Source: a bacterium (GTDB lineage: Bacteria; CAIWAD01). From it: a DNA stretch of 45,838 nucleotides. Both the position numbers and the translations under genes were made by a program. The stretch lies in contig JAUXWS010000043.1 of assembly GCA_030685015.1 (NCBI GenBank), forward strand, positions 90,844 to 136,681. The letters run 5' to 3'. The stretch's first letter is position 1. Every line of letters starts with the position of its first letter. The notes below the pieces were generated by a model. It was not told where the DNA came from and searched no databases. It was given only the letters and a program-made list of their open reading frames with translations. Of this stretch, positions 1 through 45,838 are shown one piece after another.

Positions 1-195
1 CGGGTCCACCAGGGCTGCCACGCGTTCCCGGGCGCTGAGCTTGCCCCGCTTGTGCTGGCGCTCCAGGGCCGTCGCACCGCCGCCCTGACGGATGTGCTCG
101 CGGCGCTGCTCGTGCGTCCGCAACAGCTCGAGGTAATCCTCCTTCTGCTGGCGCATGGCATCGGTGTCCGGGATGGGCATGCCCAGTGTGTTCAT
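1..195 (-). CDS. Acyl-CoA (propionyl/methylcrotonyl-type) carboxyltransferase subunit, N-terminus only
   Basis: The first 65 codons of a minus-strand gene that runs off the left edge. The start ATG at 195 has a GGAG ribosome-binding site about 6 nt upstream. The segment HKRGKLSARERVAALVDP is the N-terminal signature of the carboxyltransferase (beta) subunits of biotin-dependent acyl-CoA carboxylases, which move carboxyl from carboxybiotin to propionyl-CoA, methylcrotonyl-CoA or acetyl-CoA. The substrate cannot be told from this fragment, because the acyl-CoA and carboxybiotin sites lie beyond the edge. It is divergent from a membrane ETF oxidoreductase gene, with 130 nt between the two starts. 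That pairing fits odd-chain or branched acyl-CoA catabolism. The shared intergenic region holds a short palindrome (TGAT-5-ATCA, 215-227), which could be an operator but is weak. Confidence 0.75.
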   Translation of the reverse strand, partial: MNTLGMPIPDTDAMRQQKEDYLELLRTHEQRREHIRQGGGATALERQHKRGKLSARERVAALVDP

Positions 196-325
196 CGGCG
201 CTCCTTTTGCGGCTTGATCACGAATCATGGCTCCCGGCCAATGCCCACATGATAGAAACCAATGGACGGAAGTACCTTGCGCGGGCGGGAGACAGCCCGA
301 CCCCCATCACCAACCCGGAGGCTCC

Positions 326-2209
326 ATGGCGACCTGGCTGCTGAAAGGACTGTTTTTCACGGCACTGACCCTCCTGGCGGCCTGGCTCTTCTGGCGGGAG
401 CTGTCCCGTCGGTTGGCCGCCCTGCGCCGGGCGCGCGGACCGCTGCCCCGGGATCGTCCGGAGCGCCGCTGGGCCCGGGTCCTGCGCGAGGTGCTTTTCC
501 AGACGAAGGTGATCCGCCACCGGCCCCTGCCCGGCCTGGCCCATGCCTTGCTGGTATGGGCCTTCGGCGCCTACTTCCTGGAGACGCTGGACCACTTGAG
601 CAGGATCTGGCAGCCCCGTGGCTTCCTGCCCGATCAGGGCCTTTTCCATGTCTTGTTTCACGGACTGGTCGCCGTCTTCGCCTGGGCCGCCGCCGCCGGC
701 ATCATCGTGCTGGCCGTCAGGCGCTTTGTCCAGCGCCCGGTGGAGCTGGGCCGCAACCTGTCCTGGTCCAGCGGCGCCGTCGCCCTTTTCATTCTGCTTC
801 TCATGTTGACCTACCTGGCCAGGCATCACGGCTGGGTGCCCGACCAGGGACCCAGGGCGGAGCTGAACTGGAGCCTGCACACGATCGTGCTGCTTGCATT
901 TCTCGTGCTGATCCCCCGCTCCAAGCACCTGCACCTGGTCCTGGGCCCCTTTGCCGTCTTCCACCGCAACGAGACCCCGGGCGAGCTGGCGCCCCTGGAC
1001 TTCGAGCGCGAGGAGATGGGCGTGGACACCTTGGCCGGGCTGGGCCAGGCCAACGCCCTGGCCTTGTTCGCCTGCGTCGAGTGCGGCCGATGCATGGAAC
1101 ACTGCCCGGCCACGCAGTCGGGCAAGGCCCTGGATCCCAAGGAGCTGGTCCTCCGCATGCGGGATGGTTTCCTGACGGACCCGGAGCAGCCCGCGGTCGG
1201 GCCGCAGGTGCCGGAGGATTGGCTGTGGCAGTGCACCACCTGCGGTGCCTGCGCCGAGCAGTGCCCCACCGGCAACGATCAACCCCTCAGCATTCTCGAG
1301 TTCCGGCGCGGCCTGACGAGCGAAGGGCGCTTCCCCGACACCCTGCGCACCCTCTTCGACAACCTGGAACGCAGCGGCAACCCGTGGCGCCACGCCGCGG
1401 TCGATGCAAGCGCCTTCCTGCGCGAGGCGGGCATACCCCTGCATGACGGCTCACAGAAGGTCCTCTATTGGATGGGTTGCATGGCGCGCTACGATGAGGC
1501 TTATCGTCGCGTGGCCCTGGATTTTGTCGCGATCCTGCGCGCCGCCGGCGTGGACTTCGCCGTGCTCAAGGACGAGAAATGCACGGGTGACGCCGCCCGC
1601 CGGGCAGGCAACGAGTTCCTCTTCCAACAATTGGCCATGGAGAATGCCGCCCTCATCAACGAGGCGGCCCCCGACCTGATCGTCTCCACCTGCCCCCACT
1701 GCATCCGCAGCCTGGACGAATACAAGTCCTTGCCGGACGAGATGCGGCTGCTGGATCGGCCCATCCTGCACCACAGCCAGTTCATCCGCCAACTGATCGA
1801 GCAGGGACGCCTGCCCTTGTCCACGACCCATGGCGCTCCGGTTCAGGACCTGGCCTACCACGACCCCTGCTACCTCTCCCGCTACGTGGATGAAGGGGTG
1901 GACGCTCCGCGCGAGGTGCTGCGCGGCGCCGGTGTCCGCGTGCGCGAGGCGGAGCGGCATGGACGGCGCAGCTTCTGCTGCGGGGCGGGTGGCGCCCAGC
2001 TCTTCATGGAGGAGCGCGAGGGGCGGCGGATCAACCACATCCGCACGGAGGAGCTGCTGGACACGGGAGCCGGGACCGTCTGTGTCTCGTGCCCCTTCTG
2101 TCGCACCATGATCAAGGATGGCATGACCGACAAGGGACGCGGGGATCTTCCCGTGCTGGACCTGGCCCAGGTGGTGGCCCGCTCCCTGGGCAAGGCGGCG
2201 GATGTGTAA
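326..2209 (+). CDS. etfD: Membrane Fe-S ETF:(mena)quinone oxidoreductase, EtfD/EMO family (CCG domains)
   Basis: 627-residue protein that probably passes electrons from reduced electron transfer flavoprotein to the membrane quinone pool during acyl-CoA oxidation. The N-terminal third has about five membrane helices (residues 3-22, 68-90, 105-133, 150-172, 187-210) resembling NarI-type cytochrome b subunits. Two 4Fe-4S ferredoxin motifs follow: C250/253/256/260 and C303/306/309/313. The C-terminal half carries two CCG (heterodisulfide-reductase type) segments, with cysteines at 385, 419, 456/459, 515, 551/552 and 586/589/592. This order matches EMO/EtfD proteins such as mycobacterial EtfD, which works with EtfBA. 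The gene converges on etfA/etfB here, which supports the assignment. The start at 326 is chosen because GGAG lies 5 nt upstream and the first membrane helix begins at once; an in-frame ATG at 227 gives only a non-conserved extension. A lactate or glycolate Fe-S oxidoreductase is the alternative. Confidence 0.8.
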   Translation: MATWLLKGLFFTALTLLAAWLFWRELSRRLAALRRARGPLPRDRPERRWARVLREVLFQTKVIRHRPLPGLAHALLVWAFGAYFLETLDHLSRIWQPRGFLPDQGLFHVLFHGLVAVFAWAAAAGIIVLAVRRFVQRPVELGRNLSWSSGAVALFILLLMLTYLARHHGWVPDQGPRAELNWSLHTIVLLAFLVLIPRSKHLHLVLGPFAVFHRNETPGELAPLDFEREEMGVDTLAGLGQANALALFACVECGRCMEHCPATQSGKALDPKELVLRMRDGFLTDPEQPAVGPQVPEDWLWQCTTCGACAEQCPTGNDQPLSILEFRRGLTSEGRFPDTLRTLFDNLERSGNPWRHAAVDASAFLREAGIPLHDGSQKVLYWMGCMARYDEAYRRVALDFVAILRAAGVDFAVLKDEKCTGDAARRAGNEFLFQQLAMENAALINEAAPDLIVSTCPHCIRSLDEYKSLPDEMRLLDRPILHHSQFIRQLIEQGRLPLSTTHGAPVQDLAYHDPCYLSRYVDEGVDAPREVLRGAGVRVREAERHGRRSFCCGAGGAQLFMEEREGRRINHIRTEELLDTGAGTVCVSCPFCRTMIKDGMTDKGRGDLPVLDLAQVVARSLGKAADV

Positions 2210-2377
2210 GCCAGACCTGCCATGCCACCAGACCAGTTAACCCAGGATGGATGAACACAACCAAAATGGTGCAGGCATGAGCGACCGTTTCGCTGCTCTC
2301 TCGATTGCGCCAGATCGAAGCCATTGTCCAGCTTCGACTTCACCACGGGAACAAAAGATGCAGGCGGGCGTTTGAGG
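2210..2377. other. Non-coding stretch between etfD and a sigma-54 promoter
   Basis: 168 nt after the etfD stop with no convincing reading frame and no strong hairpin or T-run that would terminate etfD. The etfD transcript may therefore read on to the terminator at 2516-2541. Confidence 0.5.
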
Positions 2378-2393
2378 TGGCACGCTTGTTGCA
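2378..2393 (+). promoter_or_regulatory. Sigma-54 (-24/-12) promoter, perfect consensus match
   Basis: The sequence TGGCACG-CTTG-TTGCA matches the sigma-54 consensus TGGCACG-N4-TTGCW at every defined position. The invariant GG (2379-2380) and GC (2391-2392) are exactly 10 bp apart. The predicted transcription start is near 2404. No gene starts downstream on this strand before a strong terminator at 2516-2541. The enhancer-binding activator is not identifiable in the window. Confidence 0.75.
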
Positions 2394-2403
2394 AAAGCAA
2401 GCA

Positions 2404-2541
2404 GCGTCAAGGGCCGAGGCCCGGCAAGGGTCCAAAGCCTGAGACATCCGCCTACCCAACCCTCTCTGTATAGCTGTGTGTGACGCGACAGCCGTTGACA
2501 AGCCCCGTCAACGGGAAGGGCCCCACCCCGGGGCCCTTTTT
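2404..2541 (+). ncRNA. Candidate sigma-54-dependent small RNA, about 138 nt
   Basis: The stretch is bounded by a perfect sigma-54 promoter (2378-2393) and an intrinsic terminator (2516-2541) and contains no plausible reading frame. Visible hairpins on the plus strand are GGCC/GGCC around 2412-2421, GCTGT/ACAGC (2473-2477 with 2488-2492), GTTGAC/GTCAAC (2494-2499 with 2507-2512) and the terminator stem. A C/U-rich, apparently unpaired segment (about 2448-2467) could be a base-pairing seed, but its targets are unknown. I recognise no Rfam family. The region could instead be the tail of the etfD transcript or a 3' regulatory region. Being converging and 31 nt from the etfA end, the RNA could also touch etfA readthrough transcripts. 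Confidence 0.55.
2516..2541 (+). terminator. Rho-independent terminator
   Basis: A 9-bp perfect stem AAGGGCCCC / GGGGCCCTT (2516-2524 with 2530-2538) with a 5-nt loop runs into TTTTT at 2537-2541. The T-run is on the plus strand, so it ends the candidate small RNA and probably etfD readthrough. The minus strand has no T-run, so it is not a good etfA terminator. Confidence 0.85.
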
Positions 2542-2572
2542 GTTTCCGCTTGCCCATCATGGAAGGGTTGTG

Positions 2573-3517
<945 letters not shown>

Positions 3518-3528
3518 GACATGTTCTC

Positions 3529-4272
3529 CTAGAGGACCCGCGCTTCTTCCTTCAGCAGCCGCAGCAGATCCGTCGCCGCGCCCGCGCCCTGACCCACGAT
3601 GCGTCCCGCCGGCCGGGCGGCGGGAGTCTCAAAACGTCCCGGCGAGGCCGGTCGGGCCTCCACCGCCACAATGGTCAGGGGCTTCTTCTTGGCCATCATG
3701 ATCCCCTTCAACGAGGCGTAGCGAGGCTCGTTCAAGCCCTTGTCGGCGCTGAGTACGCAGGGCAGGGGCAGGCGCACGCGCTCGCGGCCTCCCTCCACCT
3801 CCCGCTCCACAAGCACGCCGCCTCCTTCACGCTCGAGGCGGCAGATGGCCGTGGCGCCCGGCCAACCCAGCAGCTCGGCCAGCATGCCCGGCGTGGCGCC
3901 ATGGTCGAAGTCCACCCCCTGCTTGCCCGCCAGGATGAGGTCGGCGGGATTGGCCTTGAGCCAGCCGGCCAGCAATCCGGCTGTTGACAGGGGGTCGCTC
4001 AGGTCCTGTTCGACCTGGAGCAGGACCGCCTCGTCGGCCCCCATGGCCAGACCCTTGCGGATGGTGCTGTCGGCCGCCGCCTCGCCCACCGTGAGAAGGA
4101 TCACCTCGCCCCCCTCCGCCTCCTTCAGCTGGAGAGCCGCCTCGATGGCGTATTCGTCGTAGGGGTTGATGATGAAGCTGAGCTCGCCCGTCTCGACCGC
4201 CGATCCATCCGCTGCCAGGCGAATGACGCTCTCCGTGTCGGGAACCCGTTTCAGGCAAACGACAATGCGCAC
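3529..4272 (-). CDS. etfB: Electron transfer flavoprotein beta subunit
   Basis: 247 residues. EtfB is the AMP-binding (or second FAD) subunit of the soluble ETF heterodimer. The family hallmarks are in order: MRIVVCLKRVPDTES at the start, the INPYDEYAIEAALQLKE signature near residue 36, the nucleotide-contact segment GKQGVDFDHGATPGMLAELLG, then LSADKGLNEPRYASLKGIM and a KKKP-type segment near residue 195. The C-terminus docks on EtfA. It is the first gene of etfBA, 11 nt before etfA. The 162 nt between it and the tgt stop show no clear promoter that I can defend, so co-transcription with tgt is possible. Confidence 0.95.
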   Translation of the reverse strand: MRIVVCLKRVPDTESVIRLAADGSAVETGELSFIINPYDEYAIEAALQLKEAEGGEVILLTVGEAAADSTIRKGLAMGADEAVLLQVEQDLSDPLSTAGLLAGWLKANPADLILAGKQGVDFDHGATPGMLAELLGWPGATAICRLEREGGGVLVEREVEGGRERVRLPLPCVLSADKGLNEPRYASLKGIMMAKKKPLTIVAVEARPASPGRFETPAARPAGRIVGQGAGAATDLLRLLKEEARVL

Positions 4273-4434
4273 GATACCTCCCTTGGCTTCTGTCGATGGG
4301 ATGGCCTCTCCCTGGCGCTTGATCCGGCATGGCCGGGCGCCCGCACCGACGGCCAGGGCACGCGGCGTCCTTGGCGGGAACTGCTTCCAGGGAGGCGGGC
4401 CGCGCCTGTCCGGCTGGCGACCGGCGGCAATGTA

Positions 4435-5598
4435 TCACTGGATCCGCGCATTCTCCTCGTCGGCGCCGGCCCCGCGGTAGGGAGCCAGGCAGCGCTCGAC
4501 GTAGGCCGGGTACCCGCCCGCCAGGATGGCCTGCCGGGCCCCTTCGACGAGGCGCAGGAAATAGCGCAGGTTGTGCAGGGTGCCCAATCGCATGGCGCTG
4601 AACTCCTCCACGTGGAAGAGGTGGCGCAGGTGGGCGCGATCGTAGGTGCGGCAGGTCAGGCAATCGCAGTCTGGGTCCAGCGGCTGGTCGAAAGCCTCGC
4701 GATGGCGGGCGGAACGGGCGGCGAAGCGGCCCTGGGTGGTGAACAGCGTCCCCTTGCGGGCATTGCGCGTGGGCAGGACGCAGTCGAACATGTCCACGCC
4801 CAGGGCGATGCTCTCGAGGATGTCCTCCGGTGTTCCCACACCCATCAGATAGCGGGGCAGTTCGGCGGGCAGCAGTCGCCCGCACAAATCCGTCACGCGC
4901 CGCATGTCGGTCTTCGCCTCGCCGACGGACAGGCCGCCGATGGCAATGCCGGGCCACGGATCCTGCAGCAGCAATTCCATGGAACGGCGCCGCAGATCCT
5001 CGTGGACACCGCCTTGCACGATGGGAAAAAGTGCCTGCGGAAACCCATGGCGGGGTGCCCCCCCGAGCCAAGCGCGGCGGGCCCGACCGGCCCAGCGGGC
5101 ACTCAGTTCCAGGCTGCGGGCGGCGTATTCCTCGCTGCACTGGCCGGGCGGACACTCATCCAGCTGCATCATGATGTCGCTGCCCAGGTCACGCTGGATC
5201 TCCACCACGGACTCCGGCGTGAAGAGATGGCGGCTGCCATCCAGGTGGCTGCGGAACTCGACGCCCTCCTCCTTCAGCTTGCGCAGCTCGCCCAGACTGT
5301 AGACCTGGAAGCCGCCGGAATCCGTCAGGATGGGTCCCGGCCAGCGCATGAAGCGGTGCAGGCCGCCGGCCCGGCGCAGGATCTCCGTCCCCGGCCGCAA
5401 ATAGAGGTGGTAGCTGTTTCCCAGCAGCATGCGCACCTCCAGCTCCTGGAGGTCCCGGCTGTCCAGGGTTTTGACGCTGGCCCGCGTGCCGACAGGCATG
5501 AAGACGGGCGTGGGGACGTCGCCGTGCGGCAGCGCCAGCCGTCCCGCCCTGGCCCGGCCGCAGGTGCCCTCCACCTGGAAGATGCCGCTCAATTCCAT
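4435..5598 (-). CDS. tgt: tRNA-guanine transglycosylase (queuine/preQ1 insertion)
   Basis: 387 residues. Tgt swaps guanine-34 of the anticodon of Asp, Asn, His and Tyr tRNAs for preQ1, the queuosine precursor. Visible motifs are TDSGGFQVYSL with catalytic D93, PIVQGGVHEDLR, GGLSVGE, and GVDMFDCVLPTRNAR with the nucleophile Asp. Near the C-terminus is the zinc site CDCLTC followed by HLFHVEE. The start at 5598 has AGAGGAG about 10 nt upstream. A strong minus-strand terminator at 5669-5700 sits just upstream, so tgt begins a new transcription unit, probably leading into etfBA. No preQ1 riboswitch was recognised in the 70-nt leader. Confidence 0.95.
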   Translation of the reverse strand: MELSGIFQVEGTCGRARAGRLALPHGDVPTPVFMPVGTRASVKTLDSRDLQELEVRMLLGNSYHLYLRPGTEILRRAGGLHRFMRWPGPILTDSGGFQVYSLGELRKLKEEGVEFRSHLDGSRHLFTPESVVEIQRDLGSDIMMQLDECPPGQCSEEYAARSLELSARWAGRARRAWLGGAPRHGFPQALFPIVQGGVHEDLRRRSMELLLQDPWPGIAIGGLSVGEAKTDMRRVTDLCGRLLPAELPRYLMGVGTPEDILESIALGVDMFDCVLPTRNARKGTLFTTQGRFAARSARHREAFDQPLDPDCDCLTCRTYDRAHLRHLFHVEEFSAMRLGTLHNLRYFLRLVEGARQAILAGGYPAYVERCLAPYRGAGADEENARIQ

Positions 5599-5668
5599 CT
5601 GGGATTGACTCCTCTGGCTGCCCGACGCTGGGGGCGGGACGGGCCCGCGCCGCCTGTCATGCCCCTAC

Positions 5669-5700
5669 AAAAAAGTGCCCGCCCGACGAATCGGGCGGGC
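5669..5700 (-). terminator. Rho-independent terminator, minus strand
   Basis: A 10-bp perfect stem GCCCGCCCGA / TCGGGCGGGC (5677-5686 with 5691-5700) with a CGAA loop is followed on the minus strand by AC and six Ts (5669-5674). It stops transcripts coming from the ATL gene or from the structured intergenic region before tgt. Confidence 0.85.
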
Positions 5701-5855
5701 GCCTTCTCCATGGCGGACGACGCGAAGCCGTCCATAGGGCAAACCGAAAGGGCTCTGCCGTAGCGGGGCAGATCCGGTTTGGCACTCGTCCTTCATCGAT
5801 TCCCGATCGTATCCCCACATTCAGGAGCCGATGAAAAGGGTCACGACAAGCGCCG
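5669..5855 (-). ncRNA. Candidate structured RNA or long 3' leader ending at a terminator
   Basis: The gene-free stretch between the ATL stop (5968) and the tgt start (5598) ends in a strong minus-strand terminator. The minus strand also folds locally: AAACCG/CGGTTT encloses CTGCC-7-GGCAG (roughly 5736-5777), followed by a 7-bp hairpin GGACGGC-TTCGC-GTCGTCC (5715-5733). A sigma-54-like site lies at 5866-5881 with a predicted start near 5855. No reading frame has a usable ribosome-binding site. It may be an independent small RNA, or simply the structured 3' end of the protease-ATL transcript. I recognise no family. Confidence 0.35.
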
Positions 5856-5865
5856 TGGCTGGCAC

Positions 5866-5881
5866 AGCATCAATCATGCCA
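5866..5881 (-). promoter_or_regulatory. Sigma-54-like site, 10 of 12 consensus positions
   Basis: On the minus strand TGGCATG-ATTG-ATGCT keeps the GG-N10-GC spacing (GG at 5880-5879, GC at 5868-5867) and differs from TGGCACG-N4-TTGCW at two positions. It faces the terminated, gene-free region before tgt. Positions 5882-5967 between this site and the ATL stop hold nothing I can name. Confidence 0.35.
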
Positions 5882-5967
5882 ACAACTTGCTTGCGGGAAA
5901 TCATTGCCAGGCTTGCAGATCACGACTTGCAAAGGGGTGGATCCAGGGTCATGGCTGTCCATCGTGT

Positions 5968-6321
5968 TCAAAATCCGGCCGGCGGCATGTCCCGCACCTC
6001 GTCCTGCGGGCACCAGGAGGCCAGGGCCATGTCCACCTGCTCCGAGGCCCGGAAAGGGACGTCCTCCAGCCAGAGCCGCTCGAACTGTTCCCGCCGGGCG
6101 GCCTCGTCCGGAATGCGGCTGCGGCCATCGGCCGACAGGACACGGTGCCAGGGCATGTCCGGCGCAGGCAGATGCCGGCACAACCAGGCGGCCAATCGCG
6201 CCTGGCCCGGCGCCCCGGCCAGTTCGGCCAGACGGCCATAGCTCAACACCTTGCCCGGCGGAATGCCCGCCATGATGCCACACATGCGATGGAGGACGCT
6301 GATGCGATCCACCCCTCTCAC
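5968..6321 (-). CDS. Alkyltransferase-like (ATL) DNA-repair recognition protein
   Basis: 117 residues matching the DNA-binding domain of O6-methylguanine-DNA methyltransferases: IPPGKVLSYGRLAELAG near residues 20-36. The active-site PCHRV motif is replaced by PWHRV, with Trp58 where the alkyl-accepting Cys should be. That substitution defines ATL proteins, which bind and flip O6-alkylguanine but do not transfer the alkyl group; they hand the lesion to nucleotide excision repair. The start is a GTG at 6321 that overlaps the TGA stop of the upstream protease gene (GTGA, 6318-6321), so translation is coupled. Met13 is an alternative start. The pairing with a secreted protease is functionally odd and probably reflects tight packing only. 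Confidence 0.85.
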   Translation of the reverse strand: MRGVDRISVLHRMCGIMAGIPPGKVLSYGRLAELAGAPGQARLAAWLCRHLPAPDMPWHRVLSADGRSRIPDEAARREQFERLWLEDVPFRASEQVDMALASWCPQDEVRDMPPAGF

Positions 6322-9300
6322 CTCACAAGCAGGACGCGACGAGTCTCCCGCCGGCCCTCCTGGCTGGCACTGAGCAGGTAGAGGCCACTGGCCAGCCTTT
6401 GTCCGTCGATGATGAAGGCGTGCCGCCCGGCCGCGAGGGGGCCGTTGTGCAGGATGGCCACTTCCTGGCCCAGCAGGTTGTGCAGAGCCAGGCGCAGGGC
6501 CTGGGCCGACCGGTTCTCCAGGTCAACCCGGCAGATGGGATTGAAGGGATTGGGCCAGGGAGCTCCCAGGGAGAAGCCCGCGGGCGCTTCCGTGGGAGGC
6601 GCGACGGCCAGGCCTGATTGGTTGACCAGGCGCAGATTGTCCGCGAAGTAGCCGATGTGGAAACCGTCGTTGTCGCCGTCCGCCTGGAAGCCAAATCGCA
6701 GCCGCAGCGTCGGCACGCCCTCCCATGGCGCCAGGGACAAGCGGCTCTCCGCCCAACTGCGTCCCCCCGTGCGACTGGCCAACTGCTCCCAGATCACGCC
6801 GTCGCTCGACACTTCGATCCAGGCCTCGTCGTCGCCCGTCTCGAGGAACCAGGACTCCCACAGCACAAGGGCGGGGTCCGTCACTTGACGAAGGTCCAAG
6901 GTCGTCTGACAAGTGGCCCGGCCGCTGGCGAAGGGATCGTAGAAACCTGTGTCGCCCGTGCCCAAGGCCCAGGAGCCACTGTGGACACGGTTCTGCTGGG
7001 CAGTGAAATTGCCCATGAGCTGCCAGCCGGGCAAGAGCGGATTCTCGAAATCATCAATCAGCTGCTGCACGCCCATCTGCACGGGCAGGGCCGTGGTGGC
7101 GGATTCCCATTGCTGGGCGGAGCCGTCGCGGGCCAGGGCGCGGAACTCCAGTTCTCCTGCGCCGGGCAGGGTCTGGAAGTCCAGATCGGCCGTCCATTGG
7201 GCGGGCGGCGACCAAGCCAGGTCCGCCACATGCTGCCAGTCCCCCGCGGCCTCGCGCCACTCCAGCCAGACCGCCTGCAGGGGTTGGTCCAGGTTGTCCA
7301 CCGCCTCCACGTCCACCTGCCAGAGCGCCGACCAGCCGGCCACGTCATGGGGCGGACGGCGGAAGGCCACCGTGGGAGGCGTCTGGTCCGGACCGACGTG
7401 GAAGGAGAACCAGGAGGCAGGGTCCTGCGGCAGGAATCCGACAAAGCCGCTCTCGCCCTCCACCTCCAGGCGGTACTCGACGGTCTGTTCCCAGAAGGGA
7501 CCGGGAATGGCTGCCTGGTACCCACCCTCCGCCGCCTGCATGGCCAGGACCTGGGAGGCTCCACCCTCCACGCGCCAGATGAGGTCGAAGCGCTCGATGA
7601 CGGTGGCCTCGTCCACCGATGCGGTGACGGTGAAGGCCTGCTGGTCGCCGTTCTCGCTGTCCCGCAAGGCCTCGTGCAAGACGACCGGCGGCGAGCGGAA
7701 GCCCAGAAACTCGAGCTGGTCCACATACCAGCCCGCATCCGAGACCATCGTGTCGGTCAGGAGATTTAGTCGCAGGCGCACGTGGTCTTCCGGCTCCACC
7801 AGCACGGTAAGATCGAAGGTGAGACGCTCCCACCCGTTCGTGTTGCCGGTCAGCGCCTCGACCAGGGGCAGGGCGTTGTTGTCCGGCGTCGTGAAGTCGT
7901 AGCCGCTCAGCGGCGTGATCAGCTGCCAGGGGCCGTTGTTGCGCGACAGTTCGACGTTGACACCATCCCAGCCCTCCTCCACGGCCATCCAGTGGCGCAG
8001 GCTGACAATCACCTGGGTCGGGTCGTCCACCACCTGCTCGTCGGTCACCAGGCGTGCAATGGTCATGTCCGGATAATTGCCGGTGAGGTTGGTGCCCCAA
8101 CAGCGTTCACCCTCGAAAGCGCCACCGGGGCCGTCCTGGGGCGTACCCCACTGCCAGACCTCGTTCATCGCCTCGGCCGCGGGTTCCAACTCAAAGCCCT
8201 GGCGGATGCCGGCGTTCCACACGAAGCGCGTGCGGTAGACCTGGTCGGGCGCCCCGGGGGGGCTGACGATCTCCACGCCGGCATCGTTCTGCACCTCGGC
8301 GTAATACTGCAGGACGGAATTCCATGGCAAACCGGGCAGGAGACCCGTCCACGCGCCATCATCCTGCAGATCCAGCGTCACCGTCTGCGCCGGCTGGTCG
8401 GCCGTCCAGTAGTGGACCAGCACGGCCTGGGGAATGACAAAGGCGGGGGCCTGGATGACGGCCCGTAAAGGCAGTTCCGTCATGGGCGGATGGATGAATG
8501 GCGGCTCGTCCAGGCTGAACGTGGTGCCCAGCCAGGTCAGCACGCTGCCGATCCCATGGGCATTGAAGGCTTGGTTGATCAGCTCGTAGTTCGGCGTGAG
8601 GTTGCCCAGATCCCCGTCGTCATCATCGACCAGCAGGATCTCCAGGAAGTACTCGAAGCCCGCCCGGCCCAGGTTGGGATCGTCCGGTGTGCCCCAGCGC
8701 GCGAAGTGGTGCAGGGGGCGCACCAGGTCCAGGCCCATGGATTGGCGCAGGTCGTACATGGTGCCGCCGATGATGAGCCCATCGGAATGGACCTGGCCGC
8801 TGATGTTCTCCGGGTAGCGGTTGGTGTTGTCCAGGTTGCGAATGAACCAGCCCGGTGCCACGAAGCTCTCATCCTGCAGGTAGATGGAGGTGACGTCGGC
8901 CAGGCCCTCGTGCATGGCGCCGTTGCTCATGCCCCAGGGGGCGCCGGCCTGCCGGTACTGGCGGTCGTTGATGCCGTGGCCATACTCGTGGTAGACCACG
9001 CCGGCCACCCGCGCCGTGTTGGGGCAGCCGCCGCCCTCCCGGAAGAAGTTGATGCTGGACCCGTCCCAGTAGGCGTTGCAGGTCTGGTTGATGTTGACTC
9101 GCACGGGCAATGGCTCGTTGAGCCAGGTGAAGGAGGGGTCCATGCCGGTGATGAAGTCATGGACACGGGTCGTGTGGTGATAGGCGTCCAGCTCTTCGAT
9201 CTGGGCTTGGTCCAGCTCGATGAGCAGATCCTGCTCCGTGGCGGTCATCTGCAGTGTGAAGGCGGCGTCGGGGCCGTCCATGCGCTGCACGTCGGCGAAG

Positions 9301-10223
9301 TGCCCGAAGCACTGGCCCTCCAGATCCCAGGGTCCGCCCCCCGTCACGTCCACGCTGAAATGGCCCGTGCTGTCGGTGTGGAACTCCACCCCGTTCGCCA
9401 CCAGCCTGAGATGAGGCATGGGCAAGGGCAGCTCAGGATCGGAGGGCTGCTGCTCCTCCACCCGGCCGCGCACCCGGCCCTGCAACGTGACATGGCGCAC
9501 CTCGTTCCAGGCCCACAGGATCTCGCCGGTGATCCCGTCCACGAACACGCGGTAGATGTGCTCGGGGTCGTCCAGCACCACGAGGCAGGGCCAGGCGCTG
9601 CGGAAGTGGAACGCGGCCGCGCCCAACAGGGGCAACACCACCCAGTCCGGCTCCGCCTCGGCCGTGACGACGGCCAGCCCGGTGGAGGCGGCCCCGGCGC
9701 GCTGCGCCGCCTCCGCCCCGCTGAGCCGCGGCGGCGCACAGGAGAGGCGGGGGTGGAGATCGCTGCCCGCCAGCATCAGCCGCCCCTCCGGACTGACTCG
9801 GAAAACAAGTTCCGACTCCGCCACGCGACGCCCCTGCCAGGTCTGGTGATAGGCGGCATGCCAGACATCGCCGTGCCGGTCCAGATGGGAGGGCCGGAGC
9901 TGGTCCAGCCCCGCGTCGCCGCCATGCAGCAGACCGGGGTGCCCGGCCAGGAAGGCGCGCAGGCGCTGGTCCAGGTCACCCTTGTCCCGGATGGGGCCGC
10001 CGGGCAGTTCCAGGGCCGGACCGAAGACGCGATGCGGAAAGGCATGGTGACGGTCCCAATCCACCGGATGCCATCCGCTCTCACGTCCAAACTCACGCCA
10101 GGCCACCGTGGGACGGTCGCGATCCTGCGCGTGCAACCCAGGGGCCGCCTGGGGCAGGTCGAGTTCGGGGATCTGGGCAGCGGCCAGCTGGAAGGCCGCA
10201 AGAAGCATGAGGAGACGGATCAT
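6318..10223 (-). CDS. Large secreted M36-like (fungalysin) metalloprotease with C-terminal sorting domain
   Basis: 1301 residues. A signal peptide (about 1-16) leads into an FTP/PepSY-like propeptide region. The zinc site HEYGH sits at 412-416, with a likely third ligand Glu439 in HEGLADVTSIY, as in M36 and related gluzincins. The middle and C-terminal two-thirds are beta-rich domains, including jelly-roll-like segments typical of extracellular FCB proteases. The last 85 residues begin PWPNPFNP and contain the LLGQEV and ASGLYLLSA segments of a type-A sorting/FlgD-Ig-like domain. It is therefore probably exported and surface-anchored or released through a type 9-like route; that route is inferred. 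The ATG at 10223 has GGAGAG about 7 nt upstream. A sigma-54-like promoter at 10309-10324 lies about 75 nt before it. Confidence 0.85.
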   Translation of the reverse strand: MIRLLMLLAAFQLAAAQIPELDLPQAAPGLHAQDRDRPTVAWREFGRESGWHPVDWDRHHAFPHRVFGPALELPGGPIRDKGDLDQRLRAFLAGHPGLLHGGDAGLDQLRPSHLDRHGDVWHAAYHQTWQGRRVAESELVFRVSPEGRLMLAGSDLHPRLSCAPPRLSGAEAAQRAGAASTGLAVVTAEAEPDWVVLPLLGAAAFHFRSAWPCLVVLDDPEHIYRVFVDGITGEILWAWNEVRHVTLQGRVRGRVEEQQPSDPELPLPMPHLRLVANGVEFHTDSTGHFSVDVTGGGPWDLEGQCFGHFADVQRMDGPDAAFTLQMTATEQDLLIELDQAQIEELDAYHHTTRVHDFITGMDPSFTWLNEPLPVRVNINQTCNAYWDGSSINFFREGGGCPNTARVAGVVYHEYGHGINDRQYRQAGAPWGMSNGAMHEGLADVTSIYLQDESFVAPGWFIRNLDNTNRYPENISGQVHSDGLIIGGTMYDLRQSMGLDLVRPLHHFARWGTPDDPNLGRAGFEYFLEILLVDDDDGDLGNLTPNYELINQAFNAHGIGSVLTWLGTTFSLDEPPFIHPPMTELPLRAVIQAPAFVIPQAVLVHYWTADQPAQTVTLDLQDDGAWTGLLPGLPWNSVLQYYAEVQNDAGVEIVSPPGAPDQVYRTRFVWNAGIRQGFELEPAAEAMNEVWQWGTPQDGPGGAFEGERCWGTNLTGNYPDMTIARLVTDEQVVDDPTQVIVSLRHWMAVEEGWDGVNVELSRNNGPWQLITPLSGYDFTTPDNNALPLVEALTGNTNGWERLTFDLTVLVEPEDHVRLRLNLLTDTMVSDAGWYVDQLEFLGFRSPPVVLHEALRDSENGDQQAFTVTASVDEATVIERFDLIWRVEGGASQVLAMQAAEGGYQAAIPGPFWEQTVEYRLEVEGESGFVGFLPQDPASWFSFHVGPDQTPPTVAFRRPPHDVAGWSALWQVDVEAVDNLDQPLQAVWLEWREAAGDWQHVADLAWSPPAQWTADLDFQTLPGAGELEFRALARDGSAQQWESATTALPVQMGVQQLIDDFENPLLPGWQLMGNFTAQQNRVHSGSWALGTGDTGFYDPFASGRATCQTTLDLRQVTDPALVLWESWFLETGDDEAWIEVSSDGVIWEQLASRTGGRSWAESRLSLAPWEGVPTLRLRFGFQADGDNDGFHIGYFADNLRLVNQSGLAVAPPTEAPAGFSLGAPWPNPFNPICRVDLENRSAQALRLALHNLLGQEVAILHNGPLAAGRHAFIIDGQRLASGLYLLSASQEGRRETRRVLLVR

Positions 10224-10305
10224 GGATTCACTCTCCGATACGAAGTGTCAGGAAAGACGCCCGCTGTGGCGGCCATTCTGGTGCCGGGAGGCACGATCAA
10301 CATAG

Positions 10306-11646
10306 TTAAGCAAGAAGCGCGCCATCCGCCGCCAGCCTTCCCCGCAGCCAATCGCCCCGGTCCTCCAGCAGGATCACCTCGTGCAAGCCGCCGGCCAGGG
10401 CGGCCGCGGGAAGTCCCGCCAGGGGCAGCTCAACCCGGAGGTAGTCCGCCGTGTAGCCGAAGAGGGAGTCGCCCTGGGTCGAACCCTCCACCAGCACCTG
10501 GCAACGGCGGCCCAGGGCGGCCTGGTGGGCGGCACGTTGCAGGTCTTGGCCCAGGTCGAGCAACTCGCGGCAACGGGCGCGTTTGACGTCCCGCGGGACG
10601 GCGCCCGGCAGGCGGGCGGCTCCCGTCCCGGAGCGGGGACTGAAGGGAAAGACGTGGAGCCGGCTGAGGGGCAGGCGACGCAGCAGCTCCATCGTCTCGC
10701 GATGATGAGCGTCCTCCTCCCCCGGGAAGCCGGCGATCAGGTCGGTGCCCAGGCCGGCGCCGGGCAGCAGGCGCTCGATGCGGCCGAAGAGGTCGAGCAG
10801 GCCACGCCGGTCGATGCGACGGCCCATGGCCGCCAAGATGGCGTCGGAACCAGACTGCAGGGCGGTGTGCAAATGGGGGCAGAAGCGGGGATCGGCCGCC
10901 ATGGCCCGCAGCAGGTCGTCGGTGATGTCCCACGGTTCGATGGATGAGAGGCGCAGGCGGATCAGGCCGGGCAGCTCCAACAGGCCCTGGCACAGCCAGG
11001 CCAACGAGCGCGCGGGCTGCAGATCCCGGCCGTAGTCCCCGATGTGGACGCCGGTGACGACCAGCTCGCGGAAGCCCGTCTCGATCAACCGGCGGGCCTG
11101 TCGCAGCACGGCGTCGGGCAGCATGCTGCGGCTGCGGCCCCGGGTGAAGGGAATGATGCAGAAGCTGCAGAACACGTCGCAGCCGTCCTGGATCTTCAAC
11201 CAGGCGCGGGTCTGGCCCTCGAAGCCGTCCAGGGACAGCAGCTCGCGATCCTCCCGGCCACCCGGCCTGGCCACCAGCAGGATCGGTTCATCCTGCTTGG
11301 CGAGTGGCTCCAGACGTTGCGGCAGCTCCAGCTTGCCGCGCGTGCCCACCACGTAGTCCACGCCTGGTATGCGCGCCAACTCCCGCGCGGCGGACTGGCC
11401 GTAGCAGCCCATCACCACGACGATGGCCTCCGGATTCCGTCGGATGACCTGGCGGACCAGGTGGCGGGCCTTCTGGTCGGCCCGGTCCGTCACGGTGCAG
11501 GTGTCGATCAGGACGAGATCCGCCTCCGTCTCGAAGGGCACGCGCACCCAGCCCAAACGACGGAATTGGCCGACCACGGCCTCGGTCTCGTACTGGTTCA
11601 GTTTGCAGCCCAGCGTGGCTGCCGCGATGCGCCGCTCTTCCGCCAT
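10306..11646 (-). CDS. mtaB: tRNA t6A37 methylthiotransferase MtaB
   Basis: 446 residues. MtaB is a radical-SAM enzyme that adds a methylthio group to t6A37 of tRNAs reading ANN codons, making ms2t6A. The N-terminal cluster cysteines are C14 (in LGCKLNQYE, the form typical of MtaB rather than MiaB), C50 and C81. The radical-SAM cluster CDVFCSFC is at 156-163, followed by IIPFTRGRSRS. A TRAM-like domain closes the protein. It lies 80 nt after rpsA; a strong hairpin (11667-11697) lies between them. Its last codons contain the sigma-54-like site that may drive the downstream protease. Confidence 0.93.
   Translation of the reverse strand: MAEERRIAAATLGCKLNQYETEAVVGQFRRLGWVRVPFETEADLVLIDTCTVTDRADQKARHLVRQVIRRNPEAIVVVMGCYGQSAARELARIPGVDYVVGTRGKLELPQRLEPLAKQDEPILLVARPGGREDRELLSLDGFEGQTRAWLKIQDGCDVFCSFCIIPFTRGRSRSMLPDAVLRQARRLIETGFRELVVTGVHIGDYGRDLQPARSLAWLCQGLLELPGLIRLRLSSIEPWDITDDLLRAMAADPRFCPHLHTALQSGSDAILAAMGRRIDRRGLLDLFGRIERLLPGAGLGTDLIAGFPGEEDAHHRETMELLRRLPLSRLHVFPFSPRSGTGAARLPGAVPRDVKRARCRELLDLGQDLQRAAHQAALGRRCQVLVEGSTQGDSLFGYTADYLRVELPLAGLPAAALAGGLHEVILLEDRGDWLRGRLAADGALLA
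10309..10324 (-). promoter_or_regulatory. Sigma-54 promoter, 11 of 12, in front of the metalloprotease
   Basis: The minus-strand TGGCGCG-CTTC-TTGCT has GG (10323-10322) and GC (10311-10310) exactly 10 bp apart and one mismatch (G for A) to TGGCACG-N4-TTGCW. It overlaps the last five sense codons of mtaB and points at the protease gene, with a predicted start near 10298 and a leader of about 75 nt. Because it overlaps coding sequence, chance similarity cannot be excluded. Confidence 0.5.
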
Positions 11647-11666
11647 GCGTTCCGGCCTCAGGCGAA

Positions 11667-11697
11667 GGCGGTCCGCACTGAATCAGCGCGGACCGCC
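11667..11697 (-). terminator. Perfect 10-bp hairpin between rpsA and mtaB
   Basis: GGCGGTCCGC (11667-11676) and GCGGACCGCC (11688-11697) form a perfect 10-bp stem with an 11-nt loop, 29 nt after the rpsA stop. There is only TTC after it on the minus strand, so it is a weak terminator at best. An attenuator or RNA-processing/stability element that lowers mtaB relative to rpsA is as likely. Confidence 0.45.
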
Positions 11698-11726
11698 CAC
11701 GGATCGTGTCAACCGATGGAACGGGA

Positions 11727-13478
11727 TCAGGAGTCCCGGTCGTCCCCGCCGAAGCCTGCCTCGCGGAAAGCATCGGCAATGGCACCGCCTCCGGCGGGCC
11801 GGGTGGTCTTCTTGTACTCGGCCACCGTCTTGGCCTCCTCGCTCAACTGGCGGGGCGTGGCCAGGATGACCTTCTTGTTGTCGCGGTCGTACTCGATCAC
11901 CTTGAAGACCGTGGTGTCGCCCTCTTTCAGAGCCACCTTGCTGCCGTCCACTTCCATGGGACGCAGCTTGCTGTTGGGCACAAAGCCCTCGAGGCCGAAG
12001 GGCAGCGTGACGACCACTCCCTTGTCGATGACCTTGGCCACCTCGCACTCCACCTCGGAGCCCACGTCGTACTGCCCCTCGAAGCTCTCCCAGGGATTCT
12101 CCTCGAGCTGCTTGACTCCCAGGGCGATGCGCCGCTCGTCACGATCGAAGGAAAGCACCTGCACGCGCAGGGCGTCGTCTTTCTTCACCATCTCGCCCGG
12201 ATGGCGCAGCTTGCGGGTCCAGGAAAGGTCGCTGATGTGGACCAGTCCCTCGATCCCCGGCTCCAGCTCGACGAAGACGCCGAAGGGCACCAAGTCGCGG
12301 ATGACGCCCTCATGGACGCTGCCCACGGCGTACTTCTCGGCCAGGGCTTCCCAGGGGTTGGCTTCGGTCTGCTTCAGACCGAGGCTGATCTTGCGCTCGT
12401 CCTTGCGCACCTCAAGCACCATCACCTCCACCTCCTGCCCCACGGACAGGATTTGGCTGGGATGCTTGACGTGCTGGGTCCAGCTCATCTCGCTGATGTG
12501 GATGAGGCCCTCCACGCCGGGAGCCAGCTCGACGAAAGCGCCGTAGCGGGTCAGGCTCACCACCTTGCCGTTGACGCGGGTCTCGATGGGGAAGCGGGCC
12601 TCCACGTCGTTCCACGGATGCTCAAGCAGCTGTTTGAGGCCGATGCTGATGCGGTTCCGCTCGCGATCGAAGTTGAGCACCTTGACCGTGATCTTCTGGT
12701 CCAGCTTGACCACGTCGGAAGGATGATTGACCCGGCCCCAGCTGAGGTCGGTGATGTGCAGCAGGCCGTCCACACCGCCCAGGTCCACGAACACGCCGAA
12801 ATTGGTGATGTTCTTGACCACGCCTTCGCGGATCTGGCCCACCTCCAGCTCGGTCAGGACCTTGTCGCGGATCTCCCGCATATCCTCCTCGATGAGGACC
12901 TTGCGGCTGACCACGATGTTCTTGCGCACGTCGTTGATCTTGACAATACGGAAGTCCATCTTCTTGCCCAGCAGGCTGTCGAAGTCGCGCACGGGATGGA
13001 TGTCGATCTGGCTGCCGGGCAGGAAGGCGTCGATCCCCATCAAGTCCACCACCAGGCCGCCCTTGATGCGACGCACAACCTTGCCTTCGATCACGGCGCC
13101 CTCGGTCTCCAGCTCCTTCAGGCGCATCCAGGTGCGTTCCACGTCGGCGCGCTTCTTGGAAAGCTGCAACGCGCCGTTGACGCCCTCGAATTTCTCGATG
13201 AAGACGTCCACCTGGTCGCCGATTTTGAGGTTGGTGGGATCCTCGAACTCGTCGATGGGAATCCAACCCTCGGATTTGAAGCCGATGTCCACCGCCACGT
13301 CCCGCTCGGTGATGTTCACCACCGTGCCGGTTGTGATGGAGTTCTCCTCATTGTTGCTGAAGGTCTTGTCGTAGAGTTGCTCCAGCTCCTGGCGCTCGTC
13401 GGTGGAATAGCTGAACTCATCCTGGAAGATGGCCTCGTCCCCGAAGCCCCCGGGGACCTTGCGCTTGTCGTCGGACAT
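11727..13478 (-). CDS. rpsA: Ribosomal protein S1
   Basis: 583 residues with six S1 (OB-fold) RNA-binding domains starting near residues 50, 135, 218, 305, 392 and 478. The later repeats carry the expected FGVFVDLGGVDGLLHITDLS-type core (for example YGAFVELAPGVEGLIHISEM). S1 unwinds and holds mRNA on the 30S subunit for initiation. The short acidic N-terminus and six domains match the long Gram-negative form. The ATG at 13478 lies downstream of a 5' hairpin (13516-13545). It sits in the common neighbourhood cmk-plsC-...-rpsA, interrupted here only by an aminotransferase. Confidence 0.95.
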   Translation of the reverse strand: MSDDKRKVPGGFGDEAIFQDEFSYSTDERQELEQLYDKTFSNNEENSITTGTVVNITERDVAVDIGFKSEGWIPIDEFEDPTNLKIGDQVDVFIEKFEGVNGALQLSKKRADVERTWMRLKELETEGAVIEGKVVRRIKGGLVVDLMGIDAFLPGSQIDIHPVRDFDSLLGKKMDFRIVKINDVRKNIVVSRKVLIEEDMREIRDKVLTELEVGQIREGVVKNITNFGVFVDLGGVDGLLHITDLSWGRVNHPSDVVKLDQKITVKVLNFDRERNRISIGLKQLLEHPWNDVEARFPIETRVNGKVVSLTRYGAFVELAPGVEGLIHISEMSWTQHVKHPSQILSVGQEVEVMVLEVRKDERKISLGLKQTEANPWEALAEKYAVGSVHEGVIRDLVPFGVFVELEPGIEGLVHISDLSWTRKLRHPGEMVKKDDALRVQVLSFDRDERRIALGVKQLEENPWESFEGQYDVGSEVECEVAKVIDKGVVVTLPFGLEGFVPNSKLRPMEVDGSKVALKEGDTTVFKVIEYDRDNKKVILATPRQLSEEAKTVAEYKKTTRPAGGGAIADAFREAGFGGDDRDS

Positions 13479-13515
13479 GTTGATTCCTTGTTGCCTGCTT
13501 GATGGTTTCTGGACG

Positions 13516-13545
13516 TGCCCCCGGCCTGACGTGCCGGATTGGGCA
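13516..13545 (-). promoter_or_regulatory. rpsA leader hairpin
   Basis: In the 125-nt space before rpsA the minus strand folds as TGCCC/GGGCA outside CCGGC/GCCGG, 38 nt upstream of the ATG. S1 genes are often autoregulated through structured leaders, so this is a candidate autoregulatory element. It is seen as structure only. Confidence 0.3.
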
Positions 13546-13603
13546 AGCCGTGAAGATAGGATCTAAGAAGCGTCGGGAAAAGGCTTTCCGCCCTCGATTC
13601 CTG

Positions 13604-14917
13604 TCAACGGCCTTGCTCGCGGGCCAGGGCCTCGAGGCGGCCCTCCACGCGCTCGAACTGGTCGTGCCCCGTGAAGGAGACACATGCGCGCAGTCCCTCG
13701 TGGCGGCTGCTCCCCGTGATCTCGAGCGTGATCATGCTGATCCCGTGGCGGAGCAGCTCCAGTTGTAGCTCCGTGCCGCTGAGTCCAGGCCGGCAGATGG
13801 TGAAGTAGAAGCCGTCGGCGATGGGCTGGCCCAGGTCGTTGTCGTAGACCAGCCGGAAGCCGTGGCGCAGGAAGCAGGCCTTGAGCCAGGCGGCGCGACT
13901 GGCGTACTCCCGCACGTTGTCCAGGAAGGAGCGGTCCCCTTCGTTGGCCATGCGCAGAAGGGCGGCCAGGGCATGCTGCCCGCTGTGGGTGACACCCGCC
14001 GTGCTGCAGTAGATCCCGCCATGGATAAAGGCGTGCAGGAAACGGTCGGTGCCGAAGTACGGCAGGAAGTTCTCGAAGCGGCGTGCGGCCAGGGTGGGGC
14101 TGACCACCATCATGCCCACTCGCTGCCCTGCAAAACTGAACAATTTGGATCCGGACAAGAGCAGGACCCAGGTGTGTCCACAACGCGCCACACTGGGCTG
14201 GTAAGGCGGCTCGCCCGGGTGGAACACATCCTGGCGCAGGTCCATTCCGAAATAGGCCGCATCTTCGATGAAGAGCACATCATGGCGGTCGCCACATAGG
14301 GCCAAACCGTCCAGTTCCTCTTGGGTCAGGCAGATCCAGGCCGGATTGTTGGGGCTGGACCAGATGACGGCCCCCACGTCGCCCCGGGCCAATCGCTCGT
14401 CCACGGCCTTGATGAGCCGAGCACCGCGATGGTCGTAGAAGTCAATGGAGTCGGACTTCAGGCCAAAGAAACGGGCCTGCATCTTGTTGACGGGAAAGCC
14501 GGGATCAAGGAAGAGCACGGTGTCCCGGCCCTTCACCATGCGGGCTCCCAGGATTAGGCTGACGAAACCGCCCTGCATGGCGCCGCAGGTGGGCATGCAC
14601 ACGTCGGGCGGCACCTCGATCCCCACGAAATTGCGCACGAAGTGGACGCATTCTTCTTTCAGGATTGGAATACCGTCGAAGGGCGGGTAGCTGCGCTGCA
14701 CCTCCAGGGTGCGGATCGCTTCAATCTCGGCATCGACCGCCACCTGGGGCACAGGCAAATTCGGCACGCCAAACTCCATCCGGATGAAGGGCTCGCCGGC
14801 CAGGACCTCCAGGTGCTCAACCAGGCGCCGCAGTTCGCGGATGGCCAGTCGATCCGGATGATAACCAAGAGATTCTATCTCGTGCAGAACCTGTTCGCGC
14901 GACAGCGGCAAGGCCAT
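13604..14917 (-). CDS. PLP-dependent aminotransferase, class I/II fold
   Basis: 437 residues with the fold-type I aminotransferase motif set: WSSPNNPAWICLTQEEL, then VLFIEDAAYFGMD with the pyridine-binding Asp, and LSGSKLFSFAGQRVGMM with PLP-binding Lys258. A tail containing GLRACVSFTGHDQ could provide the substrate-carboxylate contact. The N-terminal half includes an FVGIEVPPDVCMPTCGAMQG segment. The substrate cannot be told from the sequence; the closest general description is an aspartate/alanine-like aminotransferase of unknown specificity. The ATG at 14917 has GGGAG 7-8 nt upstream. It lies between plsC (57 nt) and rpsA (125 nt) on the same strand and may be co-transcribed with them. Confidence 0.75.
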   Translation of the reverse strand: MALPLSREQVLHEIESLGYHPDRLAIRELRRLVEHLEVLAGEPFIRMEFGVPNLPVPQVAVDAEIEAIRTLEVQRSYPPFDGIPILKEECVHFVRNFVGIEVPPDVCMPTCGAMQGGFVSLILGARMVKGRDTVLFLDPGFPVNKMQARFFGLKSDSIDFYDHRGARLIKAVDERLARGDVGAVIWSSPNNPAWICLTQEELDGLALCGDRHDVLFIEDAAYFGMDLRQDVFHPGEPPYQPSVARCGHTWVLLLSGSKLFSFAGQRVGMMVVSPTLAARRFENFLPYFGTDRFLHAFIHGGIYCSTAGVTHSGQHALAALLRMANEGDRSFLDNVREYASRAAWLKACFLRHGFRLVYDNDLGQPIADGFYFTICRPGLSGTELQLELLRHGISMITLEITGSSRHEGLRACVSFTGHDQFERVEGRLEALAREQGR

Positions 14918-14974
14918 GGATCACTCCCTTGTTCCTGTCACCAGAGTAACACGTCATAGGGGCCGCCGCAACGC

Positions 14975-15616
14975 TCAGGAGCGGGTCGCAGCGGCGTGCA
15001 TGGCCTCGATCCGGCCGAAGACGGCGGCGGTCAGCGCCTCGGCCCGGGCGCTGCGCGAGCGGGACTCGCCACCCGCGACCGCTCCTTCCAGCGGAAGGCT
15101 GGCCCGCGCAATGACGGTTCCGAACTGCAGACGCAGGGTGGGCCGGAAGCCGGGCAGGCCGGGCCGCAGGCGGCTGCCCAGTACCAGGACAGGCAGGACA
15201 TCGGCTTCCGCCGCCCCCACGATCATGCCCAGTCCGGCGCGGGGGCGTCCCAGGCGTCCATCCTTGCTGCGCGTGCCCTCCGGGAACACGATCAGGTCGC
15301 GTCCTTCCTCCAAGCGGGAGCGGATGGCGCGGATGGCCCGCCGGTCCACCCCGGCGCGATCGATGGGAATGGCGTTGAAATGGTGGAGCAGGCGGGCCAT
15401 CCAGGCGCGGGCGAAGAGCTGCTTCTTGGCCACGAAGCTGATCTCGCGCGGGTAGAAGGCGCCGATGAGGGGAGGATCGAGGTTGGACTGGTGGTTGGCC
15501 GCCAGGATGAGCGGACGATCGAGGGGCACCTGTTCCAGGCCGACCACGTCCAAGCGATAGGTCAGTCGAAAGAGGGACCGCAGCAGGAAGGCGGCCAGAC
15601 GATAGCTGGGCCGCAT
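14975..15616 (-). CDS. plsC: 1-acyl-sn-glycerol-3-phosphate acyltransferase
   Basis: 213 residues. PlsC adds the second acyl chain to lysophosphatidate to make phosphatidate at the inner membrane. The catalytic HX4D box is NHQSNLD (H42, D47), and the acyl-acceptor motif is VFPEGTRSKDGRLG near residue 107. The N-terminal LLRSLFRLTYRL segment is a membrane-associating helix. The gene starts 1 nt after the cmk stop (TGAGATG), so the two are translationally coupled. The cmk-plsC pairing is common in bacteria. Confidence 0.9.
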   Translation of the reverse strand: MRPSYRLAAFLLRSLFRLTYRLDVVGLEQVPLDRPLILAANHQSNLDPPLIGAFYPREISFVAKKQLFARAWMARLLHHFNAIPIDRAGVDRRAIRAIRSRLEEGRDLIVFPEGTRSKDGRLGRPRAGLGMIVGAAEADVLPVLVLGSRLRPGLPGFRPTLRLQFGTVIARASLPLEGAVAGGESRSRSARAEALTAAVFGRIEAMHAAATRS

Positions 15617-15617
15617 C

Positions 15618-16307
15618 TCAGGACGGTTCCCCGCCGCGCTCCAGGCCAGCGCGGATCAGGCCAAGGATGAGTTCCGCCTGCTCTTGCAGCCCAAGCCGGG
15701 TGGTATCCAGCTCCACGGCATCGGCGGCTTTGGTCAAGGGACCCGTGCTGCGGGCGGCGTCGCTTTCATCCCGCCGGCGCAGCTCTTCGGCCAGGAGCGC
15801 CAGCTCGACCGGTTGGCCGACAGCGGCCAGTTCTCTTTGCCGGCGGCGGGCCCTCTCCTCCAGGTCGGCCACGAGAAAGAACTTGAAGCGGGCCGCGGGA
15901 AAGACGACCGTGCCGATGTCGCGGCCGTCCAGCACTGTGCTTTCGAGGCTGCCCAGGCGTCGCTGCAGGGCCACCATCCAGGCGCGTACGGTGGGCATGG
16001 CGCAGATGGGACCCATGCGTACGCTCACCTCGTTGGCGCGGATCGCCTCCCCCACGTCCTCGCCGGCCAGCCAGATCCGGCCCTCCTGCAAGCGCAGATC
16101 CAGCGTCTCCAAGCGCTTCACCACAAGCGCTTCGGCCTCGGGGGAGACACCCTGGCGGAGGATGTCCAGCGTGAGGGCGCGATACATGGCGCCAGTGTCC
16201 AGGTAGCGGATGCCCAGCCCGGCGGCGACCAGCCGCGCCGTGCTGCTCTTGCCGGAGGCCGCCGGTCCGTCGATGGCCACCTGGAAGACGGCCCCTCCCT
16301 CAGCCAT
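15618..16307 (-). CDS. cmk: Cytidylate kinase
   Basis: 229 residues. Cmk phosphorylates CMP and dCMP. The P-loop is DGPAASGKSSTARLVA near residues 12-27, followed by LGIRYLDTGAMYRALTL. Other family markers are LDGRDIGTVVFPAARFKFFL and the RRQRELAAVGQ, RRRDESDAARSTGPLTKAAD and ELDTT segments. The start at 16307 is chosen because it overlaps the rluB stop by 8 nt and places the P-loop at the normal distance. A longer in-frame extension to 16517 overlaps rluB throughout and is not protein-like. It is the fourth gene of the scpA-scpB-rluB-cmk-plsC unit. Confidence 0.95.
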   Translation of the reverse strand: MAEGGAVFQVAIDGPAASGKSSTARLVAAGLGIRYLDTGAMYRALTLDILRQGVSPEAEALVVKRLETLDLRLQEGRIWLAGEDVGEAIRANEVSVRMGPICAMPTVRAWMVALQRRLGSLESTVLDGRDIGTVVFPAARFKFFLVADLEERARRRQRELAAVGQPVELALLAEELRRRDESDAARSTGPLTKAADAVELDTTRLGLQEQAELILGLIRAGLERGGEPS

Positions 16308-17160
16308 GATGAGAGTTCCGGCTTGGCTTCCTGGCCTTGGTCGTTTTGAATCCGGCCTGCCTCGATCCTGGAACCCGCTTCCGGACCTGGCCAACACCCG
16401 GGGCGGGAGTGGAGCCGGGCGGGAGGCTTTTTTCCTCGCCGTCGACCAGCGGCCGACACAAGCGACGCAGCTGATCGATCTCTTTGCGCAGCAGCACGCG
16501 CCATTCACCGGGCTCAAGCCCTTCCACGGTCAAGCCGGCGATGCTGCGGCGATGCAGGCGCTCCACCGTCACACCCTGATCCGTCATCATGCGGCGGATC
16601 TGCCGATTGCGGCCCTCGGTCAGAACCATCCGGTAGCGGGGCCGGCTGCCCGGCCGACCGATCCGCTCCAGTTCGCACGGTTTGGTGCGGCGCCCGTCCA
16701 GGCGCACGCCGGCCGTCAAGCGCTGCAGCTCCTCTGCCGTCAATTCCCGGTCCGTCAACAGGATGTACTCCTTGGGCACATGGCCCGAGGGATGGAGCAG
16801 GCGATGCATCAGATCACCATCATTGGTCAGGAGCAGGGCGCCGGAGGAATCCCCGTCCAGCCGTCCCACCGGCACGACGCGCAGGTCAAGCTGCACCAGA
16901 TCCAACACGGTCCGCCGGCCGTGCGGATCGCTGGCGGTGCAGAGAACCCCCTTGGGCTTGTTGAGGAGCAGGACCACTTGGCGGGCGGCGGACTGGACCA
17001 GCCGGCCCTCGGCCCGCACCTCATCCACGGCGGGATCAACCTGGCTGCCCAGCTCCGTGACCACCTGACCGTTCACCCGCACCTGGCCCGTGCGGATCAG
17101 ATCGTCCGCCCGACGCCGGCTGCAATGCCCCCCCTGGGAGATGAAGCGGTTCAACCTCAT
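16300..17160 (-). CDS. rluB: rRNA large-subunit pseudouridine synthase, RluB/RsuA family
   Basis: 286 residues. An S4 RNA-binding domain (about 1-60, MRLNRFISQGGHCSRRRAD) is followed by the RsuA-type catalytic domain, with GRLDGDSSGALLLTNDG carrying catalytic Asp102. LTEGRNRQIRRMM closes the core. A basic, low-complexity tail of about 45 residues rich in Lys, Arg, Pro and Ser follows. The family member making 23S pseudouridine 2605 is usual in this scpAB neighbourhood, so RluB is preferred, but RsuA or RluE-type specificity cannot be excluded from the sequence alone. ATGA overlap with scpB upstream and an 8-nt overlap with cmk downstream show translational coupling. Confidence 0.85.
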   Translation of the reverse strand: MRLNRFISQGGHCSRRRADDLIRTGQVRVNGQVVTELGSQVDPAVDEVRAEGRLVQSAARQVVLLLNKPKGVLCTASDPHGRRTVLDLVQLDLRVVPVGRLDGDSSGALLLTNDGDLMHRLLHPSGHVPKEYILLTDRELTAEELQRLTAGVRLDGRRTKPCELERIGRPGSRPRYRMVLTEGRNRQIRRMMTDQGVTVERLHRRSIAGLTVEGLEPGEWRVLLRKEIDQLRRLCRPLVDGEEKSLPPGSTPAPGVGQVRKRVPGSRQAGFKTTKARKPSRNSHHG

Positions 17161-17927
17161 GCCGGCAGCCCATCCTGGCCAACCATCCCGCTATGGGCGA
17201 TGTCCAACCCCTCGTCCAGAGGTGGCTGCCGGGGAGCGAGGGGATCGGGCGGCAAGTCCTCCGGCCCCCGATCCCGGGCGCCCTTGAGCCAGTCCTGCAC
17301 CTCCCGCAGTCGGGGCAGATCCTGCAGCGACCCCAGGGCGAAGGTCTCCAGGAATTCCCGCGTGGTGCGATAGAGCAGCGGGCGACCGACTCCCTCGCTT
17401 CGTCCGCTGATCATCACCAGGCTCCTCTCGAGCAGGGTGCGCAGCACGGCGTCCGATTTCACGCCGCGGACGGCTTCGATGTCACCCTTGGTCACCGGCT
17501 GGCGGAAGGCCACCACGGCAAGGGTTTCCAGGGCCGCCCGGCTCAATCGCGGCCGGACCCGCTCCTTCAGGAGTCGGCGCAGGATGGGGGCATAGCGGGG
17601 ACAGGCCGCCAGTTGCCAGCCGCCGGCCAGATGAACCAGGCGAAAGGAGCGGCCCTGGGCGGCATAGTCCTGGTTGAGGGCGGCGATGAGATCCTGCAGC
17701 TCTTCTTCGCTGCGTTCCAGGAGCCTGGCCAGCCGGGCTGTCTCCAGCACTTCATCGGAAGCGAAAACGAGCACCTCCAGGACATCCCGGCCATCCATCG
17801 GGAGGTCCTCCGGCCGCGTCTCCTCGAAGTGGGGATCGCCCCCCTCCCACGATGTCGCCTCCTCCGTCGCGAAAAGCCCGGGCTGGATCTCTTCAGGTCC
17901 AGGCACAAGTCTGGGATGCTGTCTCAT
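17157..17927 (-). CDS. scpB: Segregation and condensation protein B
   Basis: 256 residues. ScpB dimers bind ScpA and SMC to form the bacterial condensin. The core of two winged helices begins DVLEVLVFASDEVL near residue 50; RLSRAALETLAVVAFRQPVT and GDIEAVRGV lie near residues 140-165, followed by GRSEGVGRPLLYRTT and a C-terminal FALGSLQDLPRL. The first 45 residues are a non-conserved acidic extension, and the tail after about 210 is also extra. The ATG at 17927 overlaps the scpA stop (ATGA, 17924-17927); longer in-frame starts lie inside scpA and were rejected. Confidence 0.93.
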   Translation of the reverse strand: MRQHPRLVPGPEEIQPGLFATEEATSWEGGDPHFEETRPEDLPMDGRDVLEVLVFASDEVLETARLARLLERSEEELQDLIAALNQDYAAQGRSFRLVHLAGGWQLAACPRYAPILRRLLKERVRPRLSRAALETLAVVAFRQPVTKGDIEAVRGVKSDAVLRTLLERSLVMISGRSEGVGRPLLYRTTREFLETFALGSLQDLPRLREVQDWLKGARDRGPEDLPPDPLAPRQPPLDEGLDIAHSGMVGQDGLPA

Positions 17928-18703
17928 TCGGCCAAATCCCGTAATTCCTTCAACCATTGGTGCTGACGCCGGGGCGGGAAGAGCCAGAGGTCTCCGCTGG
18001 TGCGCGTCTGTCGAGCGATCACCTCGCGCTGGCGCATCATGTCCAGGACAGCCAGGAAGCTGATGATGTGGCGGGGACGGTCCCGCTCCCCGCCTTCCAG
18101 ACCCGAAAGGGGCATCACCTGCCGTCGCGTGAGCTGCTCGCGGATGGCGCGAATCTGGTCCTCGACCGTGAGGGGAAAGAGCTCGACATGGTGGTGCCGG
18201 GGTCGCTCGGGTCTGGCCACCAGTTCGGCATAACAGCGGCCCAAGTCGTAGAGCGACACGGCGCGCAGGCTGTCGTCCCGCAGGCCAGGCTCCACCAGAT
18301 CCATGGCGCTCCATCCGCGCAGCCAGATGGATGCGCCCCTCTCCTCCAGCCGGCCCAGGCCCTGACTGAGTTCGCGCAGCCGCTGGTAGTCCAACAGGCG
18401 CAGGGCCAACTCCCGGCGCGGATCCTCCACCTCGTCCGCCTCTTCGTCTTCCCGCGGCAAAAGCAGACGCGCCTTGATGTGAAGCAGAGTGGCGGACATC
18501 AGGATGTAATCGCCAGCGTCTTCGAGGTCAAGCTCCCCGATGTCGTTCATCCAATCCTGGTATTGCCGGGTGATGGCGACGATGGGGATGTCCCAGATGT
18601 CCAGCTCGTTCTCGCTGATGAGAAAGAGGAGAAGATCGAGCGGACCCTCGAAATCCTTCAGCTGAAATCGGATGCCGGGTCGCGTGGCTGCCGCGTTGAA
18701 CAT
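17924..18703 (-). CDS. scpA: Segregation and condensation protein A (kleisin)
   Basis: 259 residues. ScpA is the kleisin that bridges the SMC heads. The N-terminal signature is DFEGPLDLLLFLISENELD followed by IPIVAITRQYQDWM; DLEDAGDYILMSATLLHIKA and RLLLPRED come next. The C-terminal winged helix holds ISFLAVLDMMRQREVIARQ. It is the first gene of a five-gene coupled unit (scpA, scpB, rluB, cmk, plsC). The 139 nt between its ATG and the divergent sigma-54 promoter at 18843 must hold its own promoter, but I cannot pick out convincing -35/-10 boxes. Confidence 0.93.
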   Translation of the reverse strand: MFNAAATRPGIRFQLKDFEGPLDLLLFLISENELDIWDIPIVAITRQYQDWMNDIGELDLEDAGDYILMSATLLHIKARLLLPREDEEADEVEDPRRELALRLLDYQRLRELSQGLGRLEERGASIWLRGWSAMDLVEPGLRDDSLRAVSLYDLGRCYAELVARPERPRHHHVELFPLTVEDQIRAIREQLTRRQVMPLSGLEGGERDRPRHIISFLAVLDMMRQREVIARQTRTSGDLWLFPPRRQHQWLKELRDLAE

Positions 18704-18842
18704 GGGGGCAACTTAGCGATCGAGGGGTAGGCCCGCATGGCTCACTTCAACCAACCCCGCTGAACTGCACCAGATGCCTCGGTTGACGAATCCGATTTCC
18801 GCATTGCTTGCTTCGGCTATCCGATAGATGAATGGAAATTCC

Positions 18843-18858
18843 TGGCACGGATGCTGCA
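18843..18858 (+). promoter_or_regulatory. Sigma-54 promoter, 11 of 12, in front of a microprotein gene
   Basis: TGGCACG-GATG-CTGCA has GG (18844-18845) and GC (18856-18857) exactly 10 bp apart and one mismatch (C for T) to the consensus. The predicted start near 18869 gives a leader of about 12 nt that begins at the ribosome-binding site of the downstream 57-codon ORF. Confidence 0.65.
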
Positions 18859-18880
18859 ACTGCCCGGGCAGGAGGTGCTC

Positions 18881-19054
18881 ATGCATGCTTGGTTGCCATG
18901 GATCCGCCGCCCGGAGCATGACATGATGGACGATCAGGGCGCGGTGTGGCTTGACGAGGAGAGGGTTCTGGCGGGGCGGCATATGGTGCTGGCGGCCGGA
19001 CAGTTGCTGGCCGCCCATGTCCTGGCCTGGACGCTTATCATCGCCTTCGTCTGA
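18881..19054 (+). CDS. 57-residue microprotein with hydrophobic C-terminus
   Basis: A short gene of 57 codons that I do not recognise. The ATG at 18881 has an excellent AGGAGGTG ribosome-binding site (18870-18877), 3 nt before the start codon, and a sigma-54 promoter just upstream. The N-terminal half is charged and aromatic (three Trp, PEHDMMDD, LDEERVL). The last 22 residues, from MVLAAGQLL to the end, are a strong hydrophobic stretch with one His, so it is probably a tail-anchored inner-membrane protein. It is the only plus-strand gene between 2209 and 44519 and converges on the HMA-fused metal permease, 38 nt from its stop. A stress or metal role is a guess from position only. Confidence 0.6.
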   Translation: MHAWLPWIRRPEHDMMDDQGAVWLDEERVLAGRHMVLAAGQLLAAHVLAWTLIIAFV

Positions 19055-19092
19055 ACCGACTGCCCGCCACCGATGGCTGGCGACGCTTCCTC

Positions 19093-20343
19093 TCAATCTT
19101 CGGGCGCGTCATATCCAGCTTCACGCACGGCCAATCTGAGCTGAGGAAGCAGCGTGGTGCGGTCCACGCCGATCCGCGGCCAAACCCGGACGCTGCCCGA
19201 AGCCAGGTCCACCGACAGGTCGGCCACCAGCCCCGTGTCGCGCAGGGCCAGATCCACCCGGCCGGCACAATGGGTGCAGGTCATGCCTGCCACGCTTAGA
19301 CTCAGATCTTCCGCGCTGGGCAGGGCCGCATCCGGCCCGCCTTGCCGGAAGGTCGCGCCGAGCTTGTCGACGTAGTGCCACGCCAACAGCAGGACCATGG
19401 CCAGCCACCCCGCCCCGGTCAACCAGCTGATTTCGTGCCCATGGGCATGGCTATGGGCGGCGGGCAGGGCCGATCCCGTCCAGAATTCGCCAAGGAGCCA
19501 GCCCGCCAACAAGGAGACGCCGGCGATGGATGCGATGTACACGGCCAATGAGCGCCAACCCAGGGTGCTGCGCAGCAGGACGAGGGTGACCATGTTGGTG
19601 GCTGGTCCAGCCAACAGGAAGACGAGGGCCGCCCCCGGATGCAATCCCTTCATCACCAAGGCGGCGGCGATGGGTGTGGCCGCCGTGGCGCAGATATAGA
19701 CCGGCAAGCCAATGAGCAGCATGGGAAACATGGAGAGCAAGGGATTGCGGCCCTGCCAGCTGTCCAACCAGCCTTCCGGCAGCAGGACGAGAATGAGGGC
19801 GGCGACGGCGAGGCCGATCAGCAGGTTGTTGGCCAGGCTGCCTGTCAACTCGCGGACATGACGCCAGAAGGCCAGCGGTGCCGTCCGCCAGACGATCCCA
19901 GGGGATTCAAGCAGCTGGGGAACGGCTTGCCCGGAAGGTTGGGCGGTCCGATCCAGGGCCACGCCGGCCACCAGGGCCGTGACGGCCGAAGCGGCAATGC
20001 GAAAGAGGGCGAAGAGCGGCCCCAGCAGGCCTTGGGTGAGAAGGAAGGAATCGGCGCCGATCTGGGGCGCCGCAATAAGAAAACTGACGCTGGCTCCATT
20101 GGTGGCCCCCTTGCGCCGCAGTGAGGCCACCACTGGCACCACGCTGCAACTGCACAAGGGAAGGGGAATCGCCAGCAGTGTGGCCTTGACCACAGTCCAC
20201 CAGCCCGGCCGGCCCAGATGGCGCAGCACGGCCCGCTCCGAGACCAGCACATGCAGGATACCGGCCACGATCAAGCCCAGAAGCAGGAGGGGAGCGATGT
20301 CCAGTGACAAGCGCCAAAGCTGATCAAGGAAGACTCTTGCCAT
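19093..20343 (-). CDS. SO_0444-type permease with fused HMA metal-binding domain
   Basis: 416 residues. Eight or so membrane helices surround the conserved LPLCSCSVVPV segment (C64 and C66), the signature of the permease family linked to Cu/Zn or arsenical efflux. AAPQIGADSF and AGPATNMVTLVLLR are further family markers. A His-rich loop (SHAHGHE) lies near residue 300. The last 75 residues are a heavy-metal-associated domain with MTCTHCAG, so a metallochaperone-like Cu or Zn domain is joined to the transporter. The protein probably exports a soft metal across the inner membrane; which metal is not decided by the sequence. It stands alone, converging on the sigma-54 microprotein gene. Confidence 0.8.
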   Translation of the reverse strand: MARVFLDQLWRLSLDIAPLLLLGLIVAGILHVLVSERAVLRHLGRPGWWTVVKATLLAIPLPLCSCSVVPVVASLRRKGATNGASVSFLIAAPQIGADSFLLTQGLLGPLFALFRIAASAVTALVAGVALDRTAQPSGQAVPQLLESPGIVWRTAPLAFWRHVRELTGSLANNLLIGLAVAALILVLLPEGWLDSWQGRNPLLSMFPMLLIGLPVYICATAATPIAAALVMKGLHPGAALVFLLAGPATNMVTLVLLRSTLGWRSLAVYIASIAGVSLLAGWLLGEFWTGSALPAAHSHAHGHEISWLTGAGWLAMVLLLAWHYVDKLGATFRQGGPDAALPSAEDLSLSVAGMTCTHCAGRVDLALRDTGLVADLSVDLASGSVRVWPRIGVDRTTLLPQLRLAVREAGYDAPED

Positions 20344-20422
20344 GGAAACAACGTGTCAATCAGTCGACCCTTTGGCAAGGCGAAGTCGGAGGGATCAAGC
20401 GAGGATCTGCCATCGACAGAGC

Positions 20423-21301
20423 TCAGCGGCCCTTGACCGGAATCCATTCCAGATCGACGCTGCCCATGCCCACTGACAACTGCAAGGAGAGATTGCCCGG
20501 CCCCTCGCGCCAATTGGACGAGAACCATGTGTCGCTGCTGGTTCGCTCCAACCGGTCGAACTCATGGCTGGAGAGGAAATTGTCGTCGTGACGGATCTTG
20601 ACACCGATGTTTTCGGGAACGCGCAGATCCAGGCTTCCCATGCCCACATCCAGGGTGACATCCAGACTCTGGCGATATTGTCCGCTGAATTCCAGCACGG
20701 CTGATCCCAGTCCGCCGGCGAACTGGAACCGCTTCATGCGCAAATTGGACAGGCCACGCACCTCCATCGAACCCAATCCCGTGGCCAACTCCACGTTGCG
20801 GGCCTCCCCCTGGCATGGCGTCGAGAAGTTCAGTTCAACCTCGCTCAACCCCGTTGCGAACTTCAGCTCCTCGATGTTCAAACCTCCAAAATCCGCCTGG
20901 CCGGAGCCCAATCCGAACTCAACATCCAGGTTGCAGGGCAGGTCACGCGACAGGCTGATCGTCCAGGTGTCCTTGAATGTGCCGCCCTTGCGGCTTCCCA
21001 GGATGGAGAAACCCTGTCCTTCCCCTTGGCCGGAACTGATGTTCAAGCGGCCATCCCCGCCCACCACCGCGTAGTCGATCTTGGGCGCGGATCCACTGGC
21101 ATGGCTGATGTCCAGCCGCACCATGGGCGGACCTTTGTGCGTGGTCATGGTCATGGTGGCAGCCCCCACCTGCAGGTTGAGGACCAACCGTTTGGCGCCG
21201 TCCGCATTGAACTCCCGCTGCAGGCGCACCTGCTGGGCCAGCGCCGCTGGCACGGCCAGAGTGGCAAGCACCAGCAGACTCGAGATCATGGCGTTCCACA
21301 T
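20423..21301 (-). CDS. Secreted toastrack-fold (LiaF-like/DUF4097-like) protein
   Basis: 292 residues with a signal peptide (about 1-22, ending ALAQQ). The rest is repeated beta-strand units with the GLGS motif several times (for example GLGSGQADFGG, GLGSMEVRG, GLGSAVLEF, GMGSLDLRV), the pattern of the toastrack domains found in LiaF-like and DUF4097 proteins. It is exported to the periplasm or outer surface. The ATG at 21301 has GGGGAG about 6 nt upstream. It is the last gene of the ECF sigma/anti-sigma/barrel/toastrack unit, 16 nt after the barrel gene. Its role there is unknown; LiaF proteins restrain envelope-stress signalling, and a similar sensor or scaffold role is possible. Confidence 0.7.
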   Translation of the reverse strand: MWNAMISSLLVLATLAVPAALAQQVRLQREFNADGAKRLVLNLQVGAATMTMTTHKGPPMVRLDISHASGSAPKIDYAVVGGDGRLNISSGQGEGQGFSILGSRKGGTFKDTWTISLSRDLPCNLDVEFGLGSGQADFGGLNIEELKFATGLSEVELNFSTPCQGEARNVELATGLGSMEVRGLSNLRMKRFQFAGGLGSAVLEFSGQYRQSLDVTLDVGMGSLDLRVPENIGVKIRHDDNFLSSHEFDRLERTSSDTWFSSNWREGPGNLSLQLSVGMGSVDLEWIPVKGR

Positions 21302-21317
21302 GATGGTCTCCCCAGCG

Positions 21318-22865
21318 CTAGAATCGGCGCTGAATCCGGCACAACAGCCTCCAGTCCGCCTCCCCCGAATCGGTGGCGCGGAACAGGGCCAGTCTGAAGT
21401 CGTCGTCCTCGTCGGCGATGCCAATGCCAAAATCCGAGCGGAAACCGGCCTTGGTCATGTCACGGATGCCCCCCGCCACCACTTGACCCAGGTCGGCCAT
21501 GAGCAGCAAATCGAAGGAAGATAGCGGCCAGATGTTGAACAGGTCGCCAGAGAAGCGATTCTCGATGCTGGCCAACACCATGGAGCTGCCGCCGACCAAG
21601 GTGGGACTCATCCGATCGAAGGAGTCGTCCTTCCCCACAAGATCAATCGACTTGGGCCGGTAGCCAGGCAGGGCATCGGGTCCGCCCAGACGAAAGAGAT
21701 AATGGGCCGGCAGGCGTCCGGACTGGTTGCCCGCCAGGATGCGGCCGCCGAAGTGCTCACGGTGGCGAGCGCCAAAGGGCATTCCAAAGCGGATGTTCGC
21801 CAGAATCCGCTCGTAGGCATAGTCGTGGCCACTTCCCTCGAGGCCACGTTCGTAATTGATGGTCAGCCCCGCGCGCTTGGCCCACGCATCCTCATGCCGC
21901 GTTGCCTTCCACATGTACAGATCCAGTCCGACGCGCACTCCCTGGTTCTGACTGGTTGGATAACCCGTGCTGTCTGAATACAGATTGAGGCGATAGGGGC
22001 TGTCATTGCCGGACCAATTCCACTGGGTGCCGACATCCAGTGGACCGTAGTGCTCGCGGAAGGCGCCGACATTGACTTGCAAGCGGTCCTTGAAGAGGAA
22101 GCTGCCCGTCTCCGCCATGTAGCCACGATTGTCGTAGAAATCATGGAAGTCCAGCTTCAAGAGCCAACCGGACAGGGAGTTCTCTGTCGAGCTGAGCATC
22201 CAGCCATCCTGCGTGTCCGTGTAGCGGTGCATGCCGGCGGCGAGGTAGAAACGGCCGTTGTGGAGCAGCTTGCGGCGCAGTTTCAGTTTCCATTCTGGCC
22301 GCTTGGTGCCGAAGGCCCAGGCCGCGTAACCGTTCAGATCGACCAGATCCTTGATGCTGACCGGTCTTCGGCCAGATGGCAACGCGAGACCGATCTGCAA
22401 GCCCGCCACCCGGTTGAAGGAGAGATGGAGGTCGGTGTCTTCGCTCTCCCAAGTGCGGGTCGTTTCTACCTCCGTTTCACTGCTGGAAGAACTCTCACTG
22501 GAAAGGGGAACGGATTCCATGGCGAAGGGCGACGACCCATCCCGCGCCGCCGATTCAAGGAAATCCCGTTGGGAGATGCGGCCGGTGATCTGGGCAGGGT
22601 CATGCAACTCGAGCCCGCCTTGCACCACCACCAGATTGCCAAGAACCGCTCCTCCCTCCTCGATCCGGCAATCGCCGAACATCACGGCCACATTGCCCCG
22701 CACGGTCCCCCAGACGATGAGCTTGCCGCGGTAGACCGACAAATCACCATCCAGGGTGTCGCCGGCCTGGACGGTGATGTCCTTGAAGAAATGGCTTTGC
22801 GCACCATGGGCGATGGGGGCCAGGGCCGCCACCAGTGCAACCAGGAAGACCCGGGTCAATCGCAT
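21318..22865 (-). CDS. Bactofilin-like beta-helix fused to an outer-membrane barrel
   Basis: 515 residues. A signal peptide (about 1-22) is followed by about 75 residues of short repeats (GDTLDGDLSVYRGKLIVWG, GNVAVMFGDCRIEEGGAVLG) typical of bactofilin-type polymer-forming beta-helices. A serine-rich linker (SSESSSSSETE) leads to about 370 residues of alternating beta-strands. Near the end, YLFRLGGPDALPGYRPKS resembles the loop-6 LGG...RGY motif of Omp85/surface-antigen barrels. A cytosolic-style polymer domain is thus apparently placed in the periplasm and tied to an outer-membrane barrel. The start at 22865 has GGGAGG about 6 nt upstream; in-frame extension to 23528 only reads antisense-like sequence over the anti-sigma gene. 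It belongs to the ECF sigma operon. Confidence 0.65.
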   Translation of the reverse strand: MRLTRVFLVALVAALAPIAHGAQSHFFKDITVQAGDTLDGDLSVYRGKLIVWGTVRGNVAVMFGDCRIEEGGAVLGNLVVVQGGLELHDPAQITGRISQRDFLESAARDGSSPFAMESVPLSSESSSSSETEVETTRTWESEDTDLHLSFNRVAGLQIGLALPSGRRPVSIKDLVDLNGYAAWAFGTKRPEWKLKLRRKLLHNGRFYLAAGMHRYTDTQDGWMLSSTENSLSGWLLKLDFHDFYDNRGYMAETGSFLFKDRLQVNVGAFREHYGPLDVGTQWNWSGNDSPYRLNLYSDSTGYPTSQNQGVRVGLDLYMWKATRHEDAWAKRAGLTINYERGLEGSGHDYAYERILANIRFGMPFGARHREHFGGRILAGNQSGRLPAHYLFRLGGPDALPGYRPKSIDLVGKDDSFDRMSPTLVGGSSMVLASIENRFSGDLFNIWPLSSFDLLLMADLGQVVAGGIRDMTKAGFRSDFGIGIADEDDDFRLALFRATDSGEADWRLLCRIQRRF

Positions 22866-22900
22866 GCCAACCTCCCGCCTGGACTCCAGGATTTCTGCCC

Positions 22901-23794
22901 TTAGCGCCCCATCTCTTGCACCTGCATCTGCTCCGTCTCCTCCGACAGGACGCCGTGAGCAAGTTGGCGCAGATCCTGGGCAGGATCCTCGACCATCATC
23001 TTGATGAAGGACTGTCGGACCATCTCGTTCTGGCGATCGTCCTGCAGGGCCAAGGCGGCCTCGCGGCGGACCGAGGCCACCGGATCCTGGGTCATGGCGT
23101 AGACCAGCACTTGGCAGGACTCCTGCCCTCGGCAGTGCTTCTCCAACAATTGGATCGCCGTCTGTCGCCGCTGGGGGTCGCGGTCGTTGCGGACGATGTA
23201 GCTCAAAGTATTCTGGATGTCCCGGTCCGAGGTCTGCCCGTTGATCTCGTAGCTGTTCGTCTCGCGCAGCAGGATGCGCACCTGTTGATCGGCATCCACC
23301 GCCAGATCCTGGACATCCAGATGCCTCTGGCGGGGCGGCCGCTGGGAACCGGCCTCGACCACCCCATCCACCCGTTGCAGGAGATCTTCCTGCCCGTCCA
23401 CCAGGCGGGCCCCGATCTGATCGGTGGGGGCCTGGGGCAGACCCCGCCCCAGTAGAATCCCAATGAAAAGCGCCGCGGCGGCGACCGGAACCCAGCGCAA
23501 GCCTGCCGTCAAGACCTGGCTTGGCCACCAGGGGCGCCCATCGCGCCGGAGGGCCGGCGAGGCCCGCAATGCGGCCATCACCTGACCGTGGGCCGCCTCC
23601 AGATCAGCTTCGCTGGTGGTGGGAGCAGGCAGCAGCACCAAATCGGCGTCCAGCGATTGCAGCTCCCGCATTTCCTCGCCCGCCTGTGGGTTCTGCCCAA
23701 GCCAGAGTTCAAAGGTGCGCCGCCGGGTCGCGTCCAAGGATCCGTCCAGAAAAGCGATCCAATCCTGTTCGCAGGGCTGGAATGGCGCGGTCAT
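22901..23794 (-). CDS. Putative zinc-less anti-sigma factor with periplasmic HEAT repeats
   Basis: 297 residues. The N-terminal domain (CEQDWIAFLDGSLD ... FELWLGQNPQAGEEMREL) has the shape of a zf-HC2 anti-sigma domain, but the His-x3-Cys-x2-Cys zinc ligands are missing. One membrane helix (about 97-115) follows. The rest would be periplasmic and contains at least two HEAT-like repeats (QRRQTAIQLLEKH, ASVRREAALALQDD), which suggest protein-protein sensing. It starts inside the ECF sigma gene stop (ATGA, 23791-23794), the usual sigma/anti-sigma coupling. The anti-sigma role is inferred from order and topology, since the sigma partner is immediately upstream. Confidence 0.7.
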   Translation of the reverse strand: MTAPFQPCEQDWIAFLDGSLDATRRRTFELWLGQNPQAGEEMRELQSLDADLVLLPAPTTSEADLEAAHGQVMAALRASPALRRDGRPWWPSQVLTAGLRWVPVAAAALFIGILLGRGLPQAPTDQIGARLVDGQEDLLQRVDGVVEAGSQRPPRQRHLDVQDLAVDADQQVRILLRETNSYEINGQTSDRDIQNTLSYIVRNDRDPQRRQTAIQLLEKHCRGQESCQVLVYAMTQDPVASVRREAALALQDDRQNEMVRQSFIKMMVEDPAQDLRQLAHGVLSEETEQMQVQEMGR

Positions 23795-24405
23795 TGAACT
23801 CCATCCTTAAGTTGAGCGCGAATGTGCCGGATCGCCCGGAAGGCGAGGATCTTGACAGTTCCATCCGGCATGTCGAAGATCTCCGAAATCTCCTTCACCT
23901 GCATCCCATGCTGGTAGCGAAGGCAGAAGATCAGTCGCTGCTTTGCGTTCAAGGTTTCAACCGCCCGCCAGATTTTTTGCAGCCGCTCCGTTTTACCCCG
24001 ATCCTGTTCCCGCCCGTCCCCGTTCAAGCCGTGCACATGGATGGTCCGCTCCAGCCATTCATCATCCTCCTCTCCTCCCTCCAGCGGCGTGGCGTGGAGT
24101 TTTTCGCGACGACTCCGCTGGTCATGCCAGGTCAGGCAGCGGTTCACGGCAATGCGATACAGCCAGGTGTAGAAACTGGATTCCAGGCGGAAGCGCTTGA
24201 TTCCCAAATAGACACGGATGAAGACCTCTTGGAACACATCCGCCGCATCCTCCGGATTCCGGATAAGAGAGCGGATGAGTCCCATGATCCTCCGCTCATA
24301 GAGGCGCATCAAGCGCTCAAAGGCGGCGTGGTCCCTTTCCTGGACCAGACGAATCAGTTCCTGTTCATCCATTTCGCAAGTGATGTCTTCCTGATGGTCA
24401 GCCAT
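23791..24405 (-). CDS. ECF-type RNA polymerase sigma factor
   Basis: 204 residues. Sigma region 2 is clear: DVFQEVFIRVYLGIKRF and YTWLYRIAVNRCLTW near residues 55-95. Region 4 (LNAKQRLIFCLRYQHGM followed by VKEISEIFDMPDGTVK) is an intact helix-turn-helix. A charged linker of about 45 residues separates them. The start at 24405 is chosen by fit to the family; its ribosome-binding site is weak, and Met13 is an alternative. It precedes an anti-sigma-like gene with an ATGA overlap and two envelope genes, so it probably controls this envelope operon. I could not identify its own promoter motif in the 110-nt space after the lamin-tail gene. Confidence 0.88.
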   Translation of the reverse strand: MADHQEDITCEMDEQELIRLVQERDHAAFERLMRLYERRIMGLIRSLIRNPEDAADVFQEVFIRVYLGIKRFRLESSFYTWLYRIAVNRCLTWHDQRSRREKLHATPLEGGEEDDEWLERTIHVHGLNGDGREQDRGKTERLQKIWRAVETLNAKQRLIFCLRYQHGMQVKEISEIFDMPDGTVKILAFRAIRHIRAQLKDGVQ

Positions 24406-24515
24406 TGCCGGCCCAAGATCAGGAAATCGCAGGGGCGGGCCAACCGGGCTCCCTTCCATCCAAAGGCAGCAAGGCGGAGCTGTCGTTGCTGGTCGAGCGC
24501 TGCCGCCCAACTTTC

Positions 24516-26033
24516 TCAATCTTGAACGGCCATGGCGTGAAGGCAGGTCCGCGCCCCATCCTCCAAGCGCAGCAGGTAGACGCCGGAGGGCAGGCGGCGC
24601 CCACGCACCAGGCCATTCCAGGCGAAGCGGGGAGTCGCCGGCTCACACCGCTCCAGGCGCTCGCCGTCCAGCGTCCAGATCTCCATCACCCAGCGTCCAT
24701 TGAATCGCTGGTTCTCGATGACCAGCAGGTCCTGCCCGCTCACACCGGGCCTGATCAGCAAAGTGTTGACCAGCCACGCTCCGTGCAGGGTCGTGCCTGG
24801 ATCGATAGGTGATCCAGGACACCCGGCGGCCATCGAGGGATCGGCCACCCAATTGCCAGGATCGTCCCCGGCGGCGGCAGCGTCCAGGCGGCGCCAGGGG
24901 GCATCTTGGGCCGGCCTCGTCGTCGGCCAGACGGCGGCATCCAGGATGAGCCCGTTTGCTCGTTTGAAGGCCATGGACCCTTCACGGGCCAGGACCAGCG
25001 AGCCTGGGACGTGCAGGGCGTCCGCGCAGACCGCTTGGGCGGCGCCGGCCAACAGACGGCCGCGCGGTGGCAGCCATCCCCCCAGGCGCAGGCGGAATCC
25101 GCGCCCTTCCAGGAAAAGGCCGTCCAGCAGACAGGGACAGCTGTCCGGCAGGGCGACCTGCACCCAGTCCACTCCGTTGGGCTGGACCACCTCGATGAAG
25201 GGCTGCCGCCCGGGAGCGGCGGCCCAGAGCAGGGTGTCCAGCAGGAGGCGCTGGTTGCCGTCCTCGGCCAGGCTGGTTGCCAGGAGGGGATTGCCGCCCG
25301 CCAGGGGCATAGGGGGCAATTGGAATGTCCGTTCGCCTCGAGCAGGCAGGTCGAGCTCATCCAGGCGCAGGCCGGCCTGACAGGGCGGCTGTCCGACCGC
25401 CAGCTCCACCATGCCGCGAAATCCCTCGCCACCCGAGGCGATGAGGTGCAGCCCATCCTCCACCACGCGCGCCCGCAGGTCCAGGCGACGTGGCAACACG
25501 CTGTTGGGTTGGCCCGGAGTCCCGCCCACGATTTCAGCGGCCACCCAGCAGCTGTCGCAGAGGGCGAGCGGACATCTGCGCTCCAGACTGACCGCCTCAG
25601 GCAGGGAAGGCCGCGTCAGCACCTCATCCACCAGCGCTCCCGATCGATTGTAGAGGGAGATCATCTCCGGCGAGGAATTGGACAGGCCGTTGGATCCCAG
25701 GGCTCCATTGGGCACGGTGAGCAGCAGGGTGCCCGGTGTGATCAGATGGTCGTAGGCTCCCGCGTAATCAGCGTCGAGGATGAGAGCCAGGCCACCCGGT
25801 GGAAGGATCATGGCGACGCCTCCCACTGCCACGAGGGGATCCACGCCCTGGCCGTCGGAGATGGACCAGCCGGCCAGGTCCATCTCCCCCTCGTCATTCC
25901 CCAGCAATTCGATGTACTCGTCGCTGTGCTCCGGTCCCGCCGGATTGTTCATGATCTCGTTCAGCAGGACGGCCCTCCCCTGGCCGACACCGGCCAGCAG
26001 GGCGAACATGGATAGAGGCAGGGAATGGCGCAT
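24516..26033 (-). CDS. Secreted lamin-tail domain protein with C-terminal FlgD/sorting-like domain
   Basis: 505 residues with a signal peptide (1 to about 21). A lamin-tail domain follows at once (LLNEIMNNPAGPEHSDEYIELLGN, then MDLAGWSISDGQG near residue 57), a fold common in extracellular bacterial proteins. The middle is beta-rich without a catalytic motif that I can identify. The last 75 residues end like a type-A sorting/FlgD-Ig domain (RRLPSGVYLLRLEDG), so it is probably exported by the same route as the M36-like protease. The ATG at 26033 has GGAGAG about 6 nt upstream. The role is unknown. It lies 129 nt after the last flagellar-cluster gene and 110 nt before the ECF sigma gene, all on one strand. 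Confidence 0.7.
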   Translation of the reverse strand: MRHSLPLSMFALLAGVGQGRAVLLNEIMNNPAGPEHSDEYIELLGNDEGEMDLAGWSISDGQGVDPLVAVGGVAMILPPGGLALILDADYAGAYDHLITPGTLLLTVPNGALGSNGLSNSSPEMISLYNRSGALVDEVLTRPSLPEAVSLERRCPLALCDSCWVAAEIVGGTPGQPNSVLPRRLDLRARVVEDGLHLIASGGEGFRGMVELAVGQPPCQAGLRLDELDLPARGERTFQLPPMPLAGGNPLLATSLAEDGNQRLLLDTLLWAAAPGRQPFIEVVQPNGVDWVQVALPDSCPCLLDGLFLEGRGFRLRLGGWLPPRGRLLAGAAQAVCADALHVPGSLVLAREGSMAFKRANGLILDAAVWPTTRPAQDAPWRRLDAAAAGDDPGNWVADPSMAAGCPGSPIDPGTTLHGAWLVNTLLIRPGVSGQDLLVIENQRFNGRWVMEIWTLDGERLERCEPATPRFAWNGLVRGRRLPSGVYLLRLEDGARTCLHAMAVQD

Positions 26034-26162
26034 GACCGCTCTCCGGTTTCCTTGCCCCCTTCTACCGTCGATCCGCGCCGGCGACCTCCCGTCGCGCGGC
26101 ACCAGGGCGCAAATTCTCCTCGCGTGTCAAGGAAGTGGATCGGATGGGCGGGGAAGGTCGGG

Positions 26163-27062
26163 TCAGGTGGCGGAAGGGACGGATTTCATGGACGGCTCGG
26201 CGGAGGACTCCAGGTCCAGCATCTGGCCACCCCCCGGATAGGAGGAGGCAACGGCCCGTCGCAGGCCGGAGAGGAGGCTGAGCACGCGGCCCAGGCGGCG
26301 GACCTGCTGCTGGATGATCTCCAGCTTGTCGATCGCCTGTCCATCCCGGCCTTCCAGGTGCAGGGCGAGCAGTTCCGCCTGTCCGGAGATGATGGTCAGG
26401 GGATTGTTGATCTCGTGGTTCATGGCGGCCACCAGATCGGCGATGGCCTTCACCCGCTCACTCTCCACCAGCCGGGCCTGCATCTCGCGCAGGCGCGCGT
26501 TGCGGTCGCTCAGCTCCTGGTTGCTGAGGTGGAGGGCAGCCACCAGGTCCAGGTTCTTCAGAAGCAGGGCAATCTGCGTGCCCAGGATCTCCAGCACGCC
26601 GCTCTCCACCCGGGCGAAGGCATCCGCCCGGGAGTGGCCGAAACTGAGCACGCCCACCAGCTCGTCACCCGCCACCAGAGGCAGTCCGATGTAGGAGCGC
26701 AGATCGTGCTGGTCGAGACCGCTGCGCCGGCGCAGGCTGGGGATGACGATGGGACGCCGCTGCTGTGCGATCCAGGCGGAGAGACCGAAGCCCATCTCGA
26801 AGCGGATCACATCGATGGGATTGACCTCGGCCTCGCCCACCCGATCGCGGCAGACCAGGCGGTGGCGGCCGGCGTCGTTCTGGAAGAGCGTGGCGCTTTC
26901 ATAGGGCACGATGCGCCGCAACAGCTGGAACAGGGGCTGCAGGCTGTCCACCCCCGAGAGCGAGGCCTGCAGCAGGGAGGAAATCTGGCGCAGGACGGCA
27001 AGACCCTCGTCGCGACTGGCGCCGGCCTCGGGAGGAGCGGGACCTGTCGGCCTTTCAGCCAT
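26163..27062 (-). CDS. GAF protein with histidine-kinase H-box but no ATPase domain
   Basis: 299 residues. A GAF domain (about 40-175) is followed by a coiled coil and a HisKA-type dimerisation helix with MNHEINNPLTIISG, phospho-acceptor His216. Only 83 residues remain after it, ending with QMLDLESS; the N, G1 and G2 boxes of the ATPase domain are absent. It therefore cannot autophosphorylate alone. It could be phosphorylated by another kinase, pass phosphate to the HD-GYP response regulator in this operon, or act as a dimerising sensor. A paralogue with the same H-box and the same MLD-aliphatic-E end lies two genes upstream. The ATG at 27062 overlaps the previous stop by 8 nt. It is last in the flagellar operon. 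Confidence 0.75.
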   Translation of the reverse strand: MAERPTGPAPPEAGASRDEGLAVLRQISSLLQASLSGVDSLQPLFQLLRRIVPYESATLFQNDAGRHRLVCRDRVGEAEVNPIDVIRFEMGFGLSAWIAQQRRPIVIPSLRRRSGLDQHDLRSYIGLPLVAGDELVGVLSFGHSRADAFARVESGVLEILGTQIALLLKNLDLVAALHLSNQELSDRNARLREMQARLVESERVKAIADLVAAMNHEINNPLTIISGQAELLALHLEGRDGQAIDKLEIIQQQVRRLGRVLSLLSGLRRAVASSYPGGGQMLDLESSAEPSMKSVPSAT

Positions 27063-28464
27063 TGCCCACCCGCCCGGCCTGCTCACGCAACTCCAGATGC
27101 AGGCGCACTTCGTCAACGCCCAGGTTCAGCTCCTCGGCAATCTCCACGATGGACTTCCGCTCGTCCGCCAGCTGGTAGACGCGCTCCTCGATGGACGCTT
27201 CGCCGCGGGCCTGCCGCGTCTGGGTCGCGCCCTGTCCTTCGGCCTGGGCGGGCGTGGGCTCGCGCAAAATGGGGGCGCCCTCCTCCTGCATCACCTGCCC
27301 CAGCTCCTCACGCACACGCCGGGAGACCTCGGCGTACTCGGTCAGATCATCCTGCCGAGGCAACACCGGCGAGGGCCGGGGCGAGTCCGAGTTGAGGATG
27401 CGCTCGCGCACCAGGGCGTCCACCTTGCGGCGCAGGCGCAGCTCGGCGACCGCGAAGGCGACCAAACCCAGGACCGCGCCCATGAGCAGGCCCGGCACGA
27501 TGGTCATGCTCCCCTTGCCGGCTTCCTTCTCTGGTTTACGATAAAGATCGGCCGGACCCAGGCCGCCCCCCTGGCGCAACACGGCCAGGTAGAAGCTGAG
27601 ATCCTCCTCCACCATCTCGCCGCCCGGCACGACTCCCTGGGCGTCGGGCGAGGCCAGGCGCGCCAGCAGCGGCTGCAACTGGGACTTCCATTTGGCATCG
27701 CCCGTCAAAGGCTCCAGGAGGGCCCTGGCCCGGTATTCGTCCCCCTTGCCCAGATAGGCCTGCGCCAGGAGAAAGCGGCCCCAGGGGTGGTTGGGATGGC
27801 GGGCCGCCACCTGCTCCAGATAGGCCATCGCCCCGGCGCTGTCGCCCAGTTGAAGCAGAAGCTCGCCCACCAGCAAGCGGCGACGCTCGTCGGCGGGCAG
27901 GCCATCAAGGCGTCGATCGGAAGCGGTCAACTCATCCTTGCCGGCTTTGGCGGGGGCTGGCGGCGGGCTGCCCGTCTCTTTGGAAGGCACTGGCGTAGAC
28001 GGCCTGGGCTGGGCGGGTGCGACCGCGGCCGCTTCCTTGGCCGGCCCGCTCTTGGACGCCTCACCCTTGTCACGGCCAAGCCCTCCCCGCGAATAGAAAT
28101 CGAGGGCGATCTTGTAGGGCGTCTCATCCAGCGACATGTGCCGGACCCGGTCCATGCCCTGCGCCTGGATGCGCCATGTGAGCGAGTTGTCCGTCTTGCG
28201 CAGTTGGCTGGCATCCAACACGCCACCCGTGTTGATGGAGACCTTCTCCGCCATGCGGCGATTGATGTCCCCCTGGAGGATCAGGTCGACGTAGCCTTCC
28301 GCCAGATTTTCCGCCACTTGGTACTGGGTGGGTGCGGACAGGTCGAAGACGACGCGCACAAAGGACTGGTGTGGGAACCAGCGCAGGCCCTCGAGCCAGG
28401 TCGCCCGCCCGGGGATGGTCAGCAACAGGATGGCCAACAGCCAGGCGGCCAGTTTGGAATTCAT
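27055..28464 (-). CDS. AMIN-domain and TPR membrane protein with C-terminal helix-turn-helix-like tail (DUF6115-like)
   Basis: 469 residues with a signal peptide (about 1-22). An AMIN domain (about 23-130: GLRWFPHQSFVRVVFDLSAP and PYKIALDFYSRG) would bind peptidoglycan. A Pro/Ala/Lys-rich linker leads to TPR-like repeats (LLLQLGDSAGAMAYLEQVAA, NHPWGRFLLAQAYLGKGDEY). A membrane helix follows near 315-340. The cytoplasmic tail ends with VEIAEELNLGVDEVRLHLEL, resembling the DUF6115/YlxL tail found in flagellar operons. It thus appears to link the cell wall to the cytoplasm beside flagellar genes. It overlaps neighbours on both sides (4 and 8 nt). The function is unknown; a flagellar placement or assembly role is inferred from context. 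Confidence 0.7.
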   Translation of the reverse strand: MNSKLAAWLLAILLLTIPGRATWLEGLRWFPHQSFVRVVFDLSAPTQYQVAENLAEGYVDLILQGDINRRMAEKVSINTGGVLDASQLRKTDNSLTWRIQAQGMDRVRHMSLDETPYKIALDFYSRGGLGRDKGEASKSGPAKEAAAVAPAQPRPSTPVPSKETGSPPPAPAKAGKDELTASDRRLDGLPADERRRLLVGELLLQLGDSAGAMAYLEQVAARHPNHPWGRFLLAQAYLGKGDEYRARALLEPLTGDAKWKSQLQPLLARLASPDAQGVVPGGEMVEEDLSFYLAVLRQGGGLGPADLYRKPEKEAGKGSMTIVPGLLMGAVLGLVAFAVAELRLRRKVDALVRERILNSDSPRPSPVLPRQDDLTEYAEVSRRVREELGQVMQEEGAPILREPTPAQAEGQGATQTRQARGEASIEERVYQLADERKSIVEIAEELNLGVDEVRLHLELREQAGRVGNG

Positions 28465-29723
28465 GGGTGGGCTACCTCCGGATCCGGGCTCGGCGGCTGC
28501 GCGGAGCTTTCCTCCAGCTTCGCGTCCGTCCCGCCGGGTTCGATGTCAAGCATGTCCGTCTCGCCCAGGTAGCGTACCCGGCGCACGACACTGACCTGCT
28601 CCAGCTTGTGGGCGACCGCCTCGATCTGGCGGGCGCTGCGCTCCGCCGTGTCGATGCGTTGCAGGATCTCCGGCGTGGCCAGGCCCTCCAACTCCCGGCG
28701 CAGGAGGAAGAGGTTGCCGACAATGGCCGTCAGCGGATTGTTGATCTCGTGGTTGACCGTGACGGCGGCCAGCATGACCGCCTTGAGCGTTTCCGCCTCA
28801 CGGGCCTGCTCCTCCAGGCGACGCCGCTCGGTCAGATCGCGCAGAATGATCATGCAGGTGGCCTCGCTGGGGTGGGTCGGCGCCAGCGGACTGAGGGAAA
28901 GCTGGGCCAGGACCGGTCCCAGGCCGGGCAAGGCGGGATTGCAGAGGTCCAGCTCGAGCAGGGCCCGCTCCCGCCGCTGGATGCCTCCCAGCAGGGCGGA
29001 CCCGCCCTCGCCCGTTCTCGCGAAGTCCGGCAGGCACCGGCCCACCAGGCGCTCACGGGGCTCGCCCAGCCACTGCGTGCGGGCGTTGGCGTAGGTGATC
29101 CGCCCCTCGTCGTCCACCAGCAGGATCAAGTCGCTGGCGCTGTCGATCATCTCCTGCAGCTGGCGCCGGCTGTCCTCGAGATGCTCCACCAGGCGGGCGT
29201 TCTCGAGGGCGGTGGCCGCCTGGCCGGCGGCAAAGGCCAGCAGGTCCATCTGGTGACTGGTGAGGTCCTCGTCCAGCTGCGGCGACCGGACCAGCAGCAC
29301 GCCAATGCCCGTTCCCATCACGATGAGGGGAATGAGCAGATCGCTGCAATCGGGGGAGGCGTCATCCAGGCGGGGCACGGAGATGGGTCGTTGCTCGTCC
29401 AGCACCCAGCGCGTGATGCCATCCTCCTGGAGGGAGTGCAGCGTGTGGCGCAGGCCCAGGGAGGGATCGCCCACCGCCACCAGGTCTTCGCCCTGCAACA
29501 GGAAGAGGCCCGTCTCCGGCGCCGGCAGGACATGGCCCAGGATGTCGGTCAGCCCGGCGAGGATCTCCTCGGGCGAGGCGGAACTGCGGATGGTGCGGGC
29601 CAGGGCCTGGATCTCGCGCAACTCGTCCAGGCTTTCCCGCAGCTGCCGGACCTTCTCCTCGAGCAGGCGGAACTCCTCCCCCAGATCGCCGCCCGGCGCA
29701 CCGTCGCGGAGTGCCTCAGACAT
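28461..29723 (-). CDS. GAF-PAS protein with histidine-kinase H-box but no ATPase domain
   Basis: 420 residues. A coiled coil (about 10-45) leads to a GAF domain (45-195) and a PAS domain (about 205-300, DSASDLILLVDDEGRITYAN), then another coiled coil and the H-box VNHEINNPLTAIVG with His325. Only 95 residues follow, containing YLGETDMLDIEPGG, and no ATP-binding N/G boxes. Like its paralogue at 26163-27062 it is a half histidine kinase. The start at 29723 has GAGGTG about 7 nt upstream; the ATG at 29726 is an equal candidate. It overlaps the HDOD gene by 8 nt. Confidence 0.75.
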   Translation of the reverse strand: MSEALRDGAPGGDLGEEFRLLEEKVRQLRESLDELREIQALARTIRSSASPEEILAGLTDILGHVLPAPETGLFLLQGEDLVAVGDPSLGLRHTLHSLQEDGITRWVLDEQRPISVPRLDDASPDCSDLLIPLIVMGTGIGVLLVRSPQLDEDLTSHQMDLLAFAAGQAATALENARLVEHLEDSRRQLQEMIDSASDLILLVDDEGRITYANARTQWLGEPRERLVGRCLPDFARTGEGGSALLGGIQRRERALLELDLCNPALPGLGPVLAQLSLSPLAPTHPSEATCMIILRDLTERRRLEEQAREAETLKAVMLAAVTVNHEINNPLTAIVGNLFLLRRELEGLATPEILQRIDTAERSARQIEAVAHKLEQVSVVRRVRYLGETDMLDIEPGGTDAKLEESSAQPPSPDPEVAHP

Positions 29724-30636
29724 CATGGCCCACCTCGCTGTCCGGCAGGGGACGGCCCAGGACCAGGCCGCGGAAGGTCTCCGCCCGCTGCAGCTCGGCC
29801 TGGAACTGTTCCAAGTACCAGACCAGGTCGGTCTCGCCGCGGGAGTTGCGCCGCAGGCCCAGGACATCGGCCGCCCCCTCCTCCACGCCGCCCAGCCGGC
29901 CCTCTTGATGAGGATTGCGGCTGCTGCGGTGGGCCATGTACTCCGCCACGTGCAGAATGCAGGTGAGGGGACTGCGCTCCTCCTGCCGCATGGGCATGTG
30001 ATGCCAGTGGATGGCGTCGCAGATGGCCTCGGGCAGATTCCAGTGTCGACAGAGGGTGCCGCCGATCTCGGCGTGGCTCATGCCCAGCAGCTCGTGCTCG
30101 ATGGTCCAGAGGGGCTGGTCGCTCCCCGCCAGCGCTTCCTGGATGCGCTGGAACTCCTCGGGCAGGTAGCGGGCCACGACCAAGCGACCGATGTCGTGCA
30201 ACAGGCCCGCCACGAAGGCCTCGCCCACCGTGCGGTTGTGGGCCGTGCGCTGCAGCATGCGCGAGGCGACGGCCGTGGACACGCTGTGCTCCCAGAAGTC
30301 GCCCATGCCCCCGTCGCCCTCGTGGCTGAGGTTGATCCGCTCCACCAGGCTGGCCGAGACGGCCAGGTCGCGCACCGTGTTGAAGCCCAGCACGACAATG
30401 GCCAGGTTGATGGTGCCGATGCGCCGGGGGAAGCCGTAGTAGGCGCTGTTGGCCATCTTCAGCATGCGGGCTGTGAGGGCGGGGTCGCCCGCGATGAGGC
30501 GGGCCAGCGTGGCGGCGTTGGTGCGCGGATTGTCCACCAGCTGGATGATCTTGGCCACCACGGTGGGCAGGGTGGGCAGATCGTGGATGCCCTGCGCGAT
30601 CCGGCGGATGCGGCCTATGTTGGCGGTCACGGTCAT
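29716..30636 (-). CDS. HDOD-domain signalling protein
   Basis: 306 residues. The HDOD domain runs from about residue 15 to 215: DLPTLPTVVAKIIQLVDNP, then MLKMANSAYYGFPRRIGTI and FVAGLLHDIGRLVVARY. It retains an HD pair in LLHDIG and HEL...SHAEIGGTLCRHW but is of the family usually without proven phosphohydrolase activity. HDOD proteins act in motility and c-di-GMP circuits. It starts at the TGATG overlap with the 118-residue gene upstream and overlaps the half-kinase gene downstream. Its place after fliA and with an HD-GYP regulator in the same operon points to control of flagellar output. Confidence 0.85.
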   Translation of the reverse strand: MTVTANIGRIRRIAQGIHDLPTLPTVVAKIIQLVDNPRTNAATLARLIAGDPALTARMLKMANSAYYGFPRRIGTINLAIVVLGFNTVRDLAVSASLVERINLSHEGDGGMGDFWEHSVSTAVASRMLQRTAHNRTVGEAFVAGLLHDIGRLVVARYLPEEFQRIQEALAGSDQPLWTIEHELLGMSHAEIGGTLCRHWNLPEAICDAIHWHHMPMRQEERSPLTCILHVAEYMAHRSSRNPHQEGRLGGVEEGAADVLGLRRNSRGETDLVWYLEQFQAELQRAETFRGLVLGRPLPDSEVGHDV

Positions 30637-30992
30637 CAGACGCGCAGGTCCAGATGCTGCCCCGTCTCCGGTGAAGCTGTCTTGCCGCGCCGCCGCACCA
30701 CCTCCGCCTCCTCCCCGCTTGCGGCCTCCCGGCCGCGGATGTCCAGGCGATCCACCGGTTCCAGGGGCGCCGCCTCCGCCACCGGCGGCTCCATCGCCGG
30801 CCCGGCCCGGTCGGCCTCCTCCTGCTGACGGGCAAGTTCCTCTTCGAAACGGCGGCTCTCGCGGCCGTCGACGGGAGGCCGCTCTTGATCAGCCGGCGCC
30901 TCGCGGCGGATCCCCTGCCGCACCCGCGGACGCTGTCCGCCGTCGATGGGCGCCACTCGGCGCTCCGTCTCCTGTCGCCGGATCGTGTTCAT
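30636..30992 (-). CDS. Charged hypothetical protein of the flagellar operon
   Basis: 118 residues, unrecognised. The sequence is very rich in Arg, Glu, Gln and Pro with no hydrophobic core, so it is probably disordered with one charged helix (RRFEEELARQQEEADRA, about 47-63). The C-terminus ends GQHLDLRV. The ATG at 30992 comes 1 nt after the fliA stop, and the TGA overlaps the HDOD start (TGATG), so it is translated within this operon and is a real gene. Confidence 0.65.
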   Translation of the reverse strand: MNTIRRQETERRVAPIDGGQRPRVRQGIRREAPADQERPPVDGRESRRFEEELARQQEEADRAGPAMEPPVAEAAPLEPVDRLDIRGREAASGEEAEVVRRRGKTASPETGQHLDLRV

Positions 30993-30993
30993 C

Positions 30994-31755
30994 TCACATG
31001 CTTATCAGCCGTCGGATGTGCTGCTTCATGCTCATGATGATCTTGGTGTGGATCTGGCTGACCCGGCTCTCGGAGATGTCGAGCACCTTGCCGATTTCCT
31101 TGAGGGTCAGTTCCTCGTAATAGTACAGCGCGATGACCAGCTTGTCCTGTTCCGGCAGGCGGTTGATCAGCTCGATCAGGAGGGTGCGGATCTCCTTGCG
31201 CTCCATCAACTCCAGCGGGCTGTCGTTGGCGGAGTCGGCCACCAGGTCGTACAAGTTGCTGCTTTGGTCGCCGTCCCCCGAGAGAGGCCGGTCGAAGGAG
31301 AGCAGGGTGGTGGCGCTCACATCGTCCACCAGCTTGTGGTACTCGGCCAGGGAGAGGTCCATGCGATGGGCGATCTCCTCATCGGTGGGCAGACGGCCCA
31401 TCTCGTTCTCGAGGAGCGAGATCGTGTTCTCCAGCAGCTTCTCCTTCGAGCGGATGGACCGCGGCACCCAGTCGAAATCCCGCAGGCCGTCCAGGATGGA
31501 GCCGCGGATGCGCGGAATGGCGTAGGTCTCGAACTTGAAGCCGAAGTCCGGATTGAAGTTCTCCACCGAGTTGATCAGGCCCATGATGCCGGAGCCCACC
31601 AGGTCGTCCAGGTGGACGGAATGGGGCAGGGACATCTTCATGCGGCCGGCCACCTGTTTGACCACGGGCAGGTAGGCCACCAGCAAGGCCTCCTTGTTGC
31701 CCGCGCTGGGATCCTTGCGGTAGGCGTCCCACAATTGATCGGCCTGGATTCCCAT
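30994..31755 (-). CDS. fliA: Flagellar sigma factor FliA/WhiG (sigma-28 family)
   Basis: 253 residues. FliA directs RNA polymerase to late flagellar genes (filament, chemotaxis, motors). Region 2: HLDDLVGSGIMGLINSVENF, GFKFETYAIPRIRGSILDGL and RDFDWVPRSIR. Region 3: MGRLPTDEEIAHRMDLSLAEY. Region 4: LPEQDKLVIALYYYEELTLK then EIGKVLDISESRVSQIHTK. A GGGGGA ribosome-binding site lies about 8-10 nt before the ATG at 31755. An IS element ends 41 nt upstream and separates fliA from the rest of the operon. No anti-sigma FlgM was seen in the window. Confidence 0.93.
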   Translation of the reverse strand: MGIQADQLWDAYRKDPSAGNKEALLVAYLPVVKQVAGRMKMSLPHSVHLDDLVGSGIMGLINSVENFNPDFGFKFETYAIPRIRGSILDGLRDFDWVPRSIRSKEKLLENTISLLENEMGRLPTDEEIAHRMDLSLAEYHKLVDDVSATTLLSFDRPLSGDGDQSSNLYDLVADSANDSPLELMERKEIRTLLIELINRLPEQDKLVIALYYYEELTLKEIGKVLDISESRVSQIHTKIIMSMKQHIRRLISM

Positions 31756-31793
31756 GCCCGCTTCCCCCTATGGCCCCCGTCGGGGACTTCCTG

Positions 31794-31811
31794 TCAGAGC
31801 TTGTGAATCAA
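31794..31811 (+). repeat. Inner end of the IS: target duplication TCA plus terminal inverted repeat
   Basis: TCA (31794-31796) followed by GAGCTTGTGAATCAA. It pairs with the opposite end at 33358-33375. It lies 38 nt before fliA. Confidence 0.7.
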
Positions 31812-33372
31812 TTGCGACCCCCGATCCTGCTCCTCGATCGCGTGGTGGATCGCAGCAGCCACATCACGACGTTGCGTCCCTTATGTGATCACCTGGTGCT
31901 CCTCTTGCGTCATGGTCCAGGCAGACGTGTGCCCCGGCTGTGCTTCCATCACAGGATGCCTGACTTCAAGCGGCCTGGAGGGCAATCTCCCGTCTGAGGT
32001 TGTGCGCCAATGCATACCACAACAACACGGCGAGTGCCTTCAATCGACCGCGTACCCTGAATTGCCACAGGCCGCGGTTGCGCGCCTGCGCATTGACGCA
32101 CTCCGCCGTCGCCGCACGCTCCTTGTAGAGATCCTTGCCTTCCTCGCTCCCCATCCGCATCCGCCAAGCCGCCACGGCGGGCGTGTCCGTGCGGTGCGCA
32201 CGGTAGCGATCCCGTTGTGGATCCTTCGGCCGGGGAACTGGTGCGTAGACCGTCGTGCCCCGCCCGTCCAACACGTCGATCTGACCCAGATGGGTGTAGC
32301 CGCCGTCCACCAGCCAGGCCGTCGGACGCACACCATGCTGGACGCTCACCTGCTCGACCATGGGTTCCAGTCGACCCATGTCGCTGCCCGTCATCACCAC
32401 GTCCACACCCACAATCACCTGCGTGGCCGTGTCGGTGGCCAATTGCGCATTGTAGGCCGGACGAAAGCCACCATCCGCCATCTTCATCACATGCGCGTCC
32501 ACATCCGTCGTCGATGCCCGCGGCTCATGTTCCTTCGGCTGGGGTGATCCGGGCTTCGACCCGCCCCGCTTCCGTGACGGGCGGGGTGAGCGCTGCTCCA
32601 ACTCCTGCAAGGCCGTCAGCGCCGACTGCACCCGCGCCTCCCGTTCCCGCGCCGCACGCTCCCGCGCCGCTTGACTGCGGGTCCGACTGGCGGCCGGATC
32701 CGCCTCCACCTCCTGCTTCAATGCCGCCACCTGCGCGTGCGCCTGACGAAGATGCTCCTTCAGCGTCTCCCGGCGACGAAAGCTGCTCGCCCCTGCCGAT
32801 GCCCGGATCCGCATCCCGTCCTGCGCCACCCGCTCCATCCGCACAAGCCCCTTGTGCACCAACACCGCCACATGGCGGGCCAACAGCTCATCCAGCATGT
32901 CGGGATGGCCCACCCGGAAATCCGACAGCGTGTGGTGATTCACGCCCACGCCACCGCACATCCACCGGTAGGCATCGTGGCTTACGCACAGCCGCGCAAG
33001 CTCGCGGGCCGAACCGATCCCGTCCAGCGTGGCCAACAGCCAAAGCCCCAAGAGGATCGCCGGGTCGATCGGGCTCCGGCCGCTCCCCCCTTCCACGGTC
33101 TGGATGCCCGCGTAGAAGCGCGACAGATCCTGCGCCTCCACGAAGGCCCAGACGGCGCGCGCCTGATGATCCCGGCCAAGGGTCGCATCCAGCTCGCAGG
33201 GTCGAAGCTCAAGCTGGTTGCGAATCGCCCGCTGCACGCGAAGCACACGCCCAAGAGTCGGATCCGGCAACGCCGGATCGTGCAGATGAGGGGAGTCAAT
33301 CGGGTGCATTAAGTACCTCCACGCTGGGCTTGTGTCACACAATAACTCAGTGGGAGGTTTTTTCACAGACTC
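31797..33372 (-). mobile_element. IS1182-like insertion sequence, 1576 bp
   Basis: A single transposase gene lies between imperfect terminal inverted repeats GAGCTTGTGAATCAA (31797-31811) and GAGTCTGTGAAAAAA (minus strand, 33372-33358), identical at 11 of 15 positions. The 3-bp target duplication TCA flanks it (31794-31796 and 33373-33375). Removing the element and one TCA rejoins the stop codon of the small membrane-protein gene to the leader of fliA, 38 nt before the fliA ATG, which strongly supports these ends. Between the transposase stop and the inner end are 169 nt without a convincing gene. GC content is like the host's. The element is complete and may still be active. Confidence 0.82.
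31966..33309 (-). CDS. IS1182-family DDE transposase
   Basis: 447 residues, full length. The N-terminal DUF772-type domain contains GRSPIDPAILLGLWLLATLD and VGVNHHTLSDFRVGHPDML. The DDE catalytic residues appear in QDGMRIRASAG, WLVDGGYTHLGQID and KERAATAECVNAQARNRG, the IS1182 pattern. A coiled-coil and basic insert lies between the first two (about residues 180-270). The ATG at 33309 has GGAGG about 6 nt upstream. A GTG at 33366 inside the terminal repeat could extend it by 19 residues but lacks a ribosome-binding site. It is read in the same direction as the flagellar operon. Confidence 0.9.
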   Translation of the reverse strand: MHPIDSPHLHDPALPDPTLGRVLRVQRAIRNQLELRPCELDATLGRDHQARAVWAFVEAQDLSRFYAGIQTVEGGSGRSPIDPAILLGLWLLATLDGIGSARELARLCVSHDAYRWMCGGVGVNHHTLSDFRVGHPDMLDELLARHVAVLVHKGLVRMERVAQDGMRIRASAGASSFRRRETLKEHLRQAHAQVAALKQEVEADPAASRTRSQAARERAAREREARVQSALTALQELEQRSPRPSRKRGGSKPGSPQPKEHEPRASTTDVDAHVMKMADGGFRPAYNAQLATDTATQVIVGVDVVMTGSDMGRLEPMVEQVSVQHGVRPTAWLVDGGYTHLGQIDVLDGRGTTVYAPVPRPKDPQRDRYRAHRTDTPAVAAWRMRMGSEEGKDLYKERAATAECVNAQARNRGLWQFRVRGRLKALAVLLWYALAHNLRREIALQAA

Positions 33373-33375
33373 TCA
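33358..33375 (-). repeat. Outer end of the IS: terminal inverted repeat plus target duplication TCA
   Basis: On the minus strand TGA then GAGTCTGTGAAAAAA. The TCA copy (33373-33375) is also the stop codon of the small membrane-protein gene. Confidence 0.7.
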
Positions 33376-33759
33376 GTTGTCGGCCTTCTGCTCCGCGGCG
33401 CCCGCCTCGGCCGCCGGCGCGGCCGTGCGCCGCTCCTCGAGGACTTCCATCAGATCGCCCATTTGATCCCGCCGGCTGCGCCGCTCCTGCAGGATGCGCT
33501 GCTCGGACTCGCGGGCCCGATTGAGGTTGGCGTGAAGCTCTTGTTCACGCTGATGATAAAGGTGGTACTTCCAGCCCACGCGGATCGTCCCACCCGTCAG
33601 GCTGACGACCAGCCAGACGAAGAAGGCCCGGTACATGGCCGTCCAGAGGGGCAGCTCGGCACCCAACCCCATCAGGAAGGCCCCAAGAAAGACCAGCACG
33701 CTCACCTTGGTGAAGATGAGGTCGCCGGAGGAGTTCGCACTCGCGGATTTGGCACTCAT
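33373..33759 (-). CDS. Small two-helix membrane protein of the flagellar operon
   Basis: 128 residues, unrecognised. Two membrane helices (about 16-35 and 43-60) are followed by a positively charged segment (IRVGWKYHLYHQREQE) and a long coiled coil (about 67-105), then an Ala/Glu-rich tail. It is probably an inner-membrane protein with a cytoplasmic coiled coil. The ATG at 33759 overlaps the flhG stop (ATGA); Met at 33771 is an alternative. The stop codon coincides with the target duplication of the IS, so the insertion did not alter the protein. By position it may assist FlhF/FlhG placement or the motor, but this is a guess. Confidence 0.7.
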   Translation of the reverse strand: MSAKSASANSSGDLIFTKVSVLVFLGAFLMGLGAELPLWTAMYRAFFVWLVVSLTGGTIRVGWKYHLYHQREQELHANLNRARESEQRILQERRSRRDQMGDLMEVLEERRTAAPAAEAGAAEQKADN

Positions 33760-34526
33760 GTCGGGATCCAATCAGTTGCCTTCGAGGCTTCCGCCACCGC
33801 GTGCCCTGCCACCGCAGCCTCCCTGGCCGGGTGGACGCCCGCCTCCGGCGATCGCATCAACTGCCGGGCCGCTTGTCGCAGGCAGCGCGAGGCGGGATGG
33901 TTCGGGTACATGCGGGTGAAGGGCCGTCCCTCCCGCGTGCTGCGTGCGATCTCCGCCGCCGCGGGCAGGCAGCCCAGCTCGGGGGCCTGGATGCCGTAAT
34001 GCCGCTCCAAGCGGCGCTGGAAGCCGGCCGCGCTGGTCTGCCAATTCCCCGGCCCCTCCATCCGGTTGTGCAGGAGGTGCAAGGTCCGGTCGGGCCAATG
34101 GCGCAGGACATGACCGGCCAGCATCAGGCTGCGGGAGTCCATCCCGGCGCGTCCGTCCACCAGCAGGAGGATCTCGCCGGCCGCCCGGAACCAGGGGTTG
34201 TCCTTGACGTGAAGACCGGTGAAACGGTCGACCAGGACAACATCTGCGTCCCGGGCCAGGACGGGCAGAAAAGCCGGCAGTGCCGCCTCGTCGCACAACT
34301 CCAGCGGAGCCAGGGTGGGACCCTGCTCCTGGGTCAGGAGGCAGGCCGGGCCATCCCGGCGGACCGGTCGGCCGGTGGGCAGCGCGGGACCCATCGTGCC
34401 CAGGGAGCTGACCAGCACCACGTCCCGCCCGACCCCGCACCAGGCGTCGGCCAGGGCCAGGGCCACCGTGCTGGCCCCCAGACCGGCGGGCAGGCCCGCC
34501 ACCAGGATGATGCGTCCCTTGCTCAT
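33756..34526 (-). CDS. flhG: FlhG/MinD-like protein with degenerate P-loop
   Basis: 256 residues in the position and with the fold of FlhG, the MinD-type ATPase that works with FlhF to set flagellar number and site. The expected KGGxGKT/S loop reads GLPAGLGAST, lacking both lysines, and the DAD-type segment after strand 2 reads VLVSSLGTMG. The Walker B strand DVVLVDRF keeps its Asp. The N-terminal DQAxxLR FlhF-activating motif is also absent; the protein begins directly at strand 1. It is therefore probably not an ATPase, and the family role may have changed. ATGA overlaps join it to flhF upstream and the small membrane gene downstream. Confidence 0.7.
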   Translation of the reverse strand: MSKGRIILVAGLPAGLGASTVALALADAWCGVGRDVVLVSSLGTMGPALPTGRPVRRDGPACLLTQEQGPTLAPLELCDEAALPAFLPVLARDADVVLVDRFTGLHVKDNPWFRAAGEILLLVDGRAGMDSRSLMLAGHVLRHWPDRTLHLLHNRMEGPGNWQTSAAGFQRRLERHYGIQAPELGCLPAAAEIARSTREGRPFTRMYPNHPASRCLRQAARQLMRSPEAGVHPAREAAVAGHAVAEASKATDWIPT

Positions 34527-35809
34527 GCCTCCAGCCGCGCCTCCGACACAAGGGCCCGGATCCGCTTCATGCTGTCGCTGCGCGTCTCCTCCAGCTGGAA
34601 GGTCTCGCCGCGCAGGATCCAGCGGGCCAGCAGGGCCGCCTCCGGCCGCGCGAGGTCATCCGGTATGCGCTGCCCCGTCCCCACGTAGCTGACCGGCAAG
34701 GCGGCCTGGGCCGCCAGGTCGACCAGGGCGCCCAGGCCCGTGGCCTCGTCCACTTTGGTCAGCAGCAGGCGGTCGGCCCCGGCCTGACGCCAGGGGGCCA
34801 GGCAGGCCAACTGGTCCTCCAGACGCATGGTGGCGGCGAGCACGACGTGGACATGCCGGGTCTTCAGGCTGCGCAGGAAGGTCCGGGTCCGCTCCAGGCC
34901 CAGCCGCTCGCGGGGCCCCGTGCCCGGCGTGTCCACCAGGATCAGGTCGCAGCCGGAGAGGCGATCGAGCGCCGCCGCCAGGTCACCCGGGCGGTAGAGC
35001 TGCTCCAGGGGGACGCGCAGGATGCCCGCCAGGCGGCGGATCTGCTCCACGGCGGCCACCCGCTTGGTGTCCAGGCTGAGCACGCCGGCCCGCCGATGGG
35101 GCAAGCCGTCGCGGTGGAGCAGGAGTTTGGCCAGCATCGTGGTCTTGCCCACGCCGGTGGGACCCACCAGCACCTCGATGCGGGGACCGGGCGAGCTGTC
35201 CGGCACCTCTGTGCCGACGCAGGGCAGGCGCCGGGCCAGGGCCATCGTCAGCGCTTTCTCCCATCGCGTGTCGTCGCCCGCATCCTCCAGCTCGTCCAGC
35301 AGGGAGCAGGCCGTGGGCCGGGACATGCCGCGGCCGCACAAGGTGCGCAGCGCCTGCTCATGGCGGACACTCCAGGCCCGGTGGCTGCCGAAGCGCGCCG
35401 ACTGGTCCATGTCCTTCATCGCGCGGCGCAGCTCCTGCAATTCGGTGCGCAGGCCCTGCCAGTCCTCCGCCGCCGGCGCGGCAACCGGCGAGGCAGTGAT
35501 CGGGGGCGCGGCCGGGAGAGGGCCCGGGGCGGCGGCCAAGGGAGCGGGCAGGGGGGCGCACTCCTGGCCGGAGCCTGTCCGGGAGATGCGGGGCGGGGTC
35601 CAGGCCCGGGTCTCGCCGCGGGGGTTGGGCCGGCGGGCGGGCTGGGGGGCCGGCTGGGCGGCCACCACCTCGACGCTGTGGCCATCGGGCAGACCCGCGG
35701 CCTCCTCCACCCGCCGACTGGACAGGATGACGGCGTCCTCGCCCAACTCGCGCTTCACCTGGCTGAGCGCCTCGACCAGGGTGTGCCCCGTGAAGGTCCG
35801 GATGTCCAT
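34523..35809 (-). CDS. flhF: Flagellar biosynthesis GTPase FlhF
   Basis: 428 residues. FlhF is the SRP-family GTPase that marks the (usually polar) flagellar site. The N-terminus TFTGHTLVEALSQVKRELG followed by EDAVILSSRR is the family B-domain. A long Pro/Ala-rich linker (about 45-105) follows. The N-G domains hold VLVGPTGVGKTTMLAKLLLH (G1) near 212-230, VLSLDTKRVAAVEQIRRLA, DLILVDTPGTGPRE (G3) and LTKVDEATGLGALVDL (G4). The ATG at 35809 has AAGGAGGGGG just upstream. It lies 14 nt after the HD-GYP regulator gene. Confidence 0.93.
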   Translation of the reverse strand: MDIRTFTGHTLVEALSQVKRELGEDAVILSSRRVEEAAGLPDGHSVEVVAAQPAPQPARRPNPRGETRAWTPPRISRTGSGQECAPLPAPLAAAPGPLPAAPPITASPVAAPAAEDWQGLRTELQELRRAMKDMDQSARFGSHRAWSVRHEQALRTLCGRGMSRPTACSLLDELEDAGDDTRWEKALTMALARRLPCVGTEVPDSSPGPRIEVLVGPTGVGKTTMLAKLLLHRDGLPHRRAGVLSLDTKRVAAVEQIRRLAGILRVPLEQLYRPGDLAAALDRLSGCDLILVDTPGTGPRERLGLERTRTFLRSLKTRHVHVVLAATMRLEDQLACLAPWRQAGADRLLLTKVDEATGLGALVDLAAQAALPVSYVGTGQRIPDDLARPEAALLARWILRGETFQLEETRSDSMKRIRALVSEARLEA

Positions 35810-35823
35810 GCCCCCTCCTTGTC

Positions 35824-37791
35824 TCAGCCGACCGCTTGCATGCTGTCAGGTTCGAGATTGATGTCGTCCTGTGTGATGATGCCGCGCCGCCAGCAGTCCA
35901 GGAACTGGTCCACCAGCACCGGATCGAACAGCACGCCGGCGTTGGCGCGCAGGTAGTCCAGGATCTGGTCCACGGCCATGCCCTGTCGGTAAATGCGGTC
36001 CGAGGCCATGGCGTGGAAGGTGTCGGCGATGGTGAGGATGCGCACCTTGAGCGGAATCTCCTCTCCCGCGAGGCCGTCGGGGTATCCCTCCCCGTTCCAC
36101 TGCTCATGGTGGTGGCGCACGAAGGGGATGAGCGGCCTGAGATGGGGGGCGCGGCGCAGGATCTCGGCCCCCACCAGGGGATGGGTCTTGATGTGCTCGT
36201 ACTCGTCGTCGGACAGCCGTCCCGGCTTGTTCAGCACCGAGTCGCGGATGCCGATCTTGCCCAGGTCGTGCATCAGCCCCCCCAGATGGATCTCCTCCAG
36301 CTCCTCTGCCGCCTGGATGCCGTGCCGTCGACCAAGCTTGACGGCAATGGCCCCCACCTGGGCGGAATGGCCGTGGGTGTAGTGGTCCTTCTCATCGATG
36401 GCCTTGGAGAGGACATGGATGGTCTCCAGGTGCATGCGGCGCATGCTGGTGTAGAGCAGGGAGTTCTGCAGGGCCGAGGCCACGCTGGAGGACAGGAGCA
36501 TGATGTTCTGCAGTTCCCTAGGAAGAATGGGCTCCCCGGCCAGGCGCACCACGCCCAGCAGACCGACGCTGCCCTGGTTGTCCGTGAGGGAGACCCAGGC
36601 CACCTGCTCGAGATGTGTCGCCACCTCCAGTCCGGGCGCCTCGCAGCGCAGATTGGCCTGCTCGGACTCGTAGCGGAAGGCGGGGTCGGGAATGCGCTGG
36701 ACCCGGGTGCGAATGGCGGCGAGCAGGGCCTCCAGCAACTCGCTCCCGGGCGCCCGCAGGCCGGCGATGTCCACCAGGAGCTGATCCTGGCTGCGATCGA
36801 GCAGTACGACGACGCTGTAGTCGCAGGAGACCAGCCCGCCCATGCCGGCATGGATCTCGCCCAGCGTCTCCTCCATGTCAAGGCTAGCATTGAGCCGGCG
36901 GCCGACTTCGGCCAGTTTCTGCGTGCTGCGCATCTGCCGCGTGGCAACCGCGTAGAGATGGGCGTTCTCCAGGGCGATGCCCACATGGGAGGCCATGATG
37001 CGGAGCAGTTCCAGCTGGTGCAGATCGAACTCGCGTTCGCTGGTTGAACGCCCCAGGAGGATGGAGCCGCGCGGTTGGGAATCCACCAGGAGCGGCAGGC
37101 AGACGACCCAGCGCCCCGCCAGGCGGCGCTGCATGAGGTCGCCCTGGGTGGCCGCCTCGAGGGCGAGCATCTGCTCCCCCTCCGTCATCTCCTTCTCCGT
37201 GCCGGCGGCGTAGGAGCGCCAGAAGAGGCCGTCCTCCTCCTCGCCCTGGGTCCGGTACAGGATGGTGATCTCGGGCACCTCGAACACGCGCGTGATGAGG
37301 TCGGCGATGCGGGAGGGAAGGTCCGCCATGTGCAGGTTGGCCGTGATCACCTGGCTGAGTTCGCGCAGGGCCACCTCGGCCTTGAGGCGGTCCCGCTCCT
37401 GGCGCAGGCGGCGCCGCTCCTCGACACGCTGGAAGATGCCCAGGGCGGTCTTCAGGTCAAGGGGTTTCTCGATGTAGTCGGCCGCCCCCAGGCGCATGGA
37501 CTCCACCGCCGTCTTGACGCTGGCCATGCCCGTCATCATCACCACGTCGGTGTGGGGCCACTTGGCGCGCACCTCGCGCAGCAGGGCGTCGCCGTCCAGC
37601 CCCGGCATGTGGCGATCGGTCAGCACCACATCCACCGTGGTGTCCGCCAGATGCGCCACCGCCTCGCGGCCGTCCCGCGCCGTGGCCGTGCGGGCGCCGT
37701 TGGCGTCAAGAAATGCCGCAAGCAGGCCCAGGGTGGCCTCGTCGTCGTCGACGATCAGCCAACTGGCCCGCAGCGTGTCGGGGCTGTCCAT
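35824..37791 (-). CDS. Response regulator with GAF domains and HD-GYP c-di-GMP phosphodiesterase
   Basis: 655 residues. A receiver domain (about 10-125; DDD at 15-17, phospho-acceptor Asp59, Lys109) leads to a coiled coil, two GAF-like sensor domains (about 150-290 and 315-460) and an HD-GYP domain. The HD pair is H508-D509 in LMHDLGKIGI, and HHEQWNGEGYPDGL near 560-573 is the intact HHExxxGxGYP loop, so it is likely an active c-di-GMP phosphodiesterase. Lower c-di-GMP favours swimming, which fits its place inside the flagellar operon between flhA and flhF. The start at 37791 has GGGAGG 5 nt upstream; an ATG at 37920 overlapping the flhA stop would add 43 unconserved residues. Confidence 0.88.
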   Translation of the reverse strand: MDSPDTLRASWLIVDDDEATLGLLAAFLDANGARTATARDGREAVAHLADTTVDVVLTDRHMPGLDGDALLREVRAKWPHTDVVMMTGMASVKTAVESMRLGAADYIEKPLDLKTALGIFQRVEERRRLRQERDRLKAEVALRELSQVITANLHMADLPSRIADLITRVFEVPEITILYRTQGEEEDGLFWRSYAAGTEKEMTEGEQMLALEAATQGDLMQRRLAGRWVVCLPLLVDSQPRGSILLGRSTSEREFDLHQLELLRIMASHVGIALENAHLYAVATRQMRSTQKLAEVGRRLNASLDMEETLGEIHAGMGGLVSCDYSVVVLLDRSQDQLLVDIAGLRAPGSELLEALLAAIRTRVQRIPDPAFRYESEQANLRCEAPGLEVATHLEQVAWVSLTDNQGSVGLLGVVRLAGEPILPRELQNIMLLSSSVASALQNSLLYTSMRRMHLETIHVLSKAIDEKDHYTHGHSAQVGAIAVKLGRRHGIQAAEELEEIHLGGLMHDLGKIGIRDSVLNKPGRLSDDEYEHIKTHPLVGAEILRRAPHLRPLIPFVRHHHEQWNGEGYPDGLAGEEIPLKVRILTIADTFHAMASDRIYRQGMAVDQILDYLRANAGVLFDPVLVDQFLDCWRRGIITQDDINLEPDSMQAVG

Positions 37792-37916
37792 GGATCCTCC
37801 CTCTTGCCATGGACGCGCATCTCCATCCCCCTTGATCCGGAGCAGTCGGGCCGGCAACCTGGCCGCGACCGACCCCCGTTCCGGGGCTTCAGCCCATCTC
37901 ACCGCCGGCGCCGCCC

Positions 37917-40004
37917 TCATGCGGGCTGCTCCCGCAGGGCACCCTCCGCCGGCCGGATGCGACGGGGCAGGGCGACCTGGACAATGGATTCCAGCTCCAC
38001 GTCCATGCTGAGTTCGCTGTAGGCCACGACCATCAGGTCAGGCAATGGTCCTTCCAGCAGGCGACGCAAATAGGAGCGGATCTCGGGCCGGGTCACCACC
38101 ACCGGCGTCCGTCCCTCGGCCTGCAGACGGTCGCGGGCCTGACGAAGCTGTTGGATGACCTGGGCGAAATCCTCCGGGGACAAGCTGCCGGGGCGCGTCC
38201 CATCGCGCTCGCGCGCGAGCGTTGTCTCTAGATCGGTATCCAGGGTGACGGCCTTTATCCGGCTGTACTCTCCTTTGAGAATGGTGGAGATGGTCGAGGC
38301 GAGGGCGAAGCGGGCATATTCGGCCAGGATCTCCGGATCCTTGGACTGGTCGGCTGTGTCGCTCAGGCTCTCCAGGATGGTGCTGAGATCCCGGATGGGC
38401 ACGCCTTCGCGCAAGAGCTTCTGCAGGACCTTGTGGATCTGGCCCAGGTTGAGCTGGCCCGGCACCAGCTCCTCCACTAGCACAGCGTGCTCCGGCTTGA
38501 GGTTGTCCAGCAGCTTCTTGACGTCCTGGCGGCTGAGGATGCGGCCGGCCTGGCGCTTGACCAGCACGTCCAGGTGGGTGGCCAGCACCGCGGCCGGATC
38601 CACCAGGGCGCAACCGGCCCGCTCCGCCAGGTGGAGGTGGGCCTCCCGCACCCAAAGGGCGGGCATGCCGAAGGTGGGATCGATCGTGGGGATGCCCGGC
38701 AGCTCCTCGCCGCCCTCCCGCTCCGGAGCGCCCAGGGCCAGGCGCCAGCCCGGCCGCAGTTCGCCCTCGCCCGCCACGATGCCGCGGATGCGGATGCGGT
38801 AGAGCTCGGGCGCCAGGCTGATGTCGTCGCGGATGCGGACCGGCGGCAACACCATGCCCAGGTCGGCCGCCACCTGCTTGCGCAAGCGCTTGATGCGGGC
38901 CAGCAGATCGCCGCCCTGGGCGGGGTCGGCCAACTGGATGAGGCCGTAGCCCAGCTCGATCTCCAGGGTGTCCAGGACGAGGAAGTCCTCGATCTTCTCC
39001 TCCGCCGGCCGGGCCTGCTCCACTTCCTGCGTGACCACCTGGCGGCGACGATCGCGGGAGAGGCGGGCGGCCAGCAGCCCGGCGCCCCCCGCCAGCAGGA
39101 GGAAGGGGAGGGCGGGCAGGCCGGGCACGACGGCGAACAGGGCCAGCAGCACGGCCGCCACCTTGAGGGGGCGCTCCTGGAGGATCAGCTGCTGGGCCAT
39201 GTCGCGGCTGAACATGCTGCGGGCGCCGGCGCGGGTGACGATGATGCCGGCCGAGGCCGAGACGATGAGGGCGGGGATCTGGTTGACCAGGCCGTCGCCG
39301 ATGGTCAACTGGCTGAAGGTGCTGACGCTCTCGGCCAGGCTCAGTTTGAGCTGGACGGTGCCCACCGCGATGCCGCCCACCAGGTTGATCGCCGTGATGA
39401 TAAGGCCGGCCACGGCGTCCCCGCGCACGAACTTGCTGGCGCCGTCCATCGCGCCGTAGAAGTCCGCCTCCCGGCTGATCTGGTCCCGCCGCCGGCGCGC
39501 CTCCTTCTCGTCGATGAGGCCGTTGTTGAGTTCCGCGTCGATGGCCATCTGCTTGCCGGGCATGGCGTCCAGGGTGAAGCGGGCGGCCACTTCGGCCACG
39601 CGGCCGGCGCCCTTGGTGATGACAATGAAGTTGATGAGGACGAGGACGAGGAAGACAATGAAACCCACCACCAGGTTGTTGCCGGTGACGAAGTGGCCGA
39701 AGGCCTCGATCACGCGGCCGGCGTAGCCCTGGCCCAGGATGAGGCGGGTGGAGGCCACGTTCATGGAGAGGCGGAAGAGGGTGAGGATGAGCAGCAGCCC
39801 GGGGAAAATGCTGAAGTCAAGGGGCTCCAGGGTGTAGAGGGCCACCAGGAGGATCATCAAGGCCAGCATGATGTTGAGGGCCAGGAGGAGGTCCAGGAAG
39901 ATGGGCGGCAGGGGCAACACCATCATGACCAGGATGCCCACCACGCCAAAGGCGAGGAGCAGGTCGCTCCTCTTGCCGAGCAGGCTGGAGGCGACGGCGC
40001 TCAT
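37917..40004 (-). CDS. flhA: Flagellar export gate protein FlhA
   Basis: 695 residues. FlhA forms the nonameric ring of the flagellar type III export gate. The N-terminal half has about eight membrane helices and the conserved cytoplasmic loop (ARFTLDAMPGKQMAIDAELN, then LIDEKEARRRRDQISREADF). The C-terminal cytoplasmic domain (from about residue 345) has PVRIRDDISLAPELYRIRI and the LNLGQIHKVLQKLLREGVPI segment. It starts at an ATGA overlap with flhB. The next gene, the HD-GYP regulator, begins 125 nt later; I see no terminator in that gap. Confidence 0.95.
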   Translation of the reverse strand: MSAVASSLLGKRSDLLLAFGVVGILVMMVLPLPPIFLDLLLALNIMLALMILLVALYTLEPLDFSIFPGLLLILTLFRLSMNVASTRLILGQGYAGRVIEAFGHFVTGNNLVVGFIVFLVLVLINFIVITKGAGRVAEVAARFTLDAMPGKQMAIDAELNNGLIDEKEARRRRDQISREADFYGAMDGASKFVRGDAVAGLIITAINLVGGIAVGTVQLKLSLAESVSTFSQLTIGDGLVNQIPALIVSASAGIIVTRAGARSMFSRDMAQQLILQERPLKVAAVLLALFAVVPGLPALPFLLLAGGAGLLAARLSRDRRRQVVTQEVEQARPAEEKIEDFLVLDTLEIELGYGLIQLADPAQGGDLLARIKRLRKQVAADLGMVLPPVRIRDDISLAPELYRIRIRGIVAGEGELRPGWRLALGAPEREGGEELPGIPTIDPTFGMPALWVREAHLHLAERAGCALVDPAAVLATHLDVLVKRQAGRILSRQDVKKLLDNLKPEHAVLVEELVPGQLNLGQIHKVLQKLLREGVPIRDLSTILESLSDTADQSKDPEILAEYARFALASTISTILKGEYSRIKAVTLDTDLETTLARERDGTRPGSLSPEDFAQVIQQLRQARDRLQAEGRTPVVVTRPEIRSYLRRLLEGPLPDLMVVAYSELSMDVELESIVQVALPRRIRPAEGALREQPA

Positions 40005-41074
40005 GCGCTCCTCCGCTTCAAGCGGTAGACGAAGGCGAGCAGCTCGGCCACGGCGCGGTACAGCTCGCCCGGAATCTCATCACCCACGGCGCAGGCCTTG
40101 AACAGGGCGCGGGCGAGGGGCTTGTCCTCGATGACGGGAATGCCGTGCTGGCGGGCGATCTCCTTGATGCGCTCGGCCACCAGGCGGCGCCCCTTGGCCA
40201 GCACGCGCGGGGCGCGCATGGCCCCGCCCTTGTAGCTGAGGGCGACGGCCAGGTGGACCGGGTTGGTCACCACCACATCAGCGCTGGGCAGCTCGCGGAT
40301 CATGCGGTTGTAGGCCGTCTCCAGCTGGATGCCGCGCTGGCGCCGTTTGAGCAGGGGATCCCCCTCCGTCTGCTTCAGCTCCTCACGAATCTCCTTGACC
40401 GACATGCGCAGCCGGCGCGAGAGGTCCCAGCGCTGGAAGGTCACGTCGAGCAGGGCAAGCGCCAGCAACATGGCCAGCACCCAGCCGGTCAGGCGCAGGG
40501 CTCCCGCGCCCAAAGCGGGCAGAAGCTCGGAAGGCTGGTTGAAGACCAGCTGGCGCAGGAGGGGCACTTCGCGCCGCAGCACCATCCACACGGCCAGGCC
40601 CACGAGGGAGACCTTGGCCAGGCTCTTGCCCAGCTCCATCAGGCTGCGCAGGCTGAAAAGCTGGGCGATGCCCTTGATCGGATTCAAGCGGCCCCAGTTG
40701 GGGTTCAGCGGCTTGGCCGAGAAAAGCAGGCCCACCTGCCCCAGGTTGGTCAGCAGGCCGGCCACGGCCACGGCCGCCAGCAAGGGGGTCACCACCAGCA
40801 CGGCGGTGAAGCTGACCTCCCGCATGAGCGCGGGGACATTGTCCAGATCGAGGGCGAGGGCGGGGGGCACGACCAAGCGGCGGGACATGTATCCCATCAT
40901 CTGGTCCTTCATCCATCCGCCGGCGATGATGAAGGTGAGGAGGGCCGCCCCCAGCACGGCGCCGGAGGAAAGCTCCTGGCTGCGGGCCACCTGGCCCTCC
41001 AGCCGGGCGTCCTCGCGCCGCTTTGGTGTGGCTTCTTCTGTTTTTTCCTGGAAGGAGCCCTGTTCGTCGGCCAT
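40001..41074 (-). CDS. flhB: Flagellar export switch protein FlhB (NPVH cleavage site)
   Basis: 357 residues. FlhB is the substrate-specificity switch of the flagellar type III export gate. The N-terminus FQEKTEEATPKRREDARLEG is typical; four membrane segments follow, with GRLNPIKGIAQLFSLRSLME in the loop. The C-terminal domain has MSVKEIREELKQTEGDPLLK. The self-cleavage motif, normally NPTH, reads N271-P-V-H274. Asn and Pro are kept, so cleavage is plausible, but the Thr-to-Val change is unusual. The ATG at 41074 has GGGGAG 4-5 nt upstream; the longer open frame to 41365 overlaps the exonuclease gene. It begins the flagellar cluster; fliPQR are not upstream here. Confidence 0.94.
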   Translation of the reverse strand: MADEQGSFQEKTEEATPKRREDARLEGQVARSQELSSGAVLGAALLTFIIAGGWMKDQMMGYMSRRLVVPPALALDLDNVPALMREVSFTAVLVVTPLLAAVAVAGLLTNLGQVGLLFSAKPLNPNWGRLNPIKGIAQLFSLRSLMELGKSLAKVSLVGLAVWMVLRREVPLLRQLVFNQPSELLPALGAGALRLTGWVLAMLLALALLDVTFQRWDLSRRLRMSVKEIREELKQTEGDPLLKRRQRGIQLETAYNRMIRELPSADVVVTNPVHLAVALSYKGGAMRAPRVLAKGRRLVAERIKEIARQHGIPVIEDKPLARALFKACAVGDEIPGELYRAVAELLAFVYRLKRRSA

Positions 41075-41216
41075 GCCACTCCCCGATTGCGCAGCCCTTG
41101 CCCGCCCCGACCCGCTCCTGGGGCAGAAATTGCCCAAGAACAGGCGGCAAGGCGGCTCCTGGTCGGAGCTGGCAAATCGCGGGCCGGAATGAGGAAGTCC
41201 GGGAGTTCCGAAGCCG

Positions 41217-42035
41217 TCAGAGGGCGAGGACCAGTTCGACAGGACAGTGGTCGCTGCCGGACACTTGGTCCAGGATCTCGGCCCCCTTGAGCGCGGGCAG
41301 CAGGTCGGGCGTGATGAAGAAGTAGTCCAGGCGCCAGCCCACGTTGCGCAAGCGCGCCCCGCCACGCTGCGACCACCAGGAGTAGCGCGCCGCGGCGGCT
41401 GGGTGCAAGTGGCGGAAGCTGTCCACCAGACCGGGCTGGGCGCGGCCCGCCGTGAAGCGGTCCACCCAGGCGCACTCCACCGGCAGGAATCCGCTCACGG
41501 TGCGGTTCTCCCGCGGGCGGGCGAGGTCGATCTCCCGGTGCGCCGTGTTGAGGTCCCCGCAGACGACGAGGCACTCGCCGGCCGCCTGGAGGGACTCGCA
41601 CAGGGTCTGGAACATCTCGTAGAAGTCCAGTTTGTAGCGCAGCCGCTCCTCGCCCGAGGTGCCGTTGGGGAAATAGACGTTGAGCAGCAGGAAGCCGGGG
41701 TGCCGCCAGCCGCAGACGCGGCCCTCGTCGTCCCAGGCGGCCAGGGCGGGGTCCAGGGCGCCCAGCCCCGGGACGGCTTCGCCGGGAAGGCGGCTGAACA
41801 GGGCCGTGCCCGAGTAGCCGGGGCGCGCCGCCGGGTGCCAGAGCGACCGGTAGCCCAGGCGCGCCAGCTCATCCGGCAGATGGCCGGGCAGTTGCTCCGG
41901 CCGGGCGCGCGTCTCCTGCAGGGCCAGCAGGTCCGGCCCGTCGGTTTCCAGCCAGGAGAGGAATCCCTTGCCCAGGGCGGCGCGCAGGCCGTTGACGTTC
42001 CAGGAGAGCAGCCTCAGGGGGCGGGCGCGGGCCAT
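41217..42035 (-). CDS. xthA: Exodeoxyribonuclease III (AP endonuclease)
   Basis: 272 residues. ExoIII cleaves abasic sites and removes 3' blocks. The EEP-nuclease motifs are in order: LLSWNVNGLRAAL, LLALQETRA, a LVVCGDLNTAHREIDLARPR segment, WRLDYFFIT and SGSDHCPVELV with the catalytic Asp-His. The ATG overlaps the argS stop (TGATG). It ends the trmL-argS-xthA unit. 142 nt separate it from flhB, with no hairpin terminator in between, so readthrough into the flagellar operon is possible. Confidence 0.93.
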   Translation of the reverse strand: MARARPLRLLSWNVNGLRAALGKGFLSWLETDGPDLLALQETRARPEQLPGHLPDELARLGYRSLWHPAARPGYSGTALFSRLPGEAVPGLGALDPALAAWDDEGRVCGWRHPGFLLLNVYFPNGTSGEERLRYKLDFYEMFQTLCESLQAAGECLVVCGDLNTAHREIDLARPRENRTVSGFLPVECAWVDRFTAGRAQPGLVDSFRHLHPAAAARYSWWSQRGGARLRNVGWRLDYFFITPDLLPALKGAEILDQVSGSDHCPVELVLAL

Positions 42036-43837
42036 CAGATGCGCTCCGGGGCCGGGATGCCCATCAGGTCCAGACCCTGGCGCAGGGCGTGTCCCACAGC
42101 GGCGGTGAGGGCGACGCGCTGGGCGGCCAGGCGCGGATCGTCCACCCGGTCGAACACGCTGTGGGCGTTGAAGAAGCGCGAGAAGCTGCGCGCCAGGTCG
42201 TAGCTGCGCTGGGCCACGCGGGAGGGATTGAGCTGGGCGGCGGCCAGGCGGATCTCGCCGGGCCAGAGGGTCAGATGGGTGAGCAGCTCCACCTCCTCGG
42301 CCTCTCCCAGGAGGTCGAAGTCCGTCACGACGGCGGGATCCAGCCCGCTCTTTCGCACCAGGCTGCCGATGCGGGCCCGGGCGTACTGCAGGTAAGGGCC
42401 GGTGTTGCCGGCCAGGTCGATGCTCTCCTCGGGATCGTACAACATATCGAGGCGGGGCGTGACCTTCAGGATGTAGTAGCGGACGGCTCCCAGGGCGAGG
42501 TCGTGGGCAATGGCCGCCCGGGCCTTCTCCTCCAGGTCGAGACGCTTGCGGCTCTCCTCCATCACGCGGCGGCAGGCGCCCTCCAGCTCGTCCAGCAGGT
42601 CGTCGGCATCCACCACCGTCCCTTCCCGGCTCTTCATCTTGCCGGAGGGCAGATTGACCATGCCGTAGCTGTAGTGGGTCAGGCGTCCCGCCCAGTCATG
42701 GCCCAGGCGCGCCAGGACATGGAAGAGCACGCGGAAGTGGTGCTCCTGCTCGCTGCCCACCACGTAGATCATCTCGTCGAAGCCCAGCTCCCGATGCCGG
42801 GTGACGGCATTGCCCAGATCCTGGGTCATGTAGATGGAGGTGCCATCGGAGCGCAGGAGCACTTTCGGCTCCAGGCCCAGCTCGTCCAGCGGACAGAGCA
42901 CGGCGCCGCCGGCGTCCCGCTGCAGGATGCCCCGCGCCAGGCCCTCCTCCACCTCCGCCTTGCCCAGGAGCCAGGTGTCGCTCTCGAAGTAGATGCGATC
43001 GAAGGCGATCCCCAGGCGTCGATAGGTCTCCTCGTAACCGGCGAGGACCCAGTCGTTCATGCGCCGCCACAAGGCCAGCACCGCGGGATCGCCCGCCTCC
43101 CAGGCCCGCAACATGGCCCCGGCCTCGGCCTGCAGGGCGGATTGCGCCTCGAAGGCGCGCTTCTCCTCGTCCGTCGCCCGGCCAGTCAGCCCGCGCGCCG
43201 ATCGCCAGGCGGCCTCCTCCTCGGCCAGCCGCTGGGCGTACATCACGTAAAACCTGCCCACCAGGTGGTCGCCTTTGAGGCCGCTCGCCTCCGGTGTTTC
43301 TCCCCCGCCCCACTTCCGCCAAGCCAGCATGCTCTTGCAGATGTGGATGCCGCGGTCGTTGATCAGGTTGATGCGCACCACGTCGTGCCCCACGGCGCCC
43401 AGCAGGCGGGAGAGGGCGTCCCCCAGGATGTTGTTGCGCACGTGCCCCAGGTGCTGCGGCTTGTTGGTGTTGGGGCAGCTGAACTCGAGCACGATGCGGC
43501 GCCGCTCGGCGGGCGGCAGGTGGAGCGGCGGCGCGCCCTTCAACCAGGCGCCCAGCACCGAGCCGAACCATTCGGGTCGCGCCAGGCGAAGGTTGAGGTA
43601 GGGACCCGCCGCCTGGGCCGACTGGATGCCAGCCGCGCCGGCGAGGGCCTCCGCCAAGGCGGCGGCGATCTGGAGCGGGGCGCGGCGGCAGGCCTTGGCC
43701 AGAGGGAAACAGGCGAAGGCCATGTCGCCCAGGGCCGGGTCGGGCGGTGGCCCCAGCTGGATGTCGCCGGGGGGCAACTCCACCTGGAAGAGGTCGCGGA
43801 TCAGGCCGGAAAGCCGGGCGGCCAGGGCTTCAATCAT
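42035..43837 (-). CDS. argS: Arginyl-tRNA synthetase
   Basis: 600 residues. ArgRS charges tRNA-Arg. The Add-1 domain (1 to about 110) recognises the D-loop; the class-I signature is PQHLGHVRNNILGDALSRLL (HIGH as HLGH). KMKSREGTVVDADDLLDELE corresponds to the KMSK region in the altered form usual for ArgRS. The DALR anticodon domain closes the chain (ITGPYLQYAR-type segment NTGPYLQYARARIGSL). The start at 43837 overlaps the trmL stop by 8 nt; the upstream in-frame ATG at 43903 lies inside trmL and was rejected. Confidence 0.95.
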   Translation of the reverse strand: MIEALAARLSGLIRDLFQVELPPGDIQLGPPPDPALGDMAFACFPLAKACRRAPLQIAAALAEALAGAAGIQSAQAAGPYLNLRLARPEWFGSVLGAWLKGAPPLHLPPAERRRIVLEFSCPNTNKPQHLGHVRNNILGDALSRLLGAVGHDVVRINLINDRGIHICKSMLAWRKWGGGETPEASGLKGDHLVGRFYVMYAQRLAEEEAAWRSARGLTGRATDEEKRAFEAQSALQAEAGAMLRAWEAGDPAVLALWRRMNDWVLAGYEETYRRLGIAFDRIYFESDTWLLGKAEVEEGLARGILQRDAGGAVLCPLDELGLEPKVLLRSDGTSIYMTQDLGNAVTRHRELGFDEMIYVVGSEQEHHFRVLFHVLARLGHDWAGRLTHYSYGMVNLPSGKMKSREGTVVDADDLLDELEGACRRVMEESRKRLDLEEKARAAIAHDLALGAVRYYILKVTPRLDMLYDPEESIDLAGNTGPYLQYARARIGSLVRKSGLDPAVVTDFDLLGEAEEVELLTHLTLWPGEIRLAAAQLNPSRVAQRSYDLARSFSRFFNAHSVFDRVDDPRLAAQRVALTAAVGHALRQGLDLMGIPAPERI

Positions 43838-44324
43838 GGGTTGCAGGGTCTCCCAGGTTGGTGGTCGGAGTGGGCCATCCCTCAACCTGGCGCAAGCCTT
43901 CATAGAGAGCGACGGCCACGCTGTTGGCCAGGTTGAGGCTGCGTGTGCGGCCAGGCATGGGTATAGTCAGGGCTTGGTCGGCGAACTCGCGCAAGAGGGT
44001 CGCGGGCAAGCCTCGGGATTCACGGCCGAAAACCAAAAAATCTCCAGAGCGGAAGGCGTGCCGGGTATAGGTCTTGCCCAGCTTCGTGGTGAAAAAGAAG
44101 AAGCGCTCCGAACCAAATCGTTCCAGCAAACCATCCAGACTGGGCACCACACGATAAACGGCCCTCTCCCAGTAATCCAGGCCGGCCCGCTTCAAGCGGG
44201 AGTCATCCAATTGATATCCAAGTGGTTCAACCAGGAAGAGACGGCTGCCCGTGCAGGCGCAGAGACGAACGATGCTGCCCGAATTCTGAGGAATCTCCGG
44301 TTCCACCAAGACGACGTTGAACAT
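43830..44324 (-). CDS. trmL: tRNA (cytidine34/uridine34-2'-O)-methyltransferase TrmL
   Basis: 164 residues. TrmL is a SPOUT-fold methyltransferase that methylates the wobble ribose of tRNA-Leu. The family start MFNVVLVEPEIPQNSGSIVR is present, then CACTGSRLFLVEPLGY. The trefoil-knot SAM site is formed by FLVFGRESRGLPATLL, IPMPGRTRSLNLANSVAVAL and the C-terminal helix. The ATG has GGGAGG about 4 nt upstream. It begins the trmL-argS-xthA unit and is divergent from the DUF4384 gene, with 194 nt between starts. I saw no clear sigma-70 boxes there. Confidence 0.92.
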   Translation of the reverse strand: MFNVVLVEPEIPQNSGSIVRLCACTGSRLFLVEPLGYQLDDSRLKRAGLDYWERAVYRVVPSLDGLLERFGSERFFFFTTKLGKTYTRHAFRSGDFLVFGRESRGLPATLLREFADQALTIPMPGRTRSLNLANSVAVALYEGLRQVEGWPTPTTNLGDPATHD

Positions 44325-44518
44325 GCCCCTCCCTGCCTGCCCGCTTGAGGGAAGGTCACAATTGACGCGGCGGCAGGCAATGCGGCTTCCTCAACCGGCG
44401 GTCGATCCTCCTTGGCAGGTCCTGGCAAAAGCGGCATTTTGACCGTCGATGAAACCTGGAGGCCTTGATCCAGGTATGCCCCTCGCGTTCGCACATGCGG
44501 CGCGACAAGGAGGATCCC

Positions 44519-45811
44519 ATGAAAGGCACCCTGACCTGGGCCCTGGCCCTGATCTTGATGACAAACATTGGCTGGAGCAGCCGTCGGGGGCAGGAGGCCC
44601 GCGTGGAGATCTCGCTCGATCAGCGCGAGGTCTTCACCAGTGAGCCCTATCGCCTGACGCTGCAACCTCTCGCCGATGGATTCATGTATGTCTACGCCCT
44701 GGATGCCGGCGGCTATGTCAGCCTCCTCTATCCCGTCCTGGCCGAGGATGGCCGTGGCCAGGCGCGGGCCGGGCATCCCGTGGTGCTGGACCCGCTCTAC
44801 GCCGGCTCCACGCCCGGCATCGAGCAGCTGGTGGTCGTCCACACCCGCGAGCATCGGCCCATCCGCAGCTCCCGCCACCATTTCCTGGCCCCGGATCCGG
44901 GCGACCTGCCCGACATCCACGCCCGGCTGACCCGCAGCGAGAAGGAGTTGGGCAACTACGCCACGGCCCTCCTCACCGTCATGGCGACCAATGTCCACGA
45001 GGCGGCCGTCGCCGACGATGACGACGTGGAGCGGAATGTCCACGTGGGCTTGTCCATCCATCAGCACCATTACGACTACTGGTGCCCCTACTGCGACTGC
45101 TGGCACCCCGCCTGCACGTCCCACCGTTGCTGGTGCGGGTGGGAGGTGGTGCACCACTACCATGCCCACTCCCACTATGGACACTGCTTCCTCTGGGGTC
45201 CATGGCATTCCTGGTGGCGTCCGCCCGTCTACTACGTCTATGTGCGCGGGGGAAGCCCCTGGGACTATGACACACGTCCCTGGCGGGCCCGCTCGGTGTG
45301 GGGGGCCAACCGGCATTACAGCGAGCGCTGGCGGCAGACCGAGTCGCCCCGCTTGACGGACCCCGGCCAGTGGGTCGAGGCGCCGGCGCGCCGCACCGAC
45401 GACAAGCCGGAGTTCGTGGACATCAGGAAGCGTCTCGATCCGGGCTACGGTGAGAAGCCCCTGCCCCGCCCGCCCAGCATCCTCAGCACGGAGCAGCCGG
45501 GCGATGGCTCGGCCGGGCCAGGGTGGCGATCCTCGGTCATCAGCACCGACGACAAGGGAGGAAAGCCTGGCGAGCGCATCCGGCCCGATCAATTGATGCC
45601 AGAATTGGAGAAGGAGGCGCCGGCCACGACCAAGAGCCCCAAGCGGCCGAAGCAGAAAGGCACGGTGACGGACAAGAAGGCCAAGCAGGATGCCAAGGCC
45701 ACCGAGGCCACCCCGACCAAAAAGCCGGAAAGCAAGCCGGAGGCCAGCCCCACCAACAAGGAGGCCCCTCCGTCCAGCACTCCCCAGGAGAAGCCGTCCA
45801 AACCGACGTAG
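44519..45811 (+). CDS. Secreted DUF4384 protein with Cys/His/Trp/Tyr-rich middle and Lys-rich tail
   Basis: 430 residues with a signal peptide (about 1-20). A DUF4384-like beta domain (about 25-130: FTSEPYRLTLQPLADGFMYV, then YALDAGGYVSLLYPV) is followed by a helical segment. Residues about 180-280 are exceptionally rich in His, Trp, Tyr and Cys (WCPYCDCWHPACTSHRCWC, HHYHAHSHYGHC), with repeated short motifs. That composition suggests metal binding or a cross-linked structural role on the cell surface. The last 90 residues are Lys/Pro/Ser/Thr-rich and probably disordered. The ATG at 44519 has AAGGAGG about 6 nt upstream. It is divergent from trmL. The function is unknown. Confidence 0.7.
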   Translation: MKGTLTWALALILMTNIGWSSRRGQEARVEISLDQREVFTSEPYRLTLQPLADGFMYVYALDAGGYVSLLYPVLAEDGRGQARAGHPVVLDPLYAGSTPGIEQLVVVHTREHRPIRSSRHHFLAPDPGDLPDIHARLTRSEKELGNYATALLTVMATNVHEAAVADDDDVERNVHVGLSIHQHHYDYWCPYCDCWHPACTSHRCWCGWEVVHHYHAHSHYGHCFLWGPWHSWWRPPVYYVYVRGGSPWDYDTRPWRARSVWGANRHYSERWRQTESPRLTDPGQWVEAPARRTDDKPEFVDIRKRLDPGYGEKPLPRPPSILSTEQPGDGSAGPGWRSSVISTDDKGGKPGERIRPDQLMPELEKEAPATTKSPKRPKQKGTVTDKKAKQDAKATEATPTKKPESKPEASPTNKEAPPSSTPQEKPSKPT

Positions 45812-45838
45812 CCCCGTTCCTGAGCAGGACCCGTCATC

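Follow-up and report, generated by a model that had tools for sequence, protein, structure and literature searches.

A candidate sigma-54-dependent small RNA gene with its own terminator, conserved downstream of etfD in one bacterial genus

Several proteobacterial small RNA (sRNA) genes, GlmY and NrsZ among them, are under sigma-54 control, and the Qrr sRNAs, which are ∼100 nt long and end at a terminator of their own, depend on Hfq for their action. Qrr1 of the Vibrionaceae is a sigma-54-dependent sRNA governed by an enhancer-binding-protein switch (LuxO/SypG; PMC10162802), and CrcZ and CrcY of Pseudomonas and Azotobacter are RpoN-dependent sRNAs in which sigma-54 acts with CbrAB (PMC6292655). 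We analyzed a predicted RNA gene that lies between etfD and etfA, both genes of energy metabolism, near the start of a 45,838-nt stretch of bacterial DNA, referred to here as the window. The first-pass annotation of this DNA had presented the element as a new kind of RNA, on the grounds that sigma-54 normally drives protein operons; with Qrr1 and CrcZ/CrcY established, that novelty was overstated, and we assign the RNA to a known functional class, to which it contributes a sequence family not described before, from a phylum that has received little study.

The locus has sequence attributes of the sigma-54 sRNA class i.e. a conserved -24/-12 site, RpoN and sigma-54 activators encoded in the genome, a terminator of its own and no conserved open reading frame (ORF). 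Like the Qrr genes, it is predicted to stand alone and to be transcribed from a sigma-54 promoter under an enhancer-binding-protein switch, but it differs from them in sequence and phylum, in lacking an Rfam Qrr match and in the absence of Hfq from the genomes. With CrcZ it shares RpoN dependence (predicted here) and a position downstream of a same-strand gene, from which CrcZ is also made as part of a co-transcript (PMC6292655); however, CrcZ antagonises Hfq-Crc, whereas here there is no Hfq, the conserved motif is present in a single copy and there is no adjacent CbrB-like gene. Sigma-54 control is likewise what it would have in common with GlmY and NrsZ. No Rfam family, including those of Qrr, CrcZ and GlmY, matches the window at its gathering score, and the sub-threshold matches to BjrC68 (17.2 of 39 bits) and asX2 (19 of 70) were rejected as far below those scores.

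The claimed perfect -24/-12 site pointing at a terminator was confirmed. This promoter, TGGCACGCTTGTTGCA (TGGCACG-CTTG-TTGCA; 2378–2393, plus strand), has GG-N10-GC spacing and is the only zero-mismatch match in the window. When up to two mismatches were allowed there were 14 sigma-54-like matches against 8.7 expected, and because these looser matches are not usefully above chance, the perfect match alone is informative in the window. A sigma-54 site also stands ahead of the same RNA in two other genomes of the genus, G002 (TGGCACGTTTGTTGCT) and G001 (TGGCACATGGCTTGCA). From the promoter geometry the transcript is predicted to start at about position 2404. Upstream lies a dyad, TCGAAGC-N9-GCTTCGA (2315–2337, plus strand), spanning approximately -89 to -67 from the predicted start; it is the only inverted repeat of at least 7 nt within 2210–2380, and its 10-mer AGCCATTGTC recurs in G001 at about the same distance, within a 14-nt dyad. 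By its sequence and position, this dyad is a plausible site for an activator (enhancer-binding protein).

We looked at sigma-54 use in the window's genome (G000) and in four relatives: G001 and G002 of the same genus, G003 of the sister genus and G004 of the same class. G000 has one RpoN, whose DNA-binding domain was found in a 502-aa frame, and gives 20 matches to the sigma-54 activator domain, ∼16 of them strong. A strict motif (TGGCACGNNNNTTGCW) occurs four times in G000 and not at all as the same pattern reversed, which served as the control; over the five phylum genomes the counts are 16 and 1. Several strict sites (L091, L093, L099, L105 and L106, in G004, G000 and G001) precede genes whose products have signal-peptide-like starts, which suggests that sigma-54 may serve surface or secreted proteins in this lineage. 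Since RpoN and activators are encoded, the motif outnumbers its control 16 to 1 and several sites front secreted-looking proteins, it is very probable that this organism does use the motif.

The predicted transcript begins with a body (2404–2455, plus strand, as are all parts of the transcript) that drifts in sequence and length between species. It is followed by a conserved block, CCAACCCTCTCTGTATAGCTGTGTGTGACGCGACAG (2456–2491), consisting of a C/U-rich open stretch, a putative pairing seed, and the invariant AGCTGTGTGTGACGCGACA. Next come hairpin 1, CCGTTGAC-AAGCCCC-GTCAACGG (2492–2514), predicted in all three species of the genus, and an intrinsic terminator, AAGGGCCCC-acccc-GGGGCCCUU (3' arm also given as GGGGCCCTT), with UUUUU (2516–2541). 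The terminator folds as a stable hairpin with a U-run in all three species, bearing out the strong terminator claimed earlier; it is clear in the fold and absent from the list of a simple terminator scan, so that the call relies on the fold. Fold z-scores were -2.5, -3.1 and -1.8 in the three species, values that we ascribe largely to the two 3' hairpins; the predicted 5' folds differ among the three. The first-pass description of several hairpins with a C/U-rich open region therefore holds in part: the C/U-rich stretch is conserved, as are both 3' hairpins, but the 5' fold is not. A candidate stem around the block in G000 (GCUGU...ACAGC) was rejected because it is broken in both G002 and G001. 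No covariation was found in hairpin 1 among the three species, where the stem hardly varies, a result that counts neither for nor against it.

The earlier claim that no reading frame lies between promoter and terminator was right in substance. Mechanical ORFs do cross the region (e.g. 2237–2560 on the minus strand and 2480–3145 on the plus strand); these are not conserved. Compared with the other two species, G001 is missing 2 nt in CUCU(GU)UUAG, a single nucleotide just ahead of the hairpin and 2 nt of the loop, so that no frame stays intact through the conserved part. The predicted G000 transcript contains no ATG. The frame-breaking indels argue against a peptide-coding role, and none of the ORFs is credible.

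In G001 and G002, too, the element follows etfD and shares its strand, and in all three species the order is promoter, variable body, invariant block, hairpin and terminator. The first-pass annotation had made conservation of the promoter and stems in relatives a test of its proposal, and in these two genomes the promoter, block, hairpin and terminator are all kept. The block CCAACCCUCUC..UUUAGCUGUGUGUGACGCGACA is nearly invariant in all three members of the genus, with pairwise identities of 35/37, 32/34 and 33/34 (94–97%) and none of 300 shuffles as good; the hairpin and terminator stand as far above shuffled sequence as the block does, and the 5' body, compared between G000 and G001, does no better than shuffled sequence. 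A kept promoter and 3' half around a drifting middle is the pattern that would be expected if the gene consists of a promoter and a terminator with its functional region towards the 3' end. Because the three genomes are closely related, part of this identity is explained by shared descent.

Outside these genomes the family was not recovered. In the GTDB 220 contigs, the exact 18-mer of the block occurs elsewhere only in DYSB01000204.1, which corresponds to G002 (labelled Acetofilamentum sp., a label that may not be right), and in CAIWAD010000288.1 (LaPlata_bin-1558), which corresponds to G001. A covariance model built on the 3' part of the RNA (R1) and run against 290 genomes gave 100–117 bits for the three genus members and less than 30 bits for all other matches. 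These low-scoring matches, including that in G003, were rejected as relatives, as those inspected rest on a GC-rich terminator and do not contain the block. In the sister genus (G003) the RNA is absent: etfD and etfA are convergent and ∼165 bp apart there, and the gap between them holds an ordinary terminator but lacks a sigma-54 site. By sequence comparison, the family is thus new (absent from Rfam) and, on present data, restricted to the genus.

These comparisons give good support to the prediction of a separate RNA that is driven by sigma-54 and ends at its own terminator, and the promoter, the terminator, their conservation, the non-coding nature of the segment and the presence of RpoN are each supported by computation. 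We consider it likely that the locus is a stand-alone sigma-54-dependent sRNA gene with its own terminator, whose product may act by trans base-pairing without Hfq. Transcription itself and the activator site we infer: an enhancer-binding protein, probably bound at the upstream dyad, would open the RNA polymerase–sigma-54 complex at 2378–2393, and transcription would begin near 2404 and stop at the terminator near 2541. In front of its two stable 3' hairpins the product would present a conserved C/U-rich stretch (CCAACCCUCUC), largely unpaired, together with AGCUGUGUGUGACGCGACA. It would base-pair in trans, without Hfq, with mRNA segments that are G-rich and resemble ribosome sites; the partner of CCAACCCUCUC would be GAGAGGGUUGG i.e. 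purine-rich sequences of this kind. The anatomy (a C/U-rich open stretch, a conserved 20-mer, a stable hairpin and a terminator) resembles that of trans-acting pairing sRNAs, and by this analogy we lean somewhat towards trans-pairing as the mode of action. In a target search with complements of the block's two halves (two 12-mers, at most one mismatch), matches were not enriched in G000, were not shared between species and lay mostly inside genes. One intergenic site in G001 (C127:3246) pairs well with the block, but a search of the other species gave no counterpart. The Hfq family (PF17209) had no match in the five phylum genomes (G000–G004), although the positive controls were detected, so that pairing, if any, would proceed without Hfq or with another helper. 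The absence of Hfq makes the parallel with classical pairing sRNAs less close. The first-pass annotation suggested a tie to nitrogen or carbon state; this is unsupported, as no activator, signal or target could be connected with the RNA.

The main functional rival to pairing is protein titration, in which the RNA would act as a decoy for an RNA-binding protein, as CrcZ does for Hfq-Crc, and would not pair with mRNA at all. A conserved block for which the target search gave no shared mRNA complement would fit such a role, as would sigma-54 control, which CrcZ also shows (PMC6292655); however, titrating RNAs usually carry repeated sites whereas the conserved motif here is single-copy, and the five genomes of the phylum lack Hfq, and we regard a decoy as quite unlikely. 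The main rival on origin concerns etfD (326–2209, plus strand), which encodes an EtfD-like membrane-associated Fe-S oxidoreductase (CCG cysteine-rich domain, 4Fe-4S; Pfam CCG and Fer4) and lies upstream of the RNA in all three species of the genus, making it a possible source of read-through. The terminator and block could be the untranslated 3' end of the etfD mRNA, from which an sRNA would be released by processing, whether or not the sigma-54 site contributes. The element is on the same strand, 169 nt past the etfD stop, with no terminator between them in the simple scan, and there is a precedent in CrcZ, which has a sigma-54 promoter and is also processed from a cbrB-crcZ co-transcript (PMC6292655). 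Processing alone would need no sigma-54 site, however, and the site is kept in all three species amid drifting sequence. We judge this origin unlikely as an explanation of the locus, and note that by analogy with CrcZ in Azotobacter (PMC6292655) the two origins could coexist.

On the other side of the RNA is the convergent etfA (2573–3517, minus strand; Pfam ETF_alpha and ETF), whose end lies 32 nt from the terminator in the window. The RNA could in principle be a cis-antisense regulator of, or a collision device for, the convergent etfBA transcript, which might enter the RNA gene from the opposite side. The RNA faces etfA tail to tail in G001 as in the window, and the minus strand of the hairpin has no U-run; nevertheless, cis action has no need of an invariant 20-mer, and in G002, where the contig with the RNA ends before etfA and the etfA side is therefore unproven, the etfA contig has 86 nt of unrelated sequence past the stop, so that any overlap would be distant at best. 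This makes a cis-acting role very unlikely. As the sister genus keeps the gene pair without the RNA, the tie of the RNA to etfD and etfA is positional only. Finally, a chance sigma-54-like site beside an ordinary terminator, with no RNA gene, might be considered given that the case for the gene is computational and that looser sigma-54-like sites are common in the window; all three species keep the promoter together with the block, hairpin and terminator, which renders such a coincidence the least credible reading, and the stand-alone sigma-54-dependent sRNA gene is the one we prefer.

Following the strict sigma-54 sites also led to a second sigma-54-linked non-coding RNA of ∼185 nt, highly structured and present in all four family members examined (the genus and the sister genus): G000:C67:41334-41606 (minus strand; L150), G001:C133 (minus; L149), G002:C163 (plus; L151) and G003:C11 (minus; L152). 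Its -24/-12 site is flanked by the two arms of an inverted repeat, CCCATTCG...CGAATGGG, and the RNA is closed by a long helix, contains an element that hardly varies, ACACCACCGUUUGAUUUUGC (also given as ACACCACCGTTTGATTTTGC), and has a terminator. It has no Rfam match. Twelve of its predicted pairs show two-sided changes, a covariation signal that comes from four sequences only, and as a structured RNA we regard it as stronger than the one downstream of etfD.

Together these add two conserved sigma-54-linked RNA families that are absent from Rfam, in a phylum examined through five genomes, none of them with an Hfq match. Provided that it is transcribed as predicted, the RNA downstream of etfD would place sigma-54 control of sRNAs beyond the proteobacterial model systems and would offer a clean case for studying the Hfq-independent action of C/U-rich sRNAs. 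In the class relative G004, a strong terminator, AAAGGCAAATGC...GCATTTGCCTTTTTTTTT, lies ∼85 nt beyond a strict sigma-54 site (L100; G004:C149:28854-28869, minus strand) and no long ORF is present; from its sequence L100 is a possible third sigma-54 sRNA. We suggest, tentatively and as less than an even chance, that this deep uncultured lineage, in which Hfq is not recognisable, uses several regulatory RNAs under sigma-54 control (the present one, the second and possibly that of G004) that would be chaperone-free or would use a new RNA-binding partner. Just past the terminator of the second RNA in G000 (C67, minus strand) there is also a run of short tandem units of the CCCCCGGGCTTC / CCCCCGGGCCTC type.
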